From: Gammaproteobacteria bacterium
GTDB lineage: Bacteria > Pseudomonadota > Gammaproteobacteria > SZUA-140
NCBI GenBank assembly: GCA_020847075.1
Contig: JADLCS010000042.1
Coordinates: 1-64,000 of the forward strand
Direction: 5' to 3'
DNA length: 64,000 nucleotides
The translations under genes were made by a program, and so were the position numbers. Position 1 is the first letter of the stretch; each line of letters starts with the position of its first letter. Shown here one piece after another: positions 1 to 64,000 of this stretch. The notes beneath the pieces are model-generated. The model had not been told where the DNA came from and did no database searches. It saw only the letters and a list, made by a program, of their open reading frames with translations.

Positions 1-1010
1 AAGACTTCGTTCAACGCGACGCCGAGCACCGCGGGCTCGTCGGGCGGCTTGCCGGTGTAGGTGGAGTGGTAGATCGGCTGCCGGCGCATCGTGATGCGGT
101 CGAGCGTCAGCACCGGGAAGCGCTCGACCTCGTTGTAATAGCCGGTGTGGTCGCCGAACGGTCCCTCGTCCGCCTCGTCGCCGGGATGGATGTGGCCCTC
201 GAGCACGAACTCCGCGCTGGCCGGCACGGTGAGGTCGCTGCCGAGACACTTCGCGACCTCGGTCTTGCCGCCGCGCAGGAGACCGGCGAAGGCATATTCC
301 GACAGCGTATCCGGCACCGGCGTGACCGCGCCGAGGATGGTGGCGGGATCGGCGCCGAGCGCGACCGCGACCGGGAACGGTTCGCCGGGATGCGCCTGTT
401 GCCAGTCGCGGTAGTCGAGCGCGCCGCCGCGATGCGCCAGCCAGCGCATGATGACGCGGTTGCGCCCGATCACCTGCTGGCGATAGATGCCGAGGTTCTG
501 CCGCGGCTTGTGCGGGCCGCGCGTGACAACCAGCGCCCAGGTGATGAGCGGCGCGGCGTCGCCCGGCCAGCAGGTCTGGATCGGCAGGCGCGCGAGATCG
601 ACCGCGTTGCCCTCCAGCACGTTGTGCTGGCACGGCGCGGCGCCGACGACCTTGGGATTCATGTTGAGCACCTGCTTCAGCACCGGCCACTTGTCCCAGG
701 CGTCGCGCAGGCCGGCGGGCGGCTCCGGCTCCTTCAGATAGGCGAGCAGCTTGCCGGTCTCGCGCAGCGCGGCCACCGAGTCCGCGCCCATGCCGAGCGC
801 GACGCGCTCCGGCGTGCCGAACAGGTTGGCCAGCACCGGAACCGTGTGACCCTTCGGATGCTCGAACAGGATGGCCGGGCCGCCCCGGCGCAGGGTGCGG
901 TCGCAGATCTCGGTCATCTCGAGGTAGGGATCGACCTCGGTCTTGACGCGGACGAGCTCGCCGCGCCGTTCCAGCGCCGCGATGAAGTCGCGCAGGTCCT
1001 GGTATTTCAT
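1..1010 (-). CDS. ubiD: UbiD family 4-hydroxy-3-polyprenylbenzoate decarboxylase, 3' end outside the window
   Basis: Decarboxylates 4-hydroxy-3-polyprenylbenzoate in ubiquinone synthesis, using prenylated FMN made by UbiX. About 336 N-terminal codons are present, against roughly 490 for the family. The start [13 protein letters not shown] follows a GGGGAG ribosome site. The cofactor-binding stretch [13 protein letters not shown] continues into [14 protein letters not shown], and the acidic segment [15 protein letters not shown] is intact; both are typical of true UbiD. The reading frame is still open at base 1, so the gene runs off the left edge. Downstream partners cannot be seen. Confidence 0.95.
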
Positions 1011-1063
1011 GCTGCTCCCCTTGGAGATCGAGAACCTGTCTCAAAATCGGTCATGGGTGAAAA

Positions 1064-1153
1064 GACGTCGTCCCCGCGCAGGCGGGGACCCAGTGACTTC
1101 ATGCCATTTAAAGGCAGAAACGCCGGATTCCCGCCTGCGCGGAAATGACGACT
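1064..1153. repeat. Family I palindromic repeat pair (REP/BIME-like)
   Basis: Two hairpins face each other between ubiD and xthA. The first has arms TCCCCGC/GCGGGGA (1071-1077 and 1082-1088). The second carries the same core inverted and ends GGAAATGACGAC. The core resembles the CGTCATTCCCGC...GCGGGAATCC elements common in proteobacterial intergenic DNA. Related copies lie at 4083-4112 and 41374-41403. Confidence 0.65.
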
Positions 1154-1202
1154 CGGTGTTTCATCGCAAACGCGCATGTTCACTTAATGAGACAAGTCCG
1201 AG

Positions 1203-1970
1203 TCAGAGATCGAATTCGGCGACGACCGGCGCGTGGTCCGACGGCCGTTCCCAGCCGCGCGGGCCCTTGTCGATCGCGGCGTCGCGGCACAGTGTGCAGA
1301 GGTCCGGGCTCGCGAGGATATGGTCGATGCGCAGGCCGAGGTTGCGGCGGAAACCGTTCATGCGGTAATCCCACCAACTGTAGGCGACCTCGTCCGGGCG
1401 GCGCAGGCGGAAGGTGTCGCACAGGCCGAGTCCGAGCAGGCCGTGGAACGCGGCGCGCTCCGGCTCGCTGAACAGCACCTGGCCTTCCCAGGCCGCCGGG
1501 TCGTGGACGTCGATCGGCATGGGCGCGATGTTGAAGTCGCCGAGCACGACCAGGCGCGGGTGTGCGCGCAGTTCCCGCGCGAGAAAGGCCGTCATCTTCG
1601 CCAGCCAGTCGAGTTTGTAGCGGTACTTGTCGGACTCGACGCTCTCGCCGTTCGGCACGTACAGGTTGACGATGCGCACACCGTTGATCGTCGCGCCGAG
1701 GATGCGGCGCTGCGGGTCGTCGAGCTCCGGGATGTCGCGGAACACATCGAAGGCCTCGGCACGGCTCAGCAGCGCGACGCCGTTGTAGGTCTTCTGTCCG
1801 GAGCAGACCGCGTGATAGCCGGCGGCGCGCAGCTCCGTGGTCGGAAACTGCTCGTCCTGCAGCTTGATCTCCTGCACCGCGAGTACGTCCGGCTGCGCGT
1901 CCGCGAGCCATTGCAGCACCTGCGGCAGGCGCACGCGCAGGGAGTTGACGTTCCAGGTGGCGAGCTTCAT
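1203..1970 (-). CDS. xthA: Exodeoxyribonuclease III (class II AP endonuclease)
   Basis: Cuts DNA 5' of abasic sites and removes blocked 3' ends in base excision repair. The 255-residue product spans the whole ExoIII fold. Visible active-site landmarks are NVNSLR (7-12), QEIK with metal ligand E34, YVPNG (104-108), GDFNIAP with D145 and N147, D216 in RIDHI, and the terminal SDHAPV (244-249). It is a single gene, separated from ubiD by a palindromic repeat and followed on the same strand by nothing closely spaced. Confidence 0.96.
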   Translation of the reverse strand: MKLATWNVNSLRVRLPQVLQWLADAQPDVLAVQEIKLQDEQFPTTELRAAGYHAVCSGQKTYNGVALLSRAEAFDVFRDIPELDDPQRRILGATINGVRIVNLYVPNGESVESDKYRYKLDWLAKMTAFLARELRAHPRLVVLGDFNIAPMPIDVHDPAAWEGQVLFSEPERAAFHGLLGLGLCDTFRLRRPDEVAYSWWDYRMNGFRRNLGLRIDHILASPDLCTLCRDAAIDKGPRGWERPSDHAPVVAEFDL

Positions 1971-2059
1971 GGTTTTCGTAATCTATTTATTCTGTCCATA
2001 TCCTACAACACCAGGGGTTGGAATGTCCGGGAGCGGACGCGGTCCTCGTGGGTCGCGCG

Positions 2060-2959
2060 TCATGCACAGCAAGGCGCCAGGAGTTGCGTCACCCAGTTGC
2101 TGAAGGCCTGCACGCGGCGCGAAAGATGGCGGCGGTGGGGATAGACCAGTTGCACCGGCATGGGGGGCGCCTGCCACTGAGACAGCACCTCGACCAGTTC
2201 GCCGGAGGACAGGTGCTCGGCAACATCGAAGGCCGGAATCTGGATCAGACCCAGTCCGGCGAGACAGCATGCAATATAGGTCTCGGCGTTGTTCACGGAC
2301 ACGGGGCCGCCCATCGGCACGCTCCGCAACTCGCCCGCCTCGACCCATTCCCAGGGTTCGACGCGCCCGTTGGACGGGGAGGCGTACTTCACCGCCTGGT
2401 GTCTCGTGAGGTCGGCCGGGGTCCGAGGTATGCCCTGTCTGGCCAGATAGGCGGGGCTGGCGCAGTTGACGAGTCGCAGATGCCCGATGGGGCGGACCAC
2501 GAGGCTGCTGGGAGGCGGGGGGCCGACACGCAGGGCAAGGTCGATCCCCTCGTGAATGAGGTCGATCACGCGGTCGCTGGAGCCCAGTTCCACCTCGATG
2601 CCGGGATGCTCGGCGAAGAATACCGGCAGTGCGGGGGCCACCAGCCGACGGGCGATGCGGCTCGGCATGTCCACCCGGACGCGCCCCGTCAGTGTCCCGG
2701 AGCGGGAGTGAAACTGCTGCTCGAGTTCCTCGGCATCGGCGACCAGGGCAATGGCGCGTTCCACGAGGGATTCACCGTCCTGCGTCAGGCTCACCTGACG
2801 GGTGGTCCGGTTGAAGAGCCGAACGCCCAGATGCGCCTCCAGTTGCTGGATGGTCAGGGATACCGTCGGGCGTGGGAGTTCAAGCTGGTCCGCCGCCAGG
2901 GTGAAACTGCCGCTCTGGGCCACCCGGATGAAGATGCGCAGTTGATCGATTCGGTCCAT
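2060..2959 (-). CDS. LysR-family transcriptional regulator
   Basis: A 299-residue LysR-type regulator. The N-terminal winged helix-turn-helix (about residues 1-60) begins MDRIDQLRIFIRVAQSGSF and contains a PTVSLTIQQLEAHLGVRLF recognition region. The rest is a periplasmic-binding-like effector domain, with SDRVIDLIHEGIDLALRVG typical of the CrgA/AaeR-like branch. It is divergent from the dehydrogenase at 3073 across 113 bp, the usual layout when a LysR protein controls its neighbour and itself. The effector is unknown. Confidence 0.92.
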   Translation of the reverse strand: MDRIDQLRIFIRVAQSGSFTLAADQLELPRPTVSLTIQQLEAHLGVRLFNRTTRQVSLTQDGESLVERAIALVADAEELEQQFHSRSGTLTGRVRVDMPSRIARRLVAPALPVFFAEHPGIEVELGSSDRVIDLIHEGIDLALRVGPPPPSSLVVRPIGHLRLVNCASPAYLARQGIPRTPADLTRHQAVKYASPSNGRVEPWEWVEAGELRSVPMGGPVSVNNAETYIACCLAGLGLIQIPAFDVAEHLSSGELVEVLSQWQAPPMPVQLVYPHRRHLSRRVQAFSNWVTQLLAPCCA

Positions 2960-3072
2960 GGCATCTATTGGTAGTGATTTATGAATAGTCTATGAGTATT
3001 TTCATTATTTATTAAGGTTTCTGTTCTCAATACAGTGGGCCCTGTTCCATTCGATTCCACAGGAGCTCTTCC
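2960..3072. promoter_or_regulatory. Divergent LysR/dehydrogenase promoter region
   Basis: This 113-bp spacer is clearly more AT-rich than its surroundings. It holds a small dyad ATAG-T-CTAT at 2985-2993, a plausible LysR site, followed by an A/T run to about 3020. No textbook -35/-10 pair stands out on either strand. Its role is inferred from the divergent layout. Confidence 0.4.
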
Positions 3073-3846
3073 ATGTCCAGACACAGCATCCAGGGCAAAG
3101 TCGTCTTGATCGCCGGCGGCGCCAAGAATCTGGGCGGCCTGATCGCCCGCGACCTCGTCGCGCACGGCGCCGGGGCCGTCGCCATTCACTATAACAGCGC
3201 CGCCAGCCAGGCCGACGCCGATGCCACGGTGGCGGCCCTCGAAAAGGCCGGCGCCAGGGCCGTCGCCCTGCGGGCCGATCTGACCACGGCCGGCGCCGTC
3301 GAGAAGCTCTTCGCCGACACGGTGGCCGCCGTCGGTCGGCCCGACATCGCGATCAATACCGTGGGCAAGGTGCTCAAGAAACCGATGATCGAGATCAGCG
3401 AGGCCGAGTACGACGAGATGGCGGCCGTCAACGGCAAGTCGGCCTTCTTCTTTCTCAAGGAGGCCGGCAGGCACGTCAACGACCACGGCAAGATCGTGAC
3501 GCTGGTGTCCTCGCTGCTGGGCGCGTTCACGCCCTTCTATGCCTCCTATGCCGGCACCAAGGCGCCGGTGGAGCATTTCACCCGCGCGGCGGCCAAGGAG
3601 TTCGGCGCGCGCGGCATCTCGGTGACGGCCGTCGGCCCGGGCCCGATGGATACGCCGTTCTTCTACGGCCAGGAGAGCGCCGATGCGCAGGCGTACCACA
3701 AGACGGCCGCGGCGCTGTCACCTTTCAGCAGGACCGGCCTGACCGACATCGAGGACGTGGTGCCCTTCATCCGCCATCTCGTCAGCGACGGCTGGTGGAT
3801 CACCGGACAGACCATCCTGATCAACGGCGGCTACACGACGAAGTAG
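3073..3846 (+). CDS. Short-chain dehydrogenase/reductase (SDR family)
   Basis: A 257-residue classical SDR, probably a soluble NAD(P)H oxidoreductase. The dinucleotide motif AGGAKNLGG (14-22), the structural motif NTVG (95-98, in place of NNAG), the catalytic Ser146 and YAGTK (Tyr159/Lys163) are all present. The C-terminus WITGQTILINGGYTTK matches the FabG-like closing segment. The start is preceded by AGGAGCTC. The substrate cannot be read from sequence. Control by the divergent LysR protein is likely. Confidence 0.87.
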   Translation: MSRHSIQGKVVLIAGGAKNLGGLIARDLVAHGAGAVAIHYNSAASQADADATVAALEKAGARAVALRADLTTAGAVEKLFADTVAAVGRPDIAINTVGKVLKKPMIEISEAEYDEMAAVNGKSAFFFLKEAGRHVNDHGKIVTLVSSLLGAFTPFYASYAGTKAPVEHFTRAAAKEFGARGISVTAVGPGPMDTPFFYGQESADAQAYHKTAAALSPFSRTGLTDIEDVVPFIRHLVSDGWWITGQTILINGGYTTK

Positions 3847-4423
3847 CCGGACGCCGCGTCGCCCTGCCTCCGGTGGCGGGAGCTGAGTGCGATGTCGAAG
3901 TGCTCCGCCCCGGCCGGGCGGAGACGCCTGGCCTGCGCCCTGTCGGCGCCGCCACGATCTTCCCGCGGTAGTCCTCGGCCGGCGCGCGAACACCCCCGTC
4001 GATTCGTCATTTCAATTCCTCCTTCCAGGCGCGGCGCGGCGGAGGCCCGGAATCCAGGGGTTTCGAGGAAGATCGAAGCCATTCGTCATGCCCGCCTGCA
4101 CGGGCATGACGACTCAATCATGATTCAGACCTTGCTTCATTCGATCCTTGACCGGATTCCCGACCTCCCGCCTTCGCGGGGGCGGGCTTCATGCGCGGGC
4201 GCGGCCTCCGGACAATTGACCGGCGATTCCTTGACTCTTCGTCGGAAATGGGACACATCGTCGCGGAAGGTCCCGTGCGCGCCGAAAGGCCGTTTTCAGG
4301 GCGCTCCGGGGCGTCGCGATACATCAAAGGGTGACGGCGGGCCGGATGCCGGTATCATATCCGGCGTCGAGTCCGCGCGATCGCGTCGCGGCCGGCGGAC
4401 CGAGGCCTACGATGGGAGAGCAC
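3847..4423. other. 577-bp intergenic region with family I repeats
   Basis: No convincing gene is seen here. The stretch carries the palindrome at 4083-4112 and a second degenerate hairpin of the same type near 4165-4185 (CCCGCC TTCG GGGCGGG-like). It ends in the leader of the acyl-CoA ligase. Short frames in this stretch lack coding character. Confidence 0.55.
4083..4112. repeat. Family I palindrome, 12-bp arms
   Basis: Perfect arms TCGTCATGCCCG (4083-4094) and CGGGCATGACGA (4101-4112) enclose a 6-nt loop. It shares the CGTCAT...ATGACG ends of the elements near 1064-1153 and 41374-41403. There is no adjacent T-run, so it is more likely a REP-type repeat than a terminator. Confidence 0.7.
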
Positions 4424-6232
4424 ATGAGCCCGGAGAATCCGGACCTGATCCTGCCCGGCGAGGTGGATACCTTGTCCGGGCTGTTCTACGCGCGCGTCCG
4501 GCGCAGCCCGCACGCGCCGGCCTACCGGTATTTCGACGCGGACGGCGGGGAATGGCGCGAACTCTCCTGGGCCGGGGTCGCGGCGGAAGTGGAGCGCTGG
4601 CGCGCGGCCCTGCACGGCGAGGGGCTGAAATCCGGCGACCGCATCGCGGTCATGCTGCCGAACGGCGTCGATTGGGTGTGCGTGGATCAGGCGGCGCTGA
4701 GTCTCGGCCTGGTGGTGGCGCCTCTCTTCGTGAACGACCGGCCGGACAACGTCGCCTATATCCTGCGTGAAACCGGGGCGCGCCTGCTGTTGATCGATCG
4801 GCGCGAGCAGTGGGACGCGCTGCGCCCCGCCCTGGCCGCGTCCGCCTCCCTGACGCGGGTCGTGGTGCGTGAGGATGCCGATGGCGACGAGGCGCGGGTC
4901 ACGACGCTGGGGCGCTGGCTGGCCGCGGCGTCCGGTCCCGCCCCGGCGCGGGAGGAGGGACGCGGCCGCCGGGACGAGCTCGCCGCGATCGTGTTCACCT
5001 CCGGCACTGCGGGGCGCTCCAAGGGCGTGATGCTGACCCACGGCAACATCCTGTGGAACGCCCACGCCAGCTACTGCAGCAATCCGGTGAACGCCTCCGA
5101 TACCTTTCTGTCGTTTCTGCCGCTGTCCCATACCCTGGAACGCACCGTGGGCTATTACCTGCCCATGATGGCGAATGCCCGCGTGGCCTTCGCGCGTTCG
5201 GCCGCGCAGCTCGGCGAGGATCTGCTCGTGATCCGTCCCACGGCGCTGATCTCCGTGCCGCGGATCTACGAGCGGATCTATGGTCGGATCCAGGCGCAGA
5301 TGGAAGGGCGTTCTGCCCCGGCGCGCTGGCTGTTCCGCCGCGCGGTCGAGACCGGCTGGCTCCGTTTCCAGTATCTGCGGGGGCGGGCGGAATGGCGCCC
5401 CGCGCTGTTGTGGTGGCCGCTGTTGCGGCGGCTGGTGGCCGGCAAGGTGCTGGCCCGCTTCGGCGGCCGGATACGCATCGCGGTCTGCGGCGGCGCGCCG
5501 CTCTCCGCCGAGGTGGCGCGCACCTTCATCGGCCTGGGTCTGCCGCTGATCCAGGGCTATGGCCTGACCGAGGCCGGCCCTGTGCTGAGCGGCAACCGGC
5601 CGGAGGACAACGAGCCGGCGAGCGTGGGGCGCCCGCTGCGCGACGTCGAGATCCGGGTCACCGAACAGGGCGAACTGCTGGCGCGCAGCCCCGGCGTGAT
5701 GCCGGGCTACCTGAACGACGCCGCGGCGACCGCATGCACGCTCGACGCCGAGGGTTGGCTGCATACCGGCGACCGGGGGAAGATCGAAAACGGTTATATC
5801 TACATCACGGGGCGGCTGAAGGACATCATCGTGCTGTCCAATGGCGAGAAGGTCTCGCCGGTGGACATGGAGCTGGCGCTCGCCTCCGATCCGCTGTTCG
5901 AGCAGGTGCTGGTGGTGGGCGAGGGCCGGCCGTATCTGACCGCACTGCTGGTATTGAACCGCGAGCGCTGGTCCCTGCTGGCGCCGCGGCTGGGCGTGGC
6001 GCCGGAGGACCCGGATGCATTGCAGGCGCCGGCCGTGACGCGGGAGGTGGGGCGCAGGCTCGAGGCCCTGATGCGGGAGTTTCCCGGCTACGCGCGCATC
6101 CGGCGCTTCAGTCTGGGGCTCGATCCGTGGACGGTGGAGAACGGCCTGCAGACCCCGACGCTCAAGCTGCGCCGCCAGCGCATCGCGGAACAGGCGGACG
6201 CCGTGATCGAGCGTCTGTACGCGGGATATTGA
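4424..6232 (+). CDS. AMP-forming long-chain acyl-CoA synthetase
   Basis: A 602-residue ANL-superfamily ligase that activates a carboxylate (probably a fatty acid) to its CoA thioester through an acyl-adenylate. The P-loop-like motif IVFTSGTAGRSKG lies near residues 188-200, GYGLTEAGPVLSGN near 378-391, and the GWLHTGDRG and GRLKDIIVLSNGEKVSP hinge motifs follow. The start at 4424 is chosen because GGGAGAG sits just upstream and the family homology begins there; the frame stays open to 4331. One base separates it from the thioesterase, so the two are co-transcribed. Confidence 0.9.
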   Translation: MSPENPDLILPGEVDTLSGLFYARVRRSPHAPAYRYFDADGGEWRELSWAGVAAEVERWRAALHGEGLKSGDRIAVMLPNGVDWVCVDQAALSLGLVVAPLFVNDRPDNVAYILRETGARLLLIDRREQWDALRPALAASASLTRVVVREDADGDEARVTTLGRWLAAASGPAPAREEGRGRRDELAAIVFTSGTAGRSKGVMLTHGNILWNAHASYCSNPVNASDTFLSFLPLSHTLERTVGYYLPMMANARVAFARSAAQLGEDLLVIRPTALISVPRIYERIYGRIQAQMEGRSAPARWLFRRAVETGWLRFQYLRGRAEWRPALLWWPLLRRLVAGKVLARFGGRIRIAVCGGAPLSAEVARTFIGLGLPLIQGYGLTEAGPVLSGNRPEDNEPASVGRPLRDVEIRVTEQGELLARSPGVMPGYLNDAAATACTLDAEGWLHTGDRGKIENGYIYITGRLKDIIVLSNGEKVSPVDMELALASDPLFEQVLVVGEGRPYLTALLVLNRERWSLLAPRLGVAPEDPDALQAPAVTREVGRRLEALMREFPGYARIRRFSLGLDPWTVENGLQTPTLKLRRQRIAEQADAVIERLYAGY

Positions 6233-6233
6233 G

Positions 6234-6635
6234 ATGACGCGGGACGCGGCCCCGGATCGACTGCCGGAACGCCAGCCCGCGGTGCGCGTGCTGGCCATGC
6301 CGACCGACACCAACGCGGCGGGCGATATCTTCGGCGGCTGGATCATGTCCCAGGTCGACATCGCCGGCAGCATCGCGGCCTATCGCCGCGCCGGCGGCCG
6401 CGTGGTGACGGTCGCCGTCAATTCCTTCCAGTTCCACCAGCCGGTCTTCGTCGGCGACCTGATCAGTTGCTACGCGGAGGTGACGCGCGTGGGGCGCACC
6501 TCGCTGACGGTGCGCGTCGAGGTGTACGCGGAGCGCGGCCGCGGGATCGAAGAGGCCATCAGGGTGACGGAGGCCGAGCTGACCTACGTCGCCATCGACC
6601 CGGATCGGAGGCCGCGCCCCGTCGACGGGGGCTGA
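6234..6635 (+). CDS. YciA-like acyl-CoA thioesterase (hotdog fold)
   Basis: A 133-residue single-hotdog thioesterase that hydrolyses acyl-CoA to free acid and CoA. The signature PTDTNAAGDIFGGWIMSQ (about 23-40), with the family's Asn, Asp and GGW, identifies the YciA/acyl-CoA hydrolase group. The pairing with an acyl-CoA ligase one base upstream gives opposing reactions on the same pool. It converges with the reductase gene ending at 6645. Confidence 0.9.
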   Translation: MTRDAAPDRLPERQPAVRVLAMPTDTNAAGDIFGGWIMSQVDIAGSIAAYRRAGGRVVTVAVNSFQFHQPVFVGDLISCYAEVTRVGRTSLTVRVEVYAERGRGIEEAIRVTEAELTYVAIDPDRRPRPVDGG

Positions 6636-6644
6636 CGGGCCGGG

Positions 6645-8969
6645 TCAGCGCGCCGCCGCGGCGGCCGGTTCCGGTTCCGCCGGCGCGGACTTGCGCAGAT
6701 GCACGAGGACGCCGCCGCGGCGCTCCTGCACGGACAGGATCTCGTGCCCGTCCTTGCGGAGACTCTCCGCGGCCTGCCGGGCGAGCTGCTCGCTGCCGAA
6801 CAGGAATCCGGCCGTCGCGCCCGCCGTGACGCGGCGCAGTTCGTTGCGTGCCTTGACGTAATGCAGCGGGCAGCCGAAGGCGGTCAGATCGATGTCCTCG
6901 GCGTTTTTCTTTCCGGCCGCGGCGACCGTCGGCACGGAGACGCCGAGATCGAGCTGGCGGTCGATGTCCTGGGAGATCGCGGCCGCCTCGGCGGTCCACT
7001 GATCGAGTGCCTGGGTGAGCGTCCTGTAGGCGGCCTCGTCGAACGCCTCCTTCAAGCGATCGAACCGCGCGGCGAAGTCGATCAGGCGCCGGCCCAGATC
7101 CTCGCCGGCCGGGAACGAAACGGACAACCGGCGGCCGATCCCGGAGAGGTCGTCGACGGGGGGCTCCCCCGCCAGGAACAGCAGCGACTGTCCGACCAGG
7201 CGGGCGCTGGCCTGGGCGCATTCGATGGATTCTTCGTACTTGCGCTGGAACAGGAAGCCATTGCGGTAGTTGCGTTCGTTCGCCGCCTCGGCGAAGTTGG
7301 CCGCGACCGTCTCCTGCGCCGCGCCGGCGCATTCGCCGCCGCCGAACTGTTCGACCTTGAAGGCCAGCTCGTCGCCGTGATCGCGCAGCACGGTCGCGAT
7401 CTCCTCCGGCGCCACGGTGGCGAGGTCGGCGAGCAGGCGGGCGAAGTAGTCCTTCTCCTGTCGGTGCGACCAGGCGAAGAAGGTCTCGCCGTCGAGGCGT
7501 CCGCCGGCGTAGGCGTCCTGGACGCGCTGGATTGCCTGCTGCACGCGCGCGGCGGGCACCGAGGGGCCTTTCACCGCGATGTCGCCGCCGTTGCGGCCGT
7601 CGCCGCCGAGGTACATCTGGTAGTGCGGCACCAGTTTGCCGTGCAGGCGCTTGCCCTCGCCGTAGATGCCGATGTCGCCGGTCTCCGGCTGCGCGCAGCC
7701 GTTGTGGCAGCCGCTGGCGCGCACGCGCAGGTCGAACTCCCCGCCGGAGATCTCGAGGCCGATCTTTTTCGAGGCGGTGATGCCGAGGCGGCAGGTCGAG
7801 GCGCCCGGGCAGGCGACGACGTCATCGCCCGTCCGGGGTTCGCCGAGACCGAGCCGGGCCAGTTCCTCGCGGATGGCGCCGATGCGGGCTTCCGGCACGC
7901 CGGCCAGGACGATGTTCTGGTCCTGCGTGGTGCGCACGTCGGACAGTCCTTCGCGCCGCATGAGCGCGGCGATGCCGCGCAACTGGGGCGCCGTGATGTC
8001 GCCGATCGGCACGCGGATGGGGAAGATCCACAGCCCCGGCTGTTTCTGCGGGACGGCCCGGCGCGGCGCGCCCGGGTTGTTGCAGCCTTCCGCGGGACGG
8101 CCGTCGGTCCATTGCCCGCGGACGTAATCGTGGCCGGCGAGCGCGGTGCGCGTGCGCGTCAGCTCTTCCTTGTACTTCTCGATGAAACCTTCCGGGCCGA
8201 AGCGATCGACCAGGAACTTGATACGCGACTTGGCGCGCTGCTTGCGATTGGAATAACGGTTGTGCAGGGAGATGACCGCCTCCATGCAGGGGATCAGCGC
8301 TTCCTCCGGGATGAACTCTTCCACGGTGAGCGCCTTGCGCGGCTTGTGGCCGAGACCACCGCCGGCGAGCAGCTTGAAGCCGAAACGGCCGTCCTTCTTG
8401 ATCGCGACCACCGCCAGGTCGTGGATCATGCCCTGGGCGCAGTCGGACTCGCAGCCTGAGAAGCTGATCTTGAACTTGCGCGGCAGGTGCTGGGTCAGCG
8501 GGTGGCGCAGGAAATAGCGCATCGCGTGATCCTGGACCGGGCGGATGTCCACGCGTTCGCTGGAGCACAGGCCGGCCAGCGGGCAGCAACTGACGTTGCG
8601 CACGGTGTTGTTGCAGGCCTCGCGCGTGGTCAGGCCGCCGCGGGCGAGATCCTTCAGCGCGGCGGGTGTCTTCGCCAGCGGCACGTAGTGAATCTGGATG
8701 TCCTGGCGCGTGGTGATGTGCGCGACGTCGTGCGGCGAATAGGTCTCGAGCGCGCCCGCCACGGTCTCGAGCTGGTCCGGGGTCATGCGTCCGCCCGGGA
8801 TCTTCACGCGCACCATCTGCACGCCTTCCTGGCGCTGGCCGTAGACGCCCTGCTGCAGGCGGATGGACTGGAGTCGCTCGGCATCGAGCGCGTGGTTCAG
8901 GAAGGCGCGCACGCTCTCCTCGAAACGATCCAGTTCTTCGTGATTGACCAGTGATCCAGTCCCGTTCAT
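6645..8969 (-). CDS. Siroheme nitrite/sulfite reductase with C-terminal TusA-like domain
   Basis: A 774-residue protein, longer than the usual 550-570 of haemoprotein sulfite reductases. Both reductase half-domains carry a four-Cys set: C129-x5-C135 with C173-x3-C177, and C387-x5-C393 (CPGASTC) with C421-x3-C425 (GCHNGC). The second set matches the canonical siroheme/4Fe-4S ligands. A helical linker of roughly 140 residues follows. The tail (about 700-760) has GCPLHYVKARNELRRV, like the CPxP sulfur-acceptor site of TusA but with His for the second Pro-side residue. It probably reduces sulfite (or nitrite) in the cytoplasm. Next to a sulfite exporter and cysB, sulfite is the better guess. Confidence 0.85.
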   Translation of the reverse strand: MNGTGSLVNHEELDRFEESVRAFLNHALDAERLQSIRLQQGVYGQRQEGVQMVRVKIPGGRMTPDQLETVAGALETYSPHDVAHITTRQDIQIHYVPLAKTPAALKDLARGGLTTREACNNTVRNVSCCPLAGLCSSERVDIRPVQDHAMRYFLRHPLTQHLPRKFKISFSGCESDCAQGMIHDLAVVAIKKDGRFGFKLLAGGGLGHKPRKALTVEEFIPEEALIPCMEAVISLHNRYSNRKQRAKSRIKFLVDRFGPEGFIEKYKEELTRTRTALAGHDYVRGQWTDGRPAEGCNNPGAPRRAVPQKQPGLWIFPIRVPIGDITAPQLRGIAALMRREGLSDVRTTQDQNIVLAGVPEARIGAIREELARLGLGEPRTGDDVVACPGASTCRLGITASKKIGLEISGGEFDLRVRASGCHNGCAQPETGDIGIYGEGKRLHGKLVPHYQMYLGGDGRNGGDIAVKGPSVPAARVQQAIQRVQDAYAGGRLDGETFFAWSHRQEKDYFARLLADLATVAPEEIATVLRDHGDELAFKVEQFGGGECAGAAQETVAANFAEAANERNYRNGFLFQRKYEESIECAQASARLVGQSLLFLAGEPPVDDLSGIGRRLSVSFPAGEDLGRRLIDFAARFDRLKEAFDEAAYRTLTQALDQWTAEAAAISQDIDRQLDLGVSVPTVAAAGKKNAEDIDLTAFGCPLHYVKARNELRRVTAGATAGFLFGSEQLARQAAESLRKDGHEILSVQERRGGVLVHLRKSAPAEPEPAAAAAR

Positions 8970-9030
8970 GCCCGCATCCCATGCGCCTTGCTTCGTTACG
9001 TCGTCCCGGCGGTGCGCGCCGTCCCGTGGT

Positions 9031-9816
9031 TCAGGCGGCGAACATGAATCTCGCCCCGATCAGCATCAGCACGCTCGCCAGCAGCGGCCGGATCACGCGC
9101 TCCGGGACCCTCGAGGCCATGCGGCTGCCCAGATAAATGCCCGGCAGCGATCCGATCAGCAGGATGGACAGCATCGTGAAATCGATGGTCCCCATGCGCA
9201 TATGTCCCAGCCCCGCCACCAGGGTCAGCGGCACCGCGTGGGCGAGGTCCGTCCCCACGATGGCGCGCGTGGGCAGGCTCGGGTAGAGAAAAATCAATAT
9301 CGCGGCGCCCAGTGCGCCCGCGCCGATCGAGGATATCGGTACCAGTATGCCCAGCAGCACCCCCGCGCCGATCGTGGCGGCGGGACGCAACGATCTCCAC
9401 TGGGGGAGCCAGGTCTTGATCCCGCGTCCCAGCCCCTGTACCCGGGATTTGAACAGCAGGGAGAGGGCGGTGAGGATCAGGGCCACGCCCAACCCGGTGT
9501 GTATGATCAGATCGAGGTCCGCCCCCGACAGCGCGGAACGATCCATATAATACACCACGAGGATGGCGCTGGGCAGGCTGCCCGCGAGCATCAAGCCTGT
9601 GATATTCCAGCGGATATTATCCTGACGCTGATGGTGCCAGACCCCGGTGGTCTTAGTGATGGCGGCGAACATCAGGTCCGTGCCCACGGCCGTGATCGGC
9701 GCGACGCCGAAGAGGAATATGAGCAGGGGCGTCATCAGGGAACCGCCGCCGACCCCGGTCAGGCCGACCAGGGTGCCGACGCCGAATCCGGCCAGAATGA
9801 AGGCCAGCGTGTCCAT
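9031..9816 (-). CDS. TauE/SafE family sulfite/organosulfur exporter
   Basis: A 261-residue inner-membrane protein with about eight hydrophobic segments. It starts at MDTLAFILAGFGVGTLVGLTGVGGGSL; the glycine-rich GLTGVGGG motif and its repeat IGAGALGA near the middle are the TauE/SafE (DUF81) hallmark. The family is linked to export or import of sulfite, sulfoacetate or similar anions. It lies 61 bp upstream of the reductase on the same strand and is divergent from cysB. That suggests one sulfur regulon in which it removes excess sulfite. Confidence 0.86.
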   Translation of the reverse strand: MDTLAFILAGFGVGTLVGLTGVGGGSLMTPLLIFLFGVAPITAVGTDLMFAAITKTTGVWHHQRQDNIRWNITGLMLAGSLPSAILVVYYMDRSALSGADLDLIIHTGLGVALILTALSLLFKSRVQGLGRGIKTWLPQWRSLRPAATIGAGVLLGILVPISSIGAGALGAAILIFLYPSLPTRAIVGTDLAHAVPLTLVAGLGHMRMGTIDFTMLSILLIGSLPGIYLGSRMASRVPERVIRPLLASVLMLIGARFMFAA

Positions 9817-10017
9817 CGGTCTCCTCCCGTCCGCCCCGGCTGAGGCGCTTTGTCTTCAGAGTTCAGACAGTTGCACGAATTCCGGCCGTATCCCGGAGAC
9901 ACCGCGGCGGGACCGGAAGGGGGGATCGGGCAGGAAAAACTATAGCATTCGAACTATATTCAAAAAAATAATGAAGTATTATATTTATATAAAAATTTCG
10001 TATATCGGGTGCCGGAG
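9817..10017. promoter_or_regulatory. Divergent exporter/cysB control region
   Basis: The 201-bp spacer ends in a markedly AT-rich block (about 9945-10010). It contains several -10-like hexamers on both strands, including TATATT near 9954 and TATATT near 9980. CysB-type regulators bind such AT-rich sites. The exact promoter cannot be chosen by eye. Confidence 0.4.
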
Positions 10018-10971
10018 ATGAACATTCAGCAGTTGCGTTATCTGCGCGAGGTGGCGCGCTGCGGCCTGAATATCTCCGCCGCGGCCAATGTCCTGCATAC
10101 GGCCCAGCCGGGGATCAGCAACCAGATCCGCCAGTTGGAGGAAGAGCTGAACGTCCGGATCTTCGAGCGCAACGGCAAGCGCCTGGTGGGCATCACGCAG
10201 CCTGGGCGCGCGGTGCTGGCGATGGCGGAGCGGGTGCTGCGCGACCTCGAGCACATCAAGCAGGTCGGTTACGAATACACCAGCGACGCGACCGGCAGCC
10301 TGTCGATCGCGACCACCCATACCCAGGCGCGTTACGCCCTGCCGCGGGTCATCAAGATCTTCACCGAGCGCTATCCCGACGTACGCCTGCATCTGCATCA
10401 GGGCAATCCCACCCAGATCGCCCAGCTCGCGGCCTCGGGCGTCGCCGACATCGCCATCGCCACCGAGGCGATGGACCAGTTCGAGGAGCTGGTGGTGATG
10501 CCGTGCTATGAGTGGCACCATTGCGTGATCGCGCCGCCGGGCCTGCCCATCCTGCGCGACCCGCCCCTGACGCTGGAAAAGATCGCCGAGTATCCGATCG
10601 TGACCTACGATTTCTCCTTCGCCGGGCGCGTCAAGATCAACGAGGCCTTCGAGCGCGCCGGCCTGCGTCCCAACGTGGTGTTCGCGGCCATCGATTCCGA
10701 CGTGATCAAGACCTATGTCGAGATCGGTCTCGGTATCGGGCTGATGGCGCAGATGGCCTTCGATCAGGAACGCGATACCAATCTGCGCATGCTGGAGGCG
10801 AGCCACCTGTTCGAACCGTGCATCACCCGGCTGGGCGTGCGCCGCGGCAGTCATCTGCAGGGGTATATGTACGCCTTCATCGAGCTGTTCGCGCCGCAGC
10901 TCGATCGGGGCGCCGTCGACAGGGCGCTGGCGGGACAGCCGGGGCGCGCGCGCCGGGTCGCTCAGCCCTGA
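10018..10971 (+). CDS. cysB: CysB-family LysR regulator of sulfur assimilation
   Basis: A 317-residue regulator matching CysB/Cbl. MNIQQLRYLREV opens the helix-turn-helix with AANVLHTAQPGISNQIRQLE. The effector domain has the CysB-type IATTHTQARYALP inducer pocket and HQGNPTQIAQL. Family members bind O- or N-acetylserine and sense sulfur starvation. The start at 10018 gives the canonical N-terminus; an ATG-like codon three residues upstream only adds MPE. The last 10 bp overlap topA on the opposite strand. Confidence 0.93.
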   Translation: MNIQQLRYLREVARCGLNISAAANVLHTAQPGISNQIRQLEEELNVRIFERNGKRLVGITQPGRAVLAMAERVLRDLEHIKQVGYEYTSDATGSLSIATTHTQARYALPRVIKIFTERYPDVRLHLHQGNPTQIAQLAASGVADIAIATEAMDQFEELVVMPCYEWHHCVIAPPGLPILRDPPLTLEKIAEYPIVTYDFSFAGRVKINEAFERAGLRPNVVFAAIDSDVIKTYVEIGLGIGLMAQMAFDQERDTNLRMLEASHLFEPCITRLGVRRGSHLQGYMYAFIELFAPQLDRGAVDRALAGQPGRARRVAQP

Positions 10972-13274
10972 GCGGCCCGGCGCGGGGTCTGTTCCGACTG
11001 TTCCTCGTAAGGCTCGCTGTGGCCGCAGTCCTTCTGCGGGCAGACGAGTTCGGCGCCGTTCTTCTTGGTGGTCTTGATGGTCAGGATGGGCCACGCGCAG
11101 TTCGGGCACGGGGTCGCCACCGGTTCGTTCCATACCGCGTAGTCGCAGTCCGGGTAGCGGGAGCAGGAAAAGAAGGTCTTGCCGCGCCGTGAGCGCCGCT
11201 GCAGCATGTTGCCCTGGTGGCACTTGGGACAGGTGACCTGGGTGTCCGAAGGCTTGACCAGCGGCTCGATGTATTTGCATTTCGGATAGTTGCTGCAGCC
11301 GATGAATTTGCCGTAGGGACCGCTGCGCACGACCAGCGCGCCGCTGCACGTCGGGCAGGTGCGCCCTTCGACCAGGTCGGAGCCGCCGTCCTGCTCGCTG
11401 TCGCCGAGGTTGCGCGTATAGTCGCAATCGGGAAAGCCGGTGCAGCCGATGAAGCGCCCGCGCTTGCCGAGCCGGATCGACAGGGGCTTGCCGCACTTGG
11501 GGCACTGCTCGTCGAGCGCCTCCTGGGTGACGTCCTTGCGCTGCACGGACTTTTCCTTGTCGTCGACCAGGTGCTTGAACGGCTGCCAGAAGGAGCGCAT
11601 CAGCGGGACCCATTCCTCCTCCCCGCGCGACACCGCGTCCAGTTCGTCCTCGAGCTTGGCGGTGAATTCATAATCGACGTAGCGCGAGAAGTGCTCGGTG
11701 AGGAACTTGTTGACGATGCGGCCGACGTCGGTCGGCCGGAAGCGTTTCTTGTCGAGCACCACGTATTCGCGCTGCTGCAGCGTCGCGATGATCGCCGCGT
11801 AGGTCGACGGCCGGCCGATGCCGTATTCCTCCAGCGCCTTGATCAGGCTCGCCTCGGTGTAGCGCGGCGGCGGTTCGGTGAAGTGCTGCTCGGTATGGAG
11901 GGCCTCGAGCGTGACCGTCTCGCCCATGGCAAGCTCGGGCAGGAGGTTTTGTTCCTCGCCGTCCTTGCCGTCGTCGGTGTCTTCCTGATAGACGCTCATG
12001 AAGCCGGGGTCGACGATGGTCGAGCCGGTGGCCCGGAACACGTTGCCCTTGCTGGCCTCGAGGTCGACGCCGACGGTGTTGATGGTAGCGTGGATCATCT
12101 GGCAGGCCACCGTGCGCTGCCAGATGAGGCGGTACAGCTTGTATTGATCCGCGCTCAGGTGTTCCTTGATCGAATCCGGGTCGGTGTAGACCGAGGTGGG
12201 CCGGATGGCCTCGTGGGCCTCCTGCGCGTTCTTGGCCTTGGTCTTGTAGACCTGCGGCTGCGCCGGGAGATTGTCCTTGCCGAAACGTTCGGCGATCAGG
12301 CGGCGGATCTCCTCCACCGCCTCGTTGGCCAGGTTGACCGAGTCGGTGCGCATGTAGCTGATCAGGCCGGCGGCGCCCTGGCCGGTGTCGATGCCCTCGT
12401 AGAGCTGCTGGGCCGTGCGCATGGTGCGCTGAGCGGTGAAGCCGAGCTTGCGCGCGGCCTCCTGCTGCAGCGTCGAGGTGATGAACGGCGCCGCGGCGTT
12501 GCGCTTGCGCTGCTTCTTCTCGACCTGGATGACGGTGAGCCGGCCGTTCGCCGCCTTGAGCAGGGCGCGTTCGGTCTCCCGCGCGTCCGTTTCGTCGGTG
12601 ATGCTGAACTGATTGAGCTTTTTGCCCTGGTAATGCGTGAGCTTGGCCCGGAAGCGCTCCTTGCCCTTGGAGCTCTCCGCGTCGATGGTCCAGTATTCGC
12701 GCGGCTTGAAGGCCTCGATCTCCAGCTCCCGCTCGACGATCATGCGCAGGGCCGGGCTCTGCACGCGTCCGGCGGAGAGCCCGCGCCGGATCTTCTTCCA
12801 CAGCAGCGGCGAGAGATTGAAGCCGACCAGGTAGTCCAGCGCGCGGCGCGCCTGCTGCGCGTTGACCAGATTCATGGAGATGTCGCGCGGATGGCGGATC
12901 GCCTCCTGCACCGCGTTCTTGGTGATCTCGTGAAAGACGATCCGGTGCACCGGCTTGTCGCCCAGCGCCGCGTCCTGGCGCAGGATCTCGTACAGGTGCC
13001 AGGAGATCGCCTCGCCTTCACGGTCCGGGTCGGTGGCGAGATACAGGGTCTCCACGCCCTTCAGGTTCTTGCGGATCACGTCGATGTGCTTCTGGTTCTT
13101 TTCGATGAGCTGGTACTTCATCGAAAAATCGTGCTCGGGGTCGACCGCGCCTTCCTTGGGGAGCAGATCGCGCACGTGACCGTACGAGGCGAAGACGTTG
13201 AAGTCCTTGCCCAGATATTTTTTCAGCGTCTTCGCCTTGGCAGGCGATTCCACGATGACGAGATGTTTGCTCAT
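10962..13274 (-). CDS. topA: DNA topoisomerase I
   Basis: Relaxes negative supercoils by transient single-strand cleavage. The 770-residue type IA enzyme starts MSKHLVIVESPAKAKTLKKYL (Toprim domain) and has LATDPDREGEAISWHL metal/acidic residues and the active-site SYMRTDS with Tyr307. Four C-terminal Cys4 modules follow (CPKCGKPLSIRLGKRGRF..., CPTCSG..., CPKCHQ..., CPNCAW...), as in E. coli TopA plus one. The 3' end overlaps cysB convergently. Confidence 0.98.
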   Translation of the reverse strand: MSKHLVIVESPAKAKTLKKYLGKDFNVFASYGHVRDLLPKEGAVDPEHDFSMKYQLIEKNQKHIDVIRKNLKGVETLYLATDPDREGEAISWHLYEILRQDAALGDKPVHRIVFHEITKNAVQEAIRHPRDISMNLVNAQQARRALDYLVGFNLSPLLWKKIRRGLSAGRVQSPALRMIVERELEIEAFKPREYWTIDAESSKGKERFRAKLTHYQGKKLNQFSITDETDARETERALLKAANGRLTVIQVEKKQRKRNAAAPFITSTLQQEAARKLGFTAQRTMRTAQQLYEGIDTGQGAAGLISYMRTDSVNLANEAVEEIRRLIAERFGKDNLPAQPQVYKTKAKNAQEAHEAIRPTSVYTDPDSIKEHLSADQYKLYRLIWQRTVACQMIHATINTVGVDLEASKGNVFRATGSTIVDPGFMSVYQEDTDDGKDGEEQNLLPELAMGETVTLEALHTEQHFTEPPPRYTEASLIKALEEYGIGRPSTYAAIIATLQQREYVVLDKKRFRPTDVGRIVNKFLTEHFSRYVDYEFTAKLEDELDAVSRGEEEWVPLMRSFWQPFKHLVDDKEKSVQRKDVTQEALDEQCPKCGKPLSIRLGKRGRFIGCTGFPDCDYTRNLGDSEQDGGSDLVEGRTCPTCSGALVVRSGPYGKFIGCSNYPKCKYIEPLVKPSDTQVTCPKCHQGNMLQRRSRRGKTFFSCSRYPDCDYAVWNEPVATPCPNCAWPILTIKTTKKNGAELVCPQKDCGHSEPYEEQSEQTPRRAAQG

Positions 13275-13656
13275 CGACGTGTCCGAGACCCCGATTGTCT
13301 GTGGTGCGCCAGTCGCTGTGGATCCGTCAATCCGCGCTATTTCCCAGAAGAAACATCGCGTTTTGACCGTTGCGGCGAGAAAAACGGGCCTATATTAGAG
13401 GCGTGATCCGCCGGCTGTCAAAGCTGTTTCGGTCCGTCGTCGAAAATCTTAAACCCGTCGCGGCATGACGGGTGCGTCTCCGGCCCGTCTTCCGGATAAG
13501 ACTGCGCGCCGTCCCCGATGGTTCAAAACGGCGCCGGTCGCCGCGGTCGGAAAGGCGGCTTGCCCGTTGATTGGCTTGATGAATTGGCGCGCGCGGGGCC
13601 GTGCGGGCGGTACGGGTAGGACGATCGGGCCGGTCCGTGCATACGCACGGCGGGTG
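13275..13656. other. 382-bp intergenic region between topA and smg
   Basis: No gene is supported. It holds the topA leader and, near smg, a short hairpin CCGTGC-ATAC-GCACGG (about 13635-13650) without a T-tract. A TATATT at about 13391 on the plus strand has no -35 at a usable distance. Confidence 0.4.
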
Positions 13657-14130
13657 TCAATGCATATAGCCGCTGTTGCGGTCGAAGATGACGGTCTCGA
13701 GCCAGAGATGCGCCAGCTCCCTTTCCGGCTGGTTGGCCAGCACCATCATCACGATCCATTTGAATCGCTCGAGGTTGAATTCGTCGAGCTCGAGCGCCAT
13801 GGCGCGTTCGATGATGGTCTCGCGCGTGCTCGCGTCGATGATCTCGTGCGCCTCGAGCGCGAGCAGGAAGCCGCGGCACTCCCGGTCGAGTTTCGCCGTC
13901 TCGGGAGAGGCGTAGACGCGCAGCACCCCGGCCGCCGTGTTGGCGCCGACACCGTCGTACGGCTGCGCGAGATTCTCCAGCCAGTGGAACGCCTTGTTGA
14001 TCTCCGTCTGGGCGAAGCCGGCGCTGCGCAGCATGCCCTTGAGGGCGGATTCGTCCTGTTCGATGGAGCGGTCCTCGTCGAGACAGTGCTCGAACAGATA
14101 CATCAGGACATCGAACGTGTTTTCTTTCAT
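13657..14130 (-). CDS. smg: Smg family protein (DUF494)
   Basis: A 157-residue protein of the Smg family, whose role is still unclear; its constant companion is dprA. MKENTFDVLMYLFEHCLDED and the C-terminal FDRNSGYMH-like end match the family, and the length is exactly typical. The start at 14130 is preferred over an in-frame codon 16 residues upstream because it gives the canonical N-terminus and lies one base past the dprA stop. It is co-transcribed with dprA. Confidence 0.94.
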   Translation of the reverse strand: MKENTFDVLMYLFEHCLDEDRSIEQDESALKGMLRSAGFAQTEINKAFHWLENLAQPYDGVGANTAAGVLRVYASPETAKLDRECRGFLLALEAHEIIDASTRETIIERAMALELDEFNLERFKWIVMMVLANQPERELAHLWLETVIFDRNSGYMH

Positions 14131-14131
14131 G

Positions 14132-15247
14132 TCATTTCCTTTCGGTTCGCCGCAGATAGGCCCCGCCCGGACCCGCATGGATGTGGCCGGCCATTTCCAG
14201 CTCCAGCAGTATGGGGCACAGTCGCTCGCTGGGGAGGCGGGTGCGCGCGATCAGGGCATCGATCGTCGTCGGGGCATGATCTATTTGACTGAGCACGGCC
14301 GCCATTGTTTCATCCAGGCATGAATCCGTCGCCGCGCTCCGTTCCGCGCCGTCTCGCGACGGGGCCCGCTCCGCCGGGGTGACCGGATGCAGCTCCTCCA
14401 GAATATCATGAATGTCCTCGACCAGCTTGGCGCCCTCGCGGATCAGGGCGTGACAGCCGCGCGCGCAGGGGTTGTGGATCGAGCCGGGGATCGCGAACAC
14501 CTCGCGTCCCTGCTCGAGGGCGGCCCGCGCGGTGATCAGCGAGCCGCTGAGCAATGCGGCCTCGACGACGAGGGTCCCGCGGCTGAGCCCGCTGAGGGTC
14601 CGGTTCCGGCGCGGAAACGATTCCGGCAGGGGCGGACTGCCGAGCGGGAATTCCGAGACGACGGCGCCGGCGAGCCGGATCTCCGCAGCGAGCGCTGCGT
14701 GCCGTGCCGGATACACCCGGTCCAGGCCGGTTCCGGCGACGGCGATGGTGACGCCACCCGCCGCCAGCGCCCCGCGGTGGGCGGCGGCGTCGATGCCCGC
14801 CGCCAGTCCGCTGGTCACCGCGTAGCCGTGGCGGACGAGCTCGGACGCGAATTGATGCGCGAGCTCGAGCCCCGCCGGCGACGGGTTGCGGCTGCCCACG
14901 ACGGCCACCTGCGGGGCCGTCAGGCAGGACGGATCGCCCTGTACGTGCAGCACCGGCGGCGGGGCATGGATCTCCCTCAGCCAGGGCGGATATCCCGGCG
15001 CGTGCAGGGTCAGTGCGTGATGCCCCGGCCGGGCGAGCCAGCGCAGGTCCCGTTCCACGTCCGGCCAGGCCGGGTCGGCGAGATAGCGGGCGGTTTCGGG
15101 GGCGATCCGTCCGGCGGCGAGGAGTTCGCGCGGCGGCCGTTCGAAGACCGCGCGCGGGGTGGCGTAGCGCCGCAACAAGTCATGGAAACGCGCCGGGCCG
15201 ACGCCCGGCGCGCGCAGCAGGGCGAGCCAGTAGGCGATCTCATCCAT
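14132..15247 (-). CDS. dprA: DNA-processing protein DprA/Smf
   Basis: Loads RecA on incoming single-stranded DNA in natural transformation. The 371-residue product has an N-terminal helix-hairpin-like region, then the Rossmann-type DprA core with VAVVGSRNPSPAG, TSGLAAGIDAAAHRGAL, AVAGTGLDRVYPARH and FPRRNRTLSGLSRGTLVVEA. A C-terminal winged-helix module begins near residue 300. It is the upstream member of a dprA-smg pair and follows the LysM gene on the same strand. Confidence 0.96.
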   Translation of the reverse strand: MDEIAYWLALLRAPGVGPARFHDLLRRYATPRAVFERPPRELLAAGRIAPETARYLADPAWPDVERDLRWLARPGHHALTLHAPGYPPWLREIHAPPPVLHVQGDPSCLTAPQVAVVGSRNPSPAGLELAHQFASELVRHGYAVTSGLAAGIDAAAHRGALAAGGVTIAVAGTGLDRVYPARHAALAAEIRLAGAVVSEFPLGSPPLPESFPRRNRTLSGLSRGTLVVEAALLSGSLITARAALEQGREVFAIPGSIHNPCARGCHALIREGAKLVEDIHDILEELHPVTPAERAPSRDGAERSAATDSCLDETMAAVLSQIDHAPTTIDALIARTRLPSERLCPILLELEMAGHIHAGPGGAYLRRTERK

Positions 15248-15299
15248 GTCGGCGGCGCCGCGGCGCCGGTGTCCATCCCTGTCTCCCGACGGTTCCCCG

Positions 15300-16367
15300 T
15301 CAGGGGTTTTCTACGGTATCCAGTATACGCAGATCGCGCGTCGCCTCCATGACGAGCGCATAGCTGATGTTATCGAACAGGCGCACGATCATCAATGTCC
15401 CGGCGCGTTCGTTGGGCAGTTTCACCACGCGCTCCGCGCGACTGACATCGCCGACGGTGTCGCGCACCTGCTCGCCGGTCCGGTAGACGGCCAGCACATG
15501 CCCTCGTTCCAGTCCGTCGGCCCGGCCGCGGTTGATGACCACGGTCTGCAGGCGGCCGATGCGGGAGACGCCGTCGAGCACCGAGATGATCTGGCCTTCC
15601 ACGCGCTCCTGCGGTGCGCGCGGGGTGAAGTGCTGATCCGGTTCTTCCTCGATCTGCGGGAGTACGCGGTCGCCCTTCAGGACCTCGCGATTCGCCCGCT
15701 GTATGACCAGTGTGCCGGGGTCGCCGGCCGCGACCAGGTCCCCGTCGGCGACATCGAGGGCCTCGATGCCGAGGACGCGCTTGGGGTTCGCCGGATCCCG
15801 GTAGGCCTTGCCCTTGCGCACAATATTATAGGAATGGATGTCGGTGTCCGGGTCCAGTCCGCGGACGTAGACCTTGTCGCCGGTCCCGCTGATCAGATGG
15901 TCTTCCGCCGTCGCGACGATGTACGGGCTCGCCTCCAGTTCCCCCTCGCTGACGATGCGGGGATGCAGCAGGAACTGCCGGATGGCGTCGATCGGGATGG
16001 TGGGGATCGCCGTCTCCAGGGAGGAATAGCGCGCGCCGGGGGTCAGCTTCACCGTTGGGAGTCCGGCCTGTTCATCGCCGCGTCGGACGGTAAGTACAGG
16101 TTTTCCATCGACATATTCCAGGCGTATGATATCGCCCGGATAGATCAGGTGGGGATTCCGGATCGCGGGGTTGATCTGCCAGATCTCGGGCCACAGCCAG
16201 GGGTCCTGCAGGAAGCGGGAGGAGATGTCCCACAAGGTATCGCCCTTGACGACCACGTATTCGTCCGGATGATCGGGCGCCAGCTTGACGGTGTCGGCCG
16301 GCAGGTTCGCGCTGAAGGCCAGCGCGAGCGGGAGTATCAATCGCAAAAACAGGCGTTTGTTTGACAT
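15300..16367 (-). CDS. LysM-domain envelope protein
   Basis: A 355-residue exported protein with signal peptide MSNKRLFLRLILPLALAFSA. It has one LysM domain (about 36-86, with VVKGDTLWDISSRFLQDPWLWPEIW) that binds peptidoglycan. The rest is a mixed alpha/beta region of unknown role. This family sits beside dprA in many Gammaproteobacteria and is divergent from def, as here. It is probably periplasmic and cell-wall associated. Confidence 0.87.
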   Translation of the reverse strand: MSNKRLFLRLILPLALAFSANLPADTVKLAPDHPDEYVVVKGDTLWDISSRFLQDPWLWPEIWQINPAIRNPHLIYPGDIIRLEYVDGKPVLTVRRGDEQAGLPTVKLTPGARYSSLETAIPTIPIDAIRQFLLHPRIVSEGELEASPYIVATAEDHLISGTGDKVYVRGLDPDTDIHSYNIVRKGKAYRDPANPKRVLGIEALDVADGDLVAAGDPGTLVIQRANREVLKGDRVLPQIEEEPDQHFTPRAPQERVEGQIISVLDGVSRIGRLQTVVINRGRADGLERGHVLAVYRTGEQVRDTVGDVSRAERVVKLPNERAGTLMIVRLFDNISYALVMEATRDLRILDTVENP

Positions 16368-16512
16368 CTGACTTGCCTTGTTAAATCATCACAGGGTTGT
16401 GGAAACTGCAGGCATATTACACCAAGTACCGTAGTTATCGGCGCGACCGGGCGGATATTAAGACGCCGGTCGCGGGAAACCACGGGTTTCTCGGCGGTTC
16501 CGGGTGATACAC

Positions 16513-17016
16513 ATGGCAATACTTCACATTTTGCATTATCCAGACCCCCGTCTGCGGATAAAGGCCGAGCCGGTCGGACAGGTGGACGACGAGGTGCGCC
16601 GGCTCGTCGACGATATGCTGGAGACCATGTACGACGCCCCCGGGATCGGCCTCGCCGCGCCCCAGGTCAGCGTGAGCAAGCGCGTGATCGTCATCGATAT
16701 CAGCGAGGCGCGCGACGCCCCCCTGTGCCTGATCGACCCGGAGATCCTGGAGCGCGAGGGGAACGAGGTCATGGAGGAGGGCTGCCTGTCGGTCCCCGGG
16801 ATCTACGATACGGTGGAGCGGGCGGCCGCCATCCGGGTGCGGGCCCTCGGACGGGACGGCCAGCCGTACGAGCTGCGGGTGGACGGCCTGCTCGCCGTGT
16901 GCATCCAGCATGAAATGGATCATCTGGAGGGCAAGCTGTTCGTGGATTATCTCACCGAGATGAAACGGCAGCGGATCAAGAAGAAGCTGGAAAAATATCG
17001 CCGCCGCACCCTGTAG
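16513..17016 (+). CDS. def: Peptide deformylase
   Basis: Removes the N-formyl group from nascent proteins. The 167-residue metalloenzyme has all three motifs: GIGLAAPQ (44-51), EGCLS (89-93, Cys91 metal ligand) and HEMDH (133-137). The ATG at 16513 is preferred over a GTG three codons earlier because [14 protein letters not shown] is the canonical N-terminus. It is the first gene of def-fmt-rsmB, 37 bp before fmt. Confidence 0.97.
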
Positions 17017-17053
17017 GCGTACGGCGCCCGTTCACCTCATCCCGCATCCCGTC

Positions 17054-18010
17054 ATGAACATCGTCTTCGCCGGCACGCCGGAATTCGCGACCGTACCGCT
17101 GGCGGCCCTGCTGGAGGCCGGGTTTACCGTTTCCGCGGTGCTGACCCAGCCGGATCGCCCCGCCGGGCGCGGCCGCAGGCCCCAGCCCAGTCCGGTCAAG
17201 CAACTGGCGAACCGGCACGGCGTGCCCGTTCATCAACCCGAGACCCTGAAGGATCCCGCGATCCAGCAGACCCTGCGCGCGCTGGCGCCCGACCTCATGG
17301 TCGTCGTGGCCTACGGGCTGATCCTGCCGGCGGCCGTGCTGGAGATCCCGCGCCTCGGCTGCCTCAACATCCATGCCTCGCTGCTGCCGCGCTGGCGCGG
17401 CGCGGCGCCGATCCAGCGCGCCCTGATCGCAGGCGACGTGGAAACCGGCGTCACCGTCATCCGCATGGATCGCGGACTCGATACCGGCGCGATGCTGCGG
17501 CGGGAGGCCTGCCCGATCGCGCCGGGGGAAACGGCCGGGAGTCTGCACGACACGCTGGCGGCGCTCGGCGCGCGCGCGCTGCTCGCGGTGATCGGCCGCG
17601 GTGCGGAAGGGATCCCCGCGGGAGTCCCCCAGGACGACGCGCTGGCCTGTTACGCCGCCAAGATCGACAAGGCGGAGGCGGAGCTGGACTGGTCGCGGCC
17701 GGCGGTGGAGCTGGAGCGGCGGGTGCGCGCGTTCAATCCCTGGCCGGTGGCCTACACCTTCCTGCCGCCCCACGGCCGGCTGCGGGTCTGGCGCGCGCAG
17801 GCGCTCGCCCCGGGGGCGGCCGGGGGCGCCGGCCCGGGCGTCATGGTGCGCGCCGGCCGGGAGGGCATCGATGTCGCGACCGGGTCCGGCGTCCTGCGCC
17901 TGAGCGAGGTCCAGCTCGCGGGCGGGCGCCCGATGCCGGCGGGGGATTTCATCAACGCCCATCCCGTTCCGGCCGGCGCCGTCCTCGGCGGCGGGGCCGG
18001 GGCGGAGTGA
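17054..18010 (+). CDS. fmt: Methionyl-tRNA formyltransferase
   Basis: Formylates initiator Met-tRNA with 10-formyl-tetrahydrofolate. The 318-residue protein starts [16 protein letters not shown]. The catalytic triad N105, H107 and D143 sits in [16 protein letters not shown] and GLDTGAML, with SLLP at 109-112. The OB-like C-terminal domain follows. It lies between def and rsmB, the conserved translation-start operon. Confidence 0.97.
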
Positions 18011-18062
18011 TGCGCGCCGCGTTGCGGAGCGCCGGTGCGGCCGCGAGGCGGGCCTGATCGAT

Positions 18063-19370
18063 ATGGAGGCGAGAGGCGCGGCGATCGCGGCGCTGGTGGA
18101 GGTGTTCGCCGCCGGTCGCTCCCTCGGCGTTTCCCTGCCCCCGGCGCTGCGGCCGGTGGCGGATCCGCGTGAACGCGCGCTGGCGCAGGATCTCTGCTAC
18201 GGCGTGCTGCGCTGGTGGCCGCGGCTGGAGGCCGTCGCCGCCCTGCTCATGAGCCGGCCGCTGAAGGGGCGCGATACCGATGTCCATTGCGTCATCCTCG
18301 CCGCCCTGTATCAACTGATCTATACCCGCATCCCGCCGCACGCGGCGGTGGACGAGGCGGTGAAGCTCGTGGCCGGTCAGGGCAAACCGTGGGCGCGCGG
18401 GCTGGTCAACGCGGTGCTGCGCCGCTTTCAGCGCGAGCGGGAGGCGGTGCTGGCGCGGGTGGATCGCGACGAGGCGGCCGCGCTGGCGTATCCGCGCTGG
18501 CTGCTCGACCGCCTGCGGACGGCCTGGCCCGACGACTGGCGGGAGATCGCCCGGGCCGGCAACGAGCGCCCGCCCATGTGCCTGCGCGTCAACCGGCGCC
18601 GCGGCGGGCGGGACGAATATCGGCGCGAACTCGCGGCCGCCGGCCTCGCCGCGACGGCGTTGCCGCACGGCGCGGAGGCGCTGGTGCTCGAGCAGCCGGT
18701 CGACGTGGAGCGCCTGCCCGGCTTCTCCGCCGGGCGGGTCTCGGTGCAGGACGCTGCGGCCCAGCTCGCCGCGGGCCTGCTCGCGTCCCGGCCCGGGGAA
18801 CGCGTGCTCGACGCCTGCGCGGCGCCGGGCGGCAAGACGGCGCACATCCTCGAACTGCAGCCCGGGCTCCGGGAACTGGTCGCGCTGGACCGGGACGCCG
18901 CGCGCCTTGGGCGGGTGGGGGAGAATCTCGACCGGCTCGGCCTGGCGGCGACGCTGGTGTGCGCGGACGCGGGCGCGCCCGCGGACTGGTGGGACGGGGA
19001 TCCCTTCGATCGCATCCTGCTCGATGCCCCCTGCTCGGGGTCCGGCGTGATCCGCCGCCATCCGGATATCAAGCGCCTGCGCCGGGACACGGACATCGCG
19101 CCGCTGGCCGCGCAGCAGGCGCGTCTGCTGGAGGCTGCGTGGGGCATGCTCAAGGCGGGCGGTGTGCTCTTGTATGCGACTTGTTCTATCATTCCCGAGG
19201 AAAATGACGGACAGATCGCCCGTTTTCTGGCGCGGCATCCCGAGGCGGCCGCGCGGCGGCCGGAGGCGCGATGGGGAAGGGCATTATCCGCCGGGAGGCA
19301 GATCCTCCCCGGCGAGGACGGTATGGATGGTTTCTATTATGCGTGTATGGACAAGCCCGCCCATGCATGA
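18063..19370 (+). CDS. rsmB: 16S rRNA m5C967 methyltransferase RsmB
   Basis: A 435-residue RNA methyltransferase. An N-terminal NusB-like RNA-binding region (about 1-150) precedes the SAM-binding fold with DACAAPGGKTAHILEL. Catalytic cysteines are C324 in DAPCSGSG and C374 in ATCS. GVIRRHPDIK is the family signature. It follows fmt by 52 bp and leads closely into the DUF4390 gene. Confidence 0.95.
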   Translation: MEARGAAIAALVEVFAAGRSLGVSLPPALRPVADPRERALAQDLCYGVLRWWPRLEAVAALLMSRPLKGRDTDVHCVILAALYQLIYTRIPPHAAVDEAVKLVAGQGKPWARGLVNAVLRRFQREREAVLARVDRDEAAALAYPRWLLDRLRTAWPDDWREIARAGNERPPMCLRVNRRRGGRDEYRRELAAAGLAATALPHGAEALVLEQPVDVERLPGFSAGRVSVQDAAAQLAAGLLASRPGERVLDACAAPGGKTAHILELQPGLRELVALDRDAARLGRVGENLDRLGLAATLVCADAGAPADWWDGDPFDRILLDAPCSGSGVIRRHPDIKRLRRDTDIAPLAAQQARLLEAAWGMLKAGGVLLYATCSIIPEENDGQIARFLARHPEAAARRPEARWGRALSAGRQILPGEDGMDGFYYACMDKPAHA

Positions 19371-19385
19371 CACGGCCGCGGTCCC

Positions 19386-19976
19386 ATGAGCGCCTGCCTG
19401 CGCTGGGGCGCCGCCGTGCTGTTGTCGCTGTGCGTCGGCCTGGCGGCGGCGGATGAGGCCGCCACCGGGGAGGCCGTCACGGAGGAGGCCGCACCCGGCG
19501 TGATCGTGCGCGAGGCGCATACCGACCTCAAGGACGACGTCTATTATCTCCAGGCGAACATCGATTACCGCTTCAGCCGGCCGGCGCTGGAGGCGATGGA
19601 AAAAGGCGTTCCGCTCACCGTGGTGATGCGGATAGAGATCCTCCGCGAACGCAATTACATGTGGAGCCAGAAGGTCGCCTCCCTCGAACAGCGCTATCAG
19701 CTCAGTTTCCACGCGCTCAGTCAGCAGTACATGCTGCGCAACCTCAACAGCGGTTCCCAGTACACCTTTCCCTCCTTCGACGCCGCGCGGACGGTGCTCG
19801 GCACCATCGTGGACCTGCCCGTCATCGACGGCAACCTGCTCGAGGACGGCGCGCGCTATACCGGCCGCCTGATGGCGGAGCTCGACGTCGATCAGTTGCC
19901 GGTGCCGCTGCGGCTGCTCGCCCTGGTCTCCGGGGACTGGCAGTTGAACAGCGAGTGGTTCTCATGGCCGCTCTGA
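19386..19976 (+). CDS. DUF4390 family exported protein
   Basis: A 196-residue protein with a signal peptide ending near AADEAA (about residue 23) and a beta-rich body. In this family the gene almost always sits between rsmB and ntrYX, as here. Its function is not established. Its 3' end overlaps the start of the kinase gene by 13 bp, so translation of the two is probably coupled. The pairing suggests an envelope link to NtrY sensing, which is inference only. Confidence 0.85.
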   Translation: MSACLRWGAAVLLSLCVGLAAADEAATGEAVTEEAAPGVIVREAHTDLKDDVYYLQANIDYRFSRPALEAMEKGVPLTVVMRIEILRERNYMWSQKVASLEQRYQLSFHALSQQYMLRNLNSGSQYTFPSFDAARTVLGTIVDLPVIDGNLLEDGARYTGRLMAELDVDQLPVPLRLLALVSGDWQLNSEWFSWPL

Positions 19977-22246
19977 GGCTGCGTCAGCTCAGCTCGGGGG
20001 TGGCGCCGATTCTGGCCCTGTTCGCCCTGCTGCTGGTCTCGCTTTATCTCATGAGCGCCGCGACGCAGAATTCCGAGGAGTTCGGCCGCCTCTATTTCAG
20101 CCTGCTGCTCATCAACATCCTGGGCCTGGTGACGCTGGTCGTCCTGATCGGGGCCAATCTGGCGCGGCTGATCCGCCAGTACCGCAAGGGGGCGGCCGGC
20201 TCGCGCCTCACCGTCCGCCTGGTGGTGATGTTCGTGATCCTGGCCCTGGTGCCGGTCTCCCTGGTCTATTATTTCTCGCTCGGTTTCATCGAGCGCGGCA
20301 TCGACAGTTGGTTCGATGTGCAGATCGAGAAGGCCTTCGACGACGCGCTCGAGCTCAGCCGGCTGTCGCTCGACGAACGCAAGCGCGAATACCTGCGCCG
20401 CACCCGGCAGATCGGCGCCGACCTGACCCTGGTGCCGGACGAACAGATGCCGCTCGTGCTGAACGACCTGCGCGCGCAGAACGACGTCTACGAGCTCACC
20501 ATGATGACCGCCTCCGGCGGCGTGATCGGCTTCAGCAGCCTCAACCCGCTCGCGATCATGCCGAATCTCCCCTCCGACGCGGTGCTGCGCCAGGTGCGGC
20601 GCGGCGAGACCTACGTCAATCTGGACCCGGTCGGCGACGACCAGCTCTATGTGCGCATCCTGCTGGAGCTTCCCGGCCTGCGGCCGGTGCTGGACACCCG
20701 GCTGCTGCAGGCGATGTTTCCGGTGTCCGGCCGCGTCAACGAACTTACCAACAGCGTGGAGGACGCCTCTTCGCGCTACAAGCAGCTCGCCTATCTGCGC
20801 AAGCCGCTCAAGTACAGTTTCATGCTGACCCTGTCCCTGGTGCTGCTGCTCAGCCTGCTGTCGGCGGTGTGGGCGGCGTTCTTCTCCGCGCGCCGGCTGG
20901 TGGCGCCGGTGCGGGTGCTGGCGATCGGCACGCGCGCGGTCGCCGCCGGCGACTACGACCGCCAGTTGCCGCAGCATTCGAGCGACGAACTCGGCTTTCT
21001 GGTCCGTTCCTTCAACGACATGACGCGCCGGCTGGCGCAGGCGCGCGACGAGGCGCGTCAGAGCCAGCAGCAGGCCGAGAGCGAGCGCGCCTATCTGCGC
21101 GCGGTGCTGGGGCGGTTGTCGTCCGGCGTGCTGACGCTGGATAAGCAGCGCATCGTCCGCACCGCCAACGCGGCGGCGGGGCATATCCTCGGCATCGACC
21201 CCAAGGACTACATCGCCAGCCCGCTGGTCGCGCGGGCGCGCGACCACGAGCATCTGCGGCCGTTCATCGAGGCGATCCGTCCGCACCTGGCCGCCGGCGA
21301 ATCGGACTGGCGCCGCGAGGTGATCCTGTACGGGCCGTCCGGAAAGCAGGTGCTGATGTGCGGCGGGGCGTCGCTGCCCGACCACGGGCACCGCTGGACC
21401 GGCAACGTGCTGGTGGTCGAGGACGTGACCGCCCTGGTACAGGCGCAGCGCGACGCCGCCTGGGGCGAGGTGGCGCGCCGCCTCGCGCACGAGATCAAGA
21501 ACCCGCTCACCCCGATCCGCCTGTCCGCGGAGCGGCTGCGCCGCAAGTACATGAAAGAGATGAGCCCGCAGGACGCGGACATCCTCGACCGCTCCACCCA
21601 TACCATCGTGCAGCAGGTCGAGGTGATGCAGGAGATGGTCAAGGCCTTTTCCGATTACGCGCGCACGCCGCAGCTCAAGCTGCGGCCGCTCGATCTCAAC
21701 GTCATCATCGGCGAGGTCCTGGACCTGTATCGCGGCGACGCCGGCGGCGCACGCTTCGAGACGGAGTTCGATCCCGGCCTGCCGCTGCTGCGCCTCGATT
21801 CGGGCCGGATACGCCAGTTGCTGCACAACCTGATCAAGAACTCGATCGAGGCGGCCGAGCACGGGCGCGAGTGCCATATCCTGTTGCGCACCGCCGTCGT
21901 CGCGGAAGGGGGCGTCGAGAGCGTCGAGCTGCGCGTGCGGGACAACGGGCCCGGGTTGCCCGCGGAGATGATCGGCCGTTACTTCGAGCCGTATTTCACC
22001 ACCAAGCACAAGGGCAGCGGCCTCGGTCTCGCGGTGGTGAAGAAGATCGTGGAGGAGCACGGCGGCATGGTATGGGCGGAGAACGCCCGCGAGGGCGGCG
22101 CGCTCATCGTGGCCCGTTTCCCGATGGAGATGAATCCGGCGGGCGAGACCGGCGCGCCGGGGCAGGAAGGGGCGGGGGATGCGCCGGCGCCGTTCGTCCC
22201 CGGCATGCGGGAACACAAGGCTCAGGCAAGGCAGGTTGAATCATGA
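19964..22246 (+). CDS. NtrY-like sensor histidine kinase
   Basis: A 760-residue membrane kinase. Hydrophobic segments lie near 15-35, 45-67, 82-105 and 284-306, with a periplasmic loop between the last two. Then come a HAMP segment, a PAS domain, HisKA with the phospho-acceptor H509 in RLAHEIKNPLTPIRL, and a HATPase domain with NLIKNSIEAAE, DNGPGLP and GSGLGLAVV. The start at 19964 is chosen because the hydrophobic N-terminus begins there; the frame is open further upstream inside DUF4390. Its stop overlaps the response-regulator start by ATGA. Confidence 0.9.
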   Translation: MAALRLRQLSSGVAPILALFALLLVSLYLMSAATQNSEEFGRLYFSLLLINILGLVTLVVLIGANLARLIRQYRKGAAGSRLTVRLVVMFVILALVPVSLVYYFSLGFIERGIDSWFDVQIEKAFDDALELSRLSLDERKREYLRRTRQIGADLTLVPDEQMPLVLNDLRAQNDVYELTMMTASGGVIGFSSLNPLAIMPNLPSDAVLRQVRRGETYVNLDPVGDDQLYVRILLELPGLRPVLDTRLLQAMFPVSGRVNELTNSVEDASSRYKQLAYLRKPLKYSFMLTLSLVLLLSLLSAVWAAFFSARRLVAPVRVLAIGTRAVAAGDYDRQLPQHSSDELGFLVRSFNDMTRRLAQARDEARQSQQQAESERAYLRAVLGRLSSGVLTLDKQRIVRTANAAAGHILGIDPKDYIASPLVARARDHEHLRPFIEAIRPHLAAGESDWRREVILYGPSGKQVLMCGGASLPDHGHRWTGNVLVVEDVTALVQAQRDAAWGEVARRLAHEIKNPLTPIRLSAERLRRKYMKEMSPQDADILDRSTHTIVQQVEVMQEMVKAFSDYARTPQLKLRPLDLNVIIGEVLDLYRGDAGGARFETEFDPGLPLLRLDSGRIRQLLHNLIKNSIEAAEHGRECHILLRTAVVAEGGVESVELRVRDNGPGLPAEMIGRYFEPYFTTKHKGSGLGLAVVKKIVEEHGGMVWAENAREGGALIVARFPMEMNPAGETGAPGQEGAGDAPAPFVPGMREHKAQARQVES

Positions 22247-23595
22247 AGTCCCATGTACTGGTGATCGACGATGAACGGGATATCCGCGAACTGGTGCGCG
22301 AGATCCTGGAGGACGAGGGCTACGAGGTCAGCGTCGCGGAGGATGCGGCGCAGGCCCGCCAGGCGCGGCGCCAGCGCCGCCCCGATCTCATCCTGATGGA
22401 CGTGTGGCTGCCGGACACCGACGGCCTGAGCCTGCTGCGCGAATGGTCGCAGCAGGGCGGCGTCGACGCCCCGGTGATCATGATCTCGGGGCACGGGACC
22501 GTGGAGACCGCCGTCGAGGCGACCAAGCTCGGCGCCTACGATTTCGTCGAGAAGCCCCTGTCCCTGTCGAAGCTCCTGCTGGTGGTGCAGCGCGCGCTGG
22601 AGGCCGACCGGCTGCAGCGGGAAAACGTGGGCCTGCGCGAACAGGCCCTCGCGCTGGTCGAGCCGATCGGCGGCAGCGCGGTGATGCAGGATCTGCGCGC
22701 CCGGGTCCAGCGCGTCGCCCGCCACAATGCCTGGGTGCTCATCAGCGGAGAGCCGGGCAGCGGCAAGGAGCTGTTTGCGCGTTACCTGCATCACTGCAGC
22801 GCGCGCGGGCAGGGCCCCTTCGTCGAGGCGGGCATCGCCGCGATCGCGGGTGACAACGCGGCGGTCGAGCTGTTCGGCGCGGAGCAGGGCGCGGGCATCC
22901 GCTATGGATTCTTCGAGAAGGCGAACGGCGGCACCCTGCTGCTGGGCGAGATCGGGGAGATGAGTCTCTCGGTGCAGGCCAGGCTGATCGGCGCGCTGGA
23001 GGACAAGCACTTCACGCGCGTCGGCGGCAAGGATCCGGTGCCGTTCGACGTGCGCGTGATCGCCGCGACCCAGCGCGACCTGGAGGCGGACATCAAGGCG
23101 GGGCGCTTCCGGGAAGATCTGTATTATCAGCTCAACGTGGTCCCCCTGCGCATACCGCCGCTGCGCGAGCACGGCGAGGACGTGCCGGCGCTGCTCGATT
23201 ATTACGCCGACGTCTTCGTGAAGCAGGACAACCTGCCGCGGCATCGTTTCACCGACGCGGCGCGCAAGCGCCTCGGCGGCCACCACTGGCCGGGCAACGT
23301 GCGCGAGCTGAAGAACCTGGTGCAGCGCCTGCTGATCCTGGCCGCCGGCGAAGAGATCACGCTGGATGACGTGGAGACGGCGCTGGGCGTGCGCACGCGC
23401 CACACGGCGGAGATCCCGGTCGCCTTCGATTCCGAGCTGCGCACCGCGCGCCTCGAATTCGAGCGGGCCTATTTCGAATATCAGATCGGCGTCGTGGGGG
23501 GTAACATGGCCGAGGTGGCCCAGCGCGCCGGGATCGAGCGCACGCACCTGTACCGCAAGCTGCGCATGCTCGGCATCAAGGCGAAGCAGGACTAG
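22243..23595 (+). CDS. NtrX-like response regulator lacking sigma-54 contact motif
   Basis: A 450-residue protein with receiver (phospho-Asp53, D9/D10, EKPLS lysine), AAA+ and Fis-type HTH domains. Walker A GEPGSGKE (169-176) is intact. The GAFTGA loop is replaced by AEQGAGIRYGFF, and the Walker B aspartate is Gly235 (GGTLLLGEIG instead of LFLDE). It may therefore bind DNA under kinase control without opening sigma-54 promoters. The C-terminal HTH RTHLYRKLRMLGI looks normal. It is coupled to the kinase gene by a 4-bp overlap. Confidence 0.9.
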   Translation: MKSHVLVIDDERDIRELVREILEDEGYEVSVAEDAAQARQARRQRRPDLILMDVWLPDTDGLSLLREWSQQGGVDAPVIMISGHGTVETAVEATKLGAYDFVEKPLSLSKLLLVVQRALEADRLQRENVGLREQALALVEPIGGSAVMQDLRARVQRVARHNAWVLISGEPGSGKELFARYLHHCSARGQGPFVEAGIAAIAGDNAAVELFGAEQGAGIRYGFFEKANGGTLLLGEIGEMSLSVQARLIGALEDKHFTRVGGKDPVPFDVRVIAATQRDLEADIKAGRFREDLYYQLNVVPLRIPPLREHGEDVPALLDYYADVFVKQDNLPRHRFTDAARKRLGGHHWPGNVRELKNLVQRLLILAAGEEITLDDVETALGVRTRHTAEIPVAFDSELRTARLEFERAYFEYQIGVVGGNMAEVAQRAGIERTHLYRKLRMLGIKAKQD

Positions 23596-23648
23596 AATGA
23601 CAGCGGCAGGAATCGTCCGCCGGTCCGGACGCGGGAAGCGATCATAAT

Positions 23649-25022
23649 ATGAAGATAATCATCCTGGGGGCGGGACAGGTCGGCGCGTCCGTAGCGGAGA
23701 ACCTGGCGCGCGAGGCCAACGACATCACGGTGATCGATCACGACGCCAGGCGATTGCAGGACCTGCAGGACCGGCTCGATCTGCGCACCGTCCTCGGCCA
23801 GGCCTCCCACCCCGAGGTGCTGCGGCGCGCCGGGGCCGAGGACGCCGACATGATCATCGCGGTCACCAGCAGCGACGAGACCAACATGGTCGCCTGCCAG
23901 GTGGCCTACACCCTGTTCCATACCCCGACCAAGATCGCGCGCGTGCGCGCGCGCGACTATCTCGCCTATGCGCAGTTGTTCACCCAGGAGGCGCTGCCGA
24001 TCGACATGCTGATCAGCCCGGAGCAGGTGGTGATCGATCAGGTGCAGCGCCTGATCGAATATCCGGGCGCGCTGCAGGTGCTCGACTTCGCCGGCGGGCG
24101 CGTGCGCCTGGTGGCGGTGAAGGCCTATTACGGCGGGCCGCTGGTCGGGCACGAGCTGCGCGAGCTGCGGGAGCACATGCCCGGCATCAAGACGCGGGTC
24201 GCCGCGGTCTTTCGCCGCGGCGCCGCGATCATTCCCCAGGGCGATACGGTGATCGAGGTCGACGACGAGGTGTTCTTCATCGCGGCGACCGAGGATATCC
24301 GCGCGGTGATGGGCGAGCTGCGCCGGCTCGACAAGCCGATCCGGCGCATCGTCCTGGTCGGCGGCGGCAACATCGGCAAGGGACTGGCGCGGGCGTTGGA
24401 GAACCGCTATCAGGTCAAGCTCATCGAGCACGACACGGCGCGCGCGCAGGAGGTGTCGGGCGAGCTGGAGCGGACGCTGGTGCTGCGGGGCGACGCCGCC
24501 GACGAGGACCTGCTGGTCGAGGAGAACATCGAGGATACCGATGTGTTCTGCGCCGTCACCAACGACGACGAGGCGAACATCCTGTCCGCCATGCTCGCCA
24601 AGCGGCTCGGCGCGCGCAAGGTCATCTCGCTGATCAACCGTTCGGCCTACGTCGATCTGGTCGAGAGCGGCAACATCGACATCGCCATCTCGCCCCATCT
24701 CGCGACCATCGGCGGCCTGCTCGCCCACGTGCGCCGCGGCGACGTCGTGGTCGTGCATTCGCTGCGCCGCGGCGCCGCCGAGGCGATCGAGGCGGTGGCG
24801 CACGGCGACATCAAGTCCTCCAGCGTGGTGGGCCGCGCCGTGGAGGACGTCAAGCTCCCGCCCGGCACCACCATCGGGGCCATCGTGCGCGGCGACGAGG
24901 TGCTGATGGCGCACCACGACACGGTGATCGAGGCGGACGACCACGTCATCCTGTTCCTGGTCGATCGCACGCGGATCTCCGAGGTGGAACGCCTGTTCCA
25001 GGTCGGCGTCACCTTCTTCTAG
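23649..25022 (+). CDS. trkA: Trk potassium transport peripheral subunit TrkA
   Basis: A 457-residue cytoplasmic NAD-binding regulator of the Trk potassium channel. It holds two RCK halves: the first Rossmann motif [14 protein letters not shown] near 7-20, the second [14 protein letters not shown] near 238-251, each followed by a TrkA-C domain. It starts 53 bp after the regulator gene and precedes trkH by 69 bp. The gene is intact although its partner trkH is interrupted. Confidence 0.96.
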
Positions 25023-25091
25023 GCCCGCCCGCATGTACCGTTCACCCGCCTGCCCACGCGCGCTTCCCGGTCGCGCGCGGCCGTCCCGCCG

Positions 25092-26537
25092 ATGCAACTG
25101 CGCGTCATCCAGCGCATAGTCGGCCTGCTGCTGACGCTGTTCGGCCTGACCCTGCTCGCGCCGCTGCTGTTCGCGTGGCGCGGGGGCGACGGCGCCCTGA
25201 ACGGTTTCGCACTCTCCTGCGCCGTCACCCTGATGTGCGGCCTGGCCCTGTGGCTGCCGGTGCGCGGGCTGCGCCTGGACCTGCGCCTGCGCGACGGTTT
25301 TCTGGTGGTGGTGCTGTCGTGGGTGACGCTCGCCCTGTTCGGGGCGCTGCCCTTTTTGTTCGGTCCGGGCCTGTCCTTCGGCGACGCGGTGTTCGAATCG
25401 CTCTCCGGGTTGACCACCACCGGCGCGACCGTGCTGAGCGGCCTGGACGGGCTGCCGGATTCGGTGCTGTATTACCGCCAGCAACTGCAATGGCTCGGCG
25501 GCATGGGCATCATCGTGCTGGCGGTGGCGATCCTGCCGATGCTCGGCATCGGCGGCATGCAATTGTTCCGCGTCGAGACGCCCGGACCGATGAAGGACAG
25601 CCAGCTTAGTCCGCGCGTCGCCGAGACGGCGAAGGCCCTGTGGTACATCTACCTCGGGCTGACCCTGTTTTGCGCGGGCGCGTACTGGATCTGCGGGATG
25701 ACGCTGTTCGACGCGGTCGGTCACAGCTTCTCCACCGTCTCGCTCGGCGGATTCTCCACGCACGACGCCAGTATCGGATACTTCGACAATCCGCTGATCG
25801 AGGACGTGGCGATCGTGTTCATGATCGTTTCGGGGGCGAATTTCGCGCTGCATTTCATCGCCTGGCGCGGCGCGGGCCTGCGGCCCTACACGCGCGATCC
25901 CGACTTCCGTACCTATCTCCTCGTGCTCACCGTCATGACGGCGGTCGCGACCTCGATCCTGTACGTCAGCGGCACCTTCCCCGCGTTCTCCGAATCCTTC
26001 CAGCGCGGCCTGTTCCAGGCGGTATCCATCGCGACCACCACCGGTTTCACCACCTCCGAATATCACCACTGGCCCTCGTTCCTGCCGCTGTTGCTCTTGA
26101 TGAGCAGTTTCATCGGCGGCTGCGCGGGCTCGGCCGGAGGCGGGTTGAAGGTGATCCGCGTCCTGTTGCTGATGCGCCAGGGGACGCGCGAGATCAAGCG
26201 GCTGGTGCACCCCAGCGCCTATTATCCGGTCAAGATCGGGAACTAGGCCCTGTCCAGCGAGGTCATAGACTCGATCTGGGGCTATTTCTCGCTCTACGTC
26301 GTGTGTTTCTGCGTCATGACTCTGCTGGTGGCGGCCACCGGGGTCGATCTCGTCACCGCGTTTTCCGCCGTGGCCGCCTGTGTCAACAACATGGGCGCGG
26401 GCCTCGGCGACGTCGGCGCGGATTTCGCCGGCCTGAACGCGGCCTCGAAGTGGGTGCTGTGCGTGGCCATGCTGCTCGGACGACTCGAGATGTTTACCCT
26501 GCTGGTACTGTTCACGCCCGCGTTCTGGCGCAAATGA
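25092..26537 (+). pseudogene. trkH: TrkH potassium channel subunit, interrupted by an in-frame TAG
   Basis: The 5' part encodes 384 residues beginning MQLRVIQRIVGLL, with pore loops LTTTGATV (about 107), STVSLGGFST (about 215) and ATTTGFTT (about 314). Codon 385 (26244-26246) is TAG. The same frame then continues for 96 codons to TGA at 26537: ALSSEVIDSIWGYF..., pore loop NNMGAGLG and LEMFTLLVLFTPAFW. Both parts align end to end with TrkH, and 481 codons in total equals the normal length. The TAG replaces an Arg in the conserved KIGNRAL-type stretch. The truncated product would lack the fourth pore loop. This is a nonsense mutation or a sequence error. Confidence 0.9.
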
Positions 26538-26580
26538 TCCGGCCGCGGGGTTCGGATGGGAAGATCGACGGAGGAGAACG

Positions 26581-27156
26581 ATGAGCGAAGACCGTGAGAA
26601 ATGGGATGCGATCTATAGTCGGAAGACGGGATTTCCCGGCGCGCCGTCCCGCGTGCTGGCCGAGAACATACACCTGCTGCCGGTCGCCGGCGCTGCGCTC
26701 GAGATCGCCTGCGGTCTGGCCGGCAACGCCGTCCTGCTGGCCGAGCGCGGCCTCGATACCCGGGCGTGGGATATCTCCCCGGTGGCGATCGAGCAGGTGA
26801 ACCGGTACGCGCGCGAGCGCGGTCTGCCGCTCACGGGCGAGGCGTGCGACGTGATGGAGCGGCCGCCGGCGCCCGCCTCCTGCGACGTCATCGTCGTCGC
26901 CCATTTCCTGGACCGGGCGCTGATACCCCATCTCGTCGGGGCGCTGCGCCGTGGCGGGCTGCTGTTCTACCAGACCTTCACGCGCACGCGCGTGACGGAC
27001 GCCGGGCCGGGAAATCCGGAGTTCCGCCTCGCGGACAACGAACTGCTCGGGCTGTTCTCCCCGCTGCGGCTGCTCGTGTATCGCGAAGAGGGCCGCGTCG
27101 GCGCGCTGGACCGGGGGCTGCGCGACGAGGCGCTGATCGTGGCGCAGAAGACCTGA
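26581..27156 (+). CDS. Class I SAM-dependent methyltransferase (TehB-like)
   Basis: A 191-residue methyltransferase. It starts MSEDREKWDAIYSRK, has the SAM-binding motif ALEIACGLAGNAVLLA (in place of the usual ExGxG), then DISPVAIEQVN, and the post-motif segment GGLLFYQTFTRTRV. This resembles TehB/UbiG-like small-molecule methyltransferases. The start is preceded by GGAGGAG. The substrate is unknown. It stands alone on the plus strand between trkH and a convergent acyltransferase gene. Confidence 0.8.
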   Translation: MSEDREKWDAIYSRKTGFPGAPSRVLAENIHLLPVAGAALEIACGLAGNAVLLAERGLDTRAWDISPVAIEQVNRYARERGLPLTGEACDVMERPPAPASCDVIVVAHFLDRALIPHLVGALRRGGLLFYQTFTRTRVTDAGPGNPEFRLADNELLGLFSPLRLLVYREEGRVGALDRGLRDEALIVAQKT

Positions 27157-27194
27157 GTGGGGTGTGTCCTGTCTCTCTCTGCGCCTGGAGGGAG

Positions 27195-27229
27195 AGGACT
27201 AAGGACTAAGGACTGAAGACTAGGGACTG
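27195..27229. repeat. Degenerate heptanucleotide tandem repeat (AGGACTA-type)
   Basis: Five 7-nt units follow one another: AGGACTA, AGGACTA, AGGACTG, AAGACTA, GGGACTG. They sit in the 178-bp space between the methyltransferase and acyltransferase genes. The period of seven matches the GATCACC array near 48.8 kb. Confidence 0.75.
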
Positions 27230-27334
27230 AGTGAAAGGCAAAAAGAATATTCCTGTTTCCCTGCGAGCGGGCGGAGGGGGATGGCGTGTTCGACCCGCAG
27301 GGCGGGGGTACGAGACATGCCCGCCCCGTGATGG

Positions 27335-28240
27335 TCAATGATCGGGGCTTTGCTGGCGGCGCGAGTAGAAGCGGGCGTCGCCGGACGGGTGCGTCTTGAA
27401 GCGCTTGTAGCTCCATTGATACTGCGGCGGCAGGCGCCGTACGCAGGTCTCGATGCCGGCGTTGACGGCCGCGGTGATCGCCTCGACCGATGCCCCCGCC
27501 GGGATCTCCGCGAGCGGCAGGAAATGCAGGTGGAACCCGGCGCCGCCCGCGAGGCGTTCGGCGTAGGCGATGAAGATCGGCGCGCCGGTCTGTTGCGCCA
27601 GCCGCGCCAGCAAGGTCATGGTGTAGGCGGGCAGGCCGAAGAACGGGCTGAATATCCCGTTGCCGTGGCGCGGTTCCTGATCGGGCAGGATGCCCAGCAG
27701 CTCGCCCCGGCGCAGGCCCTTGAGCAGCGCGCGCACCCCCGCGGTGTCGGCGGGGACGAGTGTCGCGCCGAAGCGTTCGCGCGCGCCGGTCATCAGCGCG
27801 TCGAGTGCGGCCAGGCGCGGCGGCCGGTACAGGCTGGTCATGCGGTAACGCATCGAGCAGTAGAGCCCGACCATCTCCCAGGCGCCCAAGTGCGGCGTGG
27901 CGAGGATCGCGCCCCGGCCGGCGGCCAGCGCCGCGTCCAGTTGCGCGTCGCCCTCCACCTCCGGCGCCAGTCGCAGGATGTGCGCGCGGTCCCAGAGCCA
28001 CAGCGGCCCGGTCTCCGCCGCGGTCTTGCCCGTCTCCATCAGGCTCCGCCGCACCAAACGCCGTCGCGCGGCCGCGTCCAGCCCGGGAAAGCAGCGGGCG
28101 ATATTGATGCGCGAGATGCGCCTGGCCTCGGTGGGGAAGCGCGCCAGCAGCCAGCCGGTCCCGGCGCCCAGCGCGTGAACGGCACGCAGGGGCAGCAGGG
28201 CGCACAGGCGCAGGGAAAGCTTGATCAGGCGCGTCCGCAT
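27335..28240 (-). CDS. LpxL/HtrB-family lipid A acyltransferase
   Basis: A 301-residue inner-membrane acyltransferase, probably adding a secondary acyl chain to lipid A. The single hydrophobic N-terminal segment (about 8-33) and the catalytic H-x4-E in HLGAWE (His117, Glu122) are clear, with LPDQEPRHGNGIFSPFFG further on. The start at 28240 gives MRTRLIKLSLRL; upstream in-frame codons would add 23 unlikely Arg-rich residues. It converges with the methyltransferase gene across the heptamer repeat. Confidence 0.87.
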   Translation of the reverse strand: MRTRLIKLSLRLCALLPLRAVHALGAGTGWLLARFPTEARRISRINIARCFPGLDAAARRRLVRRSLMETGKTAAETGPLWLWDRAHILRLAPEVEGDAQLDAALAAGRGAILATPHLGAWEMVGLYCSMRYRMTSLYRPPRLAALDALMTGARERFGATLVPADTAGVRALLKGLRRGELLGILPDQEPRHGNGIFSPFFGLPAYTMTLLARLAQQTGAPIFIAYAERLAGGAGFHLHFLPLAEIPAGASVEAITAAVNAGIETCVRRLPPQYQWSYKRFKTHPSGDARFYSRRQQSPDH

Positions 28241-28496
28241 CGATCGTTCCGACTCTTGAGGGTGTAGAATAGCGTATCGTTCGCGCCGTCGGGCGGGTCG
28301 TCCGCGCACGGGCCCGGTTTCGAGGCAGGCCCCATATATCTATATATAAGGAATACCCGCATCGACCCGCGAGTCTAAATCAGGCCGGCGACTTTGTCAT
28401 GAAGGGAAGATTCACGGGTGTTTGCGGCGGCGCGCGCCCTTGAGCGGCGCGGCCGGCCCCTCATCGCGTTCTCACCACCGGCACGGAGGAGGCGCC

Positions 28497-29357
28497 GTGG
28501 CTGACGAAGAATCCATGGCACCGGACGGCACGGCGGTGCGGGTCGCCCTGTGGCGCGCCCTGCATGTCGAGGCGGATCCGCCGCCGCATGTGTTCGAGGA
28601 CGGGATCGGTCTGGTGCTGGCCGCGCCCGACGCGGACTGGCGCCGCCGTCCGGACATGGACCCGGGGTTCACGCGGCCCTTCCGCGCCTCCATCGTGGCG
28701 CGCGCCCGCTTCATCGAGGACCTGGTCGAGGAACAGGCCGGCCGCGGCATCGACCAGTATGTCATCCTGGGCGCGGGGCTGGACACCTTCGTCCAGCGCA
28801 GACCCGGGATCGCCTCCCGCCTGCGGGTGTTCGAGATCGACCGGCCCGGTCCCCAGTCCTGGAAGCGGCGGCGCCTGATCGAACTCGGTTTTGGTGTGCC
28901 GCCATGTCTGCGTTTCGTCCCGGTCGATTTCGAGGCGGGCGACGACTGGCGGCAGGGCCTGGCGGCCGCCGGTTTCGATGCCGGCCGGCCCGCGGTCGTG
29001 GCCTGCGCCGGCGTCAGCATGTATCTCACCCGTGAGGCGGTCGCCGCCCTGCTGCGCGCGGTCGCGGCGTTCGCCCCGGGTTCCACGCTCGCGCTGACGT
29101 TTCTGTTGCCGCTGGACCTCGCGGATCCCGCGGTGAGGCCCGGGCTGCGGCGGGCGGAGCAGGGCGCGCGGGCGAGCGGTACGCCCTTCCTCAGCTTCTT
29201 CACCCCGACGGAGATGCTGGCGCTGGCGCGGGAGACCGGCCTCGGCGACGCGCGTCATGTGTCGGCGGCCGCGCTCGCGCGGCGGTACTTCGCCGGGCGG
29301 ACCGATGGCCTGTGTCCGCCGGAGAATGCGGAGGAACTGCTGGTGGCGAGTCGCTAG
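28497..29357 (+). CDS. Class I SAM-dependent methyltransferase, leucine carboxyl methyltransferase family
   Basis: About 286 residues from a GTG start at 28497, which GGAGG precedes; the frame extends 25 codons further upstream without family similarity. YVILGAGLDTFVQR is the hallmark SAM motif of the PF04072 group, followed by FEIDRPGPQSWKRRRL and FVPVDFE. In bacteria these methylate small hydroxyl or carboxyl compounds. The substrate is not inferable. It is probably co-transcribed with the VIT gene 15 bp downstream. Confidence 0.82.
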   Translation: MADEESMAPDGTAVRVALWRALHVEADPPPHVFEDGIGLVLAAPDADWRRRPDMDPGFTRPFRASIVARARFIEDLVEEQAGRGIDQYVILGAGLDTFVQRRPGIASRLRVFEIDRPGPQSWKRRRLIELGFGVPPCLRFVPVDFEAGDDWRQGLAAAGFDAGRPAVVACAGVSMYLTREAVAALLRAVAAFAPGSTLALTFLLPLDLADPAVRPGLRRAEQGARASGTPFLSFFTPTEMLALARETGLGDARHVSAAALARRYFAGRTDGLCPPENAEELLVASR

Positions 29358-29372
29358 TCGTGGAGGGTCGTC

Positions 29373-30440
29373 ATGCGGGCGGATCGATGCGGAGCGGCGA
29401 TGTCCGACAGTGAAAGCTGGGCCGAAGAGAAACGTTCGGCCACACTCTATCGCGTCATGGCGGAAGTCGAGGACGACCCCGCCAAGGTCGCGCTGTTCAC
29501 CGCCCTGGCCCACGCCGCCGAGACGCAGGCGGGGCTGTGGGAACGGCGCATGCGGGAACACGGCGAGCCCGTGCCGATGCGGCTGCGGCCGACGCCGCGC
29601 CAGCGTGTCATCGCCTGGCTGCTGCGCCGCCTCGGCCCGCGCGCGATCCGGCCCGCGCTCGCGGCGATGAAGATCCGTGGCCTGTCCGTCTATACCCATC
29701 CGGCGCCCGGCCCGGGTCATGCGATGCCGGCCTCGGTGGAAGAGATCGGTTCCCGCCATTCCGGCCTGGGGCGCGGCGGCAATCTGCGCGCCGCCGTGTT
29801 CGGCGTCAATGACGGGCTGGTGTCCAATACCTGCCTGCTGCTGGGGGTGGCCGGCGCCGCGCAGTCCGTCGATATGGTGTTGCTCGCCGGCAGCGCCGGG
29901 CTGCTCGCCGGTGCGGCCTCGATGGCGGCCGGCGAGTATATTTCGGTACGCTCGCAGCGCGAGCTGTACGAATACCAGATCGGCCTCGAGCGCGACGAGC
30001 TGGACGAGTACCCGCAGGAAGAGGCCGAGGAACTGGCGCTCATCTACAACGCGCGCGGCCTCGACCTGGCGCAGGCGCGCGAATTCGCCGCCCGGCTGCT
30101 CGAGGATCGCGGCAAGGCGCTCGACGCGCTGGCGCGCGAGGAGCTCGGCCTCGATCCCTCCGCGCTGGGCTCGCCGCTCGGCGCGGCGGCGGCCTCTTTC
30201 GTTTCCTTCGCCGCGGGGGCGCTGATACCATTGATCCCGTTTCTGCTCGGGTCCGGCGGCCGCCCGGTCGAGGCGATGATCGCGCTGAGCCTCTCGGCCC
30301 TGTTCGGCATCGGCGCGCTGCTCAGCCTGTTCACCGGCAGGGGCGCCCTGCGGAGCGGTCTGCGCATGATGCTGATCGGCGCCGCGGCCGGCCTGGCGAC
30401 GTATCTGATCGGTCATTGGCTCGGCGCCGCGCTGGCCTAG
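29373..30440 (+). CDS. VIT1/CCC1-family metal transporter with N-terminal ferritin-like region
   Basis: A 355-residue protein. The C-terminal half is a CCC1/VIT1 transporter with five hydrophobic segments; FGVNDGLVSNTCLLLGVAGA and ASMAAGEYISVRSQRE are signatures, pointing to export of iron or manganese. The N-terminal 110 residues resemble a ferritin-like helical pair as in MbfA, with EEKRSATLYRVMAEVEDD and LAHAAETQAGLWERR. The usual ExxH metal pair reads ETQA, so the di-iron site may be lost. GGAGGG five bases before the ATG supports this start. Confidence 0.83.
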   Translation: MRADRCGAAMSDSESWAEEKRSATLYRVMAEVEDDPAKVALFTALAHAAETQAGLWERRMREHGEPVPMRLRPTPRQRVIAWLLRRLGPRAIRPALAAMKIRGLSVYTHPAPGPGHAMPASVEEIGSRHSGLGRGGNLRAAVFGVNDGLVSNTCLLLGVAGAAQSVDMVLLAGSAGLLAGAASMAAGEYISVRSQRELYEYQIGLERDELDEYPQEEAEELALIYNARGLDLAQAREFAARLLEDRGKALDALAREELGLDPSALGSPLGAAAASFVSFAAGALIPLIPFLLGSGGRPVEAMIALSLSALFGIGALLSLFTGRGALRSGLRMMLIGAAAGLATYLIGHWLGAALA

Positions 30441-30467
30441 GCGCCGCCTGAAAAGGGAGAGGGAAGG

Positions 30468-31418
30468 ATGATCGGGCAGTATCCGGCGATCAAGCCGTAT
30501 GTCACGCACAGCCTGCAGGTCGATGCGCTGCACACGCTGCACGTCGAGGAATGCGGCAATCCCGAGGGATTGCCCGTGGTGTTCGTGCACGGCGGGCCCG
30601 GCGCGGGCTGCGAGCCCTGGCATCGCCGCTTCTTCGACCCCGAGATCTACCGCATCGTGCTGTTCGACCAGCGCGGCTGCGGACGTTCGACGCCGCACGC
30701 CGAGCTGCGCGACAACACCACGCCGCACCTGGTCGCCGATATGGAACATATCCGCGCGCAGCTCGGCATCGAACGCTGGGTGGTGTTCGGCGGCTCGTGG
30801 GGTTCGACCCTCGCGCTGGTCTACGCCGAGACGCATCCGGAGCGCGTGCTGGGTCTGATCCTGCGCGGCATCTTCCTGTGCCGGCCGGAGGAGATCCGCT
30901 GGTTCTACCAGGAGGGCGCGAGCTGGTTGTTCCCGGACTACTGGGAAGAGTACCTGCGCCCGATCCCCGAGGACGAACGCGATGACCTGGTCGGCGCGTA
31001 TTACCGCCGCCTGACCGGCGAGGACGAGATCGCGCGCATGGCCGCCGCCAAGGCGTGGTCGCGCTGGGAGGGCAAGACCTCCAATCTGTTGCCGCGCAAG
31101 GAGGTGGTCGACCACTTCTCCGAGCCTTACACCGCGCTCAGCCTCGCCCGCATCGAGTGCCATTACTTCATGAACGATTCTTTCCTCGAGCCGGACCAGA
31201 TCCTGCGCGATGCGCATCGCCTGGCGGACATCCCCGGCGTCATCGTGCATGGACGCTACGATGCGGTATGTCCGTTGAAGAGCGCCTGGGATCTGCACCA
31301 GGCCTGGCCGCGCGCCGAACTGCGCGTCATCCCTGACGCCGGCCACTCCGCGCTCGAGCCCGGCATCGTCGACGCCCTGGTGCGGGCGACCGTGGATCTG
31401 TCCAAGCGCCTGGCATGA
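30468..31418 (+). CDS. pip: Proline iminopeptidase
   Basis: Releases N-terminal proline from peptides. The 316-residue alpha/beta-hydrolase has HGGPGAGC (41-48) for the oxyanion hole, [11 protein letters not shown] (67-77), and nucleophile Ser110 in [10 protein letters not shown]. The late GRYDAVCP and [10 protein letters not shown] supply the Asp and His. AGGGAAGG stands before the start. The stop overlaps dtd by ATGA, a pairing seen in other gammaproteobacteria. Confidence 0.95.
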
Positions 31419-31864
31419 TCGCGCTGCTGCAGCGCGTCGCCACGGCGCGTGTCGAGGTGGACGGCCGCGTCGTGGGCGAGATCGGCCGCGGCCTGCTGGT
31501 GTTCCTCGCCGTCGAGCGCGGCGATCGCGAGGCGCAGGCCGAGCGGCTGATCGAGCGCGTGCTGAACTACCGCGTCTTCCCCGACGACGCGGGACGCATG
31601 AATCTCAGCGTGCTCGATGCGACGGGCGAGGTGTTGCTGGTGTCGCAGTTCACGCTCGCGGCGGACACCCGCTCCGGCCTGCGCCCCAGCTTCACCCCGG
31701 CCGCGGAACCGGCGGAGGCGCGGCGCCTGTTCGACTACGCCCTCGCGCGTGCGCGGACCGCCCCGCTCCGCGTCGAGACCGGCCGGTTCGGCGCCGACAT
31801 GCAGATCGCGCTGGTCAACGACGGCCCCGTCACCCTCTCCCTCCGCGCCGCGCCAGATAACTGA
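31415..31864 (+). CDS. dtd: D-aminoacyl-tRNA deacylase
   Basis: Hydrolyses D-amino acids wrongly attached to tRNA. The 149-residue product starts [17 protein letters not shown] and has the [18 protein letters not shown] active-site strand and the [12 protein letters not shown] motif with the cross-subunit Gly-cisPro. Length and order are typical. It overlaps pip by four bases. A palindromic repeat begins five bases after its stop. Confidence 0.96.
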
Positions 31865-31868
31865 CGTT

Positions 31869-32014
31869 GGGGACAGATTTATTTTTCTATCCTTATAAAA
31901 CCCGGGACAGATTTATTTTTGGGCAAGAGATTCCTCATTGAGAATGAAACTGCTAGAAAAACAAAGCCGTATCCGATTTCGTACGAGGCCCCGGCGGAAA
32001 ATAAATCTGTCCCC
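31869..32014. repeat. 146-bp element with 17-bp inverted ends (family II, MITE-like)
   Basis: The ends are perfect inverted copies: GGGGACAGATTTATTTT (31869-31885) and AAAATAAATCTGTCCCC (31998-32014). A third direct copy lies at 31904-31920. The interior has no gene. It fills nearly all of the dtd-apaH spacer and belongs to the repeat family also seen at 33.9, 42.8, 54.8, 57.6, 59.8 and 62.0 kb. Confidence 0.75.
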
Positions 32015-32033
32015 ATTTTTTCGGAGAGGGTAA

Positions 32034-32867
32034 ATGGCCGTTTATGCCATCGGTGATGTGCAGGGGTGCCAGCGTGAATTGACGACGCTGCTTTCCCTGC
32101 TCGATTTCGATCCGGACGCGGACCGGCTGTGGTTTGTCGGCGACTTGGTGAACCGCGGTCCCGATTCGCTGGAGGTGCTGCGTTTCGTGAAGCGTCTGGG
32201 CGAGGGCGCCGTCACCGTGCTCGGCAACCACGACCTGCATCTGCTGGCGGTCGCCGCCGGTGTGCGCGATGCGGGTCCGGGCGACACCTTCGACGCCATC
32301 CTCGCCGCGCCCGATCGCGATGCGCTGCTCGACTGGCTGCGGCATCTCCCCCTGCTGCATCACGACGCCGCGCTCGGGTACACGATGATCCACGCCGGCC
32401 TGCCGCCGCAGTGGGGGCTCGCGCAGGCGGTGGCCCATGCCGCCGAGGTCGAGGCCGTGCTGCGCTCCGACGATTACGTCGTCTTCCTGCGCGACATGTA
32501 CGGAGGAAAACCGGACCGGTGGTCCGAGGATCTGCGCGGCATCGACCGCCTGCGCTTCATCCTCAACTGCTTCACCCGCCTGCGCCTGTGCGACGCGCAG
32601 GGGCATATATATCTAAAGGAGAAGGGCTCGCCGTTCGGCCGCGACGACGATCTCAGGCCCTGGTTCGACATTCCCGGCCGCGCGAGCGCGGGACTCAAGC
32701 TGGTGTTCGGCCACTGGTCGACGCTGGGACGTTATCATGCCCCCGGCGTCTACGCGCTCGATTCCGGCTGCATCTGGGGCGGCGCGCTCACCGCGCTGCG
32801 CCTCGACGGCGAACCGCGCTGGTACAGCCTGCCCTGTGCCGGTTACTGTCGGCCGGGGGAGGAATAG
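32034..32867 (+). CDS. apaH: Symmetrical diadenosine tetraphosphatase ApaH
   Basis: Cleaves Ap4A to two ADP and removes Ap4 caps from RNA. The 277-residue PPP-family phosphatase has the metal motifs GDVQGC (7-12), GDLVNRGPDS, LGNHDLHLLA, HAGLPPQW and, late, FGHWSTLGRY. GGAGAGGG precedes the ATG. The gene stands alone, with palindromic repeats on both sides. Confidence 0.96.
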   Translation: MAVYAIGDVQGCQRELTTLLSLLDFDPDADRLWFVGDLVNRGPDSLEVLRFVKRLGEGAVTVLGNHDLHLLAVAAGVRDAGPGDTFDAILAAPDRDALLDWLRHLPLLHHDAALGYTMIHAGLPPQWGLAQAVAHAAEVEAVLRSDDYVVFLRDMYGGKPDRWSEDLRGIDRLRFILNCFTRLRLCDAQGHIYLKEKGSPFGRDDDLRPWFDIPGRASAGLKLVFGHWSTLGRYHAPGVYALDSGCIWGGALTALRLDGEPRWYSLPCAGYCRPGEE

Positions 32868-32893
32868 TGCCCTCGTTGGGCTTAGAGACTGAC

Positions 32894-32950
32894 AGGGGTC
32901 TGACCCCTATTCACCACCGCCCTCTGTGGGAAAAGGGGTCAGACCCCTTT

Positions 32951-32951
<1 letters not shown>
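32894..32951. repeat. Family III palindromes between apaH and hemF
   Basis: Two copies are present: AGGGGTC-T-GACCCCT at 32894-32908 and arms AAAAGGGGTC/GACCCCTTTT at 32931-32951. The second ends exactly at the hemF stop codon and gives a T-run on either strand, so it could terminate both convergent genes. Further copies are at 48668-48685 and 48931-49011. Confidence 0.7.
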
Positions 32952-33871
<920 letters not shown>

Positions 33872-33884
33872 TCAGGAGAGTAAG

Positions 33885-33908
33885 GGGACGGATTTATAAA
33901 TCCGTCCC
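33885..33908. repeat. Family II palindrome, perfect 24-bp dyad
   Basis: Arms GGGACGGATTTA and TAAATCCGTCCC meet without a loop between hemF and higA. It is the GGACGGATTT variant of family II and marks the left border of the accessory island. Confidence 0.75.
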
Positions 33909-33923
33909 AGGATTTGAGATCAG

Positions 33924-34226
33924 TCAGGCCGCGTGCCGCTTGATCCGGGTGCGTATGGCCCGGCCCTGTTCGAGTTCCGCCCGCTTGAGATCATAGACCA
34001 TCTGCAGATTCATCCAGACTTCCGCGCTGGTGCCGAAGTAGGCGGACAGCCGCAACGCGGTATCGGCGGTAATGGCGCGTGCGCCGCGCAGGATAGCGGA
34101 GATGCGGTTGTGCGGCACACCGATCGCATCGGCCAATGCCCGCGCCGACAGGCCGAGCGCCTCCATGTCTTCCCGTAGCAGCTCACCGGGATGAATGGGG
34201 GGCATCTTGTTCGCGGGTGCCGCCAT
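33924..34226 (-). CDS. higA: HigA-type antitoxin (XRE helix-turn-helix)
   Basis: A 100-residue antitoxin. The XRE-type HTH (about 24-75) includes LREDMEALGLSARALADAIG and VPHNRISAILRGARAITADTA, the VapI/HigA pattern. It should neutralise HigB and repress the operon. It begins 11 bp after the higB stop, in the toxin-first order usual for higBA. A dyad over the upstream promoter is its likely operator. Confidence 0.9.
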   Translation of the reverse strand: MAAPANKMPPIHPGELLREDMEALGLSARALADAIGVPHNRISAILRGARAITADTALRLSAYFGTSAEVWMNLQMVYDLKRAELEQGRAIRTRIKRHAA

Positions 34227-34237
34227 GGTCTTTCCGT

Positions 34238-34516
34238 CTAATGATAATCTGCGATCTCAACGTCTTCTGGGCCAGCGTCCGTCCAGCGGAAACACAAGCG
34301 CCACGGGTCGTTGATGCGTATGCTGCACTGGCCCTTCCGGTCCCCCGACAGACGCTCGAAGCGGTTCGACGGCCGCGCTGCCAGATCCGCCAGCGTCGTC
34401 GCGGCGTCCAGATATTGCAGCCGGTTCCGTATCTGTCTCTCGAAGGCGCGATAGCGCCGCACGCTTTTGCCTTCGAACAGAGCCCGGGCATCCTTGTCGC
34501 GGAAGCTCTGAATCAC
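34238..34516 (-). CDS. higB: HigB-type RelE-superfamily mRNA interferase toxin
   Basis: A 92-residue toxin expected to cut mRNA on the ribosome. MIQSFRDKDARALFEGK at the N-terminus and ERLSGDRKGQCSIRINDPWRLCF (in two parts: LSGDRKGQ and RINDPWRLCFRW) are the HigB/RelE-like signature. The start is GTG at 34514-34516. No Shine-Dalgarno is possible because the -10 box ends six bases before it, which suggests a leaderless message. Confidence 0.9.
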   Translation of the reverse strand: MIQSFRDKDARALFEGKSVRRYRAFERQIRNRLQYLDAATTLADLAARPSNRFERLSGDRKGQCSIRINDPWRLCFRWTDAGPEDVEIADYH

Positions 34517-34522
34517 GCCCGC

Positions 34523-34558
34523 AGTTTAGAGGCGGTCGTGTGGTACGTCAATCGTACC
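34523..34558 (-). promoter_or_regulatory. higBA promoter with overlapping dyad operator
   Basis: On the minus strand, -35 TTGACG (34551-34546), a 17-bp spacer and -10 TAAACT (34528-34523) make a strong sigma-70 promoter. A dyad GGTACG-N5-CGTACC (34542-34558) covers the -35 and is a good HigA operator candidate. The predicted transcription start falls on the G of the higB GTG codon. Confidence 0.7.
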
Positions 34559-34667
34559 GAAGGACAGGGCGGGAAAGCGGAACCGGTGAAGGGCAGGGGA
34601 CGTCGGGGTCGAAAGCCGAGCGCGCGGCTCGGATATTCTGGTACAGGGATCTGGCGGAGAGGCCGGC

Positions 34668-34961
34668 CTACTTGCTCTCCGCCAGGTCCATGCCCTTCAG
34701 GAATTCCAGCAGCGCACGCCGGCGGCGCGTGGACATGCCGTTGTAGACCTTGAGCAGGGCCGACTGGTCCTCGGTCAGTTTGTAACCGTCGGAGTTCTCG
34801 CGGATTTCCGGGATCAGCGTCGGATCCTGCTCGATGCTGTGCTGCAGCCTCAGGATCAGTTCCGCGTTCATGCTGCGCCGGTTGGTCTTGGCCGACTTCG
34901 CGATGCGCTTCTTGAGATCCTCCGGCATCCGTAGTCCGAAAGGATTAATTTCGCGTCCCAT
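34668..34961 (-). CDS. Arc-type ribbon-helix-helix DNA-binding protein
   Basis: A 97-residue protein. Residues 5-50 match the Arc repressor-like ribbon-helix-helix domain: PFGLRMPEDLKKRIAKSA, NRRSMNAELILRLQ. The C-terminal half (SALLKVYNGMSTRRRRALLEFLK) is of unknown role. It is divergent from the large lipoprotein gene, with a 28-bp dyad over the intervening promoter, so it probably controls that gene, itself, or both. It is part of the accessory island. Confidence 0.8.
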   Translation of the reverse strand: MGREINPFGLRMPEDLKKRIAKSAKTNRRSMNAELILRLQHSIEQDPTLIPEIRENSDGYKLTEDQSALLKVYNGMSTRRRRALLEFLKGMDLAESK

Positions 34962-34985
34962 GCGGTCATTCTAGTCAAAAAAGCA

Positions 34986-35029
34986 TTGACAGAAATAGGA
35001 ACACGGTGTAGCTATATAGCATCACCGTG
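34986..35029 (+). promoter_or_regulatory. Promoter and 28-bp dyad between Arc-type gene and repeat lipoprotein
   Basis: TTGACA (34986-34991) followed 17 bp later by TAGCTA, with TATATA overlapping, gives a plausible plus-strand promoter for the gene at 35230. The arms CACGGTG (35002-35008) and CACCGTG (35023-35029), plus a symmetric core GCTATATAGC, form a dyad across the -10 region. A ribbon-helix-helix dimer pair could bind here. It leaves a leader of about 200 nt. Confidence 0.6.
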
Positions 35030-35229
35030 AATCTATCCCGATATCGCGGAAGAAGGCGTGATCCCGCGCGCGACGAGCCGTGCCCTGCCGGCGCCGACGC
35101 GGGCGGAACGATGCGCGGCCGGACCGATCGGTTCCGGGTTGGGGTGTGACGAGGGTTTTCGCATAGCAATCATGGTACATGCCTTTGCGCATGTCTTTGG
35201 GGAAAGATAAATAGAGAGAGGGGGTCACG

Positions 35230-38200
35230 ATGTCTGTCCTACGTTTGCCGGCGGTGCATTCCAACTCACAGGGCGACGGCCGTCATCGCCGCGCCTCGAT
35301 CCCGCGACGGCCGGGTTTTCGAACGAGGATCACTTCCCGCCTATCTACGACCCTCGGCCTCGCCCTGGTGTTCGCCCTGTCCCTGGCCGGCTGCGGCGGG
35401 GACTCCAGCGATCCGAGCTATGCCATCGGCGGTACGGTCTCCGGGCTGGACGGCACCGTGGAGCTGCAGAACAACGGCGCGAATAACCGTGCGTTATCGA
35501 GCGACGGCGCCTTCTCTTTCGTCAAGAAGCTGAAGAAAGGGGATGCCTATCAGGTCACCGTGCTCACGCAGCCCGCCGAGCAGACGTGTACGGTATCCAA
35601 CGGTTCGGGGACCGTGGGCGACGCCGATGTGGGTAACGTGGCGATCACCTGTGTCGACAGGCCCCGCTTCACGGTCGGCGGCACCGTCTCCGATCTCACG
35701 GGCGCCCTGGGGCTGCGGAACAACGGCGGGAACGACCTGACGGTCTCTGCCTCCGGGGGCTTTACCTTCACCGCCACGGTGCTGGATGGCGGCGACTATG
35801 ACGTCACCGTCCAAACCCAGCCCGCGGGGCAGATCTGCACCGTGAGCAACGGTTCCGGTACTGTCGACGGGGCCAATGTCACCGACGTCGCGGTCTCCTG
35901 CGTCAGCACGCATACCGTCGGCGGCACGATCTCCGGTCTCTCCGTCCCCGGCACGGTGGAGCTGCGGAACAACGGCGGGGATAACCTCACGCGATCCGCG
36001 AACGGCGGCTTCACCTTCGCCACCGTCCTCACGGAGGGCAGCAGTTACGCGGTCTCCGTCCTGACCCAGCCCGCGGGACAGACCTGCACCGTGAGCAACG
36101 GCTCCGGCACGGTGGGCACGGCGAACATCAGCGATGTCACGGTCACCTGCGTCAACAACTACACGGTCGGCGGCACCGTCACCGGCCTGACCGGCACCGT
36201 GGTGCTGCAGAATAACGGCGGCGACGACCTGAACCGCGCCGCCGACGGCAACTTCACCTTCGCCACCGCGCTGGTCGACGGCAGCGCCTACGATGTCACC
36301 GTCCTCGACCAGCCCGCCGGACAGTTCTGCACCGTGAGCAACGGCGCCGGCAGTCTGAGCGGCGCCAACGTGACGGCCGTGACGGTGGAGTGTGTCAACA
36401 GCATCAGCCTATCTGTCGCACTCAATCCGGACACGGTACGTCCGAGTGATAGTGTCGAAGCCCTGATCCGTGTCACCAATCGAGGCGATTCCGCGGTCGA
36501 TAATATCGTTCTGCAGGCGCGTTTCCCGACCTCCGGTGTTAATTCTTTGTCCAATGCACTGATCAGCAGCGGCGGCAGCTGCCCCGGTGGGAGTTGCGGT
36601 CTCGGAGAGCTGGTGACCTGGACCATCGGATCGCTGGCGGCCGGCCAGGGCACCATCGTGTCCTTGCCGATATTCGTCTCGAGTTCCGTGTCCGATGGTG
36701 CCCTTATCACGGTGCCGGCCGAGGTGCAGGTGGACGGGGACCAGGTGGCGACGGCGTCCGAGTCGGTCACGGTGGACGGAGACAATGCCTTGTCCCTGAA
36801 TCTCGACGTCAGTAAAGGCGACGCCTCGCCGGGTGATGCACTGAGCTACACGCTGACCTATGCCAACCGCAGCGGGGCGAGCATCACCGGCACGACCCTG
36901 ACCCTGCCGCTGCCGGAGGGCGTCACCTTTGCCTCGGCGACCGGCGGCGGGACCCTGGTTGGCGACAGCGTGGAATGGACGCTGGGCACGCTGCTGACGA
37001 CTCAGTCGGGGCGGCAGCAGGTCGTGGTCACCGTGGATAGCGATGCGGATGCCGGAACGGTCCTGGCTGTCGATGCGGCCGAACTGGCCGGAACGAGCGC
37101 CACCACGGGTGCCGAGCTGGCGCAGGCCGCGGGCGCGACGCAGGTCGTGACCGCGCCGGTGCTCGGTTTGCAAATCGAGATGGATTCGGATCCGGTCCGT
37201 ACCGGCGATGGAATAAGGGCTAGGCTGACCGTTACCAATCACAGTGCCACCACGCTGACGAATACGCAACTGCAGGCGCGCTTCCCGATGGACAACGTCG
37301 GTTCCCTCAACGACTCCCTCATCAGCGGAGGGGGAACTTGTCCCGGCGGCAGTTGTGGTCCCGGGGAGCTGGTGACCTGGACCGTGGGCACGCTTACGGC
37401 CGGGGCCGGGGTAACCGTGATGTTGCCGATGTACATCTCGTCATCCACGGATTCGGGAACATTGATGGGGTTGCACGGCATTGTGACCGCCGATACGGTG
37501 TCGCCGGAGTTCGTGTCGCACACGGTGGTCGTCGATGACAATGCGCTCTCGCTGGCGCTCAATGAAGACAAGGACGCCGTGACACCGGGCGGCACGCTGA
37601 CCTACACACTGACCTATGGCAATCGCAGCGGGGCAAGCCTCACGGGCAGCACGCTGACCCTGCCGCTGCCGGCCGGGGTGACCTTCGTCTCCGCGACCGG
37701 TGGCGGGACCCTGGTGAATGACAGCGTGCAATGGAGCCTGGGGACGCTGACGGCGGGACAGGTCGGTCGGCGGCAGGTAACGGTCACCGTGAACAGCGGT
37801 CCGGACAACGGCGCCGTCCTGGCGGTGGATGCGGCGCAGATCGCGGCAACGAGCGCGACCACCGGTACGGAGCTGGCACGCGCAACGGCGGCGACGCGCC
37901 TCCTGGCGGCCGCCCCGCTGGCCCTGTCGGTCGCGATCTCGCCGAATCCGATAGGCGTCAGCCAGACCATGACGGTCTCGCTGACGGTCACCAATACCGG
38001 CGCGGTGCCCCTCGACGCCGTCAGCCTGCAGGCGCGGTTCCCGACCGACGGAACTAATTCTCTCAGCGACTCCCTCATCACCGGCGGGGGCACGTGTCCC
38101 GGTGGCAGTTGTGGCCCCGGCGAGTTCGTGACCTGGCCGATCGGCACGCTGGCCGCGGGTGACGATGTGACGGTGTCGATGCCGGTGCCGGTATCCAGCT

Positions 38201-38307
38201 CGAACGATTCCGGCAACCTGATCGCGATCGACGCGCAGGTCAGTTCCGCCACCGGCGATCAGGCGGTCGCCGGCGATACCGCCGCCGTGGGCACCGGTTC
38301 ATTCTGA
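35230..38307 (+). CDS. Large modular repeat lipoprotein with DUF11-like domains
   Basis: A 1025-residue exported protein. A hydrophobic segment ends in lipobox LAGC (Cys55), after an unusually long Arg-rich start. Four repeats of about 82 residues follow (from 64, 147, 228 and 311), each with a GGTVSGL...LQNNG...TVLTQPAGQTCTVS pattern. Then come five alternating modules: type E (from about 391, 645 and 898, each with CPGGSCG.GE.VTW) and type F (from about 522 and 773, NRSGAS...LTLPLP.GVTF). The E/F modules look like DUF11 immunoglobulin-like folds. It is probably outer-membrane anchored and surface exposed. The ligand is unknown. Confidence 0.8.
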   Translation: MSVLRLPAVHSNSQGDGRHRRASIPRRPGFRTRITSRLSTTLGLALVFALSLAGCGGDSSDPSYAIGGTVSGLDGTVELQNNGANNRALSSDGAFSFVKKLKKGDAYQVTVLTQPAEQTCTVSNGSGTVGDADVGNVAITCVDRPRFTVGGTVSDLTGALGLRNNGGNDLTVSASGGFTFTATVLDGGDYDVTVQTQPAGQICTVSNGSGTVDGANVTDVAVSCVSTHTVGGTISGLSVPGTVELRNNGGDNLTRSANGGFTFATVLTEGSSYAVSVLTQPAGQTCTVSNGSGTVGTANISDVTVTCVNNYTVGGTVTGLTGTVVLQNNGGDDLNRAADGNFTFATALVDGSAYDVTVLDQPAGQFCTVSNGAGSLSGANVTAVTVECVNSISLSVALNPDTVRPSDSVEALIRVTNRGDSAVDNIVLQARFPTSGVNSLSNALISSGGSCPGGSCGLGELVTWTIGSLAAGQGTIVSLPIFVSSSVSDGALITVPAEVQVDGDQVATASESVTVDGDNALSLNLDVSKGDASPGDALSYTLTYANRSGASITGTTLTLPLPEGVTFASATGGGTLVGDSVEWTLGTLLTTQSGRQQVVVTVDSDADAGTVLAVDAAELAGTSATTGAELAQAAGATQVVTAPVLGLQIEMDSDPVRTGDGIRARLTVTNHSATTLTNTQLQARFPMDNVGSLNDSLISGGGTCPGGSCGPGELVTWTVGTLTAGAGVTVMLPMYISSSTDSGTLMGLHGIVTADTVSPEFVSHTVVVDDNALSLALNEDKDAVTPGGTLTYTLTYGNRSGASLTGSTLTLPLPAGVTFVSATGGGTLVNDSVQWSLGTLTAGQVGRRQVTVTVNSGPDNGAVLAVDAAQIAATSATTGTELARATAATRLLAAAPLALSVAISPNPIGVSQTMTVSLTVTNTGAVPLDAVSLQARFPTDGTNSLSDSLITGGGTCPGGSCGPGEFVTWPIGTLAAGDDVTVSMPVPVSSSNDSGNLIAIDAQVSSATGDQAVAGDTAAVGTGSF

Positions 38308-38320
38308 GCGAGGGGGCGAG

Positions 38321-38623
38321 ATGACAAGCAGAATATCGAGGATCGGCGGTCTTTCGATCGCGCTCCTGTCCACGCTGACGCTGGCGGCCTGCGGTTCGAA
38401 GCTGAGCGGCGAATATTCCGACCCGGACGGGATGGTGAGCTACCACTTCGAATCCGGCGGCCGGGTCTACGTGTCCGCGATGGGCAACGAGACCGAGCTG
38501 AAATACGCCGTCAACGACCGAAAGGTCAGGATCGAGATGCCGGAAGGGAATCAGATATTGACCTTGCTGGACGACGGTTCGCTGCAGGGGCCGATGGGGA
38601 TGAAGCTGGTCAAGAAGAAATGA
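38321..38623 (+). CDS. Small lipoprotein
   Basis: A 100-residue protein with signal peptide and lipobox LAAC (Cys24) in LLSTLTLAACGSK. The mature part is about 75 residues, beta-rich and highly charged, with no recognised domain. A GAGGGGGCGAG ribosome site stands before the ATG. It lies 13 bp after the large lipoprotein and is surely co-transcribed with it, so the two may act together at the envelope. Confidence 0.82.
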   Translation: MTSRISRIGGLSIALLSTLTLAACGSKLSGEYSDPDGMVSYHFESGGRVYVSAMGNETELKYAVNDRKVRIEMPEGNQILTLLDDGSLQGPMGMKLVKKK

Positions 38624-38921
38624 TCCTGAAAGAGAGGGAGGAATTCCGCGCCTCATGGATCGGATCGGCCTCGAAAGACAGGCCGTGACGGGCCGGCACG
38701 GGGCGACCGGGCGTTGTTCATGAGGCCCGGGACCGTCGCTGTGCCGGTGAGCGCGGGTTGGGCTGAGCGTTGTTGGTGAAGCCCAGGGTTATTACCGCAT
38801 TGGCGGGATAGATACCCGGCGTCGGGATCGACGGCGTCCGGGCGGATTGGGCGGGATATAACAACAAAGGGAAGACGCTGGGGGAAAATTTCGAGAATGG
38901 ATCCTCATTGAATTTCCCCGC
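38624..38921. other. Intergenic tail before the terminator
   Basis: About 300 bp without a supported gene. A partial direct repeat, GGCGTTGTTCATGAGGCCC and GAGCGTTGTTGGTGAAGCCC, occurs near 38711-38792. Nothing else is recognised. Confidence 0.4.
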
Positions 38922-38955
38922 CGGGCGGCCCGCAAGGGTCGCCCGATTTCTTTTT
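38922..38955 (+). terminator. Rho-independent terminator of the lipoprotein pair
   Basis: CGGGCGGCC (38922-38930) pairs with GGTCGCCCG (38937-38945) through one G-T pair and a 6-nt loop, followed by ATTTCTTTTT. It faces the convergent antitoxin gene, whose stop codon begins at its end. Confidence 0.8.
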
Positions 38956-39260
38956 CAGGCCACACGCGCCATGAGCCGAACGCCCAGTGCGCGCGCGACC
39001 TTCAGCACGGTGTCGAAGCGCGGCTTGGCGCCCGGGGCAAGGGCTTTATAGAGGCTCTCACGGCCCAGACCCGCATCCTTGGCGACCTGCGCGATGCCGC
39101 GTGCGCGGGCGATGTCGCCCAGAGCCGTCAGCAGCAGATCGGGATCGTCCGTTTCCAGCACGGCCGTCATGTACTCGGCGATCGCTTCGTCATCTGTCAG
39201 ATAACGCACTGCGTCGAACGGAACCAGTTTGGCTTTGGTTTTCGGTTTTGCCTTCTTCAT
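38955..39260 (-). CDS. HI1420-type addiction-module antitoxin without a visible toxin
   Basis: A 101-residue protein matching the antidote partner of RelE/ParE-type HI1419 toxins. It has VRYLTDDEAIAEYMTAVLE, ALGDIARARGIAQVAKDAGLGRESLYKAL (HTH, written here in overlapping parts) and VLKVARALGVRLMA. In complete modules a toxin of about 95 residues precedes it; here only 110 bp separate it from brnA and they hold no toxin. It is an orphan antitoxin or a decayed module. Confidence 0.82.
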   Translation of the reverse strand: MKKAKPKTKAKLVPFDAVRYLTDDEAIAEYMTAVLETDDPDLLLTALGDIARARGIAQVAKDAGLGRESLYKALAPGAKPRFDTVLKVARALGVRLMARVA

Positions 39261-39370
39261 GATTCGATCCCGGATTTACCGCTAATGGCTGATCCTGGAT
39301 CGGAGCACGTTCATAATGCCTTCGTTCGTTTCCCTTCAATCTCTTGGTACAGGTGATCGAAAGTGTGGAA

Positions 39371-39652
39371 TCAACCCGTGTGACGCCGTCTGCCGTGGCT
39401 GCCTGCGTGCGATGGCTCGGGTTGATCCAGCGCCTCCGTATAGGCATCGAGCAGGCGGCGAATCATCTTCTGGTACTGGGTGTTGTGTTTCTTCGCCTCG
39501 CGTTTGAAGAATGCGATACTGGATTTGCTCAATGCTATGGTGACCTTGACGGTATCGTCTTTGAGTACCAGTTCCTCGGGTGAAGGCAGGAAATCCGGCA
39601 CGACCCGGAGCCTTCCCAGGGATTCATCGGTGTATCTGGTTTTCCCGTTCAT
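39371..39652 (-). CDS. BrnA/CopG-like ribbon-helix-helix antitoxin
   Basis: A 93-residue antitoxin. After a poorly conserved start, residues 35-75 (VKVTIALSKSSIAFFKREAKK, then YQKMIRRLLDAYTEAL) match a ribbon-helix-helix fold of the BrnA type. Its start lies 29 bp inside the 3' end of the brnT frame, as usual for brnTA. It should bind the toxin and the upstream dyad. Confidence 0.8.
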   Translation of the reverse strand: MNGKTRYTDESLGRLRVVPDFLPSPEELVLKDDTVKVTIALSKSSIAFFKREAKKHNTQYQKMIRRLLDAYTEALDQPEPSHAGSHGRRRHTG

Positions 39653-39926
39653 ATATCCGTTTGCCTCTGCGCCAATAACCCGCGCCTATGATCCGAATGA
39701 TTCCGCCACGGTAGGTGAACCGTACGGTAAGGATGTCATCGTCAACCTTTCCAAAACAGTAATAACGCTTTTCTTCATTACTGTGGGACAAATCTTCGGC
39801 GATCACACGATCGGGATCGATGAAGGCGTACTGCGCCTCAGCGAACGTCACCCCGTGCTCGGCTTGGTTGACAAGATCCTTCCCTGGATCCCAGTCGAAG
39901 CATTCCTTGCTCGCCCATGCATCATA
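39624..39926 (-). pseudogene. BrnT-family toxin lacking an in-frame start codon
   Basis: The frame encodes CFDWDPGKDLVNQAEHGVTF, then AEDLSHSNEEKRYYCFGK and IIRIIGAGYWRRGKRIYE, the BrnT RNase pattern of about 90 residues. An in-frame TAA at 39927-39929 precedes it and no ATG, GTG, TTG or CTG lies between that stop and the conserved part. The first usable codon is GTG at 39849-39851, which would remove the WDPGK strand and give 75 residues. The two nearby ATGs (39925, 39922) are in another frame, consistent with an indel. Confidence 0.75.
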
Positions 39927-39954
39927 TTATAAATATGGTTTATAAGCCATATTT
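39926..39954 (-). promoter_or_regulatory. brnTA promoter and dyad operator
   Basis: A perfect minus-strand -10 TATAAT occupies 39931-39926. Arms AAATATGG (39931-39938) and CCATATTT (39947-39954) flank an 8-bp centre just upstream and overlap it by one base. No good -35 is visible at 16-18 bp, so an activator or weak promoter is possible. The dyad suits a BrnA-type repressor. Confidence 0.6.
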
Positions 39955-40028
39955 ATATATGGGTTTGGGATTTTAAAATGAGGATTTTTTCACAGGGGCA
40001 CATAACACGTGCCTGTCCTGTGAAGTTC

Positions 40029-40589
40029 CTAGCCCGGCCGGACGACGCGGCCGCTCAGCGCGTCGCGGATCTCGCTCGGGCGTCTCCGCGGGCCGACCCT
40101 GCCATTCAGCACGTAATCGAGCTCGCCGCCCAGATGGCGTTCGACCTGCAGCGCGGTGCGCGCCGCGGGTCGGCCGTGGCGGTTAGCGCTGGTGGAGACC
40201 AGCGCGTGGCCGACGGCGCGGCACAGCGCGGCGGCGAGGGGATGCGCGGTGACGCGCACGGCGATGGTGACGTGCGCGCCGCGCAGCCAGTAGGGCAGGG
40301 CGGGGGCGGCGGGCAGCAGCCAGGTGACCGGGCCGGGCCAGGTGTCCCGAACGCGCCGCATGACCGAGGCGGGCACCGGGCCGACGTAGGGCGCGAGCTG
40401 AGAGAAGTCGGCACCGATCAGGATCAGCCCCTGCGCGAGCGGGCGCCGCTTGATGTCGAGCAGACGGAAGACGGCGTCGCCGTCGAGCGGGTCGCAACCG
40501 AGGCCGTACACCGCCTCGGTGGGATAGGCGATGACGCCGCCCGCGCGGACGCAACGCGCGGCCATGCGCAACTGCCAGTCGCCGCTCAT
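40029..40589 (-). CDS. tsaC: Threonylcarbamoyl-AMP synthase
   Basis: Makes threonylcarbamoyl-AMP for t6A37 of tRNAs. The 186-residue YrdC-domain protein has AGGVIAYPTEAVYGLGCDP, KRRPLAQGLILIGAD, WPGPVTWLLPA and VSTSANRHG, all family signatures. It lacks the Sua5 C-terminal extension, so it is the TsaC form. It follows purE by 17 bp on the same strand. Confidence 0.95.
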   Translation of the reverse strand: MSGDWQLRMAARCVRAGGVIAYPTEAVYGLGCDPLDGDAVFRLLDIKRRPLAQGLILIGADFSQLAPYVGPVPASVMRRVRDTWPGPVTWLLPAAPALPYWLRGAHVTIAVRVTAHPLAAALCRAVGHALVSTSANRHGRPAARTALQVERHLGGELDYVLNGRVGPRRRPSEIRDALSGRVVRPG

Positions 40590-40606
40590 CGCGCGGATTG
40601 GCCGGA

Positions 40607-41116
40607 TTATTTCGCCTGGAGCTGCGCCTGCAGGGCCGCGTTCTTCGCCAGTATGGACTTGGCGTTGTCCGCGCGCTCCTGTTTCAGGCGCTCGGCGAGC
40701 CCGGCGTCGGACAGCGCGATGATCTGCGCGGCGAGATAGGCGGCGTTCTTCGCGCCGGCGGAACCGATGGCGACGCAGGCGACCGGGATGCCGCCCGGCA
40801 TCTGCACGGTGGAGAGCAGCGAGTCCATGCCCTTCAGCGGGCCGGCGTCCAGCGGCACGCCGATCACCGGCTTGACCGTGATGGCCGAGACCGCGCCGGC
40901 GAGGTGCGCGGCGAGCCCGGCGGCGCAGATGAATACGGCGCAGCCGCGCCGGTCGGCGTCGGTGACGTAGTCGTGCGTCTCCTTCGGGGTGCGGTGGGCC
41001 GAGGTGACGCGCACCTCGCAGGGGATCTGCAGCTTCTTCAGGGTGTCCAGCGTGTTCTGCATCACCGGCAGATCGCTGTCGGAACCCATCAGGACGGCGA
41101 CGAAGGTCTTGTTCAT
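40607..41116 (-). CDS. purE: N5-carboxyaminoimidazole ribonucleotide mutase
   Basis: Rearranges N5-CAIR to CAIR in purine synthesis. The 169-residue class I PurE has [10 protein letters not shown] (GSDSD at 11-15), SAHRTP with His41, and [28 protein letters not shown] in pieces typical of the family. Its usual partner purK is not next to it; tsaC follows directly. The gene lies between tsaC and a repeat-filled spacer to purD. Confidence 0.96.
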
Positions 41117-41428
41117 GGAGTAATCCTCGTGAAAAGTTTTTGAAGTTTCCGAATCAGTTTGTCATTCCGGGCGAAACGCAACGCGATCCCGAATCCTTTC
41201 TCCCTCTCCGCCCCTTGGGGCGGAGAGGGGCGGGGTGAGGTGGGGGAGAACGGAAAACATAAACCCTTCCTCCCTTCCCCGACCTCTCCCCCCGCACGCG
41301 GGCGGAGGGGAGCAGGGTCTTTGTTGCGCGGACCGTAAGGTGGGCGCGTCCTTCGTGCCCACGCAGCCGCGCACCGGATGCCCGCTTGCGCGGGAATGAC
41401 GATGAAATTTTTCAGCCTCTCCCCGAAT
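41117..41428. repeat. Repeat-filled purE-purD spacer
   Basis: The 312-bp spacer carries GTCATTCCGGG at its purE side and an inverted family I copy at 41374-41403 (CCCGC-TTGC-GCGGG, ending GGAATGACGA). Between them is a hairpin with perfect 13-bp arms (41202-41214 and 41217-41229, CCCTCTCCGCCCC type) and a looser G/C-rich stem near 41290. The outer GTCATTCCG/GGAATGACG ends suggest a mobile palindromic unit. No gene is seen. Confidence 0.6.
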
Positions 41429-42721
41429 TCAGTGCCCGCCGGTTTCGCGCGCGATGGCGCGGTGGCCGATGTCGGTGCGGTAATAGACGCCGCGCCAGTC
41501 GATCCGGTGTGCGAGTTCATAGGCGCGCGCCTGCGCGGCGGCGACGGTCTCGCCCAGGGCACAGGCGCACAGCACACGGCCGCCGTTGGTGACGACATCC
41601 TCGCCCTGCCGGCGCGTGCCGGCGTGGAAGACCTTGGCGTCGGCGGTCTCCCGCGTGGGCAGGCCGCGGATGACGTCGCCTTTCGCATAGTCCCCGGGGT
41701 AGCCGCCGGCGGCGAGCACCACGCCGAGCGCGGGGCGCGGGTCCCATTCCGCCGGTTCGGAATCGAGCCGGCCTTCCACGGCGGCCAGGCACAGCGCGAC
41801 CAGATCGGATCTCAGGCGCAGCATGATCGGCTGCGTCTCGGGGTCGCCGAAGCGGCAGTTGAATTCGAGTACCTTGGGCGTGCCGTCGGCGGCGATCATC
41901 AGGCCGGCGTAGAGGAAGCCGGTGTAGACGATGCCGTCCCGCGCCAGGCCGCGCACGGTGGGCAGGATCACCTCGTTCATGACGCGGTCGTGGATCGCGG
42001 GCGTCACCACCGGCGCCGGCGAGTAGGCGCCCATGCCGCCGGTGTTGGGGCCGGTGTCGCCGTCGTCGCGCGCCTTGTGGTCCTGCGAGGTGGCCATGGG
42101 CAACACGTTTTTGCCGTCGCACATAACGATGAAGCTCGCCTCTTCGCCGCGCAGGAATTCCTCGACGACCACGCGGTGTCCGGCGTCGCCGAAGGCGTTG
42201 CCCTGGAGCATGTCGGTGACGGCGTCGATGGCCTCCTGTTCGGTCGCGGCCAGGATCACGCCCTTGCCGGCGGCGAGGCCGTCGGCCTTGACGACGATCG
42301 GCGCGCCGGCGCGGCGGATGTAGTCCGTCGCCGCGTCGATGCCGGTGAACACACCGTAGGCCGCGGTGGGGATGCGATGGCGCGCGAGGAAATCCTTGCT
42401 GAAGGCCTTGGAGCCTTCCAGTTGCGCCGCCGCCCGGCTCGGGCCGAAGCAGCGCAGGCCGGCGGCGCGGAAGGCGTCGACGATGCCGGTGACCAGCGGC
42501 TGCTCCGGGCCGACGATGGTGAGACCCACCTCGTTGGCGCGCGCGAATTCCACCAGGCGCGGGAGGTCGGTGGCTTCGATGGCGACGTTCTCGATGCCGG
42601 GTTCGAGCGCCGTGCCGGCGTTGCCGGGCGCGACGTAGACGGTGTCGGCGAGCGGCGATTGCGCGGCCTTCCAGGCCAGGGCGTGCTCCCGCCCGCCGCC
42701 GCCTACGATCAGGATGTTCAT
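41429..42721 (-). CDS. purD: Phosphoribosylamine-glycine ligase
   Basis: Joins glycine to phosphoribosylamine in purine synthesis. The 430-residue ATP-grasp protein starts MNILIVGGGGREHALAWK; upstream in-frame codons are not conserved. TVYVAPGNAGT, APIVVKADGLAAGKGVILA, GLMIAADGTPKVLEFNCRFGDPETQ and VVLAAGGYPG are present. In related genomes purD directly follows purH; here 6.3 kb of opposite-strand DNA separates them. Confidence 0.97.
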   Translation of the reverse strand: MNILIVGGGGREHALAWKAAQSPLADTVYVAPGNAGTALEPGIENVAIEATDLPRLVEFARANEVGLTIVGPEQPLVTGIVDAFRAAGLRCFGPSRAAAQLEGSKAFSKDFLARHRIPTAAYGVFTGIDAATDYIRRAGAPIVVKADGLAAGKGVILAATEQEAIDAVTDMLQGNAFGDAGHRVVVEEFLRGEEASFIVMCDGKNVLPMATSQDHKARDDGDTGPNTGGMGAYSPAPVVTPAIHDRVMNEVILPTVRGLARDGIVYTGFLYAGLMIAADGTPKVLEFNCRFGDPETQPIMLRLRSDLVALCLAAVEGRLDSEPAEWDPRPALGVVLAAGGYPGDYAKGDVIRGLPTRETADAKVFHAGTRRQGEDVVTNGGRVLCACALGETVAAAQARAYELAHRIDWRGVYYRTDIGHRAIARETGGH

Positions 42722-42801
42722 CGCGTGTATGAGTGCCCGTTGTTCGCTTGCAGGCCGTACAGGATACCGCATCCCGAGCGGACGGGTCATCCGGCGGAGA
42801 G

Positions 42802-42895
42802 GGGGGACAGATTTTTAAATCTGTCCCCCTCCAGCGGAAATCTGTCCCCTAGCCGCTGTACGCACTGTACGGGGACAGATTTGAAATCTGTCCCC
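42802..42895. repeat. Three family II copies upstream of purD
   Basis: A full palindrome has arms GGGGGACAGATTT and AAATCTGTCCCCC (42802-42829), a half copy AAATCTGTCCCC sits at 42838-42849, and a second full palindrome at 42871-42895 has 12-bp arms and a 1-nt centre. They mark the purD-side edge of the insertion holding the two repeat proteins. Confidence 0.8.
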
Positions 42896-42999
42896 GCAGT
42901 ATTGTACTAAGCCGTTGATTCGTTGAGGCCGCCATGAAATCGGCGTATCATGGAGCCGTCCTCTCGAATCCCGCATTCACCTTACGGCAATGATGTCGC

Positions 43000-45900
43000 A
43001 TGCCGAAATCCTTCAGGAAAATCCTCACCCCGCAGCCCTGCGCCGATAGGGCGGGTCCCGGCGGGCGCATGCTGCGGGCGTGCGCAGCGCTGATCGGCCT
43101 GCTCCTCGCCGCTCCGGGCGCCGCCGTCGATCTGCGCGACGGGGTCTGGGTCGCCAATGGGCCGGTGTACGCCAGCGTGGCGAGCGGCGATCTGAACACG
43201 TGGTTCTTCGGCGCCGCGACCGGGGCGGGCGTCGCCGCCGACGGCCTGCCGCGTGTGAACGGCCCGGTGCACGTCGTGATCTCGGACGGCGCGGGCGGTT
43301 GTTTCCTCGGCGGGGAGTTCAGCGCGGTGGGCGGGTTGCCGCGCGACAATCTCGCGCACATCGACGCACTCGGCGGCGTGACGGGATGGGCGCCGGCCGC
43401 CAACGGGGCGGTGCGCGCGCTCGTCCTGAGGGGGGATGCCCTGTTCGTGGGCGGCGAATTCACGGCCATCGCCGGCGCGCCGCGCGCCCGCCTCGCCGCG
43501 GTCAACGCCGCCACCGGGGCGGTGGACGCGACCTGGGCGCCGGACCCGGATGCCCCGGTGCACGCCTTGCTGATCGATGGCACCACCCTGTACGCCGGCG
43601 GCGAGTTCACCGCCATCGCCGGCGTGAATCGCGGCCGCCTGGCGGCGCTCGGTCTGACCACCGCCGTCGCGAACGCCTGGAACCCGGCCGCCGACGCCCC
43701 CGTGCGCGCGCTGTTGCTGGGCGCCGGCACGCTCTATGTCGGCGGCGACTTCACCCAGATCGGCGGGGCCGTCCGCCGCCGGCTGGCCTCGTTCAGCGTC
43801 GCCAGCACCCTGGTCAGCGGCTGGAATCCGGATGCCGACGCGCCGGTGCGCGCGCTGGCGCCCGGCGCCGCCGGCGTGCTCTACGCCGGCGGCGATTTCA
43901 CCCAGATCGGCGGCGCGGCGCGCCCGCGCATCGCGGCGATCAACGGCGCTACCGGCGCAGTGACCGCCTGGAATCCGGGCGCCGACGCCGCCGTGCGGGC
44001 CCTGACGCGGAGCGGGACCAGCCTCTACGCGGGCGGCGATTTCGGCGCCATCGGCGGCCTCGCCCGTAACCGCATCGCCAAGCTCGACACCACCGTGACC
44101 AGCGGCATCGTCGATCCCGCCTGGGATTCCGGCGCCGGTGACACGGGCGCCGGCGGCGTGCACGCGCTGGCGCTGAGCGGCGAACGGCTGTATGCGGGCG
44201 GCGAATTCGCTGCCCTGAACGGCGCGATCCGGCGCAATGCGATCCTCTATCTGGGCGGGGACTTCGACTATGTGGGGCCGTCGACCGGCGCCGGGGTCGG
44301 GCTGGACACCGGCGGCGCCGGCCTCGCGGACACGGACTTCCCGCGCGTCGACGGTCCGGTGCATGCGGCGGTGTCCGATGGCGCCGGCGGCTGGTTCATC
44401 GGCGGCGAGTTCAGCCGGGTCGGCGCCGCGGCGCGCGACAATCTCGCGCATATCGACGCGTCCGGGGCGGTGACGGCATGGGCGCCGGAGACGAACGGCG
44501 CGGTGCGCACGCTGGCGCGGACGGGCGGGGTGCTCTATGTCGGCGGCGAGTTCACGCAGATCGGCGGCGCGGCGCGCAACCGGATCGCGGCGTTGGACGC
44601 GGCGGGTGGGACCGCGACGGCGTGGGATCCGGACGCGAACGGCGCGGTGCGCGTCCTGCTGCTGGACGGCGCCCGGCTGTACGCGGGCGGCGAGTTCACC
44701 GCGATGGGCGCGCTCGCGCGCAACCGCATCGCGGCGCTCGACACCGCGGTCACCGGCGGGATCACCGATCCCGCCTGGGATCCGGGCGCGGGCGGGACGG
44801 TCGAGGCGCTCGCCCTCGCCGGCGGCGTGCTGTACGCGGGCGGGGAATTCTCGTCGGTGAACGGCGTGACGCGGCGCAATCTCGCCGCGCTCGATCTCGC
44901 TACCGGCACGGCCACCGCCTGGGATCCGGACGCGAACGGCGCGGTGCGCGCACTGCTGCCGGGGACGACCGGCGGCGTGCTGTACGCGGGCGGTGAATTC
45001 ACCGCGATCGCCGGTCAGTCCCGCGCCCGTCTGGCGGCCCTGAGCACCGCCACCGGGGCCGCCACGGCGTGGAATCCGGGCGCCGACGACGCGGTGTATG
45101 CGCTCGCGCCGTCGGGCGGCGGCACCCTGTATGTCGGCGGGACGTTCGCCGCCGTGGGCGGTCTCGAGCGCGACCGGCTGGGCGAGGTGTCGCTCGGCAA
45201 CGGCATCGCGACCTCCTGGGATCCGTCGCCCGACGGCGCGGGCGTCTACGCGCTGGCGGCCGACGGCTTTACGCTGTATGTCGCGGGCGATTTCGAGGCG
45301 ATCGACGGCGAGCCGCGCACGCGCGTCGCCGCGTTCGACATGAGCGTGCCGGAGATCCTCGACTGGGCGCCGTCGATCGACGACGGCGCGGTGCGCGCCC
45401 TGGCGTATCTCGCGGACAGCGGCGTGCTGTACGCGGGCGGGGATTTCACCTCGGTCGGGGGCGCCTCCCAGGTCGGGGTGGTGGCGCTGGATCCGGCGGC
45501 CGACGCGCCCCTGGTCTGGAATCCCCGCCTCGACGGCGCCGTGCACGCCATGGCGCGCTCCTTCGACCGGACGCGGTTGTACGTGGGCGGTGCGTTCACC
45601 TCGGCCGCCGGGGCGGCGCACGGCCGGATCGCGGCGCTCGGCGTCGTGGACGCGGCGGCGGACGTGGACTGGATCGTCGCCGCCGACGCGGCGGTGAATA
45701 CGCTGAGCCTGGTCAACGACACGGAGGGCCGCGAGTACACCCTGTACGCCGGCGGCGCGTTCACCACCGTCGACGGCGGCGCGCGCCGGGCGCTGGCCGC
45801 GCTCGCGGCCCTGCCGCCGGAGCAGGCCGCGCCGGTGACGACGGCGGTCCCGGCCGGCGGCCTGTACAACAGCGTGACGGCGCAACCCATCGCGCTCTTC

Positions 45901-46449
45901 TGCAACGACGACGGCGGTTCCGGCTGCGCGACGACCTACTACACCACGGATGGGTCGGAGCCGACCACCGCGTCGACCGTCTACACCGACCGGATTCCCC
46001 TGAACGCCGCCCTGGTGCTGAGATTCTTTTCGGTCGATAACGCCGGCAACGCCGGCGCCGTGCGGACCGAGACCTACAGCGTCGAACTGGCGCCGCCGTT
46101 GACCCGTGCGAGCCCGACCACGGGCGTCTTCGATTCCAACACCCTCGAGATCACCTTGAGCTGCGACGACGGCGCCGGCACCGGCTGCGCGGCCACGTAC
46201 TATACGCTCGACGGCAGCCAGCCGAGCACCGCGTCCAGGCGTTACACCGGCCCCATCACGATCAACGATACGACGGTGCTGAAATTCTTCTCCGTCGACG
46301 CGGCCGGAAACGCCGAAGGGGTCAAGCGCGAGGAGTACGCCAGGTCCCGCGGCAAGGTCGGCGCGCTCGACGCCTACGCGCTGCTGGCGCTGGCGATCGG
46401 CCTGATGCTGCGGGCCGTGCGCGGGAGAAGGCCCGATGGCGCTCGCTGA
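43000..46449 (+). CDS. Secreted beta-propeller-like repeat protein with chitobiase-type C-terminal domains
   Basis: A 1149-residue exported protein. A signal peptide ends near PGAAVDL (start 43000, or an internal ATG at 43069 giving MLRACAALIGLLLAA). About 18 repeats of 45-50 residues carry the core LYAGGEFTAIGG (DUF5122/delta-60-like propeller). Two CHB_HEX-like modules follow (YYTTDGSEPTTAS, YYTLDGSQPSTAS with FFSVDNAGN). The tail VGALDAYALLALAIGLMLRA plus Arg-rich end looks like a C-terminal sorting signal. The N-terminal 400 residues are duplicated internally. It overlaps the next gene by 14 bp. Function unknown, probably surface exposed. Confidence 0.8.
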   Translation: MPKSFRKILTPQPCADRAGPGGRMLRACAALIGLLLAAPGAAVDLRDGVWVANGPVYASVASGDLNTWFFGAATGAGVAADGLPRVNGPVHVVISDGAGGCFLGGEFSAVGGLPRDNLAHIDALGGVTGWAPAANGAVRALVLRGDALFVGGEFTAIAGAPRARLAAVNAATGAVDATWAPDPDAPVHALLIDGTTLYAGGEFTAIAGVNRGRLAALGLTTAVANAWNPAADAPVRALLLGAGTLYVGGDFTQIGGAVRRRLASFSVASTLVSGWNPDADAPVRALAPGAAGVLYAGGDFTQIGGAARPRIAAINGATGAVTAWNPGADAAVRALTRSGTSLYAGGDFGAIGGLARNRIAKLDTTVTSGIVDPAWDSGAGDTGAGGVHALALSGERLYAGGEFAALNGAIRRNAILYLGGDFDYVGPSTGAGVGLDTGGAGLADTDFPRVDGPVHAAVSDGAGGWFIGGEFSRVGAAARDNLAHIDASGAVTAWAPETNGAVRTLARTGGVLYVGGEFTQIGGAARNRIAALDAAGGTATAWDPDANGAVRVLLLDGARLYAGGEFTAMGALARNRIAALDTAVTGGITDPAWDPGAGGTVEALALAGGVLYAGGEFSSVNGVTRRNLAALDLATGTATAWDPDANGAVRALLPGTTGGVLYAGGEFTAIAGQSRARLAALSTATGAATAWNPGADDAVYALAPSGGGTLYVGGTFAAVGGLERDRLGEVSLGNGIATSWDPSPDGAGVYALAADGFTLYVAGDFEAIDGEPRTRVAAFDMSVPEILDWAPSIDDGAVRALAYLADSGVLYAGGDFTSVGGASQVGVVALDPAADAPLVWNPRLDGAVHAMARSFDRTRLYVGGAFTSAAGAAHGRIAALGVVDAAADVDWIVAADAAVNTLSLVNDTEGREYTLYAGGAFTTVDGGARRALAALAALPPEQAAPVTTAVPAGGLYNSVTAQPIALFCNDDGGSGCATTYYTTDGSEPTTASTVYTDRIPLNAALVLRFFSVDNAGNAGAVRTETYSVELAPPLTRASPTTGVFDSNTLEITLSCDDGAGTGCAATYYTLDGSQPSTASRRYTGPITINDTTVLKFFSVDAAGNAEGVKREEYARSRGKVGALDAYALLALAIGLMLRAVRGRRPDGAR

Positions 46450-48586
46450 ATCCGGCCGCGGGCCCCTCGCGACGGCCCTGGCGCTGGTGGCGCTGTTGTG
46501 CGCGCCGCTGCCGGCGCGCACCTCGGAAACCCCCGACCCCGCCTTCGCGCGCGTGAACGACGCGGTGCTGACCGGCGCGATCCGCGACGGTTTCTTCTAT
46601 ATCGGCGGGGCCTTCACCACCGTCGCGGGGTCTTCGTTCCCGTATCTCGCCAAGATCATCCTCGCGCAGAACCTGCCGGTCGCCACCTGGGCGCCGCAGA
46701 TGGACGCCAGCGTGCGCGCGCTGACGGTCTCCACCAACGGGGCCAGCCTGTATATCGGCGGCGATTTCACCCGGATCGGCGCGGCCGCGCGCGGCCGTCT
46801 CGCGGCTTTGAGCATCGCGAACGGGGCCGTGATCCCGACCTGGAACGCGAACGGCGAGGGCGACGCGAACGACAGCATCCGCGCACTGGCGCTCTCGCCC
46901 GACGGCCGTACGCTGTATATCGGCGGCGATTTCACCGCGGTCGGCGGCGTCGCGCGCAATCACCTCGCGAGCGTGAGCACCACCACCGGCGCCGTGCTGC
47001 CCTGGGATCCCGGCGCCGACGGCCGCGTGCGCGCGCTGGTCCTGTCCGCCGACGGCGCCACGCTCTACGCCGGCGGCGATTTCACCGCGGTCGGCGGGCA
47101 GCCGCGCCGGGGGCTCGCCGCGCTGCGGACCGTGAACGGCAAGGCGACGGACTGGAATCCCGCGGCGTCCGACGGCGCGGTCCATGCGCTGGCGCTGGCG
47201 GACGCCACGCTGTACGCGGGCGGGGAGTTCGCGCAGATCGGCGGCGCGGCGCGCGGCAATCTCGCCGCGCTCGATACCGCGCTCGATACCGGCGTGACCC
47301 TGGACTGGAGCCCCGCCGTCGACGGTCCGGTGCATGCGCTCGCGCTGTCGGGCGACGGGGCGCGCCTGTATGCCGGCGGCGGGTTTTCCACCGTCAACGG
47401 CGCATTCGCGCGCAACCGCATCGCGGGTCTGCGGACCGACATCGACGGCGCCGACGCCATCGCCTGGGATCCGGGCCTCGACAGCGCGATCGCCTCGATG
47501 GATTTCCTGGCGACCTCCGTGGACGGCGCCACGCTGTACGCCGGCGGGGAGTTCACCCGCATCGGGGCGACCGATGTGACCGGGCTCGCCGCCTTCGGCA
47601 TCGCCGCGCCGCGCACCACGGTCGACCCGGAGGGCGGCGGTTATCAGACGCTCTCGCAACTCACCCTGAGCTGCGCCGACCGTTCCGGTGCGGGTTGCGC
47701 CGAGCTCTATTACACCACCGACGGCAGCGATCCGGTGACGCCGGTCGCCTATAGCGCGCCCGTGGACATCGCGATTGCGGCCGATACCACGCTCAAGTAT
47801 TTCTCCGTGGACGCGAACGGGAACCGCGAGCCCCTGAATACCGCGGTCTACGCCATCGACACCCGCGCGCCGGTCACCCTCGATTCATTGCCCGGCGCCC
47901 TCTACGGCAGCGCCGACATCGAGGACGTCGAGCTGATCTGCACCGACGATCACCTCGGCCTCGGATGCACCACTTATTACACCCTCGACGGCACCGAGCC
48001 GACCGCGACCTCGACCGTCTACACCGAGGCGATCTCGCTCGCCGGCCTGTTTCCGCCGGCCGGCATCGACCCGGACGAGGTGGATCCGCTGCTGCACCTC
48101 GCCGGCACCGTCACACTGAAGTATTTCTCGCGCGATGCCGCCGGCAATCAGGAGGCGGCGCAGACCGTGCTGTACCGCATCGATCTCTCCGGTCCGGCCG
48201 TCGGCGTCTCGCACGCGACGGGCAATTACGCCGGTCCCATCGCCGTGACGCTGCGCTGCAACGATGGCGCCGGTTCGGGCTGCACGGACATGTATTACAC
48301 CCTGGACGACAGCCCGCCCTCCGACGGCAATACCACCGATGAGAGCGGCAACGTCCTCCCGCGGACCGAACGTTATACGGGCCCGATCCCCATCTCCTCC
48401 GGCTCGGTCCTGCGCGTGCTCGCGCTCGACGTCGCCGGCAACCAGACCAGCGGGATCGTCGGCATCTATTCCTTCACCTCGGACACCGGCACCGACCGCA
48501 ACAGCGTGGGCGGGATGGATCTCGCGTTGCTGGCGTTGCTGGCGCTGGGGAGGCTGGCGCGTTGCGCGGTGAGGCGTGAGGCGTGA
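46436..48586 (+). CDS. Second secreted repeat protein, paralogous to the upstream one
   Basis: A 716-residue protein. It has signal peptide ATALALVALLCAPLPA, then seven propeller-type repeats with LYIGGDFTAVGG or LYAGGEFAQIGG cores, then three CHB_HEX-like modules (YYTTDGSDPVTP, YYTLDGTEPTATS, YYTLDDSPPSDG). The tail GGMDLALLALLALGRLAR and an Arg-rich end parallel the neighbour's tail. Overlap with the upstream gene implies co-expression. Its last codons lie in a long hairpin terminator. Ligand and partners are unknown. Confidence 0.8.
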   Translation: MALAESGRGPLATALALVALLCAPLPARTSETPDPAFARVNDAVLTGAIRDGFFYIGGAFTTVAGSSFPYLAKIILAQNLPVATWAPQMDASVRALTVSTNGASLYIGGDFTRIGAAARGRLAALSIANGAVIPTWNANGEGDANDSIRALALSPDGRTLYIGGDFTAVGGVARNHLASVSTTTGAVLPWDPGADGRVRALVLSADGATLYAGGDFTAVGGQPRRGLAALRTVNGKATDWNPAASDGAVHALALADATLYAGGEFAQIGGAARGNLAALDTALDTGVTLDWSPAVDGPVHALALSGDGARLYAGGGFSTVNGAFARNRIAGLRTDIDGADAIAWDPGLDSAIASMDFLATSVDGATLYAGGEFTRIGATDVTGLAAFGIAAPRTTVDPEGGGYQTLSQLTLSCADRSGAGCAELYYTTDGSDPVTPVAYSAPVDIAIAADTTLKYFSVDANGNREPLNTAVYAIDTRAPVTLDSLPGALYGSADIEDVELICTDDHLGLGCTTYYTLDGTEPTATSTVYTEAISLAGLFPPAGIDPDEVDPLLHLAGTVTLKYFSRDAAGNQEAAQTVLYRIDLSGPAVGVSHATGNYAGPIAVTLRCNDGAGSGCTDMYYTLDDSPPSDGNTTDESGNVLPRTERYTGPIPISSGSVLRVLALDVAGNQTSGIVGIYSFTSDTGTDRNSVGGMDLALLALLALGRLARCAVRREA

Positions 48587-48662
48587 GGAGTGAGGTGTAA
48601 GGAGTCAGGCGAGCGAAGGGCGTTTGGTTTTACGCTTCACTCCTAACGCCTCACTTTCTTTT
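48576..48662 (+). terminator. Long hairpin terminator of the repeat-protein pair
   Basis: Two 25-nt arms (48576-48600 and 48630-48654) match at about 21 of 25 positions, with a 29-nt loop and TTTCTTTT after it. The arms consist of GTGAGGCGTGAGG-type units of about seven bases, and the stop codon of the gene lies inside the first arm. Confidence 0.65.
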
Positions 48663-48824
48663 GCGGTAAGGGGTCAGACCCTTTTCGCTGAGACCCTTTT
48701 CGCTGCTGGCGCTGGGGGGCGGCGAGAAGGTTCGGGAGGTGGGGATGGTGATGGGTAAATGGTGATGAGTGAGGGGTAATTCAAAAAACGATTGACACGC
48801 TGTTCCGACCGGAACAGTCTTCCC

Positions 48825-48921
48825 GATCACCGATCACCGATCACCGATCACCGATCACCGATCACCGATCACCGATCACCGATCACCGATCACCGATCAC
48901 CGATCACCGATCACCGATCAC
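48825..48921. repeat. Heptanucleotide tandem array (GATCACC)13
   Basis: Thirteen exact 7-nt units run from 48825 to 48915, followed by a six-base partial unit. There are no spacers between units, so this is a microsatellite and not a CRISPR array. It lies outside coding sequence. Confidence 0.95.
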
Positions 48922-48930
48922 GATCGATCA

Positions 48931-49011
48931 GAAAAGGGGTCAGACCCTTTTCGAGTAAGGTATGTGAGCCGTCTTACTCAGTAGTGCTCGAAAAGGGTCT
49001 GACCCCTTTTC
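48931..49011. repeat. Family III element with 25-bp perfect inverted ends
   Basis: The left arm (48931-48955, beginning GAAAAGGGGTC) and right arm (48987-49011, ending GACCCCTTTTC) are exact reverse complements around 31 bp. Each arm is itself a near palindrome. The element lies nine bases from the purH stop, so it could also end purH transcription. Confidence 0.8.
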
Positions 49012-49019
49012 TACCCCTT

Positions 49020-50606
49020 CTAATGCCGGAAGTGTCGCACGCCGGTGAAGACCATGGCGATGCCGTGTTCGTCCGCCGAGGCGATGACCTCCGCGTCGCG
49101 CATGGAGCCGCCGGGCTGGATCACCGCCCGGATCCCGGCCTCCGCCGCGGCGTCGATGCCGTCGCGGAACGGGAAGAAGGCGTCCGACGCCATCACCGAG
49201 CCTTCGACCACCAGGCCGGCATCGGCCGCCTTGATCCCGGCGATGCGCGCCGAGTAGACGCGGCTCATCTGGCCGGCGCCGACGCCGACGGTGCGCCGGT
49301 CCTTCGCGTAGACGATCGCGTTCGATTTGACGAATTTCGCCACTTTCCACGCGAACAGCAGGTCGGTGAGCTGCGCCTCGGTCGGCGCCAGCCTGGTCAC
49401 CACCTTCAGCTCGGCGCGGGTCACCACGCGGTCGTCGGCGGTCTGCATCAGCAGGCCGGAGCCGACGCGCTTGGTGTCGATAAAGCCCTTCGACGCCGGC
49501 GCGTTCGGAATCCGCAGCACGCGCACGTTGGCCTTCTTCTTTGCATAGTCGAGCGCGCCGTCCTCATAGTCCGGCGCGATCAGCACCTCGACGAACTGGC
49601 GGTCGAGGATGGTCTGCGCGGTCGCCGCGTCCAGTGTCGTGTTGAACGCGATGATGCCGCCGAAGGCGCTGGTCGGGTCGGTGGCGTAGGCCAGTTCGTA
49701 GACCTCGCCCGGCGTCGCGCCGACGGCGACGCCGCAGGGATTGGCGTGCTTGACGATGACGCAGGCCGGCGCGTCGAACTGGCGCACGCACTCCCACGCC
49801 GCGTCCGCGTCGGCGATGTTGTTGTAGCTCAGCTCCTTGCCCTGCAACTGGGCGAACGTCGCCAGCGAACCCGGCGCCGGGTACAGGTCGCGGTAGAACG
49901 CGGCCTGCTGGTGCGGGTTCTCGCCGTAGCGCAGATCCATGACCTTGACGAAGCTGCCGTTGGCCTGGGCCGGGAACTGCGCGCGCACCGGCACCTCGCC
50001 CGCGGCATCGGTGATCGCGGAGAGGTAGTTGCTGATCGCCGCATCGTATTGCGCGACGCGGTTGAACGCGGCGACCGACAGCGCGAAGCGCCTGGCGGCG
50101 GAGAGTTGGCCGTTGTTGGCCTCGAGCTCGGCCAGCAGATCGGGATACTGGTCGGGCGAGGTGGCCACCGCCACGCGCGCGAAGTTCTTGGCGGCGCTGC
50201 GCAGCATCGCCGGGCCGCCGATGTCGATGTTCTCCACCGCGTCGGCGAGCGTGCAGCCGGCTTGCGCGGTGACCGCTTCGAACGGGTACAGGTTCAGCAC
50301 CAGCAGGTCGATCGGCGCGATGCCGTGCTGCGCCATCACCGCGTCATCGAGCCCGGCGCGGCCGAGCAGGCCGCCGTGCACCAGCGGATGCAGGGTCTTG
50401 ACCCGGCCGTCCATCATCTCCGGGAAGCCGGTGACCTCGCTCACGTCCTTCACCGGCAGGCCGGCCGCGCGGATCGCCTTCGCGGTGCCACCGGTGGACA
50501 GGATCTCGACGCCGAGCCCGTGCAGGCCGCGGGCGAGGTCCAGCAGCCCGTCCTTGTCGGAGACGCTGATCAGCGCGCGCCGGACGGGCCGGAGATCGCC
50601 GCTCAT
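49020..50606 (-). CDS. purH: Bifunctional AICAR formyltransferase/IMP cyclohydrolase
   Basis: Catalyses the last two steps of IMP synthesis. The 528-residue product starts [20 protein letters not shown] (MGS-like cyclohydrolase domain) with [13 protein letters not shown] and [19 protein letters not shown]. The formyltransferase part has [21 protein letters not shown] and the [12 protein letters not shown] segment. The ATG overlaps the fis stop. It normally precedes purD, which here lies 6.3 kb away on the same strand. Confidence 0.97.
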
Positions 50607-50881
50607 CGGCCGAGCCCGTACTTGGCGAGTTTCTTGCGCAACGTGCTGCGGTTGAGGCCGAGGATCTGCGCGGCGAGGCTCTGGTTGCCGCGCGTGAACT
50701 GCATGACGGTGCGCAGCAGCGGCTGTTCCACCTCGCACAGCACCATCTCGTACAGCTCGGTCGGCGGATGGCCGTCGAGGTCCTTCAGATAGCGCCTCAG
50801 CGCGGTCTCCACGGCGCTGCCGAGCGGTTGTTTGCGGCGCTCGTCGTCGCCGCCGCCCGCCCTCTGGGTGGCGGCGCTCAT
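50603..50881 (-). CDS. fis: Fis-family nucleoid-associated protein
   Basis: A 92-residue DNA-bending protein. The C-terminal helix-turn-helix [20 protein letters not shown] (66-85) and the preceding [12 protein letters not shown] dimer helix match Fis. An N-terminal extension of about 15 residues is Gly/Asp-rich. It lies between dusB and purH with 4-bp overlaps on both sides, the standard dusB-fis arrangement. Confidence 0.93.
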
Positions 50882-51864
50882 GCCGCGAGCCCGGCGTCGG
50901 CCGCGAGGCCGTCGAAGAATTCGCGCGTGAGCGCGAGCTGTTCCACAGCGGATTCTTCCTGGTTCACGCTCTGGCGGAACACCGCGCCGCCGACCTGGCC
51001 CTTGCTGTACCAGCCGATGTGCTTGCGCGCGATGCGCGTGCCGACGTGCTCGCCGTAGAAGGCGTAGAGCTGCTCCAGGTGTTCGAGCATGACGTCGCGG
51101 ATCCACGCGACCGGCGGCTCCGGCAGGTGCTCGCCGGTGCGCAGGTAATGGTCGATGGTGCGGAAGATCCACGGCCGGCCCTGCGCGGCGCGGCCGATCA
51201 TGACGGCGTCGGCGCGCGTGTATTCCAACACGTGGCGCGCCTGCTGCGGGGTACGGATGTCGCCGTTGGCGATGACCGGGATGCCGATCGCCGCCTTGAT
51301 CTCGGCGATGGTGTCGTACTCGGCCTCGCCGCTGTAGCCGCAGGCGCGCGTGCGTCCGTGCACGGCCAGCGCGCGGACGCCGGCCGCCTCGGCGATGCGC
51401 GCCACGGCGACGCCGTTGCGCTGCCGCGTGTCCCAGCCGGTGCGGATCTTGAGCGTGACGGGCACGTCCACCGCGCCGACCACCGCGTCGAGGATGCGCC
51501 CGACCAGGTCCTCGTCGCGCAGCAGGGCGGAACCCGCCATCACGTTGCACACCTTCTTGGCCGGGCAGCCCATGTTGATGTCGATGATCTGGGCGCCGTT
51601 GTCGACGTTGTAGCGCGCCGCCTCCGCCATCATGCGCGGGTCGGCCCCGGCGATCTGCACCGAGCGCGGCTCGACCTCGCCGGCGTGATCGGCGCGGCGC
51701 AGCGTCTTCGCGCTGCCCCACAGCAGGGAATTGCAGGAGACCATCTCGGACACGGCCAGGCCGGCGCCGAGCCGCTTGCACAATTGACGGAAGGGGCGGT
51801 CGGTCACCCCGGCCATGGGCGCGAGGATCAGATTATTGCTCAGCCTGTAGGGACCGATGTGCAT
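50878..51864 (-). CDS. dusB: tRNA-dihydrouridine synthase B
   Basis: Reduces uridine to dihydrouridine in tRNA with FMN. The 328-residue TIM-barrel enzyme shows [30 protein letters not shown] with the catalytic Cys, [21 protein letters not shown] and [11 protein letters not shown]. It is first in the dusB-fis-purH transcription unit. The 122-bp gap before it separates it from the DUF3426 gene. Confidence 0.96.
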
Positions 51865-51986
51865 AACTGATTAATAATTATTGTAAAACCGCGAAGCCGC
51901 GGCAGATGCCAGACCGCCGGCGAAAACGAGACCGACTATGATACTTGCTCGCCGGGCGGGGATAAAGACGGGGGTGAAAAAATAGT

Positions 51987-52802
51987 TCAGCGCAACTGGA
52001 ATTCGAAATTGACCGCCTCCGGGCCGGGGTCGGCGATGTCGAGCGTCGTCTGCACCGGCTGCCGCACCGGCATGCCCGCACCGGGATTCACGGCGACCGA
52101 CAGGTATTCCTGCGGGGTGAAGCGGCGGCGCGCCAGGAGACGGTCGTGGAAATCGAAAAAACTGAGCTGGATGACCGGGTAAGCCTGAATCAGGGGCGCC
52201 TGGTTTTCCAGCGTCAGCAGCACGCGGAGCGCGCCCGCGGCGTCCGGATGGCGGCGGATGTCGCGCGCCACGATGCGCACCTGCGCCGGGTCGTGCAGCA
52301 GCGGAATTTCGCAACGGGCGTAGAGGCACAGCCTTTCCAGCCAGGGACGCAGGGCGAGGTGACGGGCGGCGAGGTCCTCGCGCATGAAATAGGCGTATTG
52401 CAGCAGCAGCGCGGCGGCGAGCACGAGTATGCCCGCGGACCACGACAGGGTCGCGAGCGGATGGTGTCGGGCGGGTGGCGCGGCCGCCGCCGCGGCCTGG
52501 GTCCGGGGCCCGAGCGCGGCGCGCTCTTCCGGGCTGATCTGCAGGCGATACGCGGGACGCGGCGCGGGCCCGGAGGGTTTGAGCTCCGGGGGACGGGCGG
52601 GTTCGGCGGCGGGCGGCCTGGCGGCGAGAGGCCCGGGGGCCGTCGCTTCCGGGAGCGACGGCGACGGCTCCGGTTCGGCCGCCGCGGAGATCACCGGCGT
52701 GGCCGCGGGGTGGAACTCGCGCCCGCAGTATTCGCACAGCATGACGGCGCTGCCGTCGCCGACGTCGACCGCGTTGTGGCAATGAGGGCAGGTGGCAAGC
52801 AT
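51987..52802 (-). CDS. Zinc-ribbon membrane protein, DUF3426 family
   Basis: A 271-residue protein. The N-terminal zinc ribbon MLATCPHCHNAVDVGDG plus CEYCGREF gives two CxxC pairs. A Pro/Ala-rich linker follows, one membrane segment near residues 132-155, and a DUF3426 domain outside. The family is regularly found between prmA and dusB in Gammaproteobacteria. Function is not established. Confidence 0.87.
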   Translation of the reverse strand: MLATCPHCHNAVDVGDGSAVMLCEYCGREFHPAATPVISAAAEPEPSPSLPEATAPGPLAARPPAAEPARPPELKPSGPAPRPAYRLQISPEERAALGPRTQAAAAAAPPARHHPLATLSWSAGILVLAAALLLQYAYFMREDLAARHLALRPWLERLCLYARCEIPLLHDPAQVRIVARDIRRHPDAAGALRVLLTLENQAPLIQAYPVIQLSFFDFHDRLLARRRFTPQEYLSVAVNPGAGMPVRQPVQTTLDIADPGPEAVNFEFQLR

Positions 52803-52880
52803 CGGCGGGCGTTCGCGTCGTTCCGGACTGAAAGGGGATTATAAGGTAAGGGTGGAGGAAATCCGAAGGCGGGCCGCGCC

Positions 52881-53774
52881 TCAGCGCCGGCGCGCCGCGA
52901 GCCTCACCCAGTCGCCGCGCCGTACCGCGGGCTCGACGACGAAGGCCTCCGTGTAGGCGGCGCCGACCTCGGCGGCCTGATCGTGCAGGATGCCGGACAG
53001 CACCAGCCGGCCCCCCGTGCGCAGCAGGGCCGCGAAGCGCGGGGCCAGCGCGATCAGCGGCCCGGCCAGGATGTTCGCCACGATACAGTCCACCGGATCG
53101 GCGGGGAGGGCGGCGGGGTCGCCCGTCGCGATGCCTGCCGCGACCCGGTTCTTGCGCGCGTTTTCCTCCGTCGCGTACAGGGCCTGCGGGTCGATGTCGA
53201 CGGCGTGGACGTGACCCGCGCCCAGCCGCGCCGCCGCCACCGCGAGGATGCCGGAGCCGCAGCCGTAATCGATCACCTCCCAGCCCGGTTGCAGATGGCC
53301 GTCCAGCCATTCCAGGCACAGCGCGGTGGTCTCGTGGGTGCCGGTGCCGAAGGCGAGGCCGGGGTCGAGGGTGACGACGACCGCGTCCGGCCCCGCGTCC
53401 GCCGGCGACTGCCCGCTGGGGCAGATCCACAGGCGCGCGCCGAAGCGCATCGGCCGGAAGCGGTCCATCCAGACCCGCACCCAGTCGCGTTCCTGCAGCC
53501 GCCTCAGGCGGCAGGCGGGCGGCTCCGGCAGGTCGAGCGCCCGCTGCAGCCCGGACAGCACGGCGGAGACGTCGGCGTCGGGGGCGAACAGGCCCACTAC
53601 CACGGTGCGGGGCCACAGCGTGGTGGCGCCCGGGGCGGGCTCGAATACCGGGTCGTCGGCCTCGTCCTCGAACGAGACCGAGAGCGCCCCGGCGTCGGTG
53701 AGATGGTCGGCGAGGCGTTCCGCGGTGGCGGCGGTCGCGGTCAGTTCGATCTGGATCCAGTCGCTGTCGGTCAT
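52881..53774 (-). CDS. prmA: Ribosomal protein L11 methyltransferase
   Basis: Trimethylates several residues of ribosomal protein L11. The 297-residue enzyme has an N-terminal substrate-recognition domain starting MTDSDWIQIEL, then DPGLAFGTGTHETT and the SAM motif VIDYGCGSGILAVAAARLGA. DCIVANILAGPLIALAP closes the catalytic site. An in-frame start 34 residues upstream is rejected as Arg-rich and unconserved. It heads the minus-strand series toward purH. Confidence 0.95.
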   Translation of the reverse strand: MTDSDWIQIELTATAATAERLADHLTDAGALSVSFEDEADDPVFEPAPGATTLWPRTVVVGLFAPDADVSAVLSGLQRALDLPEPPACRLRRLQERDWVRVWMDRFRPMRFGARLWICPSGQSPADAGPDAVVVTLDPGLAFGTGTHETTALCLEWLDGHLQPGWEVIDYGCGSGILAVAAARLGAGHVHAVDIDPQALYATEENARKNRVAAGIATGDPAALPADPVDCIVANILAGPLIALAPRFAALLRTGGRLVLSGILHDQAAEVGAAYTEAFVVEPAVRRGDWVRLAARRR

Positions 53775-54012
53775 GTCCGTTCGAGGGGTTCGTCGTATGT
53801 CCGCCCGGGAACCCGCGCGGCGTTTCCTCCGTGTCATCCAGGGGCGCCGCGCGGCGGCCCCCCGCGCTTGCATCACCCGCGCGCTCGGGCTAAGGTAGAC
53901 GCGGTCGACGCCCGCATTATAAAGATAATGGCGGGAAGCGCGACCGGTTTCACGACAGGCGCGGGCCGGTTTCCGTTATACCCGGGGCGTACCCGCAGGA
54001 GGAGAAGGATTC

Positions 54013-54753
54013 ATGCCCACATCGATGCGTCACGTCGCGCCGCTGGTCGCGGCGATGCTGCTGTCCGGCGCCGGGTCCGCCCTCGCCGGCGACAACGATA
54101 TCGTGCTCAGTCCGTCGCTGACGCAGGGACGGTTCAACACGCTGGTGGACGAACTCGGCATGGCGACGGCCTACGCGCCCTTTTCGCCCGCCGAGACCCT
54201 CGGCGTGACCGGCTTCGAGCTGGGCGCCTCGCTCACCATGGTCAAGATCGACGAGTCGGTGTGGAACGATGCCCTGGGCGACGCCGACGCGCCCTCGATG
54301 CTGCCGGTGCCGCGCCTGATGGTGCGCAAGGGCCTGCCGCTGGGCATCGACATCGGCGCCAGCTATACCGCCATACCGGACAGCAACGTCACCATCATCG
54401 GCGGCGAGCTGCGCAAGTCCCTCATCGAGGGCACCACGGCGGTGCCGGCCGTGTCCGTGCTCGGGCACTTCAGCAATCTCAGCGGGGTGGACGACCTGGA
54501 TCTCTCCACCTACGGCGTCGATCTCGGCATCAGCAAGGGCTTCGCCATGTTCACCCCCTATGGCGGCATCGGGCAGGTCTGGTACGAGGGCACCGAGCAC
54601 GCCGGGCTCACGCTCAATGCGCGCGACAGTTCGGAGACGCGCGGCTATCTCGGCATGCGCATCGGCTTCCTGCCCTTCATGAACCTGACCGCGCAGGCGG
54701 ATTTCACCTCGGCGGTCAGCAGCTACACCCTCAGACTCAACCTGGGTTTCTAA
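54013..54753 (+). CDS. Putative outer-membrane beta-barrel protein
   Basis: A 246-residue exported protein. A signal peptide ends at SALAG (about residue 26). The mature part alternates short amphipathic strands and ends in SYTLRLNLGF, whose terminal Phe and alternating hydrophobics fit an outer-membrane insertion signal. AGGAGGAGAAGG precedes the start. It is a single gene with a hairpin five bases after the stop. No specific function is recognised. Confidence 0.72.
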   Translation: MPTSMRHVAPLVAAMLLSGAGSALAGDNDIVLSPSLTQGRFNTLVDELGMATAYAPFSPAETLGVTGFELGASLTMVKIDESVWNDALGDADAPSMLPVPRLMVRKGLPLGIDIGASYTAIPDSNVTIIGGELRKSLIEGTTAVPAVSVLGHFSNLSGVDDLDLSTYGVDLGISKGFAMFTPYGGIGQVWYEGTEHAGLTLNARDSSETRGYLGMRIGFLPFMNLTAQADFTSAVSSYTLRLNLGF

Positions 54754-54757
54754 GAGC

Positions 54758-54785
54758 ACAGGGACGGATTTCAATCCGTCCCTGT
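54758..54785 (+). terminator. Family II hairpin after the barrel gene
   Basis: Arms ACAGGGACGGATT (54758-54770) and AATCCGTCCCTGT (54773-54785) meet over a 2-nt loop. It sits five bases past the stop codon and could act as a terminator, although a T-run is lacking. It is the GGACGGATT variant of family II. Confidence 0.55.
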
Positions 54786-54990
54786 TCCTACCTTCCTACC
54801 TTTCCCGTGCCCTCCGTCCCTCGACGGGTAGCGAGGGATGCGCCCGGCGATGCGAGCGCTTTTCGCATCCGGCGTCCGCCCGCAGGCGAACTTCGCCCCG
54901 GAATGCTGTTACACTATGGGCCGCCGATACCTACACACGACGCGCGGCGCCGCGATCCGGCCCTGCCGGCCGCCGCCCGGATTGACTCCC

Positions 54991-55404
54991 ATGGCCAAGA
55001 TCATCCCCATCGTTCCCGCGCACAAGATCACCCCCGAGAACAAGTGCGGCTTCTGCACCAACTCCAAGTGCTGCACCTATCTCACCCAGCAGGTCCCCAC
55101 GCCGCGTTCCAAGGGTGATTTCGATCATCTGCTGTGGCAGATCTCGCACCAGAACGTGCAGGTCTACAAGGACGAGGACGGCTGGTATCTGCTGATCAAC
55201 AATACCTGCCTGCAACTGCAGCCGGACGGCCGCTGCGGCATCTACGAGACGCGCCCGCAGGTGTGCCGCGAATACTCCAATGACTACTGCGAGTTCGATT
55301 CTCCCGCCGAGGAGAGCTTCGAGCTGTTCTTCGACGGTTATGCCGCGCTGCTGAAATACTGCCGCAAGCGCTTCAAGAACTGGGATCGCCGGGCCGGGAA
55401 CTGA
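54991..55404 (+). CDS. YkgJ-family cysteine cluster protein
   Basis: A 137-residue protein with the CxxCxxxxCC pattern KCGFCTNSKCCTYL, then RCGIYETRPQVCREY and DYCEF. This is the YkgJ/UPF0153 set of eight cysteines thought to bind a metal or Fe-S centre. The start at 54991 gives MAKIIPIVPAHKIT; the frame extends upstream without conserved sequence. It stands alone before a convergent nucleotidase gene. Function unknown. Confidence 0.83.
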   Translation: MAKIIPIVPAHKITPENKCGFCTNSKCCTYLTQQVPTPRSKGDFDHLLWQISHQNVQVYKDEDGWYLLINNTCLQLQPDGRCGIYETRPQVCREYSNDYCEFDSPAEESFELFFDGYAALLKYCRKRFKNWDRRAGN

Positions 55405-55422
55405 CGGCGCGACGGTCCCTCC

Positions 55423-56091
55423 TCACGACGGCCCGCCCGGCGGCGGCAGGATATCGCGGAAGCTGCGCAGGGCGGGGAAGTCCGCCGTGGATTTCGCCCC
55501 GGCGCGCGAGTCCGGGGCGCTCACGGCGAGCAGGTGCGCGATGCCGTGGGTGCGCGCCGAGGCCAGCACCGAGAGGTTGTCGTCGATCAGCAGGGTGCGC
55601 GCGGGCTCGAACGCCTCGAGGCGCTGCAGCCGGCGCCAGAACGCGGGGTTCTCCTTGGGCAGGCCGAGGGTGTGGGCGCTGATCACCGCGTCCAGGTGCG
55701 CGCCGAGCCGGGTGCGCCGCATCTTCAGCTCGAGACTCTTGTGGTGGGCGTTGGTGACCAGCACGGCGCGGCGGCCGCTCGCGCGCACGGCGTCGATGAA
55801 GTCCGTGACGTGGGGATGGACCGCGATCAGGTGGGCGGTCTCGAGTTTGAGCCGGGTGATGTCGAGGTCCAGCTCGCGGCTCCAGTAGTCCACGCAGTAC
55901 CAGTCCAGGGTGCCCTGCGCGGCCTCGAAGCGCGTGTGGAGCCGCGTCCTGGCCTCGTCGAGTCCGAGGCCGTGTTTCTCGGCGTAACGCCGCGGCAGGT
56001 GTTCCTGCCAGAAATGGTTGTCGTAATGGAGGTCGAGCAGCGTGCCGTCCATGTCGAGCAGCACGGTGCGGATTTTTTCCCAGTCGATCAT
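55423..56091 (-). CDS. yrfG: HAD-family GMP/IMP nucleotidase
   Basis: A 222-residue haloacid dehalogenase-type phosphatase with VLLDMDGTLLDLHYDNHFW (nucleophile Asp in DMDGT), LVTNAH (motif II), LGLPKENPAFW (motif III Lys) and LLIDDNLSVL (motif IV). The DLHYDNHFW cap region is specific for YrfG, which dephosphorylates GMP and IMP. It is divergent from nudE with 78 bp between, as in related genomes. Confidence 0.92.
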   Translation of the reverse strand: MIDWEKIRTVLLDMDGTLLDLHYDNHFWQEHLPRRYAEKHGLGLDEARTRLHTRFEAAQGTLDWYCVDYWSRELDLDITRLKLETAHLIAVHPHVTDFIDAVRASGRRAVLVTNAHHKSLELKMRRTRLGAHLDAVISAHTLGLPKENPAFWRRLQRLEAFEPARTLLIDDNLSVLASARTHGIAHLLAVSAPDSRAGAKSTADFPALRSFRDILPPPGGPS

Positions 56092-56169
56092 CGGCTTCTC
56101 GGTCGTCGCCGTGCGGGCGCGGATTCGGGTGGGGTTTTGGGCCGCCGGCGGTATAATCGGCAGTCTATC

Positions 56170-56724
56170 ATGCGCGAGAAGCCCAGGATCATCAGCCGTT
56201 CGACCGTCGCCACCACGCGGATCTTCCGCATCGAGCAACTCGACCTGCGGTTCTCCAACGGGGTATGCGTCAGCTACGAACGCCTGCAGAGCGGCCCGGA
56301 CGGGGCCGTGCTCGTGATCCCGATGGTCGATGACGATACCGTACTGCTGATCCGGGAATACGCGGCCGGCATGCACCGCTACGAGCTGGCGCTGCCCAAG
56401 GGGCGCATCGAGGCGGGCGAGGATCTGCTCGCGGCGGCCAACCGCGAGCTGATGGAGGAGGTCGGGCACGGCGCGCGCCGGCTGCGGCACCTCTCCTCGA
56501 TGACGATCGCGCCCGGTTACATCGGCCATGTCACCCACCTGGTGCTGGCGCAGGACCTCTACGAGCAGCGCGTCGAGGGCGACGAACCGGAGGAGATCGA
56601 GGTGGTGCCGTGGCGGCTCAGCCGGCTCGGGGAGCTGCTGGAGCGCGAGGACTGCACCGAGGCGCGCAGCATCGCCGCCCTGTTCATGGCGCGGGAACTT
56701 TTAATCGAAGAAGCGAAGGGTTGA
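56170..56724 (+). CDS. nudE: ADP compounds hydrolase NudE
   Basis: A 184-residue Nudix hydrolase acting on NADH, ADP-ribose and Ap3A-type substrates. The Nudix box runs from G78 to G99 (GRIEAGEDLLAAAN, then RELMEEVG). MTIAPGYIGHVTHLVLAQDLY is the NudE-specific part. The ATG at 56170 is chosen since the frame upstream is antisense to yrfG. Only five bases separate it from cysQ. Confidence 0.93.
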   Translation: MREKPRIISRSTVATTRIFRIEQLDLRFSNGVCVSYERLQSGPDGAVLVIPMVDDDTVLLIREYAAGMHRYELALPKGRIEAGEDLLAAANRELMEEVGHGARRLRHLSSMTIAPGYIGHVTHLVLAQDLYEQRVEGDEPEEIEVVPWRLSRLGELLEREDCTEARSIAALFMARELLIEEAKG

Positions 56725-56729
56725 GAACG

Positions 56730-57554
56730 ATGACGACGGAGAAGATGACGGCGGCCGAACTGCAGCAACTGATCGGCCCGGTGGTGGACATCGCGCGGAT
56801 GGCGGGGGAGCGGATTCTCGAGATCTACAATCGCGATTTCAGCATCGAGCACAAGGAGGACAAATCCCCGCTCACCGAGGCGGATGTGGCTGCGCATCAT
56901 GCCATCGTCGACGGGCTTTCCGCGCTGACGCCGGAGCTGCCCGTGCTGTCCGAGGAGTCGGCCGCGCTGCCGTTCGCCGAGCGCGCGCGCTGGTCCCGCT
57001 ACTGGCTGGTCGATCCGCTCGACGGCACGCGCGAGTTCGTCAAGCGCAACGGCGAGTTCACCGTCAACATCGCGCTGATCGAGGATCACGCGCCGGTGCT
57101 GGGCGTGATCCTGGTCCCCGTCACCGGCCTGTGCTACTACGCCGCGCGCGCGGGCGGCGCCTTCCGCGCGGGGGCCGATGGCAGGGCGACGCCGATCCGC
57201 GTGCGGCCGCTCGATACCTCCCACGTCATCGTCGCGGGCAGCCGCTCGCATGCCGGCGGCACGCTGGAGGAATTCCTGCGCACGGTCGGCAGCCACGAGC
57301 TGATCAGCATGGGCAGTTCGCTCAAGTCCTGCCTGGTCGCGGAGGGGCGCGCCGACGTCTACCCGCGCCTGGGTCCGACCTCGGAATGGGATACCGCGGC
57401 CGCGCATTGCATCGTCGAAGCGGCGGGCGGTCGCGTCTGCGATACCGCCATGCGTCCGCTGCGCTACAACACCAAGGAGTCGCTGCTCAATCCGGACTTC
57501 TTCGTCTCCGGGGATCCGCATCACGACTGGTCGCGCTATCTGCCTCAGCAGTAA
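56730..57554 (+). CDS. cysQ: 3'(2'),5'-bisphosphate nucleotidase CysQ
   Basis: Removes the 3' phosphate from PAP formed in sulfate assimilation and recycles it to AMP. The 274-residue inositol-monophosphatase-type enzyme has EDKSPLTEADVAAHH, LSEES, VDPLDGTREFVKRNGEFTVN and WDTAAAHCIVEAAGG, the metal-binding set. It follows nudE by five bases. It fits the sulfur-assimilation theme of the reductase/cysB block at 6.6-11 kb. Confidence 0.95.
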   Translation: MTTEKMTAAELQQLIGPVVDIARMAGERILEIYNRDFSIEHKEDKSPLTEADVAAHHAIVDGLSALTPELPVLSEESAALPFAERARWSRYWLVDPLDGTREFVKRNGEFTVNIALIEDHAPVLGVILVPVTGLCYYAARAGGAFRAGADGRATPIRVRPLDTSHVIVAGSRSHAGGTLEEFLRTVGSHELISMGSSLKSCLVAEGRADVYPRLGPTSEWDTAAAHCIVEAAGGRVCDTAMRPLRYNTKESLLNPDFFVSGDPHHDWSRYLPQQ

Positions 57555-57572
57555 GAGGAGATCGCGGCAAGA

Positions 57573-57652
57573 GGGGACAGATTTCACGATCTGTCCCCGG
57601 GAAAGTATGGCGGGTGCAGAAGGAAAGGGGACGGATCGATAGATCCGTCCCC
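57573..57652. repeat. Two family II palindromes between cysQ and mscL
   Basis: One copy has arms GGGGACAGAT/ATCTGTCCCC (57573-57598). The other has GGGGACGGAT/ATCCGTCCCC (57627-57652). They lie between convergent genes and may end both transcripts. The two show the A and G variants of the same family side by side, with their loops diverged. Confidence 0.8.
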
Positions 57653-57658
57653 ATCCGG

Positions 57659-58108
57659 TCAAACCTCGGAGGTGCAGTTGGGGCAGCGCGTCGCCTTGAT
57701 GGGGATCGCGCTGAAGCAGCGCGGGCATTCCTTGGTGGTCGGGGCGGCGGGCGGGGCCTCTTCGGCCCGGCGCAGCCGGTTGATGCCTCTCACCAGCAGG
57801 AACACGGCGAAGGCGACGATCAGGAAGCTGATCACGGAGTTGATGAACAGGCCGATGTTCAGCGTCACCGCGCCCGCGGCCTTCGCGGCGGCCGGGGTGG
57901 CGTAGGGCGCGGCGACCGAGGCGCCTTCCTTCAGCGTCAGAAACAGGTTGGAGAAATCGACGCCGCCGATCAGCAGGCCGATGGGCGGCATGATCACGTC
58001 GTCGACCAGGCTCTTGACGATGGTGCCGAACGCCCCGCCGATGATGATACCCACCGCCATGTCGACGACGTTGCCGCGCACGGCGAATTCCTTGAACTCC
58101 TTGAACAT
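57659..58108 (-). CDS. mscL: Large-conductance mechanosensitive channel
   Basis: Opens under membrane tension to release solutes. The 149-residue protein begins [20 protein letters not shown], with TM1 [20 protein letters not shown] and TM2 [20 protein letters not shown]. It is about 13 residues longer than E. coli MscL because of a C-terminal CPRC...CPNC zinc-ribbon-like end, seen in some proteobacterial MscL proteins. It converges with cysQ. Confidence 0.96.
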
Positions 58109-58373
58109 GGTGAAGACTCCTCTACGGTTGCCATTGCGGTCGCAGGCCGGCGCCGGGCCGGGTTTGCAGGCGAAGTGTATCGCCAATCCTCGCGAATCGG
58201 AAGGCGCGCGATGCCGCCGATGGCGCGGTGTATCCATGGGTATTTCATGGAAATGCCGGTGCGCCGGGTGTCTCCGTTCCATGAGAGGACGGGGGAAGAA
58301 CGGGGGCCGCCGCACGACGGACGGAACGCCCCACCCGGCGTTCGACGCGCCCGGTTTCCCGGAGCGGCCGGAT

Positions 58374-58685
58374 TCAGAAGCAGTCGAAATAATTGCAGAG
58401 ATAATCGACGCGCTCGCCGTTCTCGTCGACGGGATACCAGCCCTTTTCCTCCATGCACTGGTAATAGGCGCGGACCCATTCGTCCTGATTCCGCGGCGGG
58501 CCGGGCACGGCCGGCCCCGTGACGGGCGCCGTGGCGTTGGCGTACAGCTTGCAGTCGGTACGATCCCGGAGAAACTCCGGCGATCCCAGGGTCTTGCTGT
58601 CGTGATGGAAACGGATCGCCTTGCCGGCGCAGGCCGCGAGCGCCAGGGCGAGGGATACGGCGATGATCCTGCGTCCCGTGGACAT
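58374..58685 (-). CDS. Small lipoprotein of unknown function
   Basis: A 103-residue protein with signal peptide [21 protein letters not shown] and lipobox LAAC (Cys19). The mature part has five further cysteines (C45, C77, then C97 and C102 near the end), which could form disulfides in the periplasm. No domain is recognised. About 265 bp without genes separate it from mscL. Confidence 0.75.
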
Positions 58686-58743
58686 GGTCGCATGACATTA
58701 TAAACGCCGCGCCCGGCGGGCGAATACGGCGTGCCGGCGCCGG

Positions 58744-59733
58744 TCAGGCCGGCGCGAGCGGCGGTTCGTCCATCAGCGCGATCTGCTCGCGCAGTTCGAG
58801 GATGCGGTCCTGCCAGTAGCGCTGGGTATTGAACCAGGGGAACGCGGCGGGGAAGGCCGGGTCGTGCCAGCGGCGCGCGATCCAGGCCGAGTAGTGCAGC
58901 AGGCGCAGCGTGCGCAGCGCCTCGATCAGGTGCAGTTCGCGCGGGTCGAAGGCGTGGAAGTCCTCGTAGCCGGCCAGCGCCTCGCGGAGCTGCCGTTCCA
59001 TCGCCGCGCGGTCGCCGGAGAGCAGCATCCACAGGTCCTGCACCGCGGGCCCCATGCGGCTGTCGTCGAAATCGACGAAGTGCGGTCCGTCGCCGGCCCA
59101 CAGCACGTTGCCGGCATAACAGTCGCCGTGCAGGCGCAGGTGGCGCACCCGGCCGGCGCGTTCATAGCAGCGCGCGGCGCCGGCCAGCGCGTGTTCGGCG
59201 ACGCTCTCCCAGGCCGCGCGGATGTCCGCCGGGACGAGGCCAGCGCCGAGCAGATAGTCGCGCGATTCGATGCCGAAGCTCGCGAGGTCCAGCGTCGGCC
59301 GCGCGCGATACGGCGTCAGCGCGCCGACCGCGTGGATGCGCCCGATGAAACGTCCCATCCAGCGCAGCGTGTCGCGATCGTCGAACTCGGGCGCGTGCCC
59401 GCCCTGGCGCGGATAGACCGCGAAGCGGAATCCGCCGTGGGCGTGCAGCGTGCGGCCGTTCAGCGCGAGCGGGGCGACCACCGGGATCTCGCGCTCGACG
59501 AGTTCGCGCACGAAGCCGTGTTCCTCCAGGATCGCGGCGTCCGACCAGCGTCCCGGACGGTAGAACTTCACGATCACCGGCGCAGCCTCTTCGAGGCCGA
59601 TCTGGTAGACGCGGTTCTCGTAGCTGTTGAGCGCTAGCAGGCGGCCGTCGCCGCGCAGGCCGATGGCCTCGATCGCGTCGAGCATGGCGTCCGGCGTGAG
59701 CCCGGCGTAGGGTGTGGAGGTATCGGTGGTCAT
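58744..59733 (-). CDS. srkA: Stress-response kinase SrkA (YihE/RdoA)
   Basis: A 329-residue Ser/Thr kinase of the APH-like fold that counters stress-induced death in E. coli. It has [33 protein letters not shown] with the ATP lysine, [12 protein letters not shown] (catalytic loop) and [19 protein letters not shown] (metal-binding Asp). The ATG at 59733 is preferred; a TTG 13 codons upstream lies within a family II repeat. It stands alone. Confidence 0.92.
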
Positions 59734-59757
59734 GGGGAGATTGTAACCGCTTTCCGC

Positions 59758-59860
59758 GGGGACGGATTTCAAATCCGTCCCCGTTTACCGCGAAGGTCCG
59801 TCCCCGTTTGACGCGCCGGCTAGTAATCGGGAGATGGGGACAGATTTTAAATCTGTCCCC
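59758..59860. repeat. Family II cluster between srkA and the aminotransferase gene
   Basis: Full palindromes lie at 59758-59782 (GGGGACGGATTT/AAATCCGTCCCC) and 59836-59860 (GGGGACAGATTT/AAATCTGTCCCC), with a half copy GGTCCGTCCCC near 59796-59806. The right copy supplies the final codons and stop of the gene at 59847-61025. Confidence 0.85.
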
Positions 59861-61025
59861 GTTTGGTGAGCCCGCCGGGCAGTTCCGCCGCCAGCGCGGC
59901 GAGCAGGGCGTCGATGTCGGCGCGCGTGTTGTAGCCCTGCAGCGCGATACGCAGGAACTGGCGCCCGTTCCATTCCAGGCAGGGGATCTCGATCCGGTAC
60001 CGCTCGAACAACCGGCGGTTGAACGCCGCCAGGTCGCCGATGCGCGGCAGGGCGTTGATCGCCATCTGCGCGTACTGATGATCCGCGTGATAGAGCGGCG
60101 GCAGCCCGGTCAGCGCCGAGACGCGATGCAGGGATTCGCCCAGCAGCGCATGGCACTCCGCGCGCACCCGCGGCCAGTCGTGTTCGCGCTGGAAGGCGAT
60201 CGCCGCCGGCACCGTGAGGTAGGCGGCCGGGTCGTTGGTGCCGAGCCACTGCAGCGCATCGACGTAGTCGGGATTCTGCGCCAACTTGCGGTGCTCGCCG
60301 TAGCCCCAGCCGATCACCGGCGGCTCGATCATGGGCTGGAGCTCGCGCCGCGTGTAGAGAAAGGCCGCGCCCTTCGGGCTGCACAGCCATTTATGGCAGT
60401 TGCCGGTATAGAAGTCGGCGTCGAGCGCCCTGAGGTCGAGCGGGATCTGGCCCGGCGCGTGCGCGCCGTCGATCGCGGTCAGTATGCCGGCCGTGCGCGC
60501 GCGGGCGCACAGGTCCTCGACCGGCAGGCGCAGCGCCGTGGAGGAGGTGATGTGGCTGAGCATGAGGACCCGGGTGCGCGGGGTCACGCCGCGCCAGATC
60601 CCGTCGGCGATCTCCGCGTCGGAGCCCGCCGGGACCGGGACGGGCCGGCGGACGTAGCGCGCGCCGCGCTTGCGGCAGACGTGCAGCCAGGCATTGTCGA
60701 TCGCGCCGTATTCGTGATCGGTGGTCAGCACCTCGTCGCCCGGCGCCAGGGGCAGCGCGCGCGCGATCACGTTCATGCCGAAGGTGGCGTTCGGGATATA
60801 GACGAGATCGTCCGGGTCGGCGTTGAGATATTCCCCGGCGGCCTCGCGCGCCCGGCGCAGCAGCCCGGGCAACTCGTGATTGATGAACTGCACCGGCTCG
60901 CGTTCGAGGCGCAGTCGCCATTCCTGGCAGGCATCGAACACCGGCCGCGGCGTGGCGCCGTAGGAGCCGTGATTCAGGAATACGACGTCGGGATCGAGCA
61001 GGAAGAGCGGTCTGAGCGGGGTCAT
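59847..61025 (-). CDS. Class V aminotransferase-like PLP enzyme (isopenicillin-N epimerase type)
   Basis: A 392-residue PLP-dependent protein. FLNHGSYGATPRPVFDACQ, NATFGMNVIARAL, TDHEYGAID, DGAHAPGQIPLDL and the Schiff-base Lys212 in CHKWLCSPKGAAFL define the group. Members act as cysteine desulfurase-like, epimerase or ergothioneine-type lyases, so the reaction is open. The C-terminus TKRGQI and the TAA stop derive from a family II repeat. Confidence 0.85.
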   Translation of the reverse strand: MTPLRPLFLLDPDVVFLNHGSYGATPRPVFDACQEWRLRLEREPVQFINHELPGLLRRAREAAGEYLNADPDDLVYIPNATFGMNVIARALPLAPGDEVLTTDHEYGAIDNAWLHVCRKRGARYVRRPVPVPAGSDAEIADGIWRGVTPRTRVLMLSHITSSTALRLPVEDLCARARTAGILTAIDGAHAPGQIPLDLRALDADFYTGNCHKWLCSPKGAAFLYTRRELQPMIEPPVIGWGYGEHRKLAQNPDYVDALQWLGTNDPAAYLTVPAAIAFQREHDWPRVRAECHALLGESLHRVSALTGLPPLYHADHQYAQMAINALPRIGDLAAFNRRLFERYRIEIPCLEWNGRQFLRIALQGYNTRADIDALLAALAAELPGGLTKRGQI

Positions 61026-61119
61026 GGGTCGCGTACGCCTCGGGGTTGCCGCCGTTCATGATAACCGGGGGCGCGCGCGGTTCCCATGCGGGCGGCGCGC
61101 GGCCGCGGCGCGCCTCCGC

Positions 61120-61653
61120 TCAATCGCGCACCAGCCGCAGCGCCCAGTACTGATCCCTGTTGCCCATGTAGCTGCCGCCGTACTTGAAGTGGACCAGCAT
61201 GGCGTGGTTCGGGCTCGTATGCGGCGTGGCGGACCAGAAGCCCGTGACGGGACTGGAGGGGAAACGCCCGCGGTCGAGCGCGGGATCGTGGCAACGCCGC
61301 TCCACCAGCGACTCCAGTTCCGACAGCGTCGGGACACGCCAGTCGGTGTGACCGGCGTAGCCGCCGCGGCGGTTGAGCCCGGTCGCATGGTCGAAGCCTT
61401 CCGCCCAGCCCGAGGCGAGCGGAACGCCCGTGCAATCGGTTCCGTTCCAGTGCTGGCCCAGGGCGCACCGCATCCAGCGCAGCCCGGTCTGCCGGTCGAC
61501 GACCGTCCCCGCCGTGTCGGCCTCGAAACGGGTGTCCGCGGCGGGTCGGTCGCCGGCGCAGGTCTGGGTCAGCGTCACGCGTTCCTGTCCGCAGACCGGG
61601 GCTGCGGCGAGCAGGGCGCCCAGGGCGACGAGGCGGTGTATTCGTGCGAGCAT
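61120..61653 (-). CDS. DUF1566 (Lcl-type) exported protein
   Basis: A 177-residue protein with a signal peptide ending near PVCGQ (about residue 22). The body matches DUF1566: TVVDRQTGLRWMRC, HTDWRVPTLSELESLVERRC, FWSATPHTS and YWALRLVRD. Such domains resemble C-type-lectin-like folds and occur in surface proteins. It lies on the same strand as the aminotransferase gene, 94 bp upstream. Confidence 0.82.
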   Translation of the reverse strand: MLARIHRLVALGALLAAAPVCGQERVTLTQTCAGDRPAADTRFEADTAGTVVDRQTGLRWMRCALGQHWNGTDCTGVPLASGWAEGFDHATGLNRRGGYAGHTDWRVPTLSELESLVERRCHDPALDRGRFPSSPVTGFWSATPHTSPNHAMLVHFKYGGSYMGNRDQYWALRLVRD

Positions 61654-61687
61654 GACCGCATTGTAGCGCGATCGCCGGCGCCGGGCG

Positions 61688-61930
61688 TCATTTCCCGGGG
61701 TCTGTCCGCATTGCCGCGCAACCGGACTTGACGCCCAGCGCGAGCAGGATCTTTTCCATCAGGCACCAGCGTGTGAGGCCGGACTGGAGCAGGTTGGCGC
61801 CGACGAAGGCGGTGAACCACAGCCAGGTCGGTCCCGCCGTGAGGCTCGCGCCGTTGTAGACATGGGCGAGCAGCAGCGAGATCAAAATGAAACTGCCGGC
61901 GATGACGCGGATGAGTCGTTCGGTGTTCAT
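61688..61930 (-). CDS. DUF2892 inner-membrane protein (YgaP-TM-like)
   Basis: An 80-residue protein with two membrane helices (about 8-28 and 32-52), starting MNTERLIRVIAGSFILISLLL. The part GPTWLWFTAFVGANLLQSGLTRWCLMEKIL, given here only by its ends GPTWLWF and TRWCLMEKIL, matches DUF2892. The Cys in the latter is typical. In YgaP this module anchors a rhodanese; here it stands alone. Confidence 0.83.
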   Translation of the reverse strand: MNTERLIRVIAGSFILISLLLAHVYNGASLTAGPTWLWFTAFVGANLLQSGLTRWCLMEKILLALGVKSGCAAMRTDPGK

Positions 61931-61970
61931 GGTGTTGCCTCCTTCGAGGATGCATTACTACGCGGGATCG

Positions 61971-62059
61971 GGGGCGGATTTGAAATCCATCCCCGATCAG
62001 TCGGTGGTCAGGGGGACGGATTTCAAATCCGTCCCCCGTCCCGCGGAATCTGTCCCCCT
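61971..62059. repeat. Family II cluster at the 3' end of the RND gene
   Basis: An imperfect copy (61971-61994), a perfect copy with 13-bp arms GGGGGACGGATTT/AAATCCGTCCCCC (62011-62037) and a half copy (62045-62059). The last two are read as the end of the RND protein. Confidence 0.85.
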
Positions 62060-64000
62060 TCCCAAGATTTGTCACGCTGCCACAGGTAATACACCAGCGG
62101 GATGACGAACAGGGTCAGCAGGGTCGAGGCCAGCGTGCCGAAGGCCATGGCGACGCCGAGGCCGCCGAACACCGGATCGCTCATCATGATCGCGGTGCCG
62201 GCGATGACGGCGAGCGCGGTCAGCAGGATCGGCCGCGCGCGCACCGCGCCCGCCTCGATCACCGCCTCCTTCAGGCCGCGACCGAGCGCGCGATTGCCGA
62301 GGATGAAATCGATCAGCAGCAGGGAGTTGCGCACCACGATGCCGGCCAGCGCGATCATGCCGATCATCGAGGTGGCGGTGAACGGCTGGCCCATGATCAG
62401 GTGCCCCGGGAAGATACCGATGAGGGTGAGCGGGATCGCGCCCATCACGATCAAGGGCAGGATGAAGTTGCCGTAGTAGCCGGCGAGCAGCAGATAGATC
62501 AGGAGGAGCGCGACGATGAAGGCGGCGCCGAGATCGCGGAACACGTCGAGCGTCAGGCGCATCTCGCCGTCCCACAGCAGGTGGTAGTCGAAGGTGGCCG
62601 CGGGCAGCGGGCGCAGAAAGCCGAGGCCGCCGGTCGTGAGCCGCACGCCCGGCAGCGGTTCCGCGCCGTCGAGCCGGCCGTCGAGGTCGAGCAGCGGATA
62701 GACCTGAGAGCCGGTGGCGGGCTCCGCGCTGACGTAGACGACCGGGAGGCCGTCCTTGGTCCGGAGGGTCTTGTCGGCCACGACCTCCTCGATACGGGTG
62801 AAGGCGGCCACCGGCACCTGGCCGCCCAGGCGGCTGGCGACGAACAGACGGTCGAGGTCGCGCGGCGCGATGCGGAAGCGCTCCGGCATGCGGATGTGGA
62901 TCGGCACCGGGTTGCGCTCACCCGCGGCGTGGATGGTGCCGATGTCGAAGCCGGCGACGAAGTCGCGCATCAGCGCGGCGATCGCCTCGGTGTCGACGCC
63001 CGCCGCCGCGGCCTTCTCCTTGTCCACGGTGAGGCGGTATTCGATCTGGTCCGCGCCGACCGAATCGTCGATGTCGGTCAGATCCCAGGTGTCGGCGAAG
63101 GACGCCCGCACCCGTGCGGCGATGCGGCGCGCGGTGGCGTAGTCCGGCCCGTAGATCTCGCCGAGCAGCGTGGCGCGCACCGGCGGTCCCGGCGGATCCT
63201 CGACCAGCTTGATGTCGGCGGACGGCCAGGTGGCCCGCACCGGGGCGAGCTGGGCGCGCAGGTCGAGCACGATCTGTTCGGATTTCTCGGCGCGCGCCCG
63301 CGCGTCGACCAGATTGACGCGGATCTCGCCCAGGTAGGGGCCCTGCCGGACGGTCGCGCCGCGCAGCATGCCGTTGAAATCGACCGGACCGGCGCGGCCG
63401 ACGTAGGTCTCGTAGTCGGTCACCATGGGATGCGCGCGCAGCACGGCGCCGATGTCGCGCGCGACCGCGTCGGTGACCTCGAGCGGCGTGCCTTCGGGCA
63501 TGTCCACGGTGAGGTTGAAGGTGTTCTTGTTACCCTTGGGCAGCATCTTGAGTTCGACGGTGCCGGGCGTGGGTGGGCCGCCGATCCCGGACGGGCGCAC
63601 GAACTGCCAGGCCGGCTGCCAGCAGGCGGCGAGAAACAGCAGCGCGACGACGGACCAGAACGCACCGCGTGCGCCCCGGCGCTCGATCAGCGGCATGGCG
63701 AGGCGGGTGTAGAGACGGTGCAGGCGATCGTGTCCGTGTGCGTCATCCGCATGCGCGGCATCATCGCCGGCGGTGCCGGCCTTGAGCCAGCGCTGTGCGA
63801 TCCACGGCGTGAACATATAGGCGATGACGAGCGAGGCGAACATCGCGACCGGCGTGTTGAAGGGGATCGGTCCCATGTACGGGCCCATCATGCCGGTGAC
63901 GAAGGCCATCGGGATGAAGGCGAGGATGACGGCGAAGGTCGCGACGATGGTCGGGCGTCCGGTCTCGTTGGTGGCGCGGGCGATGATCTCCGCCTTGTCG
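62023..64000 (-). CDS. RND-family efflux permease, 5' end outside the window
   Basis: About 659 C-terminal residues of an inner-membrane RND pump. The frame stays open to base 64000 through DKAEIIARATNETGRPTI, so the methionine at 63909 is internal. Hydrophobic segments start at AFVTGMMGPYMGPI, then a periplasmic porter domain of about 300 residues, then LLLIYLLLAGYYGNFILPL, MIALAGIVVRNSLLLIDF and ILLTALAVIAGTAIM. The tail reads SWEGGQIPRDGGRI, built from two family II repeats, and ends in TGA inside the repeat. Substrate unknown. Confidence 0.88.
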   Translation of the reverse strand, partial: DKAEIIARATNETGRPTIVATFAVILAFIPMAFVTGMMGPYMGPIPFNTPVAMFASLVIAYMFTPWIAQRWLKAGTAGDDAAHADDAHGHDRLHRLYTRLAMPLIERRGARGAFWSVVALLFLAACWQPAWQFVRPSGIGGPPTPGTVELKMLPKGNKNTFNLTVDMPEGTPLEVTDAVARDIGAVLRAHPMVTDYETYVGRAGPVDFNGMLRGATVRQGPYLGEIRVNLVDARARAEKSEQIVLDLRAQLAPVRATWPSADIKLVEDPPGPPVRATLLGEIYGPDYATARRIAARVRASFADTWDLTDIDDSVGADQIEYRLTVDKEKAAAAGVDTEAIAALMRDFVAGFDIGTIHAAGERNPVPIHIRMPERFRIAPRDLDRLFVASRLGGQVPVAAFTRIEEVVADKTLRTKDGLPVVYVSAEPATGSQVYPLLDLDGRLDGAEPLPGVRLTTGGLGFLRPLPAATFDYHLLWDGEMRLTLDVFRDLGAAFIVALLLIYLLLAGYYGNFILPLIVMGAIPLTLIGIFPGHLIMGQPFTATSMIGMIALAGIVVRNSLLLIDFILGNRALGRGLKEAVIEAGAVRARPILLTALAVIAGTAIMMSDPVFGGLGVAMAFGTLASTLLTLFVIPLVYYLWQRDKSWEGGQIPRDGGRI

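Follow-up and report, generated by a model that had tools for sequence, protein, structure and literature searches.

The trkA-trkH locus and its interior stop

The window analysed here is a 64,000-nucleotide stretch of a contig from a draft gammaproteobacterial genome (JADLCS010000042.1, assembly GCA_020847075.1), and it carries the gene order ntrY, ntrX, trkA, trkH, in which ntrX and trkA were named by profile and ntrY from its translation. The trkA gene (23649..25022, plus strand) is intact, as the preliminary description had held; its 457-aa product covers the NF007032 profile over positions 1-457 of 457, and at this full profile length the gene terminates in TAG (25020-25022). Directly downstream, the trkH frame opens with an ATG at 25092 and runs on the plus strand to an in-frame TAG at 26244-26246, which is codon 385. 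Beyond it the frame stays open through 96 conserved codons up to a terminal TGA at 26535-26537, without further damage, and this tail (26247..26537, plus strand) contains the fourth pore loop, NNMGAGLG. The position of the stop, the length of the tail and the presence of the loop had all been proposed from inspection of the window, and frame translation and profile searches bear them out.

With the stop translated as X, the trkH product covers positions 1-480 of the 483 in the NCBIfam profile NF008020, although its score of 603 lies below this closer equivalog's own cut-off of 866; against the TrkH family profile TIGR00933 it scores 352 bits and passes the cut-off of 331. The structurally solved TrkH of Vibrio parahaemolyticus (PDB 4j9u and 3pjz) aligns with it over 478 residues (E ~1e-172). 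As a side observation, gene callers would report a truncated TrkH here and leave the conserved tail unannotated.

In the alignment, residue 385 pairs with residue 389 of the Vibrio protein, a serine that has served as a marker for the TrkH-TrkA N2 interface (PMC6987127). Each TrkH protomer is built from four M1-P-M2 repeats, of which D3 and D4 are joined by a long intracellular loop (PMC6987127), and the position of residue 389 between the D3 and D4 sequences suggests that it sits in this loop. The premature TAG (26244-26246, plus strand) thus matches a site at the D3/D4 boundary and the TrkA interface. By frame translation and the Vibrio alignment, codons 1-384 together with the TAG (25092..26246, plus strand) specify pore repeats D1-D3 only, while the tail specifies the fourth, D4. 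The stop falls between pore repeats 3 and 4, so that a protein ending there lacks D4 and with it one of the pore's four parts. The likeness to Vibrio TrkH is otherwise extensive, in that the two proteins align end to end over residues 1-478, both have a TrkA partner, and the alignment implies the same four-repeat architecture here; the difference is the stop at the site equivalent to Ser389, with D4 lost.

The interrupted codon and the constraint on the tail

The preliminary description placed the stop where TrkH proteins have arginine in a GNRAL stretch. In our alignment of 108 homologues, lysine is instead the majority residue at this site (78 homologues, against Gln in 9, Arg in 8, a gap in 2 and other residues in the remainder), and it is found in 15 of the 17 readable members of the same taxonomic family. 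The sister species (JADLET010000119) reads GNKAL, and its Lys codon is separated from TAG by a single base change. None of the 108 homologues has a stop at the site, and the spread of residues indicates that the position is fairly tolerant, usually Lys. In a class-wide survey of TrkH proteins there were likewise no interior stops among the best-scoring matches listed, a set in which interrupted genes rank lower and from which the trkH studied here is itself absent, and this survey accordingly carries little weight.

The tail had been described as free of decay, and comparison with the sister species agrees. At the protein level the tail is 89.5% identical to that of the sister, as against 81.8% before the stop, and third-position divergence is equal on either side of the stop (26% and 27%). 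When the amino-acid differences were polarised against the family, only 2 of the 10 in the tail were assigned to this lineage, with 6 to the sister's and 2 unclear; before the stop the corresponding numbers were 29, 24 and 17. By this family-polarised comparison with the sister, amino-acid change in the tail is not elevated on this lineage, as it would be under relaxed constraint. The stop is therefore recent, or it is not real, or it is not effective.

Decoding of UAG and the frequency of interior stops

The stop would be ineffective if ribosomes read through it or a tRNA decoded it as an amino acid, giving full-length TrkH, and the conserved, intact tail beyond the stop speaks for such a reading. 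The machinery for it was not detected. The release factor 1 gene prfA is intact (540 bits; cut-off 423), and none of the 38 tRNAs detected in the draft, from which several standard tRNAs are missing, has a CUA anticodon; ARAGORN read 37 of these anticodons, and the last, in a gene cut by a contig end, was assigned by eye as that of a Glu tRNA (TTC). The search for UAG suppressor tRNAs that the preliminary description proposed thus returned none among the 38. In the sister genome a CUA anticodon is absent from the 30 tRNA loci read, of 37. The best match to the pyrrolysyl-tRNA synthetase PylS, within a 686-aa frame, reached 37.5 bits, far below the cut-off of 178. RNA 3' of the stop folds slightly better than shuffled sequence, as a readthrough-stimulating structure might, but the difference (z -1.6) is not significant.

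The contig that bears prfA (C10) also carries a tRNA-Sec gene with anticodon TCA, at 711-796 of the stretch searched, which bears on UGA only. The organism may accordingly make selenoproteins, and gene callers would truncate these at TGA.

Were UAG decoded as a rule, other conserved genes should be marked by it as well. We compared ~548 kb of this genome with ~1.25 Mb of the sister by homology (155 alignments, 52,609 codons). Apart from the TAG in trkH, these ~52,600 codons held no convincing interior stop; the other hits were judged from their translations, though not each checked separately, to be antisense frames or sequence preceding the start. The reverse comparison also gave one interior stop in the sister, again a TAG, in tgt. 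Lone interior stops thus occur at about one in 50,000 codons in each of the two samples, and both the trkH and the tgt stop are consistent with a low background rate of isolated nonsense changes or of base errors. Scans based on codon usage were set aside: one was empty and the other returned 81 places without trkH, the long ORFs used for training having probably included antisense frames.

The sister's tgt, which encodes tRNA-guanine transglycosylase, has its lone TAG on contig C5, at 5619-5621 of the stretch searched, on the minus strand in a frame that is otherwise intact, and this genome has Ser at that position. The two stops stand in place of different residues, Lys in trkH and Ser in tgt, and no common meaning of UAG can be drawn from them.

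These observations, together with the ordinary use of TAG to end the neighbouring trkA and the restriction of the trkH stop to this one genome, make readthrough or reassignment of UAG very improbable. A still slimmer chance attaches to low-level decoding, either by a near-cognate tRNA or by a suppressor tRNA whose gene lies in the tenth of the genome missing from the assembly, in which case the stop would control the dosage of one of the two TrkH channels. Least probable of all is a split channel, in which D1-D3 and D4 would be made as two polypeptides that assemble. The stop does fall between the two parts, as a split would have it, but the first in-frame ATG, GTG or TTG lies 19 codons past the stop and the first ATG 24 codons past it, where these start codons are probably already within the first helix of D4, and no relative is split. 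Restart of translation 3' of the stop was rejected likewise for want of a nearby start codon.

A second trkH and the origin of the stop

The preliminary description was concerned that a dead TrkH would leave trkA without a channel unless a second gene existed. The search it proposed for a second TrkH or TrkG provided an answer, in that an intact trkH, 53% identical to the interrupted gene and 84% identical to its sister orthologue, lies on another contig (C61, 54175-55485). By translation, genes near it include a Fur-family-like regulator and an ABC-transporter-ATPase-like gene, and no trkA was seen beside it. The trkA at 23649..25022 is the only close TrkA homologue that the search recovered from this genome, and neither Kup nor KdpA was detected in this 89.8%-complete draft. 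The arrangement recalls that of E. coli, where one TrkA is common to TrkG and TrkH (PMC9898762), for here too there are two TrkH-type genes and a single TrkA was found. It is plausible by this analogy that the second TrkH works with that TrkA. The E. coli system differs in that it also has Kup and Kdp, neither detected here, and in that one of the two trkH genes is interrupted here, and that the second TrkH uses this TrkA is itself deduced.

Of the three origins that had been suggested for the stop, readthrough is strongly disfavoured by the intact release factor 1, the lack of a CUA tRNA or PylS among the genes detected and the lack of a second convincing TAG, while a very recent mutation and a wrong base call both stand. 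The latter, whether a consensus base error or a collapse of strain variants in a metagenome assembly, would mean that trkH is intact in the living population, and we regard this as a serious contender, if one with the odds somewhat against it. The assembly is a draft of 101 contigs, the change is a single substitution in a gene with no other damage and with every relative intact, and the sister draft has a similar lone stop in tgt, a conserved gene. On the other hand, the rest of trkH looks right, and were every stop of this kind an error, their frequency of one per ~150 kb of coding sequence would require, as judged from a single event per genome, a substitution error rate well above that usual for short-read consensus.

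We favour, at a probability of roughly 0.57, an ordinary point mutation to a stop codon, of very recent date, in one of the two trkH genes, the truncated product of which is presumably non-functional. That the changed base is real we infer from the consensus of the draft assembly. Translation would then stop at codon 385 to give a protein with D1-D3 and without D4. Lacking its fourth repeat, this product presumably could not complete the fourfold pore, and the cell would depend for potassium uptake on the TrkH encoded on C61 and the single TrkA found, in the way that E. coli TrkG and TrkH use a common TrkA. Such a nonsense allele would be tolerable because a second TrkH is present, and the assignment of only 2 of the 10 tail differences to this lineage suggests that there has been no time for decay. 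Against this, the absence of decay is equally expected of a base error, and draft metagenome assemblies carry such errors.

In its features the gene resembles young pseudogenes made by a single nonsense change: an in-frame stop lies in a full-length homologous frame, the remainder is intact, a second copy is present, and the stop is confined to one genome, with relatives intact at the site. No difference from such pseudogenes was observed, the base here being known from the assembly consensus. As matters stand, the trkH stop is an ordinary observation of little wider weight, a recently arisen nonsense change in a transport gene that has a second copy. If the base is real, the locus would show an early stage at which one of the two TrkH paralogues is being lost.
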